Source of the DNA: a virus
Length of the DNA stretch: 25,118 nucleotides
Virus record (IMG/VR): IMGVR_UViG_3300034064_000113
Coordinates: 1 to 25,118 of that record
Strand: one strand, 5' to 3'
Shown here: piece by piece, positions 1 to 25,118 of the stretch
Layout: every line of letters starts with the position of its first letter
Numbering within the stretch: the first letter of the stretch is position 1
Program-made: the position numbers and the translations under genes
Notes under the pieces: generated by a model
Told to the model about the DNA's origin: nothing
The model's database searches: none
The model's input: the letters and a program-made list of their open reading frames with translations, nothing else

Positions 1-1874
1 GGCCTTTGCGTTGTTCGATTAAACACAACGGTGCCAGCCGGGAAGTTGTGGTATGACTCGGGGGAGACCGTATTTGACCAATCGGAAGGAATAAGCAGCC
101 CTGTCTCAAGAGACGTTTTGGGGACTTCTAGCGCGCCCGGTTTTGTCGAGTGGCTAACAGGAGGGCCTTCTAAAAGCTGCGTCATCCCATACGTTGGCGC
201 TGTGTATTCCGGGTCTTGAATCCTGTTTATACTTTTTAAGGTGTTGCGGGTCTTTTCATTGGCATCATAAATTTCTTGGAGGTATGTGCCAAGCTTGGCT
301 TCAGCTTCTATTCCGGCATCAAAATAAGCAGCAACAAAATTTTTCCTTTCGTCTGGAAGACTATCAAACCATTCCTCTGCACTGCTTATCTGTTTTTTGC
401 CAAAGCCCATTTCTTCTGCAGTTTCTACCCAGTTTGCATAGGTCAGCCGCGAGTAATCCTCACCGTCGTTGACGTCTTTAAAAAGCTGTAGGAAGGCGCT
501 TTCTATAACGCCTATGTCATTTCCGTCGCTCAACGGGGCGTCTGGGAATTCATTTGCAAAGGCAAGCCCAAATCCGTTCATCCCGATCTGTTGATAGGGG
601 AAGCGCCCGCCGGCCCCAGATACTTGAGAGAGGTCATACTTTCTCTTGAAAAAGCTTGCTGGATATTTTGATCGAAACGCATCTACTTCTGGAGACAATG
701 CCTGCGCCAATTCACTTACAGCTTTTTGATTGTCTATTGCCGCTGTGGCAAGCTCTTCTACCATGGCTTGCTCGTCTTGGGTCAGCAGCTTTTGAATGCC
801 TGACTCTGAATACCCGCGCCTCCATTGCTGAACATCAAACACTGAAGCGGGGCCGGGTAGATTCGTTTCGGTGCTGGGGGATATGAAATCCTTAATTTGC
901 TGCTTTGTGACGAACTTTGGGGCTCCACCCTCAGGCGCAAGCGCCCCGGTTGAGGTGTCGTCCACAATGTCTTGCTCGGTAAAGTACCGGGCCTCTGGAT
1001 CATATTTCCACTGGCCAGAGAACAGTTCTGGAAGCAGGAACGCTTCTATCTCCGCCTGCTTGACTCCGTTCTTCTTGAGAATCGACAGCATCTCCTGCGG
1101 CGTCCCTTTCGCGGGAAGCTGGTCTACTGCGTCGTACAGGACAGAGTAGAACGGGCGCTGCGAACCCTCAGGCGGGAGCGGCGCTGCGCCGGGGCGATTG
1201 CGGATGGCCGTGCCCAGATTTTCGTAGAACGGGTTGGGCGCGTCAGGGTTGAGCGCGCCGGCTTGCTTGCCCCACCGGCCAAGCGGTGACGCGGGGCCGG
1301 GCTCAGGTATCGGCTGCACGTTCCCGCCGGGCAGCAACGCAGGCGGCGGAGCGGGCGGCTCTGCAGGGCCGTACACCGGGCGCGCACCGGACTGCGCACG
1401 GTACTGCGCCGGGCCGGGAATGCTGGCGTTCTGCTTGATCGTGTCTGTGAGCGCCTCTGAGGCGCGTGAGAGCCCTGCCCCGCCTCTCAGCATGCCGGGC
1501 ATGCCCAGACCCCACAGGGCGGCGTCTGGGAGCGTTCTGGCCATGCTCATGGCCAGTGGGCTGCCTCCGGCCTGCTCGGATGCGTTGGCCAGCCACTCGC
1601 CTGCAGCCGCTACCGGGGACATCAGGTACGCAGCGCCCTGCGCCATCGACTGCCCTGAGGACGTCTGCGGCTCAAACAGGTACGGGGACTGCCTGCGAGC
1701 CTCCTCAATGATGCGCGCACGCTCCTCAGGGCTTGCCCCTGCCAGCCACGCCGCCAATCCAGCCAGACCGGCACCGGACTCTGTGAGCATCCCGCCGCCA
1801 ATGGTGGCGGCAAGCTCTCCCACGCCGTACAGGTTGCTGAGGTAGGGGTTCTGCTTCCACCACTGCGCGGCCAT
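1..1874 (-). CDS. Large internal virion protein, partial (C-terminus outside window)
   Basis: Reading leftward from ATG 1874 there is no stop to base 1: at least 624 codons, so the gene is incomplete. AGGAG lies five bases before the ATG and overlaps the stop of protein 3. Residues 17-48 (GVGELAATIGGGMLTESG, AGLAGLAAWLAGAS) and 78-135 are hydrophobic Gly/Ala segments. Residues 165-200 are Pro-rich. Residues 258-331 (PQEMLSILKKNGVKQAEIEA, FTEQDIV, VTKQQIKDFI) resemble a helical module I recall from very large polyvalent phage proteins. The remainder is acidic and aromatic. GC content falls sharply inside the gene: 47 of 60 bases in block 1321-1380 but 27 of 60 in 241-300. Probably a giant ejection protein; enzyme domains may lie beyond the edge. 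Confidence 0.85.
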   Translation of the reverse strand, partial: MAAQWWKQNPYLSNLYGVGELAATIGGGMLTESGAGLAGLAAWLAGASPEERARIIEEARRQSPYLFEPQTSSGQSMAQGAAYLMSPVAAAGEWLANASEQAGGSPLAMSMARTLPDAALWGLGMPGMLRGGAGLSRASEALTDTIKQNASIPGPAQYRAQSGARPVYGPAEPPAPPPALLPGGNVQPIPEPGPASPLGRWGKQAGALNPDAPNPFYENLGTAIRNRPGAAPLPPEGSQRPFYSVLYDAVDQLPAKGTPQEMLSILKKNGVKQAEIEAFLLPELFSGQWKYDPEARYFTEQDIVDDTSTGALAPEGGAPKFVTKQQIKDFISPSTETNLPGPASVFDVQQWRRGYSESGIQKLLTQDEQAMVEELATAAIDNQKAVSELAQALSPEVDAFRSKYPASFFKRKYDLSQVSGAGGRFPYQQIGMNGFGLAFANEFPDAPLSDGNDIGVIESAFLQLFKDVNDGEDYSRLTYANWVETAEEMGFGKKQISSAEEWFDSLPDERKNFVAAYFDAGIEAEAKLGTYLQEIYDANEKTRNTLKSINRIQDPEYTAPTYGMTQLLEGPPVSHSTKPGALEVPKTSLETGLLIPSDWSNTVSPESYHNFPAGTVVFNRTTQR

Positions 1875-1883
1875 GGGTGCTCC

Positions 1884-3812
1884 TTATTGCTGGGGCTGAA
1901 GAGCGCCCTGACTGACGCCTGCGGCAGATGATCCCTGAGACAGCCTCTGAAGAAGTGGCGCAGCCCTTTGCAGCGCCTCATACGCAGTCGGCGGCACGTA
2001 ACCAGACATGATCTGCTCGATCTCTGCGCGGGTCATGCCGGACTTGGTCAGGATGCGCATGGTCTCTTCCGCAACCGCAGGGCTGTCACCGATCAATCCC
2101 CGGAGCGCGCTCTGCAGCACAGACGCAGCGCCGCCGGTCTTGGCGTCCGTCAGCACGCTTGCGGCGCTGGGCGACACCTCACCCGCAGACTGAGCCCGGG
2201 CAGCGGTCTGCGAACCCATGCTGGGCAACACAGAGGATCGGTTGGCCAAGAACTCTCGCTCCACGCCAAAGCGGCGCAGCATCTCCATCGCCCGGGCGCG
2301 ATCTCCGCCGGTCAGTTGCATAGCCCGCTCAAGCGCCAGCATGTTGCCGCCCATGATGTCGGCACCGTAGAACTGGTCACCCGTGCCCGCCCTGTAGTTC
2401 ACGGCGTTTAATGCGTCTTGCAGCGCACCCGCCCGGTAACCGGCTTTGCCTTCTGGGCTCAGTCTGGAGGCCCCGGCCATGGTTTCGGCAAGAGCGTCTT
2501 CTCTGCCGCTGTACAGGCCGCCGCCAATCTCCATGCCTTCGGTGGGCTGCATGACGCGCCGACCGTACTCTTCGCGCAGTTGTTGGTATCCGGGAATCTC
2601 TGGGTCAACGTACTGCAAGAGCGCCTGCTTGATGCTGCGGGCCGCCGCCACGTCTGCGGGGTCTGCGGTGGGGCTGTTGATGGTTTCATCGACAACCCGC
2701 TTCATCTCCTGCACAACGTCCGCCGGAAGCACGCCGCCCACTTTCGTCGGATCGGGAGCGCCGGGGTTCTTGGTTTGCCAGTTGCTGATGGCTTTGCGAA
2801 GAGCGGCAGCCATGCGCGGCGTGCTCAGCACTTTCTGCAAGTCCGGCGTGATGTCAACCGCCATGTTTTCCAGTGCACGGTACTGCGGGCCAAGCTGCTG
2901 CTTGGCGGCCTCAACGTCAGCCCTCATCGCGCCGATCTGCTGGCTGGGAGGAATCTGCGCTGCGTTCTCGATGTAGCCCGCCATTCGCTGGGGTGCGGTT
3001 GCCTGTCGCTGGTTCAGAGCTTGCGTGGCAATGCGCTCAGCGTTCGGGTCCGTCAGGGCTGTGCCGCGTGCAATGCGCGTGAACGACGGGTCAACGTCTA
3101 GCAGCATCGACGCCGGGCCGCGAGCAGCCAGACCGGCTTGAATTTCTGCAGGGGAGATGCCCTGCGCACGGGTGCGGATGTTTTGCTGTGCGCGCTCAAG
3201 CGGGCTCTGGGCAAACATCTCGTAGCCACGCCGCCCAATGCCGCCAAGAGCGTTCGCCGCCGCACCAAACGCAGGACCGGCCGCAGCGCCAATGCCCGCA
3301 CCCTGCAGCATCTTGGCGGGTGCCTCATTCATCGACGTCGCCTCACCCAGCCCGGCGACCGCCCCGGTGCCTGCGCCAACGGCAGCCAGACGCCCGGCCA
3401 TTGCGGGGGCACTTGCGGCGTTCCTGATCCAGCCCGCGCCCGGGATTGGCGCGGCAAAGCCACCAGCAAACTCAGCAGCCAGAGAGGCGTTCGGGTACTG
3501 CTCGCGGGACTGCGCAATGTTCTCACGCTGCGACTGCACGGCGCGCTGGTAGGTTTCTGATGCGCTCTCGCCGCCCGGGACGGCACCGGCGATGGCACCC
3601 TCCATCAGGCCGCGAAGCTCGTCAGAGAAGCCCATGGTGGCCCCTGCAGGGATCATCGTGGCCATCATCTGGCCGTACCCCATTGGGCGTGCCGGGGCGG
3701 CTGCGGCGGGTTTCTGCGCCTCCCGAATGGTCCGCACGGCCTTCCATTGGCCATTGACAAGCTCATACTCGACTTGCTCGCCGGTCTGCGGGTTCTCGCC
3801 AATCTTTTTCAT
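1884..3812 (-). CDS. Internal virion/ejection protein 3 with Gly/Ala membrane-type region
   Basis: A 642-aa protein. Residues 45-80 (MMATMIPAGATMGFSDELRG, then EGAIAGAVPGG) and 111-200 (AEFAGGFAAPIPGAGW, AVGAGTGAVAGLGEA, GAGIGAAAGPAFGAAANALG) are hydrophobic glycine-zipper-like segments that could insert into a membrane. The pattern recurs in phage DNA-transfer proteins as I know them. From 200 on it is a long helical domain (AGYIENAAQIPPSQQIGAMR, LGPQYRALENMAVDITPDLQ, PEIPGYQQLREEYGRRVMQP, RAMEMLRRFGVEREFLANRS). It ends in a Gln/Ser-rich tail. The ATGA overlap with protein 2 and GAGGTG upstream fix the start. It likely forms part of a trans-envelope channel for DNA entry, by analogy with P22 and T7 ejection proteins. 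Confidence 0.8.
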   Translation of the reverse strand: MKKIGENPQTGEQVEYELVNGQWKAVRTIREAQKPAAAAPARPMGYGQMMATMIPAGATMGFSDELRGLMEGAIAGAVPGGESASETYQRAVQSQRENIAQSREQYPNASLAAEFAGGFAAPIPGAGWIRNAASAPAMAGRLAAVGAGTGAVAGLGEATSMNEAPAKMLQGAGIGAAAGPAFGAAANALGGIGRRGYEMFAQSPLERAQQNIRTRAQGISPAEIQAGLAARGPASMLLDVDPSFTRIARGTALTDPNAERIATQALNQRQATAPQRMAGYIENAAQIPPSQQIGAMRADVEAAKQQLGPQYRALENMAVDITPDLQKVLSTPRMAAALRKAISNWQTKNPGAPDPTKVGGVLPADVVQEMKRVVDETINSPTADPADVAAARSIKQALLQYVDPEIPGYQQLREEYGRRVMQPTEGMEIGGGLYSGREDALAETMAGASRLSPEGKAGYRAGALQDALNAVNYRAGTGDQFYGADIMGGNMLALERAMQLTGGDRARAMEMLRRFGVEREFLANRSSVLPSMGSQTAARAQSAGEVSPSAASVLTDAKTGGAASVLQSALRGLIGDSPAVAEETMRILTKSGMTRAEIEQIMSGYVPPTAYEALQRAAPLLQRLSQGSSAAGVSQGALQPQQ

Positions 3813-5062
3813 TGCTTCACCTCACGCATGCCATTCGGGAGCGGGGGAATATCTTGAGTTGAACCGCCACCCAAGAAGCTGCGGGGGAGGTCGCCAAGCG
3901 TGGACTCGATGTCCATCCACTCGCCCGGGGCCAGACGCTTTAACCTGTTTGCGTTGACGTTTAACCCCCTAACCATGCTTGATTGGAGTTTCTGGGTTTT
4001 TCGGATTGCCTCTTCTAGCACTGCGCGGTTGGCGTCTTTACCTAAGGCAATGTTTGCCCACATCTGCATGATGACGGCAAGCTCCCGGTTGCTCACGGGC
4101 GCAAGATTGGTGACCTGCAGATTCTTGAGGCTCTCAGCTATCTGGGCTACGTTTAGCCCCGCAACGTCGCCCGCGTTCATGCCCAGCGTGTTGTACAGCC
4201 AAGCGTTGATCGGGCCGGTCTCAATCTGGCCGGACTCGATCTGCTGAAGCCAGCGCTCTGAGTTATCCAGCATGGACTGCGCATCGTTGTAAGCCGTCTC
4301 AAAGCCCCACAGTGCGTTCTTGGTGTCAGATATCTGCTGGCCTTCGCCTTCGCCAACTTTACTGCCGGACTGCTCGCCTCTGGCTACCTCACCCGCCATT
4401 GCGCCTACCTGCCCGGGGGAAGCCAGAAACACCGCCTGTCCCGTCACCGGGTCCACGCGATAGCCGACGCTACCCATCATGCCCGTTTGGTCTTGGCGCA
4501 TGATTCGGAACATGTCCTCTTCGGTGACGGGCTTGGGAGGCTCGCCGGTCTGCTGCGCCTGCTGCTGGCGAATGGCCATCAGTGTCTGCAGCTTGGTCGT
4601 GAAGTCGTTCATGCCCCCACCAAAACTCCGCTGGGAGGCGAGAAAGTCGGGCAGGCTCATCGTGCTGCCGCCAGCAAGCGCGCCCATGTAGGAAATCAGG
4701 TCCGGCGACGTCATGTCGCGCATCGCTTTGGCCTGCTCAATCTCATGCGCGTACTGCATCGCTGCGGGGTTTGCCGCCATGCGCGACTTCAATGCTTCGG
4801 AGTACGCTGCGTTGGGGTCGCTGATGGCACGGCCCGAGAAAGCATCCACCGGGCGCATGTACGTTGCGCGCCTGCGAGCAAGCTCTGCCGCTTGGATGTC
4901 TTCTGCTGACGGCTGCGGAACCTGCATGCGGGGGAGCATCCCCGCCTGCTGCAGCATTGCGCGGTAGCGGTTGGCAAACTCCATCGCGGGGTCCGTAGCG
5001 GCCTCTTCTTCTGCGCCCGGGTAAAGCATCGGGCTCTGCCCGGTGGGGGAAAGTGTCGGCAT
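3809..5062 (-). CDS. Internal virion/ejection protein 2
   Basis: A 417-aa mostly helical, soluble-looking protein. The N-terminus is Pro/Glu-rich with EEEAATDPAMEFANRYRAML; helical stretches continue through EDIQAAELARRRATYMRPVD, ISYMGALAGGSTMSLPDFLA and TKLQTLMAIRQQQAQQTG. The C-terminal half has NALWGFETAYNDAQSMLDNS, GPINAWLYNTLGMNAGD and RAVLEEAIRKTQKLQSSMV. This last half resembles C-terminal helical modules common in phage ejection proteins. GAGGT lies seven bases before the ATG, and the stop overlaps the next start (ATGA), indicating coupled synthesis with protein 3. No catalytic motif such as a transglycosylase Glu site was seen. Confidence 0.75.
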   Translation of the reverse strand: MPTLSPTGQSPMLYPGAEEEAATDPAMEFANRYRAMLQQAGMLPRMQVPQPSAEDIQAAELARRRATYMRPVDAFSGRAISDPNAAYSEALKSRMAANPAAMQYAHEIEQAKAMRDMTSPDLISYMGALAGGSTMSLPDFLASQRSFGGGMNDFTTKLQTLMAIRQQQAQQTGEPPKPVTEEDMFRIMRQDQTGMMGSVGYRVDPVTGQAVFLASPGQVGAMAGEVARGEQSGSKVGEGEGQQISDTKNALWGFETAYNDAQSMLDNSERWLQQIESGQIETGPINAWLYNTLGMNAGDVAGLNVAQIAESLKNLQVTNLAPVSNRELAVIMQMWANIALGKDANRAVLEEAIRKTQKLQSSMVRGLNVNANRLKRLAPGEWMDIESTLGDLPRSFLGGGSTQDIPPLPNGMREVKQ

Positions 5063-5072
5063 TTCAATTACC

Positions 5073-6209
5073 TCAAGTTGGGCCGTTGTAGGTGCCGCGA
5101 TTGACGCCTATTCCGTAAGGATCGCCGCCTCCACCCGGGTTCCATGAACCCCAAAGATCGGAGGCAAGCTGCCCAAACATGCTCCCCCAAGCGCCTCCCA
5201 TTTGATTGTTTGGCGTTCCGCCCTGAGTGGTGGAGGAGGGCGATCCTGCCGTGCCGATCTGGAGCATCGGGCCGAGATTCGCCGTGAGCCAGTCGGTGGG
5301 GGCCATCATCTGCATCTTGCCCGCTTGGTACTGAGACTGCGGGATGCCAGCGTACATGCTCGTCAGGGCCGAGAAGTAGGGGTTGGTGTTAGACATCATG
5401 TTGCCGTAGATGTTGGCGGCACCCGAAAGCGCGCCAAGCCCGTAGCGGTTCTGCATTTCGGCGTTCTGCATGCCCTGCTCAAACCCAAGCTGGTTGCCCA
5501 GCGTGGTGTTGAGACGGGACATCTGGTTGAGCCAATCGCCCGCGCTGAGCCCGTACTGGCCTGCGGTCTGCAGGGCTTGGTTGCCAATGTTGCCGTACAT
5601 CTGCGCCGCAGCCTGTGCGTTGGCGTCCATCATGCCGCGTTGCAGGACGGCGTTGTTGGTGCCCCACTTCGAAGATGTGGTGTTGCCGCTGCCAATGGCG
5701 CTGCCTGCCATGCCGGGCAGGAGGTTCTCGCCCAAAGTGCGCTGGTTCATGCCGGCAATGCTCTGCAGCATTGGGTTGATGAAGCTGGGTGCCATGGACA
5801 TCATGCCCATTGCGGTTCCGTAGTCGTACTGCGGGCCGTAAGCCTGACCGGACTGGTACTGCTGGTTTGACGTGTACGGGTTAAAACCCATCATGGCGTT
5901 GGCAGCACCCATCGCGCCCTGAGCGGATTGGCCGCCAAGACCCAGCATCGAGTTGCCGTAGTCGATCATGGGCTGGTAGGTCTCGCCCAAGTTGTACAGG
6001 CCCTGCAGGCCCTGCGTCATCCAGTCGTTGAGGCCGCTCTTGTTGGCGGAGTAGATCGAGTTGAGGTCAGCGCCCATCCCTTTCAGATAGGGGCGGATGT
6101 CTTTGTTGATGAAGTCGTACCCGGCCCCGTACTTGCCGGGCTGGCCAGACTTCCCACCAAAATACGATCCGGCAGCGCTTAACGCGGTGGCACCAAGTTG
6201 TCCCCACAT
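5073..6209 (-). CDS. Internal virion/ejection protein 1 (Met/Gln/Gly-rich)
   Basis: A 378-aa protein rich in Met, Gln, Asn, Gly and Tyr. The N-terminus GATALSAAGSYFGGKSG is the small-residue start I know from podovirus internal virion proteins. The middle is a series of irregular motifs (QGLYNLGETYQPMIDYGNSM, MMGFNPYTSNQQYQSGQAYG, AQAAAQMYGNIGNQALQTAG) suggesting extended helices. The C-terminus is Gly/Pro-rich (WNPGGGGDPYGIG). There is no enzyme motif. GGAG sits eight bases before the ATG. It begins a block of four large proteins that probably enter the host envelope with the DNA. The role follows from composition and position only. Confidence 0.75.
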   Translation of the reverse strand: MWGQLGATALSAAGSYFGGKSGQPGKYGAGYDFINKDIRPYLKGMGADLNSIYSANKSGLNDWMTQGLQGLYNLGETYQPMIDYGNSMLGLGGQSAQGAMGAANAMMGFNPYTSNQQYQSGQAYGPQYDYGTAMGMMSMAPSFINPMLQSIAGMNQRTLGENLLPGMAGSAIGSGNTTSSKWGTNNAVLQRGMMDANAQAAAQMYGNIGNQALQTAGQYGLSAGDWLNQMSRLNTTLGNQLGFEQGMQNAEMQNRYGLGALSGAANIYGNMMSNTNPYFSALTSMYAGIPQSQYQAGKMQMMAPTDWLTANLGPMLQIGTAGSPSSTTQGGTPNNQMGGAWGSMFGQLASDLWGSWNPGGGGDPYGIGVNRGTYNGPT

Positions 6210-6210
6210 A

Positions 6211-6696
6211 TCAATTTCTCCAGATTTCGATGGATGACGGGTCGCCTATTTTTGTTGGCGAGTCCAAGTGCGTGTCGATCATACGCCGCGCAAGATCACG
6301 ATTAAACGGAATGTGCGGGATCATGTACTCGTGGATTGCGCGCAGCGAGCGGTTGATGTCGCCGTACCGGATGTGCAGACCTGTGACCCTTCTGAGGCCG
6401 GACAGGTTCTCCATCAACTGGTCCATGCAGGGCTTGATGCTCAGGGCCTCAAGAGAGCGCACCACCTCATCCAGCGGACGGTGGATGACAAGCTTGCGCG
6501 CATCAGGGAACCGCTCGTCGTAGTCGGTGATGTGCAGCATGTGATCTGAGTTGCCAAAACCGTTGGCCACCGCTTGATAGAACTCGCTGCGGCTGCGCAG
6601 GCCGTTCAGAAGCTCATGGTGGCAGGGGGCTCCGCACGCACTGAAGTACCGGGAGAACCAGTACGTTCTGCTGCGCGGAAGGCCGGTGACGAACAT
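6211..6696 (-). CDS. Small sulfotransferase-like protein (161 aa)
   Basis: The frame is open from 6771, but the ATG at 6696 overlaps the nozzle stop (TGATG) and opens on the first motif, so I choose it. Residues 4-15 (TGLPRSRTYWFS) resemble the PAPS 5'-phosphosulfate loop of sulfotransferases, and 70-82 (VIHRPLDEVVRSL) resemble the 3'-phosphate motif. CHHELL at about 25-30 recurs, as I recall, in phage members. PAPS-dependent sulfotransferases move sulfate to hydroxyls or amines of sugars, lipids or proteins. At 161 aa it is much shorter than cellular enzymes, so activity is not assured. One base separates it from the ejection gene. Kinase-like P-loop proteins are the main alternative. Confidence 0.75.
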   Translation of the reverse strand: MFVTGLPRSRTYWFSRYFSACGAPCHHELLNGLRSRSEFYQAVANGFGNSDHMLHITDYDERFPDARKLVIHRPLDEVVRSLEALSIKPCMDQLMENLSGLRRVTGLHIRYGDINRSLRAIHEYMIPHIPFNRDLARRMIDTHLDSPTKIGDPSSIEIWRN

Positions 6697-8246
6697 CAGC
6701 GACCTCCGGCCAGAGAGATATCGATGTCGAGTCCGGTGAGGCCCCAGCCGCCGGGATCGGTTGCCGGGCACTCCATCTCAAAGGCCAGATAGCGGCCGGT
6801 GATGCGCGTATCGACCTTTACGCCACCCTGCACCTGATACGTGGCCCACGGGGTCCATGTGATCGTGCCGTCAGGGCTCTGGCTGGAGCCAAACCTCCAT
6901 GACACCACGGCGTTTTCTTCCCCGGTCATTATCGGGTAAACGCGGCGGATGTGCTTGATGTTGTCGCTACTGATTGCTTCTATGGAATCCAGATCGATGC
7001 CGCGCCGTGCGATCTTGCTGATCTTGTAGGGTAAGTACGCATCTTCGGAGTAGTCGAAGTTGCTCAGGTTGATGGCCGTGGGCGTCATCTCGAAAAGCAC
7101 CTGCTGCCCGCGCAAGCCAGCCAAAGCAGACCATGTGCGCGTCTCAGCGGCCCACGTTTCGCCCGGCAAAAAGTCCAGCCATTGAACGTACTCAGATTCC
7201 AAAGGACCGTAGTGCATGCAGCGCACGTTCGGCAGCGTCACGCGGGTCCACGTGTTGTACTGCCAGTTCCAAATCCATCCGACATAGGGGTTACCGGACT
7301 CTGTCGATTGGAAGTATATCGTCGCCTCATACGCTGCCGGGTTCATCACCACGCGCACTTTTTCCGGGTCCATGATGTCGGCGTAAATGGCGCGCTCAAC
7401 GCGGCCTTCAGCAACAGGGTTTATGTTCACGCCGTCATGCACGTAAATGTGGTCCCTGCCGACCACAAAATGCTTGCGGTCAAACACGCCCACGCAGTCG
7501 CGGTTCAGTGCGCCGAATTTGAAAAGCTCGCGGAACTGCATCACAAAGTTGCCGCCCACAAACTGCATGCTGTGCGCGGAGAACTGCGTGTAGATGATCA
7601 ACTGATCACCCATCACTTTTGCGTCCACCAGCGCGCCATCACCAGCACCGATTGTGGCCTGCGCCGACAGGCTGGCCGGGTCGTTGTAGTCCCAGTTCGG
7701 AGGCACGCCATTGTTGTAGGCGGCGTCCGACCACATCACGATGTTGGGCTTCTCGAAACCGCTCTCTTGAATGTGCAGCGCGACAAAGAAGTTCTTGTAA
7801 ACCCGCAGCACTTTGCAAAACGTGCTGGCTGGCCAGTTCGGCAAGTTGGAGAAGATGACGGCTCCCGGCTCCATGATCTGCGGGATGTTGGCGTAACTGT
7901 TAAACAGCATCGAGCGCCCATAGACCTCAGAGTGCCAATCGGTGTCTGAGGTGTATGCCGGGCTTGAGCGGCTTGCGTTACTGAACCCGCCGTTTCCGTC
8001 GCTGGCGTAGAGAGCCGTTGGCGCTGCGTAGAACACGGTGGAGCCAATGCTTCCGCGCTCGCACGATGACATCCAGACGGCGTTGCTGGTTGTGTAGACC
8101 TGCGTGGAGGTTGGGTAGCGCAGGATGCCTCTGGCGGAGAAGCGGACGTTCTGCGCTTCCGTCATCCAGCCATCCGGCACCTCATGCGGGATGACGTCTT
8201 TGATCAGTCCGCGAGAGCCAATGTCGCGAAGCTTGATGATCGGCAT
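6696..8246 (-). CDS. Tail nozzle/tubular protein (T7 gp12 / P22 gp10 analogue)
   Basis: A 516-aa beta-rich protein suited to the propeller-like nozzle that continues the portal-adaptor channel. It opens with IIKLRDIGSRGLIKDVIPHE, then PDGWMTEAQNVRFSARGILR, a pattern I associate with such tail proteins. Repeated beta blades follow, e.g. VFYAAPTALYASDGNGGFSN, LRVYKNFFVALHIQ, GDQLIIYTQFSAHSMQFVGG, REKH-like FDRKHFVVGRDHIYVHDG, YVGWIWNWQYNTWTRVTLPN. The C-terminus holds GRYLAFEMECPATDPGGWGL. It lies downstream of adaptor and fibres and upstream of ejection proteins, as expected for a podovirus tail. Its TGA overlaps the sulfotransferase-like ATG. Confidence 0.78.
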   Translation of the reverse strand: MPIIKLRDIGSRGLIKDVIPHEVPDGWMTEAQNVRFSARGILRYPTSTQVYTTSNAVWMSSCERGSIGSTVFYAAPTALYASDGNGGFSNASRSSPAYTSDTDWHSEVYGRSMLFNSYANIPQIMEPGAVIFSNLPNWPASTFCKVLRVYKNFFVALHIQESGFEKPNIVMWSDAAYNNGVPPNWDYNDPASLSAQATIGAGDGALVDAKVMGDQLIIYTQFSAHSMQFVGGNFVMQFRELFKFGALNRDCVGVFDRKHFVVGRDHIYVHDGVNINPVAEGRVERAIYADIMDPEKVRVVMNPAAYEATIYFQSTESGNPYVGWIWNWQYNTWTRVTLPNVRCMHYGPLESEYVQWLDFLPGETWAAETRTWSALAGLRGQQVLFEMTPTAINLSNFDYSEDAYLPYKISKIARRGIDLDSIEAISSDNIKHIRRVYPIMTGEENAVVSWRFGSSQSPDGTITWTPWATYQVQGGVKVDTRITGRYLAFEMECPATDPGGWGLTGLDIDISLAGGR

Positions 8247-9070
8247 CAGGCACCTGTGTACTGGATAAAAACCAGCGCGTAGTAGGGAGGCACCACGTTA
8301 ACCGTGTGCGAGTGCGTGGAGCCATCTGCGGCGGCCGTGCCGCCCGTGTGCGTGTGCGCTTCGCCTCCACCTGTGCCGCCGATCTGCTGGCCGGCAGTAG
8401 TGGACACTGTGCCGCTGTACGCAGCACGCGCAGCCGAGCTAAGGCTGTCGGATGTTGCGATGGCTCCAGCAGCCGTCACCGACAGCCCGCCAGTGCCGCT
8501 GTTGCTGTTGTGCATGAACGGGTGGCCGTGCGCCGGAAGCTGGGCAACCGTCAGTGCGTGCGCGCCCGTGGTGACGTTGGTGTGCGTGTGGCTGCCGCTG
8601 GTGTCGCTGGTCTTGGTGACGTCACCGCCGGTTGAGCCGGCCGCGTAGCTCGACCCGGCGCAGATCACAAACTTGTTTCGCAGGTCCACTGTGCCGGCCG
8701 TGCCATCGCAGATGTGCCAGCCGGTCGGGTAGGTCGCGCCACCTGCCCACATCACGATCATGCCGACCCCAATCTGGCCCGCCGTGGACGGGGCCTCCAG
8801 CGCGTCGAGCCGGGTGTCGTACGCGGTCAGGGTGCTGTTCACGGTAGCGAACTTGGCTGGGATCGAGTTGAGGTATCGCGGCCCGACGACAACGGCGATG
8901 TTGTAGGTGTCGGCAACGGATGATGTGTAAACGCCAGTGGGGTCGCCCGGAAAGGACTGGATGACGGCACGCTTTACCGCCCTGATCTCGTCATCGCCCT
9001 CACCGGCAGAGGCAGAGGCAAGCGGGACAGCGATGTCCAGTTCTGCTACGTAGTTAGCGTCATCAGCCAT
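8246..9070 (-). CDS. Tail collar-domain fibre protein E
   Basis: A 274-aa receptor-type fibre. After an N-terminal region (residues 1-95, with EGDDEIRAVKRAVIQSF and a short coiled coil NSTLTAYDTRLDALEA), the phage tail collar domain is clear: GMIVMWAGGATYPTGWHICDG at about 103-123, VDLRNKFVICAG, then a histidine-rich needle with SGSHTHTN, LPAHGHPFMHN, GEAHTHTGG and STHSHTVNV, ending PPYYALVFIQYTGA. In T4 gp12 such HxH motifs bind metal in the trimer axis. The stop overlaps the start of the nozzle gene (TGATG). Receptor contact or collar attachment is expected; the target is unknown. Confidence 0.88.
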   Translation of the reverse strand: MADDANYVAELDIAVPLASASAGEGDDEIRAVKRAVIQSFPGDPTGVYTSSVADTYNIAVVVGPRYLNSIPAKFATVNSTLTAYDTRLDALEAPSTAGQIGVGMIVMWAGGATYPTGWHICDGTAGTVDLRNKFVICAGSSYAAGSTGGDVTKTSDTSGSHTHTNVTTGAHALTVAQLPAHGHPFMHNSNSGTGGLSVTAAGAIATSDSLSSAARAAYSGTVSTTAGQQIGGTGGGEAHTHTGGTAAADGSTHSHTVNVVPPYYALVFIQYTGA

Positions 9071-9088
9071 GATCGTGCCTCAGAAAAG

Positions 9089-9838
9089 TTAGGAAGTTGG
9101 GAATGGGCCTGTTGGAGGCGTGAAATTGGTCTCTGGATATCGCCCCGCGCCCACCGTCATTCTGAACGGCCCCATGAAGCCCGTGGGGATGAAGCCTGAT
9201 GCTCGCTCTCCCATACAGCCAACCCCTAACTTGTAGGCAGAGTTGTTAGCGACACCGACGTTTCCAAGAACGCTCCCCACAATTACACCGTCCACTGCGA
9301 GATACGTGTTAATGCCCACGCGATAATAGGCAACGTGATACCAAGTTGCTGCCGCAGCGTTTCCTGAGGGCGCAATCGTTACAGGCACAGCGCCTACGCA
9401 TCTTTCCGCACGCCATCCATAACCAGTGCCCGTATACCCCAGATACATCCTAAAAGAAGTATCGATGTCCGCTTGGTCAAATGGTCCCTGCCCACAGAAG
9501 AAGCCCTGCAGATTCCCAAAACCAGCATCGGTTGGGCGATACCACGTCTCAATACAAAACTCACCAGACCCCAAAGCAAATCTAGAGGAGTCGTTAAATT
9601 GCACGCCAGAGTTATTTGAACCGTTTAGAGCGAATGTCGTGTTTCCAAATAATGTTTGAGATGAGGAAAGCGCAGAGGTTCCTACGCATACACCTGAGGT
9701 ATCGGCGTAGGAACTTTGATCAACAATGGTCTGTGAACCATTGGCCCCATTGAAGTTCAGAAGCAGCACCACCTGTCCAAAGTACGGGTCAGGCGCGGGA
9801 CCTGAAGCCCCGCGATACGGCACATAAATCGTACCCAT
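9089..9838 (-). CDS. LamG/concanavalin-like putative adhesin 2
   Basis: A 249-aa protein with a LamG jelly-roll pattern: VVLLLNFNGANGSQTIVDQS near residue 27, TTFALNGSNNSGVQF, FALGSGEFCIETWYRPTDAG around 86-105, GWRAERCV, ATWYHVAYYRVGINTYLAVDG in the middle, and GFMGPFRMTVGAGRYPETNF near the end. The last motif is a common closing strand of phage LamG proteins. It probably forms a sugar-binding tip or decoration. The gene is AT-richer than its neighbours: 25 of 60 bases are G or C in block 9541-9600, against 40 of 60 in block 8281-8340, consistent with separate acquisition. It shares WYRPT with the 281-aa protein. Its ATG overlaps the upstream TAA. Confidence 0.8.
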   Translation of the reverse strand: MGTIYVPYRGASGPAPDPYFGQVVLLLNFNGANGSQTIVDQSSYADTSGVCVGTSALSSSQTLFGNTTFALNGSNNSGVQFNDSSRFALGSGEFCIETWYRPTDAGFGNLQGFFCGQGPFDQADIDTSFRMYLGYTGTGYGWRAERCVGAVPVTIAPSGNAAAATWYHVAYYRVGINTYLAVDGVIVGSVLGNVGVANNSAYKLGVGCMGERASGFIPTGFMGPFRMTVGAGRYPETNFTPPTGPFPTS

Positions 9839-10758
9839 TAGGTGCGAGTCCCGTTGATCGTTACCTTCAGCCCTTTCGCGGTGCCATCCCCGACCTGATC
9901 GATGTCGATGGTGATCTCTGCATCTGAGGCCAGCGATGTGTCGCTCAGCACGGCTGCCGTAGCCGCCGTCGCACTGGTCTTCTCGGTGTTGTCGATGGTC
10001 AGCTTGGTGGACAGGATCGATGCGCCGCCTTCGTTGATATCGACCGTAAAGATCGCGCCGGCCGTCTGAGCCGTGGACAGGCTGGCCTTCACGCCGCTCA
10101 CGGTCATGGCGTAGGGCATGCGAAAGGTGACTTTCGCCGTACCAGTCGCGAGCGCAGTAGTCTCGTCGGAGCAGGCAATGATGATCGATTCTGCCAACTT
10201 GGTCTCAACCGTCTTGGTGCGGCCGGCAAGCTGGTTCAGAGCGCCGCCAGTGCTGCCCGGGTCGGCTGAGCCGTTCCAGTCCGTCAGGGTGCTTGGCGTG
10301 TACGTGACGTCATTTGCATCGACCGTTACAGAGGTCGTTTCAATGGTCTTTACGCGCAGGGCAAGCTGGTTGAACGCATCGTCTGCATCGCCCGGGTCGG
10401 CAGAGCCGGTCCAGTTTGCCAGCGTGCTGGGAGTGAACGTGACGTTGGCGGCGTCGATTGACGCGATGGCTGATGCCGACTGGTTGATCCAGTTCGTTCC
10501 GTTGAACGTCAGAACCTGATTGGCTGTGGGAGACGTCAGGACAACGTCGGTGTGCGAGTCCAGTACGTGGTTGCCGGTGGCAACCGTCAGCGCGTACTGC
10601 TGCGACCACAGCGCCCATTGCTTGCTGCTGTAGTCATCATCATCCACCGTCGTGGACGGGGTCGTGACTTGAATCGCCCAAGCGCGGGCAAGCGCGATGG
10701 CGTCATCGATCTCGTCTTTGGATGGCCCGTCGATGAAAAAACTGGGACCACTCACCAT
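9838..10758 (-). CDS. Fibre/tail protein D with duplicated motif
   Basis: A 306-aa protein. Residues 10-60 (KDEIDDAIALARAWAIQ, DDDDYSSKQWALWSQQYAL) match the short anchor region seen at the N-termini of many phage fibres, where a YSxKxWA motif follows an acidic loop. A duplicated unit occupies residues 103-140 and 148-185, with VTFTPSTLANWTGSADPG and VTYTPSTLTDWNGSADPG each followed by an LNQLA-x-R-x-KT helix. The C-terminal 110 residues form a beta domain (KVTFRMPYAMTVSGVKASLS, GAIFTVDINEGGASILSTKL). The adaptor overlaps its start by seven bases, and its TAA overlaps the next ATG (TAATG). Likely a fibre hub or attachment protein. Confidence 0.75.
   Translation of the reverse strand: MVSGPSFFIDGPSKDEIDDAIALARAWAIQVTTPSTTVDDDDYSSKQWALWSQQYALTVATGNHVLDSHTDVVLTSPTANQVLTFNGTNWINQSASAIASIDAANVTFTPSTLANWTGSADPGDADDAFNQLALRVKTIETTSVTVDANDVTYTPSTLTDWNGSADPGSTGGALNQLAGRTKTVETKLAESIIIACSDETTALATGTAKVTFRMPYAMTVSGVKASLSTAQTAGAIFTVDINEGGASILSTKLTIDNTEKTSATAATAAVLSDTSLASDAEITIDIDQVGDGTAKGLKVTINGTRT
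10204..10452 (-). repeat. Internal duplication in protein D
   Basis: Two units, 10452-10339 and 10317-10204, encode the VTxTPSTLxxWxGSADPG...NQLA motif. The DNA differs at synonymous and some non-synonymous sites, so the duplication is old. Confidence 0.75.
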
Positions 10759-11390
10759 CCACCCCCTATCTGCGTAACAACTACCGTCGAGCCGGCAGCT
10801 TCGTTGTCGTAGGCCTGCGCGTTCATGGACTGAATCTCGGCCTCAAAGCGCTGATCCCACATCTGAGTCTCCTCCGGGTCGCGGGTGTAGCGAGCGCCCT
10901 CTGACAAAGCGCCGTACAGGTACGCGAACGGGGCGATCTGCAGCATGCGCGTCCACGTTGTCAGGGCGCTCAGAGGCCCCTGCGATTCGTAGTACACCAC
11001 GCGCACATCGTCGTTGACGTCAGCCTGCGGGTAGAACACCAACTGGTCGTTTACACGCGCAAAATACTGCGGCGTGCCCACGTCAGGCGTGTCGTACATC
11101 ATCTCGGAGATGCGCTGATCACTGATCCGCTCAAGCGGTTTTGCGCCGTAATAGACCAGCTTGGCTTCCAGATAATCAGACGGAATCTGGACGGCGATGG
11201 TGTTGTCGTAGGCCGACGCCAACCACAAGCCAACCTTCTCATTCCCCGGGCAGCGCAAGTGCCGGAACAGTCGAAGCTCGGCCTGCTGAATGAACAACGG
11301 CACAGCATCGATGTAGGCCGCGTCATTGCGGTTTGCCCAGTCGGGAATGGCCGCCAACAAAGTGGCGTAGTTAGTGATCGGAGACGGCAT
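10752..11390 (-). CDS. Head-tail adaptor (SU10 adaptor-like)
   Basis: Probably a ring below the portal that receives the tail. The N-terminus has the pattern common to this family of adaptors: ITNYATLLAAIPDWANRNDA, then VPLFIQQAELRLFRHLR (a conserved Ile-x-x-x-Glu-x-x-x-x-Arg helix), followed by IPSDYLEAKLVYYGAKPLER, DTPDVGTPQYFARVNDQLVF and a C-terminal helical part with PFAYLYGALSEGARYTRDPE. Length of 212 aa fits. The ATG has AGGA upstream and lies within the end of the 133-aa gene; the stop overlaps the next start by seven bases. This adaptor next to a nozzle-like gene supports a podovirus tail. Confidence 0.82.
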   Translation of the reverse strand: MPSPITNYATLLAAIPDWANRNDAAYIDAVPLFIQQAELRLFRHLRCPGNEKVGLWLASAYDNTIAVQIPSDYLEAKLVYYGAKPLERISDQRISEMMYDTPDVGTPQYFARVNDQLVFYPQADVNDDVRVVYYESQGPLSALTTWTRMLQIAPFAYLYGALSEGARYTRDPEETQMWDQRFEAEIQSMNAQAYDNEAAGSTVVVTQIGGGW

Positions 11391-11772
11391 CTTGAGTCCT
11401 CACGCGGTAGGTCTGCGGGACCACGATGGAGGGCCGCGCTGACGCGCCCTGCGTGGGCATCATCTTGGAGAACTCGCTTTTGTACCAGCGCAGGAACTGG
11501 TCTTTGATGCCGCCTTCATTGCGCGCCCACTGGTCGAACGTGCAGCCCGTGCGGCGGCACCAGTCGATGACGGTGGCAATCGCCACAGAGCCCGCGTACT
11601 GCCAGCCGTTGGGGTTGCCAATGGCCGGCGCACTGTTGACGATGTCACTCGTCCTCTTGGCGTGCTCCAGTAGCGGCTTTGCGGCCTGATAGAAGCCACG
11701 GTAGTGCTTCCCGTCCTCCGACCCAAAATAGTGGGTCAGGTCGGACCCATGCTGGGCAACTATCCGTTTCAC
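11371..11772 (-). CDS. Hypothetical 133-aa head-region protein
   Basis: Not recognised. A GTG start overlaps the stop of the 47-aa gene (GTGA), and the 3' end overlaps the adaptor gene by 20 bases. The product looks soluble and largely helical: HYFGSEDGKHYRGFYQAAKP, LLEHAKRTSDIVNS, QYAGSVAIATVIDWCRRTGC, TFDQWARNEGGIKDQFLRWY and a flexible C-terminal tail. There is no signal peptide. Location between capsid and adaptor suggests a head-completion or assembly factor, but no family motif supports this. Confidence 0.78.
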   Translation of the reverse strand: MKRIVAQHGSDLTHYFGSEDGKHYRGFYQAAKPLLEHAKRTSDIVNSAPAIGNPNGWQYAGSVAIATVIDWCRRTGCTFDQWARNEGGIKDQFLRWYKSEFSKMMPTQGASARPSIVVPQTYRVRTQDAVSDH

Positions 11773-11912
11773 TTCTTCTTCCCCTTTCCTCCACGCATCT
11801 CTGCGCGCTCTTCACGGGCGTTCCCGGTGTACTTTCCACCCTTCATCTCCGCACGCTCTTCGCGAGCCCCGTGGCCAGTGCCAGCACCTGATTTCTTCGC
11901 GGGCTTCTTCAT
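11769..11912 (-). CDS. 47-aa lysine-rich protein with internal repeat
   Basis: A very small basic protein starting at an ATG preceded by AGGTGA and ending in a TGA that overlaps the next gene's GTG (GTGA). It opens MKKPAKKSGAGTGHG and contains two copies of AREERAEM[K/R]GGK, separated by YTGN, ending in GKGKKK. The signals on both sides and the coupled overlap make it a real gene. It lies just beyond the capsid terminator. Short Lys-rich proteins occur in other phage head modules, but I know of no proven function; capsid decoration or nucleic acid binding inside the head are guesses. Confidence 0.75.
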   Translation of the reverse strand: MKKPAKKSGAGTGHGAREERAEMKGGKYTGNAREERAEMRGGKGKKK

Positions 11913-11935
11913 GCGTCACCTGTTTCATGTGGAAC

Positions 11936-11972
11936 AAAAAAAAGGGGGCGGGCAGTCACCCGCCGGCCCCCT
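11936..11972 (-). terminator. Intrinsic terminator after the major capsid gene
   Basis: On the minus strand a GGCGGG/CCCGCC stem (plus strand 47-52 paired with 59-64 of the 11900 block) encloses a six-base loop, is extended by a G/C outer stem with a two-base bulge, and is followed by eight T residues. It begins about 14 bases past the capsid TAA. It should stop or attenuate leftward transcription before the adaptor, nozzle and ejection genes. Confidence 0.9.
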
Positions 11973-11985
11973 GTGCTGCACTTCC

Positions 11986-12897
11986 TTAGGTGAGGGAAGC
12001 AGCAATGTTGTCGATCATCGCGTGAGCTTTGCTGTTCAGCACAGCGTAGGTGGACTCGCGGAGAATCTGACGCTTGTCGCTGTCGCCAGCCTTCGCAATC
12101 TCCCAGTCCTGCGTCGGGCGCAGCACGGGCGTTGCGAGATAGTTGAAGTCGAGCAGCAGGTAGCAGTCATCGATGTTGCGGTCCAGAACCACGTCCAGTT
12201 GGCCGTAGTTGGAGACGTACAGGTCGATCACGTTCACGATGCTGGTGACGTTGCCAAACTGCCGCGTGCGGCCTGCGCTGTAGGCCATCGCGGAGATGTG
12301 CCGTGCGCGGGTGCCATCGGTGATCAGGTAGGCGGGGTTGCCGCCAGCGGCCCACGTTGCTTGGTGCGCGTCGAGCAGCATCTTCTCCAAGTTCACTACC
12401 GTCGTGACGGCGGCAGCGTCCTTCGATACGGATGCGTCCAACTGGCTGTGCAGCGACTTGAGTTGGCGAGCAACGCTGGCGGTGCCGGCGTTTCCGGTCT
12501 GACGGGTACCGCCGGGAGCGCCGACAATGGCAAGCTCTTCGTCGTTGGCAAGCTCTTTGTAGCGCTTCTCCAACTGATACGCCATTTCGCTGTCGCGGCC
12601 GTACTTGTCCACAGCCTCAAGCGTGCCGGTGACTTCCGCCACCTTCGTCATGATCTGGCACCAGTTCGACTTCTCGGTGACGGCGGTCGAAGTGTCAGCG
12701 CCAGCGGCAGCGCCTTCCACAACGCGGTTAGCGGCGGCGGCAGCGATAGCGTCCTCCGTCCACTGGTGCAGCTTGCCGGTGGCGCGCATGGTGCGCGACA
12801 TCGACGCCACGGGGTTGTCCACCGGGCTGATGTCGTAGATGACGTCTTGGACGTCTTCAGCTTGGCGAAGTTGGGTGTAGGTATCAAATCCAGCCAT
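11986..12897 (-). CDS. Major capsid protein (HK97 fold, DUF5309/SU10-type)
   Basis: Main shell protein of the icosahedral head. The 303-aa product carries the patterns I associate with the SU10 major head protein family: QDVIYDISPVDNPVASMSRT near the N-terminus, GKLHQWTEDAI, a TEKSNWCQIMTKVAEVTGT strand, YGRDSEMAYQLEKRYKELAND (spine helix) and a Gly-rich turn GAPGGTRQTG. Later parts contain MLLDAHQATWAAGGNPAYLI and INVIDLYVSNYGQLDVVLDR-like strands. The gene has AGGAG eight bases before the ATG, follows the scaffold and is closed by a strong terminator, as expected for the most highly made virion protein. Confidence 0.92.
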   Translation of the reverse strand: MAGFDTYTQLRQAEDVQDVIYDISPVDNPVASMSRTMRATGKLHQWTEDAIAAAAANRVVEGAAAGADTSTAVTEKSNWCQIMTKVAEVTGTLEAVDKYGRDSEMAYQLEKRYKELANDEELAIVGAPGGTRQTGNAGTASVARQLKSLHSQLDASVSKDAAAVTTVVNLEKMLLDAHQATWAAGGNPAYLITDGTRARHISAMAYSAGRTRQFGNVTSIVNVIDLYVSNYGQLDVVLDRNIDDCYLLLDFNYLATPVLRPTQDWEIAKAGDSDKRQILRESTYAVLNSKAHAMIDNIAASLT

Positions 12898-12908
12898 TGC
12901 TCAATCTC

Positions 12909-13871
12909 CTATCGGTTTTGGTTTCGCTCGGCGGCCAGCTTTTGCTGAAACATCTGCCGGGCAACATCACGGTTTCCCCTGTTCTCGGACAGCGCCTGCC
13001 GGGCATTTGCAAACTGGCCGCCTGCTGATCGCATCTGCGGTTTGTTTTGCGCTGCCGGGGCGCTCTTGGAAGCCTCTCGCTTGACGGACTTGACCGTGGT
13101 CGCCGCTCGTTCGGCGCGGTATGCCCTGTGCAGTGCGAGAACAAGCCTGTAATCGGTGTTTTTGTCGAACTCCTGCGGCTGGTAGCCCAGAGATTCGGCG
13201 TAACCGCGCAGCTCCAGATAGGTCTCGTTGGACCAGTTCGGGATTGAAGCCCTCAGGATGTCTTTGGAGAGTTCAGCTTCGCGCTGCCGGTTCTCCTCAA
13301 GAAGTCTTTCCTGTTCAGCCTCTGCTGCCGCAATGCTCTGCAAGAAGTTGTTTCTTGCCATCACCGTCTGCTCGTACTGAGCGCGAATCGTTTGATACTT
13401 CGCGGGGTCTTGCGTCTGAAGCTCGGCCCACGGGACGTTCTCAAACTGACGCACGGGAGCATCAATTACGCTGGCTACTTGGCGGGCGGTGTTCCGCACG
13501 ATCTCGGAGTCCTGTTCGATCTGCCTGCGCGTCTCAGCGATTTTCTGAGTCTTGCGGGTGTAGTCGGCAGTCAACTCTCGTTCACGATTGGAAAGGCGCT
13601 CGATTTCGGCTCGCAGCGTTGTGACTTCATCGCCTTCCGCCTCTTCGGGTTCTGGCGACGGCTCCTCTGCAACGGTCTGCCGGGCTTCGGCTTGGGCGTC
13701 CTCCTCTTGCTCAGGCTCAGAGGGAGAAGGTTGCCGGGTAGGCGCGGTAGGGGTTGTTCCTGCCTTCTCGGCTGCCAGCTTGGCCAGCATTCGGTCTCGG
13801 AACGACTCCCCGGTCGGTTCGGGGGCGGCTGCCTGAGGGGCAGTCCCCGATTGGGGTTGTGTCGTGATCAT
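12909..13871 (-). CDS. Capsid scaffolding protein
   Basis: Likely internal scaffold that guides coat assembly and leaves before or during packaging. It directly precedes the major capsid gene and has the usual composition. The N-terminus has ESFRDRMLAKLAAEKAG, then an acidic Pro/Glu region at about 45-80 (EPEQEEDAQAEARQ, EPSPEPEEAEGDE). Long coiled coils follow (about 85-135, TTLRAEIERLSNRERELT; and about 175-205, AAAEAEQERLLEENRQREAE). A basic C-terminus (about 260-320) ends in FQQKLAAERNQNR and could bind coat protein. The ATG has GGAG six bases upstream. There is no protease motif. No sequence signature proves the role, but order plus composition make it likely. Confidence 0.82.
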   Translation of the reverse strand: MITTQPQSGTAPQAAAPEPTGESFRDRMLAKLAAEKAGTTPTAPTRQPSPSEPEQEEDAQAEARQTVAEEPSPEPEEAEGDEVTTLRAEIERLSNRERELTADYTRKTQKIAETRRQIEQDSEIVRNTARQVASVIDAPVRQFENVPWAELQTQDPAKYQTIRAQYEQTVMARNNFLQSIAAAEAEQERLLEENRQREAELSKDILRASIPNWSNETYLELRGYAESLGYQPQEFDKNTDYRLVLALHRAYRAERAATTVKSVKREASKSAPAAQNKPQMRSAGGQFANARQALSENRGNRDVARQMFQQKLAAERNQNR

Positions 13872-13901
13872 ATTAAGCTCCGTTTACACAGTTTGCAACG
13901 C

Positions 13902-14264
13902 TTACTGGACAGGAGCAGAAAGGCTGCGAGTCCATGCCGCATCTGCGGAAAACTCGTCAGCCAATTCTTCTTCGGTCATGGCCCGGGCAGCGTTGATAAA
14001 ACCCGGGAATTCACTGAGAACATCGTTTAACGCTCTCATGCGGAAGTACATCGACTCCCGCAACTCCGTCTCATGCGGCTGGCTTGTCAGAATTTGATCC
14101 GACCATGACTCGATTGCGTCCCTCACCGCGACGTTGAATACGGGCGAGAGCAAGAGTCTGGAGGCTTGCTCCCCCAGCAACATCAATTCTTCCCGGTTCG
14201 GGGGCAAGCGCGGGGATTGCCGGGGCTTGCGCGGGGGCTTCTGAGTCGAGTCGCTGTCGTTCAA
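13902..14264 (-). CDS. Hypothetical 120-aa protein with TTG start
   Basis: Not recognised, but convincing as a gene. A TTG start follows AGGAG at 14273-14277 with eight bases between. After a basic, proline-rich lead (QKPPRKPRQSPRLPP) the product is well mixed and helical: EELMLLGEQASRLLLSPVFN, VAVRDAIESWSDQILTSQPH, RESMYFRMRALNDVLSEFPG, MTEEELADEF. An internal ATG at 14186 is an alternative start and would shorten the overlap with the 106-aa frame. It ends with TAA, 30 bases before the scaffold gene. Lying between portal and scaffold, it may be a head assembly factor. Confidence 0.75.
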   Translation of the reverse strand: MNDSDSTQKPPRKPRQSPRLPPNREELMLLGEQASRLLLSPVFNVAVRDAIESWSDQILTSQPHETELRESMYFRMRALNDVLSEFPGFINAARAMTEEELADEFSADAAWTRSLSAPVQ

Positions 14265-14391
14265 AGTCCTTTCTCCTGTTGCGAACGTAGTCGGGGTCTG
14301 AGTCGCGAATGCGCCTCAGGAATTGCTGGCGAATCTCGGGCGGGAAGTTGGCGACTTCCAGCGGGCTTGGTACGTTTCCCTTCTTCCTCAT
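14071..14391 (-). CDS. Hypothetical 106-aa protein, overlaps next gene out of frame
   Basis: Not recognised. The ATG overlaps the portal stop (ATGA) and has GGGAG five bases before it, so initiation is well supported. The first 45 residues are charged and plausible (PSPLEVANFPPEIRQQFLRR, then DPDYVRNRRKDFERQRL). From about residue 48 on, the sequence becomes Ala/Pro-rich and then Arg-rich (APAQAPAIPALAPEPG) and shares 194 bases with the next gene in another frame. Either both frames are used, or a real or assembly-derived frameshift separates two parts of one gene. It might act in capsid assembly given its place between portal and scaffold. The C-terminal half is uncertain. Confidence 0.55.
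   Translation of the reverse strand: MRKKGNVPSPLEVANFPPEIRQQFLRRIRDSDPDYVRNRRKDFERQRLDSEAPAQAPAIPALAPEPGRIDVAGGASLQTLALARIQRRGEGRNRVMVGSNSDKPAA
14273..14277 (-). promoter_or_regulatory. Ribosome binding site for the TTG start at 14264
   Basis: AGGAG on the minus strand eight bases before TTG. It lies within the coding part of the upstream 106-aa frame and is the main support for translation of the 120-aa frame from this point. Confidence 0.65.
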
Positions 14392-16487
14392 TGCGGCTCC
14401 CGCTTGATATCGAATTCACCGATCTTCACGGCCCGTTGCTGGTCGTTCTCAAGCGAAAGCTCAGCCACGTTTGTCAGGCGCTCCCACTCAAACTGCTTGT
14501 CCTGACGCATGTTGTCTGCCGCCTTATCCGCAGCCTCAAGCTGGAACCGGCGCTCGTCCAGTCGGGCCTTCTCCATCTTGGCCGCAGCGTCAGCTTCAGC
14601 CCACTGGGCCTCTTTCGCTTTCTTCTGCATTTCAAGCTGCATGGCCTGCATCTGCATCTGCATCATCATCTGCTGCTGCTGCGCCTGCTGCTGGGCCTGC
14701 TGCATGAATCGCGGGTCATCCGGGCGCATCAGGAAGCGCGTGCTGTCGGTGTGGCCCAACGCATCGAACACCTCATCAATCAGCGCGTGCTTCTGCGGAA
14801 GCTGGTAGAGCTGCGAGAGCTGCTGGTCTTGGGAGATGAGGCTGTGCAGCATCAGGAGGCTCTGCGCGGCCTGCTGGCCAGCCTGAGCGGTAAGGGCGAC
14901 CTTCACCTCACACTCCGACTCCCGCTCGCGCCACTGCTGCGGCTGCACGGGCACGGGGTAGCCGCTGATCTGCAGAACGTGCATGCGCTTGTCGTAGCGC
15001 TTGCCCAGCTTCACGATGTGCTTCACCAGCGGGATCAGCATGACCTCTGCGAAGTCCCGTGCGGCCTTCATCACGCGCCGGTTGCCGGCATTGGTGAGTC
15101 GGTCGATCATGTCGGCCGCGTTCTGGTAGCGGATCGCGTCGGTGTTCATGCCTTTGGCCAAGTCGGTGACGCCGGAGCGGCTCTCCGCGTCGGACTTGAG
15201 CATCTGCAGGACGGGCAGGATGAGCGGGGAAAGCTCGGGCGTTTCCAGTGGTTTAACCGCATCCTGACGGTTCGTCCAGACCACGCCGCCGATCTTGTTG
15301 TCCATCAGGTCGCGGGGGTTCTTCACGGCCCCGTACAGCGCTTGGTAGCGGCTGGTGTTACGCATCTGCTGGTTGTCGAGAATCAGGCGCTTCAGAATTG
15401 AGTTGACGCGCTGCGTGTGCGACAGGACGTCAGCATCTGACATGCCATTCTCGGCGTGAGCGATCTTGTACTCCGTCCACTCAAAAAACGGCATCTCGTT
15501 CACGATGCTGATCGCGGGCTCGCCGTTTGCCCACTTCAAAATCTGGCCGCCAGCCCAGTGAATCTCGTACAGGTCTATGCCGCTCACCGGCTCTCGCGGG
15601 TCAGCGTCCTCCGACACGGTGGCGGCGTCCAGCCACGCGAAGGTCTTGTAGATCGTCACCAGTTCCTGCTCGCGAGCGCGGTTGGTGCGGCGGAATTCAG
15701 TGCTGGACTGATCGTGCGCTTTGCGCGCCGCGTCTTCGGTGCTGGACTTAAAGCGGTAGTCCTGACGCAACTCGATCACTTGCGCGGGATCGTAGCCCGC
15801 CTCCACCAGTTGGCCACGGCTCATGTCCATGTCCAGCACGCAGTACATCGAGTCTTCGACGTAGCTGGCTTTCGGGTCGCGATAGAAGCGCTCTGGCTGG
15901 ATCAGGATAAGCTCGACGCCACTCCGGTCCACTGTGGCGGTGATCTGGCCCTGCACGGTGAGGCCCTGAGGCCCCTGCTGCGGCTCGACCTGAGAATCGT
16001 CCATCCCCAGCACGTTCTCGTACTGCACCGCGTTCTGGACCAGACTCATGGCAACCTCAGCGGGCGTGCCATCAAGCTCGACAGTCACCATTTCGGTGTC
16101 CTGCTTCCACTGGGCCATGATGACCATGCGCTTGGCTACGAAGGCGTCATGCCAGCCATCGCGGAAAAGTTGGAAGTGCTTGTTCCGGCGAAGCTGCGAC
16201 ATGGCGTAGGCCGTTTTGACTTCGGCCTCCTGCGGCGTGGTGTAGCCGTCAGCAACGAACTTCACTACCTGCCGGCCAGAGAAGAACGTCTCGGTGAAGA
16301 TCGCCTTCTTCGCCTCCACGCTGTCCAGAACGTCCGGCGAAATGTACCGGGATCGGCCCGGGCGCTCATTGCCCAGAGGTTGCAGCGTGTAGTTGCGATG
16401 ATTCTGCTCGCGTTGAATCCCGACCTCTTGACTGCTCTGCCGGGACTCCATTACCTGCGTTTCGAGAATCTTCACCAACCGCTTCAT
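14388..16487 (-). CDS. Portal protein (SU10/P22-type)
   Basis: Dodecameric ring at the capsid vertex through which DNA is packaged and ejected, and the site of head and tail attachment. Length of 699 aa matches large podovirus portals. Diagnostic patterns include SPDVLDSVEAKKAIFTETFF near residue 50, an Asp/Glu-rich central region, EIHWAGGQILKWANG, SDADVLSHTQRVNSILKRLI, LYGAVKNPRDLMDNKIGGVV and TDLAKGMNTDAI. Residues 594-634 form a Gln/Met-rich coiled coil (QQAQQQAQQQQMMMQMQ), a plausible barrel or tail-contacting helix, followed by a charged C-terminus. The start has GGAGG six bases upstream. SU10/phiEco32 resemblance is from memory; the portal call itself is strong. Confidence 0.9.
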   Translation of the reverse strand: MKRLVKILETQVMESRQSSQEVGIQREQNHRNYTLQPLGNERPGRSRYISPDVLDSVEAKKAIFTETFFSGRQVVKFVADGYTTPQEAEVKTAYAMSQLRRNKHFQLFRDGWHDAFVAKRMVIMAQWKQDTEMVTVELDGTPAEVAMSLVQNAVQYENVLGMDDSQVEPQQGPQGLTVQGQITATVDRSGVELILIQPERFYRDPKASYVEDSMYCVLDMDMSRGQLVEAGYDPAQVIELRQDYRFKSSTEDAARKAHDQSSTEFRRTNRAREQELVTIYKTFAWLDAATVSEDADPREPVSGIDLYEIHWAGGQILKWANGEPAISIVNEMPFFEWTEYKIAHAENGMSDADVLSHTQRVNSILKRLILDNQQMRNTSRYQALYGAVKNPRDLMDNKIGGVVWTNRQDAVKPLETPELSPLILPVLQMLKSDAESRSGVTDLAKGMNTDAIRYQNAADMIDRLTNAGNRRVMKAARDFAEVMLIPLVKHIVKLGKRYDKRMHVLQISGYPVPVQPQQWRERESECEVKVALTAQAGQQAAQSLLMLHSLISQDQQLSQLYQLPQKHALIDEVFDALGHTDSTRFLMRPDDPRFMQQAQQQAQQQQMMMQMQMQAMQLEMQKKAKEAQWAEADAAAKMEKARLDERRFQLEAADKAADNMRQDKQFEWERLTNVAELSLENDQQRAVKIGEFDIKREPQ

Positions 16488-16759
16488 CAGCTACCTCCAA
16501 ACAATGACCTGATCAGGCTGGTGTCGCCCGTCTTAAACAACGCCAGCATGGCGATCACAAACATCCCAAACCAGCGGAACAAGCGGAACCCCACAGTGGC
16601 ATCTCGCAAAGGTGAGGCGATCTCATCGATCTTCTCATCCAGCTTCTTGATAGCCTCTTTCTGATCCCTGACTTCCCACTCAAGAGCGCCCAGCTTGGCC
16701 TCCAGCGCGCCCCTTACGAAGTCGGTGGATCGCCTTTCCCCCCGGCGCTCCTCCACCAT
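16487..16759 (-). CDS. XhlA-like lysis-associated membrane protein (90 aa)
   Basis: The frame is open from 16918, but the part upstream of 16759 lies within the holin gene and reads as Arg-rich shadow. The ATG at 16759 has GAGGG upstream and gives a 90-aa protein. Residues 1-20 are charged; about 20-50 form a likely coiled coil (LEAKLGALEWEVRDQKEAI, KKLDEKIDEIA); about 62-78 form one membrane span (LFRWFGMFVIAMLALF). This coiled-coil plus C-terminal span layout is that of XhlA/hemolysin-like lysis accessories. It could alternatively be a pinholin or a scaffold for the holin. The stop overlaps the portal start (TGATG). No recognisable Rz/Rz1 spanins are present in the window. Confidence 0.75.
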   Translation of the reverse strand: MVEERRGERRSTDFVRGALEAKLGALEWEVRDQKEAIKKLDEKIDEIASPLRDATVGFRLFRWFGMFVIAMLALFKTGDTSLIRSLFGGS

Positions 16760-16770
16760 GTCATCGTCCC

Positions 16771-16971
16771 TCACCGGACGGGCTGGGAGGTGTAAACGCG
16801 CAGGATGGCCTGCAGCGCGCCAATCAGCACCAGACCGGGGCCAGCGCCAAGCTCCGGCATGGCTTCTGGTGCGGCGGTCAGGATGGCTCCTGCTGCGGCC
16901 GTGGCGGCTGCCAGCCACATGGTCTTGCTCTTGCGGATTGCTTTCTTCGGCTTCTCTGCTTGATCACTCAT
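16771..16971 (-). CDS. Holin-like membrane protein (66 aa)
   Basis: Small membrane protein next to the endolysin. A basic N-terminus (KPKKAIRKSK) is followed by two hydrophobic stretches, about residues 18-34 (MWLAAATAAAGAILTAA) and 44-60 (AGPGLVLIGALQAILRV), joined by a short polar turn, as in two-span holins. A strong AGGAGG sits five bases before the ATG, inside the endolysin reading frame region. It should permeabilise the inner membrane at a set time to let the endolysin out. Family membership is inferred from topology, size and position, not from a diagnostic motif. Confidence 0.78.
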   Translation of the reverse strand: MSDQAEKPKKAIRKSKTMWLAAATAAAGAILTAAPEAMPELGAGPGLVLIGALQAILRVYTSQPVR

Positions 16972-17464
16972 GGCTGCCTCCTAAGGCTTCAGTGGTGATG
17001 TCAATGATCCTGTTCATCCAGCCGCGCTCGTAGGTCTCTTCGGTGGCGTTGTTTAGCGCGAGATAGCGGGCGATTCGCGCTTTTGCGAAGCGTCGAATGA
17101 ACGACAGGTCGCTCATGGCATTGATGGCTGCGGCTGTCTTCGGCCCCATCACGCCGTCCGTCATCGTGCCAGCCGTCGCCTGCGCCATTCTGATTGCTGC
17201 AGTGACACCCTGATTAACGGCCGCGTCGAACAGCACCAGCGCGACGGCAGGGGTAAACAGGTCGCACTTCATGCCGTTCCAGTAGTCATCCTGATAAATC
17301 TCAAACGCGGCCTCTTCCGTCAGCTTGCGTATGTCGAGCTTCGGGTATGCGCGCTGGCTAATACCCCACTTGGTGAGGCCGCCCGGGTCGGCAGGGTCGT
17401 TGGTGATTTTGTCGCCACCCTCCAGACGGATAACGACAAACTCGAAAGCGTGATCGTTTAGCAT
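16964..17464 (-). CDS. Endolysin, GH108-type N-acetylmuramidase
   Basis: Peptidoglycan hydrolase for host lysis. Residues 6-90 carry the GH108 signature: LEGGDKITNDPADPGGLTKWGISQ at about 14-37 in modified form, with Glu15 of EGG as the expected catalytic acid. The C-terminal part (from about residue 90: RMAQATAGTMTDGVMGPKT) matches the peptidoglycan-binding domain usually fused to this family. Length of 166 aa is typical. No signal peptide or signal-anchor is visible, so release to the periplasm should need the adjacent holin. No strong ribosome site is seen before the ATG; with the two-base gap to the 84-aa gene this points to coupled translation. The 3' end overlaps the holin gene by 8 bases. 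Confidence 0.92.
   Translation of the reverse strand: MLNDHAFEFVVIRLEGGDKITNDPADPGGLTKWGISQRAYPKLDIRKLTEEAAFEIYQDDYWNGMKCDLFTPAVALVLFDAAVNQGVTAAIRMAQATAGTMTDGVMGPKTAAAINAMSDLSFIRRFAKARIARYLALNNATEETYERGWMNRIIDITTEALGGSHE
16977..16982 (-). promoter_or_regulatory. Strong ribosome binding site of the holin gene
   Basis: A full AGGAGG five bases before the ATG at 16971. It is notably stronger than the signal before the endolysin, which could favour holin synthesis. Confidence 0.75.
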
Positions 17465-17466
17465 GG

Positions 17467-17721
17467 CTACGGCGTCACCAGCGTAAGCTGGTGCTCCTCA
17501 AGATCAGATTCCAGACGGGCAGCGAAGTCCTCAGGCAGCCACTCGCTGTTCCACTCTTCTGCCGTCAGGAGCGGGTACGTGATGTGGCAGCAGTAGTCGG
17601 CTCCGTCTTCCTGCCACTCGATAACCACCTTTACTTTTTGGCCGACAGAGACGCTCTGCACGGTCGCGGGAAATCCGCGATAGTCGATTACATCGCCTGC
17701 GTTTAGCTGGTCAGCACGCAC
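17467..17721 (-). CDS. Hypothetical 84-aa protein before the endolysin
   Basis: Not recognised. GTG start with an excellent AGGAGG site, overlapping the upstream stop by one base; two bases separate its stop from the endolysin ATG. The N-terminal half looks like a small beta barrel (LNAGDVIDYRGFPATVQSV, VGQKVKVVIEW), similar in style to SH3-like folds. The second half is acidic and helical (LTAEEWNSEWLPEDF, LESDLEEHQLTLV). It has two adjacent cysteines (YCCH). There is no membrane segment, so it is not an obvious holin or spanin. Its position at the head of the lysis cassette may mean co-expression only. Confidence 0.72.
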   Translation of the reverse strand: MRADQLNAGDVIDYRGFPATVQSVSVGQKVKVVIEWQEDGADYCCHITYPLLTAEEWNSEWLPEDFAARLESDLEEHQLTLVTP

Positions 17722-18566
17722 TATCGCCTCCTAAGTTCTCGCGTTACGTTAAAGACGGCGCTTCCTGCTCTCGGGCATCGAGCAAGACCTTTGCCGATTG
17801 CGCCAGCCAGTGAACATTGAGCGCCCGGCTCGCCGGTCAACTGAACCGTGAGCCTCATGGATGGGATGGCGAGCGTGTTGAGCGCAGGAATGGCATCGAA
17901 CGCATTTACGATGCAGGTATAGCTACCCTGCGAGATGCTCCATACCGCATCAGGAAACCGCTCACCTTTCCATACAGGCTGCACTATCCGCTGGAGTACC
18001 CTGTCTGCTTCCGCCTGCGTGATCGCGCCGTATGCCGCAGTAGCCAGAGGTCCAAAACTTGCTGTCGCCTGCGCTTGAGCGACGATCATGTTGTCGCCAA
18101 TTCCTCCCTGATAAGAGACGGTGCCGCCAGAGCCAAGCTGGCCGAGCAAAATGGTGCCCCCTCCAGTGAATGCCCCGGACGGGGCGGGCGACGGCGCGCC
18201 TACGGTGACTTCTGTTGGAGAGTTTTCATTTGTTCCAACCCACACTCGCCATGCTGCTGCCGACCCTGTGTTAAGGAAGGACATCATAAAGGCTATGAAT
18301 CTCCACTCATTAAGAACAATGCCAGCGCCGCTGGTTGTCCAAACGCCGCCCGTCGTGGCGTTTTGCGTGTACAGCGTTATTTCTGATGTTGTGGCTGCTA
18401 TGCGGGCGCTATGAGTATTCCCGCTCGACCAGTAGGCTCGCCCTGCTGTCAGGGTTGTCGGCCTATACCATCCGCAAATTAAAGACGTATTGGTAGTGCC
18501 GCCCATCGTTTGGGAGCTTGGTGTCGATATCCTGTTGTTGTTAGCGCCACCAAAGCTCCATGCCAT
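17721..18566 (-). CDS. LamG/concanavalin-like putative adhesin 1
   Basis: A 281-aa protein with features of a LamG/concanavalin A-like jelly roll: a short FGG-NNN-RIS opening, SLICGWYRPTTL around residues 28-39, a strand with ARIAATTSEITLYT, NEWRFIAFMMSFLN in the middle, and TILLGQLGSGGTVSYQGGIGDNMIVA near 136-161. Such domains often bind carbohydrate, so a role in contact with the host surface is likely but not proven. The last 40 residues are unusual, Cys-containing and basic (ending ELRRR). The WYRPT motif recurs in the 249-aa protein at 9089-9838. The stop codon overlaps the next GTG start (TAGTG). Confidence 0.68.
   Translation of the reverse strand: MAWSFGGANNNRISTPSSQTMGGTTNTSLICGWYRPTTLTAGRAYWSSGNTHSARIAATTSEITLYTQNATTGGVWTTSGAGIVLNEWRFIAFMMSFLNTGSAAAWRVWVGTNENSPTEVTVGAPSPAPSGAFTGGGTILLGQLGSGGTVSYQGGIGDNMIVAQAQATASFGPLATAAYGAITQAEADRVLQRIVQPVWKGERFPDAVWSISQGSYTCIVNAFDAIPALNTLAIPSMRLTVQLTGEPGAQCSLAGAIGKGLARCPRAGSAVFNVTRELRRR
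17727..17732 (-). promoter_or_regulatory. Ribosome binding site for the GTG start at 17721
   Basis: A full AGGAGG lies five bases before the GTG, inside the end of the LamG-like gene. It fixes the non-ATG start of the 84-aa gene. Confidence 0.8.
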
Positions 18567-18567
18567 G

Positions 18568-19200
18568 TTAGTTGCGCTCGACGTAGACGTTTAACTGCGG
18601 CAACTGTCCTGTCGTGAAGAACGTATGCCCAGCACGGGTTATCAGTGCGGCGAACAGGCTTGTGCCGCCGGCGCAAACATACGGGATTGCTAAGTTGTAG
18701 GACTGCGCCATGCGGTTGTTTGTCAGGTCGAACGCACCAGCAAGCTGAATCAAAGCGACAATCTTGAGTGAGTCTGCGTCGGTGATGGAGAAGGCGGCGT
18801 TGTCTGTTGCGAGCGTTGCGCTTGAATCGAAGATCACCACATCGTATGCGCCAATGATGTCTGACTGATCGATCAGGGTTGCCCCTACAATTACACCACT
18901 GCCACCAGACACGCGAGCCGCGTTCGCCAGCGTGATTGGAAGGCCGACCTGATCGCCTGCGACATAGGCAGTGGTCGCCGTGGTGACGCCTGTGACGCCG
19001 ACTGCAATGCGGACCAGATCGCGCCGGGCTACGGTCTGCATCTCACCCGTGCTGGATACAGAGACGGCGCTGTAGTCGCCGTCCGTCGTGCTGCCGCTCA
19101 GGTGATTCCTGACGCCCAGCATCATCACGCCCATGTGGCCGTCAGCGTGAGGCGAGTCTTCCTTCTGCGCGAAGACCTCCGGGATCATGTTCTGGCTCAT
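18568..19200 (-). CDS. Virion structural / decoration protein (210 aa)
   Basis: Predicted beta-rich protein without membrane segments. After an N-terminal stretch (EDSPHADGHMGVMMLGVRN, then DGDYSAVSVSSTGEMQTV) it has TATTAYVAGDQVGLPITLAN, GGSGVIVGATLIDQS, YDVVIFDSSATLATDNAAF and SITDADSLKIVALIQL. I recognise this series from proteins recurrent in structural modules of tailed phages, where they are called virion or minor tail proteins without a proven function. The ATGA overlap with the 108-aa gene, and a single-base gap to the next gene, place it in the fibre operon. It may form a knob or decoration attached to the fibres. Confidence 0.72.
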   Translation of the reverse strand: MSQNMIPEVFAQKEDSPHADGHMGVMMLGVRNHLSGSTTDGDYSAVSVSSTGEMQTVARRDLVRIAVGVTGVTTATTAYVAGDQVGLPITLANAARVSGGSGVIVGATLIDQSDIIGAYDVVIFDSSATLATDNAAFSITDADSLKIVALIQLAGAFDLTNNRMAQSYNLAIPYVCAGGTSLFAALITRAGHTFFTTGQLPQLNVYVERN

Positions 19201-19523
19201 GTGGTGATGACCCCGCTGATGGTGACGGTGAGCGCGCTGGCCGTGCCCTGCAGCGCCTGCAGAGTGTCAGTCGTGCTGAGATGCAGGAACCCGCTCCAGT
19301 CATAGCTGGAGTTCCCCGGCACGCTGAGGGCGGTCAGCCAGCAATTGGCTGCAGTTGCTGCAGATGCGTTAATGGCCAGACTGATCGTCGCCGCCGTTGC
19401 CGTGGTGTTGCATATGTGGATGTTCCGCACCACTACCGTCGTTGCTGACGGGACGGTGTAAAGCGTTGTGTTGCCTGTGCCCGGCTGGGCCGGGCCGTAA
19501 ATCCTTCCAGAAGCGTCTGGCAT
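19197..19523 (-). CDS. Small beta-rich virion protein (108 aa)
   Basis: Small protein predicted to be an all-beta sandwich. The pattern TLYTVPSATTVVVRNIHICN, then TISLAINA, then SVPGNSSYDWSGFLHL and DTLQALQGTASALTVTISG resembles small phage structural proteins that I have seen beside fibre genes; I cannot name a characterised member. No signal peptide or membrane span. Its ATG overlaps the fibre C stop (TGATG) and its stop overlaps the next ATG (ATGA), so it is translated with its neighbours. A head or tail decoration role, or a fibre accessory, fits the context. Confidence is high that it is a gene and modest for its role. Confidence 0.75.
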   Translation of the reverse strand: MPDASGRIYGPAQPGTGNTTLYTVPSATTVVVRNIHICNTTATAATISLAINASAATAANCWLTALSVPGNSSYDWSGFLHLSTTDTLQALQGTASALTVTISGVITT

Positions 19524-20380
19524 CAGTCAGTCCCCCACTTCGCCATGCTTACAAAACTTGCTGTCCCGCCGCTGCCCGCCAGCGCGTATTTCGTACTGAG
19601 GTTAACTCCTCCCTCCTGCAGCGTTGTGGCGTTCAGAGTGCCGGTTACCGTGTGCGTGCCGTCTGCGGCGATCAGGAGCCGCTCTGTGAGCGTTCCAGAA
19701 CTGTTGGCAACCCGGAAGGACAGCGATCCGGGAACAACGCCCGTGGACACCGTGCCATTCACCAGAGCGCGTATGTCCGCCGAGCGCGTGAACTGGGTGC
19801 CGTCTGCGCCTTCCCAAGTTAGGTAGCCAAGCGTGTCGCCGCTGGTCGTTGTCGTGAACGTGCCAATGGTTGCACCGTCAGACTTCGCCAGCACCAGAGC
19901 AGGAGCAACGGCCGCCGCAGAGTTCCATGCCGCGTGCAGCTGCGTGGAAAGCTGCGTGGTTGTGGAGTGCGTCTGCAGCTTCGCGCCGTTGCTAAGCTGG
20001 GTTCCTGTCTGCGCGGACGCTGCGCTGAGAGATACCGTGTGACCGGCAATCCTGATGCCAGCCCCGTCAACGATCCACGGTGTCGCGTCAGGGTTGGTCT
20101 CGTCTTCGACAACCAGCGAGTTCCCGGCCCCAAGCTGCGTGATGCGGAGCGCGTCGGACGCTGAGTTGACGCTCACGCTTGTCGCGCCAGTGATCGCCCC
20201 GCCGGTCAGCGGGAGCTTGTCCGCACTGACCTCCACGATGGACTCGACGCTGGATACGTTCTTCTTGAGGAACAGCTTCCCGTCGTTGGTGTTGATCGCC
20301 AACTCGCCAAGCGAAAGGTCGGTTGTGAGCGGCACCTTAGCGGCGACCGCGCTCTGTTTCATCTTGATCGTGTTTGCCAA
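19523..20380 (-). CDS. Tail fibre protein C (third paralogue, TTG start)
   Basis: A 285-aa fibre-like protein. Its first 45 residues (ANTIKMKQSAVAAKVP, LSLGELAINTNDGKLFLKKN) follow the anchor pattern of fibre B and, more loosely, fibre A. Next come LPLTGGAITGATSV, a common fibre linker, and a beta domain with NPDATPWIVDGAGIRIAGH, DTLGYLTWEGADGTQF and GSLSFRVANSSGTLTERLL. The start is TTG with GGGAGG six bases upstream; the homology to fibre B supports it. The gene ends with TGATG overlapping the next start. It follows one of the longer intergenic gaps in the window (41 bases, 20381-20421), which contains a small GCCT/AGGC hairpin without a T-run. Probably a second or third receptor-binding or fibre-support protein. 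Confidence 0.83.
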   Translation of the reverse strand: MANTIKMKQSAVAAKVPLTTDLSLGELAINTNDGKLFLKKNVSSVESIVEVSADKLPLTGGAITGATSVSVNSASDALRITQLGAGNSLVVEDETNPDATPWIVDGAGIRIAGHTVSLSAASAQTGTQLSNGAKLQTHSTTTQLSTQLHAAWNSAAAVAPALVLAKSDGATIGTFTTTTSGDTLGYLTWEGADGTQFTRSADIRALVNGTVSTGVVPGSLSFRVANSSGTLTERLLIAADGTHTVTGTLNATTLQEGGVNLSTKYALAGSGGTASFVSMAKWGTD

Positions 20381-20386
20381 AACTGG

Positions 20387-20392
20387 CCTCCC
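20387..20392 (-). promoter_or_regulatory. Ribosome binding site for the TTG start of fibre C
   Basis: GGGAGG on the minus strand, six bases before TTG at 20380. There is no ATG at the position where the N-terminus aligns with fibre B, so this site decides the start. Confidence 0.75.
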
Positions 20393-20421
20393 TTACTGCC
20401 TAAACAGGCGGGCGTGAGTGA

Positions 20422-22047
20422 TTAGAACGTACCTCCATCAACGACCGAGCCGTCCGACAGCACGATGCCGCTGGTCGGCAGAGTGATGCTGGTTGCTGCA
20501 GTAACCGTGAGCGTGGTGGCGAACGCACCAGACAGCGTCAGAGCGCCGCCAGTGACGATGTTGCCGCCGAGCGTGATCGTGCCGCTGTTCGACACGCCCG
20601 TGCCGCCATTGGCCGCTGCGAGCGTTCCTGCCAGCGTGATCGCGCCAGTGGTGCTGGTGTTCGGCGTGAAGCCAGTAGTGCCCGCGCTAAACGAACTGAC
20701 ACCGCTGCTTGAGCCTGAGAACTGGTTAAACTGCAGGGCCGTACCGGACGCGCCACCAATCACAATCGGGTTGTTCGTCGCCAGCACCCAGCCGCTGTCG
20801 GCGTTGGTCGTGCCCTCTTCAACGAACGCGAACGCGCCGGCCGTCACCTCAGCGTCAGCGTCGAAGTCCGTTGCGCGGTCCCAGACGCCGTTCGCGCCCG
20901 TGCCAAGCGTGGTGACTACCCAGATGCCGTTCTGCGCGCCCGTGGACTGGTTCTTGAGCAGGATGCGGTCATTGGCCGCCAGCGTCACGCCGTCCAGCGT
21001 GTTGGGCGCTGCGGTGATCTGGCCGCGAGCGCTAGTGCCGCCCGTGGCGTTGTAGGTGACGGTAACCGTGGCAGTGCTGGCAGCGCGCACGCTCTGCTTG
21101 ACGTCCAGACCAGCGCGAGCCGCGTCCACGTAGGACTTGGTGGCCGCGTCCTGCGGGTTCACCGGGTCGGCAAGTGACGTCAGCTTGAAGCTGCCCCACG
21201 ATACATCCGCCGTCGGTGCGCCAACCTGCGAGTGCGTCGGCATGGCGTGAACGTGATCAGCGCGTGCGTACCGGGTGGACGTTCCAACAGCCGCAGTACC
21301 CAGTGCTGAGCCGGTGACGGCAGATGCCTGCCCCAGCACAAAAGCCGTGGTCGCGATCTGCGTGGTGTTGGTATCGACCGCAGCCGTAGTGGACAGAGGT
21401 GTGCCGGTGAAAGACGGGCTGGCAAGCGGTGCGCGGCTGGTGTCGCTGGCGTGAACGTGGTCAGCGCGGGCGTAGCGCGTACTGGTGCCGATTGCCACGG
21501 TGCCGTTCATCACCGGGTTCGACGCTGACGCCTGTCCCAGTACGAAGGCCGTGGTGGCGATCTGGGTTGTGTTGGTGTCTACGGCCGCCGTGGTGGACAG
21601 TGGCGTGCCTGTGAGGCTTGGGGAAGCCAGAGGGGCGCGTGAGGTGTCGCTGGGGTGTACGTGGTCAGCACGGGCGATCTGGGCGCTTGTGCCGGCCGCC
21701 TGCGCGCCGTTCATCGTGATCGTGCCAGCCGTGTCGTTGCGGACAACGTCATTGGCGATCTCGGCATTCACAAAGGCCGTCGTGGCGATCTGCGTGGTGT
21801 TCGTTCCAACCGCAGCAGTCGGCGCAGTCGGCGTGCCAGTAAAGGCAGGGCCTGCCAACCCAGCGAAAGCGCCTGAGCCGCCAATAGCGATGACCGACGT
21901 TGCAGAGCCACCAGCGCCGCCAGTGCCGGTGCCGTAGTACAAGACGTTGTCCTGCTCGTTAAACGCCAGTTCGGCGTTCGCCAGCGTGGACGGGGCTCCG
22001 GCTGCACCGCCGGCTGCGCGGCGCTTGATGCGGATGGTGTTCGGCAT
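20422..22047 (-). CDS. Tail fibre protein B with tandem HxH repeats
   Basis: A 541-aa fibre. Residues 1-40 (start PNTIRIKRR, later LANAELAFNEQDNVLYYG) resemble the start of the neighbouring 285-aa fibre, suggesting a shared virion anchor. Residues 68-267 hold three repeats built from SFTGTP, AAVDTNTTQIATTAFV and YARADHVHASDTSRAPLA; the HVH motifs recall metal-binding histidines along trimeric fibre axes. Residues 290-450 form a typical fibre beta domain (PQDAATKSYVDAA, LKNQSTGAQNGIWVV, GVWDRATDFD, GWVLAT). The tail is Gly/Thr/Ala-rich and ends in VVDGGTF, as fibre A ends in SDGGNF. An AGGAGA ribosome site overlaps the upstream TAG stop. Fibre identity is solid; receptor unknown. Confidence 0.88.
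   Translation of the reverse strand: MPNTIRIKRRAAGGAAGAPSTLANAELAFNEQDNVLYYGTGTGGAGGSATSVIAIGGSGAFAGLAGPAFTGTPTAPTAAVGTNTTQIATTAFVNAEIANDVVRNDTAGTITMNGAQAAGTSAQIARADHVHPSDTSRAPLASPSLTGTPLSTTAAVDTNTTQIATTAFVLGQASASNPVMNGTVAIGTSTRYARADHVHASDTSRAPLASPSFTGTPLSTTAAVDTNTTQIATTAFVLGQASAVTGSALGTAAVGTSTRYARADHVHAMPTHSQVGAPTADVSWGSFKLTSLADPVNPQDAATKSYVDAARAGLDVKQSVRAASTATVTVTYNATGGTSARGQITAAPNTLDGVTLAANDRILLKNQSTGAQNGIWVVTTLGTGANGVWDRATDFDADAEVTAGAFAFVEEGTTNADSGWVLATNNPIVIGGASGTALQFNQFSGSSSGVSSFSAGTTGFTPNTSTTGAITLAGTLAAANGGTGVSNSGTITLGGNIVTGGALTLSGAFATTLTVTAATSITLPTSGIVLSDGSVVDGGTF
21247..21846 (-). repeat. Three in-frame repeats inside fibre B
   Basis: Three units run leftward at about 21846-21619 (228 bases), 21618-21415 (204 bases) and 21414-21247 (the last one truncated). 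Each encodes a TGTP-TTAAV-TNTTQIATTAFV block followed by ARADHVH. Units two and three are nearly identical in protein over some 32 residues, but their DNA differs at many third codon positions, so they are not a recent exact duplication. Confidence 0.85.
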
Positions 22048-22058
22048 GTCAGTCTCTC

Positions 22059-23123
22059 CTAAAAGTTGCCGCCGTCAGACAGCGTAGTCTTCGCCACGTT
22101 GACCCAGTTGGTGCCTGAGAACTCCAGATGGTCACCAGTTGTCAGGCTGGCTGTAGACACAGGAAACCCGCTCAGGTTCGGTGTTCCGTTCTTCCACGTT
22201 GAGACGGTTCCGTCATAGACCAGCGCCTGTCCCGTGGAGGGCGCGGTGATCAGGACATCGTGGAGTTCATTCAACTCCTGCCCGTTGATCACTTTGATGT
22301 AGGCCGAGCCCGCAGCGCCGTTGCTGGCGTTGACTACCCAGCCCATGAACACGCCGTGCGCAGGCTGAGTCGGGCGGGTTGTGGTCAGCGCGCCTGACGT
22401 CTCAGACAGCCAGAGCGCAGCACCATCGGCGAAGGATGCCGTGGGGAGCGTGCTTAGGCCCGTCAGGAGCCCTGCGACCATCATGTAGCCGTCAGTGGAC
22501 CCGGTGATGTTCTCAACCGCCACGCCGAACGTGGGGGCCGCAGTGGACTCCACAGAGGCATCAGCAAGCTCGACGGTCAGGTGCGAGCCGGTCGAGCCGA
22601 CAACGTACACCGCTTGCCCTTTGGTGATCGTGCCTGCCGTTGACTTGCGGACGATCCGCATCAGGCTCTCGTTCACGTTGCTGGAGAATGAGCCCGTGGT
22701 GACGGTCAGACCCTGCAGCGTGCCGCCCGTGAGCGCGACGGCGTTGGCGTTCTGCGTGGCCATCGTGCCCAGCCCCAGCGTGGTGCGCTGCGCTGATGCG
22801 TCGATGTCATCGAGCAGTGCTTTGCCGGCCGTGGTGATGTCGCCGCCCAGCTTGGCGTTGTTCACGGCCCCGGCGTCGATGGTCCACGTTGCGCCGCTAC
22901 CGCTTACCGTGATGTCGCCCTTATCGCCGTCAGTCAGGGCTCCGCCGCCGCCAGATGACGCGGTATAGGACAGGGCATTCCACGCCGTGGTGCCGTTGCC
23001 CAACTTACTCTTGCGGGTGTCAGTCTCAAAGCCAAGCTGCCCGTCCTCCAGCACCGGATTGGCTGTAGTCCAGTTGGCGGCGGTGTCTCTGCGATGACGC
23101 AGGATGGCGGGGGTGGAGGTCAT
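22059..23123 (-). CDS. Tail fibre / receptor-binding protein A (Mtd-N-like anchor)
   Basis: Probable trimeric host-recognition fibre. The N-terminus (residues 8-55, with [19 protein letters not shown], then [17 protein letters not shown] and WNALSY) matches the short beta anchor I associate with the N-terminal domain of the major tropism determinant and many podovirus fibres. A collagen-poor linker with the fibre motif [16 protein letters not shown] follows at about 110-125. Then comes a capped beta domain containing [24 protein letters not shown] and [19 protein letters not shown]. The protein ends in SDGGNF. It overlaps the upstream stop as ATGA. The C-terminus is not a C-type lectin, so a diversity-generating variable repeat is not supported. 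Which receptor it binds cannot be seen. Confidence 0.85.
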
Positions 23124-23338
23124 ACCCCTCCCTCTTCCAGATCAACGGTCCCCACAGTATACACGGCCGTTGCGTTTAATTCATCGAAGTCCCATGGGGC
23201 ACCAGAGCCCGCTGCGGCGATCTCCTCTTCCGTCAGGCGCGACAGGGCGGAGACGCGCTCCAACTCCTGCTGCACCCAGCGGATCAGGTCAGGCGTGCCC
23301 GTCTGCAGGCTTGGCGGCTGCCCGGGGATGTAGATCAC
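23120..23338 (-). CDS. Hypothetical 72-aa protein between terL and fibre genes
   Basis: I do not recognise this protein. It starts at a GTG that overlaps the terL stop (GTGA), and its own stop overlaps the next start (ATGA), so it sits in a translationally coupled chain and is almost certainly expressed. The product is acidic, with a predicted amphipathic helix in the middle ([23 protein letters not shown]) and a short beta-like end ([16 protein letters not shown]). There is no signal peptide, membrane segment or cysteine. Position suggests a small virion or assembly factor tied to the fibre genes that follow, but that is only context. Confidence 0.75.
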
Positions 23339-24828
23339 TCGAAATACCTCCCGTCCGGTGCCCAGCCAGACTCGACCAGATCAGCGGACTCCTCTGACCA
23401 ACTGGCGCTAAACGCGGGCTGGCCTTCGCCTGCGCCCAGCAGTGCGTATTGTGCGCTCTCGACGACGTGAGAGGTAGAGTCCTTCACCGGGCGGTCATGG
23501 AACCGATCCTCACCGCTCACCTTCACGCGCCGGAACTGGTACGCCCCGGCCAAGCCCCGGACAAGCGTCGAGCAGGACGGATCGATCAGCATGGCAGGGC
23601 GGCCGTCGATGATCTCGCGCAGCAGCCCGTCGATGGCTTCGCAGCGCTTCTCGAAATCGTTGGACGGCGCGGGCAGGGCTTCGACGCCTTCGGCCAGCAG
23701 CATATCGAAAGGGGTGTGGTCCTCCGTCTGGGCCTGCGCAGAGCCCGCAGGATCGCCCCAGACCGACACACTGAAGCCCGGGTACCGGTCGGACAGGAAC
23801 TTGCGCAGCAGGCGGCCAAAGGTGCGTGCGCTGGTGTTCACAGTGCATAGCTCAGCGAGCCCGTGCCATGCGCCGTTGGGCTGGCGCTGCCATACCGTGG
23901 CGGCAGGGGTGCGCCCAAAGTCCACGCCGACCGTCAGCGGTAGCCCGGGGAAGGGGCCGACAGGTGCGACGTGCAGCGATTCGTTGAAGGCGGGATGGAC
24001 GGGCCTGCCATCAGCGTGGAAGACAAACTCATTGGCGATGTTGGACCTGATCCATGACTCTGCCCGGCCGGCAATGGCGTTGCGGTAGTAGTCCGTCGGC
24101 AGGTTACTCAGGTTCTCCGCTGCCGGGTTGGGCGTCCACGATCCACCGGAGCGCACCATGGCCCCGGGCTGGATGAAGAACTCCCAGTTGTCGGGCACGT
24201 TGTCCAGCGCGAACTTGGCCAGCCAGTGGTCGCGGTCCGGTGCGTTGGTGTCGCCCAGCACGCCATAGCGCGCACCCCGCACTGACTGCTCCGGGTAGCG
24301 GCCAACACGCGCCATCAACTGGCTCACGTTGGTATGGGACAGTTCCTTCGTTTCGTTTAACCACAGGCCGGTGAGTTGCAGGCCCCGGGCTTTACGTTGA
24401 TCGTCGGCCAGATCGAAAGCGAGAAACAGTAGCTCAGCCTGCACCGTGGTGCCGTCGTAGCGGCGGTATTGGCACGTCCACGTCGGCGGCGTGCCCATGA
24501 CCATGCGACCGACCTGCATCTGGTCAGTCCATCGTCGCCAGTCAGCGATGGTGGTGGTCTGGAGGTCCGGGTAGCTGTTGCGCACTGCAGCCCAGCGTGA
24601 GCGCCTGACGCCATTGGCATCCGCTGCCTGCGAGTCCATCTGCGCGAGTATCTCTGCGATGACCGCCTGAGTCTTGCCGCTGCCCAACGGGCCGATCACC
24701 ATCCGGACGTGAGCATTGGACTGGTGCATGCGCAGAAGGGTTGGACCCTGCGCGGCGTAGGCAACATGCACTGCCCCATCAGCCTGCACGATGCGGCTGC
24801 GGGTGGCGTCACTCCTGCCCGTCTGCAT
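23335..24828 (-). CDS. terL: Terminase large subunit (packaging ATPase/nuclease)
   Basis: The motor subunit that hydrolyses ATP to pump DNA into the prohead and cuts concatemers. A Walker A loop GPLGSGKT lies at residues 46-53, and a Walker B-like hydrophobic strand ending in acidic residues (LTGLWLNE) at about 152-159. The C-terminal RNase H-like nuclease shows VGVDFG (Asp303), VSVWGDP (Asp359) and SHVVESAQYALLG near 453-465. In that last motif, related proteins as I recall them usually have Asp where this one has Glu457. At 497 aa the length is normal. The ATG lies inside the end of terS, suggesting coupled translation, and the stop overlaps the next GTG start as GTGA. Identification is firm; the exact subfamily is not. 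Confidence 0.95.
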   Translation of the reverse strand: MQTGRSDATRSRIVQADGAVHVAYAAQGPTLLRMHQSNAHVRMVIGPLGSGKTQAVIAEILAQMDSQAADANGVRRSRWAAVRNSYPDLQTTTIADWRRWTDQMQVGRMVMGTPPTWTCQYRRYDGTTVQAELLFLAFDLADDQRKARGLQLTGLWLNETKELSHTNVSQLMARVGRYPEQSVRGARYGVLGDTNAPDRDHWLAKFALDNVPDNWEFFIQPGAMVRSGGSWTPNPAAENLSNLPTDYYRNAIAGRAESWIRSNIANEFVFHADGRPVHPAFNESLHVAPVGPFPGLPLTVGVDFGRTPAATVWQRQPNGAWHGLAELCTVNTSARTFGRLLRKFLSDRYPGFSVSVWGDPAGSAQAQTEDHTPFDMLLAEGVEALPAPSNDFEKRCEAIDGLLREIIDGRPAMLIDPSCSTLVRGLAGAYQFRRVKVSGEDRFHDRPVKDSTSHVVESAQYALLGAGEGQPAFSASWSEESADLVESGWAPDGRYFE

Positions 24829-25096
24829 CGTGATCCGGCTCCGGTGGCTGGTCGATCACCATGGGTTCCTCACGGGATGCGATGGTGCCCCGGAAGTCGA
24901 GCACCACGGTCCTCAAGCTGTCCGACTCGATCTTCACGTCCTTCGGCAGCAGGCTGGCAATGACCCTGAGGTACGTGCTGGGGTCCTCCTCACGCACCCT
25001 CTCGACGGCTCCGACACCGTAGGTGGTGAAGTCCTCCAGCAAGATGTTCAACACCTTCTTGGTGAGCCGATCACGGGCTCCCGGGTGCCTACCCAT
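24809..25096 (-). CDS. terS: Terminase small subunit (putative)
   Basis: Likely the DNA-recognition subunit of the packaging motor, which brings the phage genome to the large terminase. The 95-aa product begins with a basic segment (GRHPGARDRLTKK) followed by predicted helices, including VGAVERVREEDPSTYLRVIA and LLPKDV, a pattern I know from small terminase-like proteins encoded just before terL. The acidic C-terminus (PPEPDHDADGQE) could contact the large subunit. It overlaps terL by 20 bases. The ATG has GGAG upstream at acceptable spacing. The frame stays open upstream to the window edge, so an earlier start outside the window cannot be excluded. The assignment rests on position, size and these motifs; it is an inference. 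Confidence 0.68.
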   Translation of the reverse strand: MGRHPGARDRLTKKVLNILLEDFTTYGVGAVERVREEDPSTYLRVIASLLPKDVKIESDSLRTVVLDFRGTIASREEPMVIDQPPEPDHDADGQE

Positions 25097-25118
25097 GCCC
25101 GGACTCCATCCCGGCTGC

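Follow-up and report, generated by a model that had tools for sequence, protein, structure and literature searches.

The window analysed here is a stretch of 25,118 nucleotides of DNA from a short-tailed phage (IMG/VR record IMGVR_UViG_3300034064_000113), in which a small sulfotransferase-like gene lies on the minus strand between a tail nozzle-like gene and a 378-aa ORF (Table 1). Its product, translated from the minus strand of 6211–6696, reads MFVTGLPRSRTYWFS...VIHRPLDEVVRSL...; the plus strand of the same interval contains stops. The first-pass annotation had placed a 161-aa ORF here, with a one-base overlap at one end and a one-base gap at the other. The ORF is real and both junctions are as it described, and the strand, which it left unstated, is the minus strand. 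The A that closes the TGA of the nozzle-like gene also opens the ATG of this one (TGATG), and GGAGG, a good ribosome-binding site, lies upstream. At the other end a single base separates the stop codon from the ATG of the 378-aa ORF at 6209, which has a good ribosome-binding site of its own (GGAG). The gene is thus predicted to be translationally coupled to both the nozzle-like and the 378-aa genes. Its base composition is that of its neighbours (GC 0.58; GC3 0.76), so that it does not have the look of a foreign insert, and a late foreign insertion was rejected for this reason. A chance ORF was likewise rejected, given a match to PHROG 10855 (E = 1.6e-14) and 114 relatives in IMG/VR.

Table 1. 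Coordinates of the genes and motifs discussed. Positions without a prefix are those of the window; prefixed positions are those of other loci.
Feature	Position	Strand	Remarks
Sulfotransferase-like gene	6211..6696	minus (6696->6211)	161 aa; ATG 6696, stop 6213-6211
5'-phosphosulfate-binding (P-loop) motif, predicted, TGLPRSRTYWFSR	6649..6687	minus	residues 4-16; aligned to SULT1A PSB loops
H27-E28, candidate catalytic base	6613..6618	minus	aligned to TPST C-G-E-E; outside search pattern
3'-phosphate-binding motif, predicted, R73...S81 (RPLDEVVRS)	6454..6480	minus	conservation; Sulfotransfer_3 match
Tail nozzle-like gene	6696..8246	minus	516 aa; phrog_3287, E 3.7e-86; relatives; stop overlaps sulfotransferase-like start
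378-aa gene, first of presumed ejection set	5073..6209	minus	position and composition only
417-aa and 642-aa genes, presumed members of the ejection set	1884..5062	minus	642 aa: phrog_5880, E 1.9e-31 (unknown function)
PF05118 hydroxylase gene	L017:5482-6060
PF05118 hydroxylase gene	L023:3035-3616
PF05118 hydroxylase gene	L033:4480-5058
PF05118 hydroxylase gene	L048:5419-6006
PF05118 hydroxylase gene	L088:5512-6144
PF05118 hydroxylase gene	L094:5425-6009
Unannotated GNAT-fold family member	L109:3105-3536		plus 28 relatives (alignment A6)

The upstream gene had been called nozzle-like from the first, and its match to phrog_3287 supports this, as do relatives that carry the nozzle annotation in SU10-like phages. 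The 378-aa ORF is presumed to be the first ejection gene from its position and composition; no relatives of its protein were detectable in phage or IMG/VR collections, and none of the 378-, 417- and 642-aa proteins showed a relation to the P22 gp7/20/16 profiles. The 378-aa protein is rich in G, M, Q and Y. Close relatives of the 25.1-kb window were not found in the collections searched, and single-protein scans of IMG/VR with the sulfotransferase-like protein, the nozzle or the 378-aa protein returned no matches. The terminase (23335–24828) is nearest to that of Burkholderia phage BcepC6B, at 46.8%, and the nozzle resembles those of LUZ24-like and Grimontviridae phages, mostly at 25–32%. The genome is therefore a mosaic, with a BcepC6B-nearest terminase and a LUZ24-like-nearest nozzle.

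The sequence LPRSRTYW near the N terminus fits the 5'-phosphosulfate-binding loop P-(K/R)-S-x-T, and aligns motif-to-motif with SULT1A. Conservation was counted in an alignment of 46 non-redundant relatives, each representing a cluster. The PRS-T-W residues are invariant there, but this is partly built in by the pattern LPRS..W required in the IMG/VR scan, so that only residues outside the pattern were counted as independent evidence; the loop also persists in homologues retrieved independently of that pattern. Outside it, H27 is present in all 46 sequences, C25 in 43 and E/D28 in 44, while position 73 is R (44) or K (2) throughout and S81 is found in 42. Both predicted PAPS-binding motifs are conserved. 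The phosphosulfate-binding residues, whose loss across homologues had been named beforehand as refuting the sulfotransferase assignment, are retained. In the tyrosylprotein sulfotransferases TPST1/2 (PDB 5wrj, 3ap1) the PRS loop and C-x-[HE]-E lie in register with the window protein, the TPST2 segment PRSGTT...CGEE being set against PRSRTY...CHHE on sequence only; H27-E/D28 would presumably fall near TPST E98-E99. The canonical active-site lysine of SULT/TPST was not located in the window protein, which shares 17–19% identity with TPST1/2, is about half their length and is without their membrane anchor.

Sulfotransfer_3 (PF13469) matches residues 51–85 of the window protein with 15.6 bits, below its gathering score of 27. 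Among the 46 members it is found in 18 (E <= 0.1, best E 1.2e-7), and Sulfotransfer_4 and Sulfotransfer_1 in five each. Only the sulfotransferase families PF13469, PF17784 and PF00685 recur; every other Pfam family occurs in at most one member. In a profile search of the PDB, sulfotransferases take the first three ranks with motif set against motif, each match being non-significant, and a phmmer search of the window protein against the PDB gave chance matches only. Named homologues, at 23–32% identity, come from Pseudomonas, Stenotrophomonas and Clavibacter phages; they are annotated as 'hydrolase', 'NTP hydrolase' or 'similar to sulfotransferase', and, where their neighbours are annotated, most lie in modules for replication or DNA metabolism. 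The phrog_10855 proteins of the Pseudomonas siphophages PaMx28, phiH1, Ab18 and PAJD-1 are homologous to the window protein over nearly the whole length and have the same PAPS motifs. They differ in sequence (25–30% identity), in having a PRSGT or PRSAT loop instead of PRSRT, and in location, since their genes are in replication modules whereas that of the window is in the tail block. The labels 'hydrolase' and 'nucleotide triphosphate hydrolase' that phrog_10855 and GenBank records bear are probably wrong, and sulfotransferase-like fits better. A profile built from seven sequences recovered the 114 IMG/VR relatives, of which 80 were kept, and just two relatives in 84,980 prokaryote genomes. 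The family is divergent and almost exclusive to phages.

An AlphaFold model of the window protein (pLDDT 93.1, pTM 0.87) finds its best structural matches in TPST1/2, with Z = 10.6 over 147 residues (window residues 1–150). Its best viral matches are phage proteins annotated 'Sulfotransferase family' (E = 9e-7 and 1.9e-6). The predicted fold is compatible with a sulfotransferase, and would make this a known kind of enzyme and not a new fold. The first-pass annotation had named a kinase or another P-loop family as the best match that would refute it. The best match is TPST, but small P-loop kinases follow within one Z unit, with Z = 10.0 for shikimate-type kinases across residues 1–130, and nicotinamide riboside kinases are also close. 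The modelled fold alone therefore does not separate a sulfotransferase from a shikimate-type kinase, although coverage favours TPST, most small kinases aligning over 123–129 residues as against 147. Could the names given by PHROG 10855 and several GenBank records be right, the protein being a P-loop kinase or a nucleotide hydrolase? The Walker A motif G-x(4)-G-K-[ST] is absent, the corresponding TGLPRSRTYW having no lysine, and by sequence the sulfotransferases are the sole families matching several members. We consider this reading very improbable, and on these grounds and that of coverage have rejected a kinase identity. The sulfotransferase-like identity originally proposed is supported.

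How general is the location of the gene? PHROG scans of divergent podoviruses place it between nozzle or head-closure genes (phrog_578, 511, 1645, 3287, 5107) and genes for ejection proteins (P22 gp7-like, phrog_598, 21132). By PHROG a DNA-ejection gene lies downstream in 13 of 37 clusters and a head-closure/nozzle Hc3 gene upstream in 13 of 40. With local HMMs, allowing four ORFs upstream for the nozzle type and two downstream for the P22 gp7-like ejection type, one or the other is found in 23 of the 46 clusters, and usually both. In 20 of these 23 tail-block clusters the gene is on the same strand as the next gene and no more than 60 bases from it. Under random insertion into a genome of 60 genes the 13/37 count has p ~2e-14, a figure that is indicative only because of shared ancestry. 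The location is also clustered on the tree, requiring 8 changes compared with 17.4 when labels are shuffled. Groups of the PRSRT type are mostly at the nozzle–ejection position (22/33), and the group containing those of PRSGT type seldom is (2/19). The window protein forms a long branch whose exact placement is not fixed. At three loci (L053, L073 and L081) the head-closure/nozzle profile matches two separate upstream ORFs, as if the nozzle were split or duplicated.

The nozzles beside sulfotransferase-like relatives belong mainly to other families than that of the window (phrog_578, 511, 5107, 376), and an HMM search found none of the window type among them. Conversely, a sulfotransferase-like gene is absent from all 80 loci that carry a nozzle of the window's type, and thus the window stands alone within its own nozzle type. 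The recurrence of the tail-block position in divergent podoviruses is a new genomic association; the literature searched contained no paper connecting phage sulfotransferases with ejection genes. This recurrence strengthens the earlier suggestion that the gene is part of a tail/ejection programme and not random cargo. The survey of neighbours proposed at that stage bears this out for half of the clusters. A related siphophage subfamily sits in replication modules, so that the sulfotransferase-like family also occurs away from ejection genes.

The same position accommodates other proteins. A PF05118 aspartyl/asparaginyl beta-hydroxylase, above the Pfam cut-off, is encoded directly downstream of the sulfotransferase-like gene in six clusters, and in four of these it directly precedes the gp7-like ejection gene. 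Of the 80 relatives of the window's nozzle, 51 have a gene for a GNAT-fold protein just ahead of the ejection-type gene. These proteins belong to a family of 136–165 aa in LUZ24-like phages, generally placed before a gene of ~300 aa. The family is unrecognised by Pfam and was identified by structure only: the model for alignment A6 (pLDDT 90.4) has a clear GNAT fold, with Z up to 14.2 and Foldseek E about 1e-6, and its top PDB rows are GNAT-type acetyltransferases or are so annotated. In BcepC6B, gp13 comes right after the nozzle gp12 and is a GNAT above the cut-off, while in L017 and L024 the gene after a gp12-type nozzle is the sulfotransferase-like one. In Alteromonas phage ZP6 an acetyltransferase ORF overlaps the gene for the second tail tubular protein (PMC8515928). 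BcepC6B gp13, ZP6 ORF12 and the LUZ24-like family share position and approximate size with the window protein, but their fold is unrelated to it. Different enzyme folds thus occupy one nozzle–ejection position. Another GNAT, in Pseudoalteromonas phage Y3, lies within the tail block but not at this position. A cupin-like protein of 169–171 aa follows the nozzle at L167:6901-7407 and L179:2300-2812, a weak assignment (Cupin_2, E 0.066, in L167 only).

Some occupants may not be enzymes, because the acetyl-CoA motif R/Q-x-x-G-x-G/A is not evident in the A6 GNAT-fold proteins. This lends something to the idea that the window protein has an enzyme fold but serves the ejection proteins as an assembly factor or as a minor part of the virion, any catalysis being secondary or lost. 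So does P22 gene 14 (DUF2824), which lies in the analogous position between tail gene 26 and ejection gene 7 and is annotated for morphogenesis only. The gene 14 product has no detectable sequence relation to the window protein, and no link was found between it and either the GNAT-fold or the sulfotransferase-like family. Against an assembly factor, H27, E/D28, R73 and S81 are almost invariant outside the search pattern, which points to active-site constraint, and we regard that idea as distinctly unlikely.

Of the readings, the best supported is a late enzyme whose target belongs to the tail/ejection apparatus. Specifically, we propose, with a probability of about 0.45, that the protein comes from a family specific to phages and is a compact PAPS-dependent sulfotransferase, made from the late tail/ejection block, that sulfates a nozzle or ejection protein. 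The gene would be translated within this block, and enzyme and substrate would be made side by side. During assembly the protein would bind PAPS made by the host and sulfate a member of the nozzle or ejection set, the protein target being the least certain step. The sulfate would most likely be placed on a hydroxyl group, that of Tyr, Ser/Thr or hydroxylated Asp/Asn, and might tune the charge or packing of proteins that have to be stored in the head and then passed through the nozzle.

Characterised bacterial sulfotransferases mostly act on glycans or small molecules, and the antibiotic-modifying Teg12/14 and Cpz8 are among the structural matches of the window protein. Late sulfation might accordingly be directed to a host-surface glycan, a lipid or a small molecule, for example masking receptors against loss of progeny to debris or to superinfecting phage. 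Such a target seems unlikely for a gene that keeps to the nozzle–ejection boundary across divergent podoviruses, at a boundary common to a protein-hydroxylase family, and whose product in the window has no membrane or export features. Adjacency to ejection genes would also suit a protein that is packaged, ejected with the internal proteins and active early on a host protein. There is a parallel in the GNAT-like Rac of phiKMV-type phages, which is encoded beside structural genes and targets the host RNA polymerase (PMC7552054). Yet Rac acts when expressed in the cell, the available part of that source not stating ejection, and the presence of the sulfotransferase-like protein in the virion is unsupported; we consider this quite improbable.

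Returning to sulfation of the tail/ejection apparatus, a broader and more speculative extension, which we hold only tentatively and would not expect to be correct, is that a 'modifier position' is conserved among podoviruses where the nozzle gene gives way to that of the first ejection protein. Interchangeable, unrelated small-group-transfer enzymes (sulfotransferase-like, GNAT-like or Asp/Asn hydroxylase) would there modify the ejection apparatus covalently, and in some phages hydroxylation and sulfation would act in sequence on the same protein.

A review of ejection proteins makes no mention of their post-translational modification (PMC8954989). Phage sulfotransferases are mentioned in passing only in two papers (PMC10580990, PMC13299392), the first of which states that their function is unclear. 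The finding of a sulfotransferase-like gene at a position held by acetyltransferase-like genes in related phages is a hint that phages modify their own DNA-delivery machinery. If it is true that they sulfate or otherwise modify DNA-delivery proteins, virion maturation would gain a new layer, and a role would emerge for many small genes at the nozzle–ejection position that are now labelled 'hypothetical' or 'hydrolase'.
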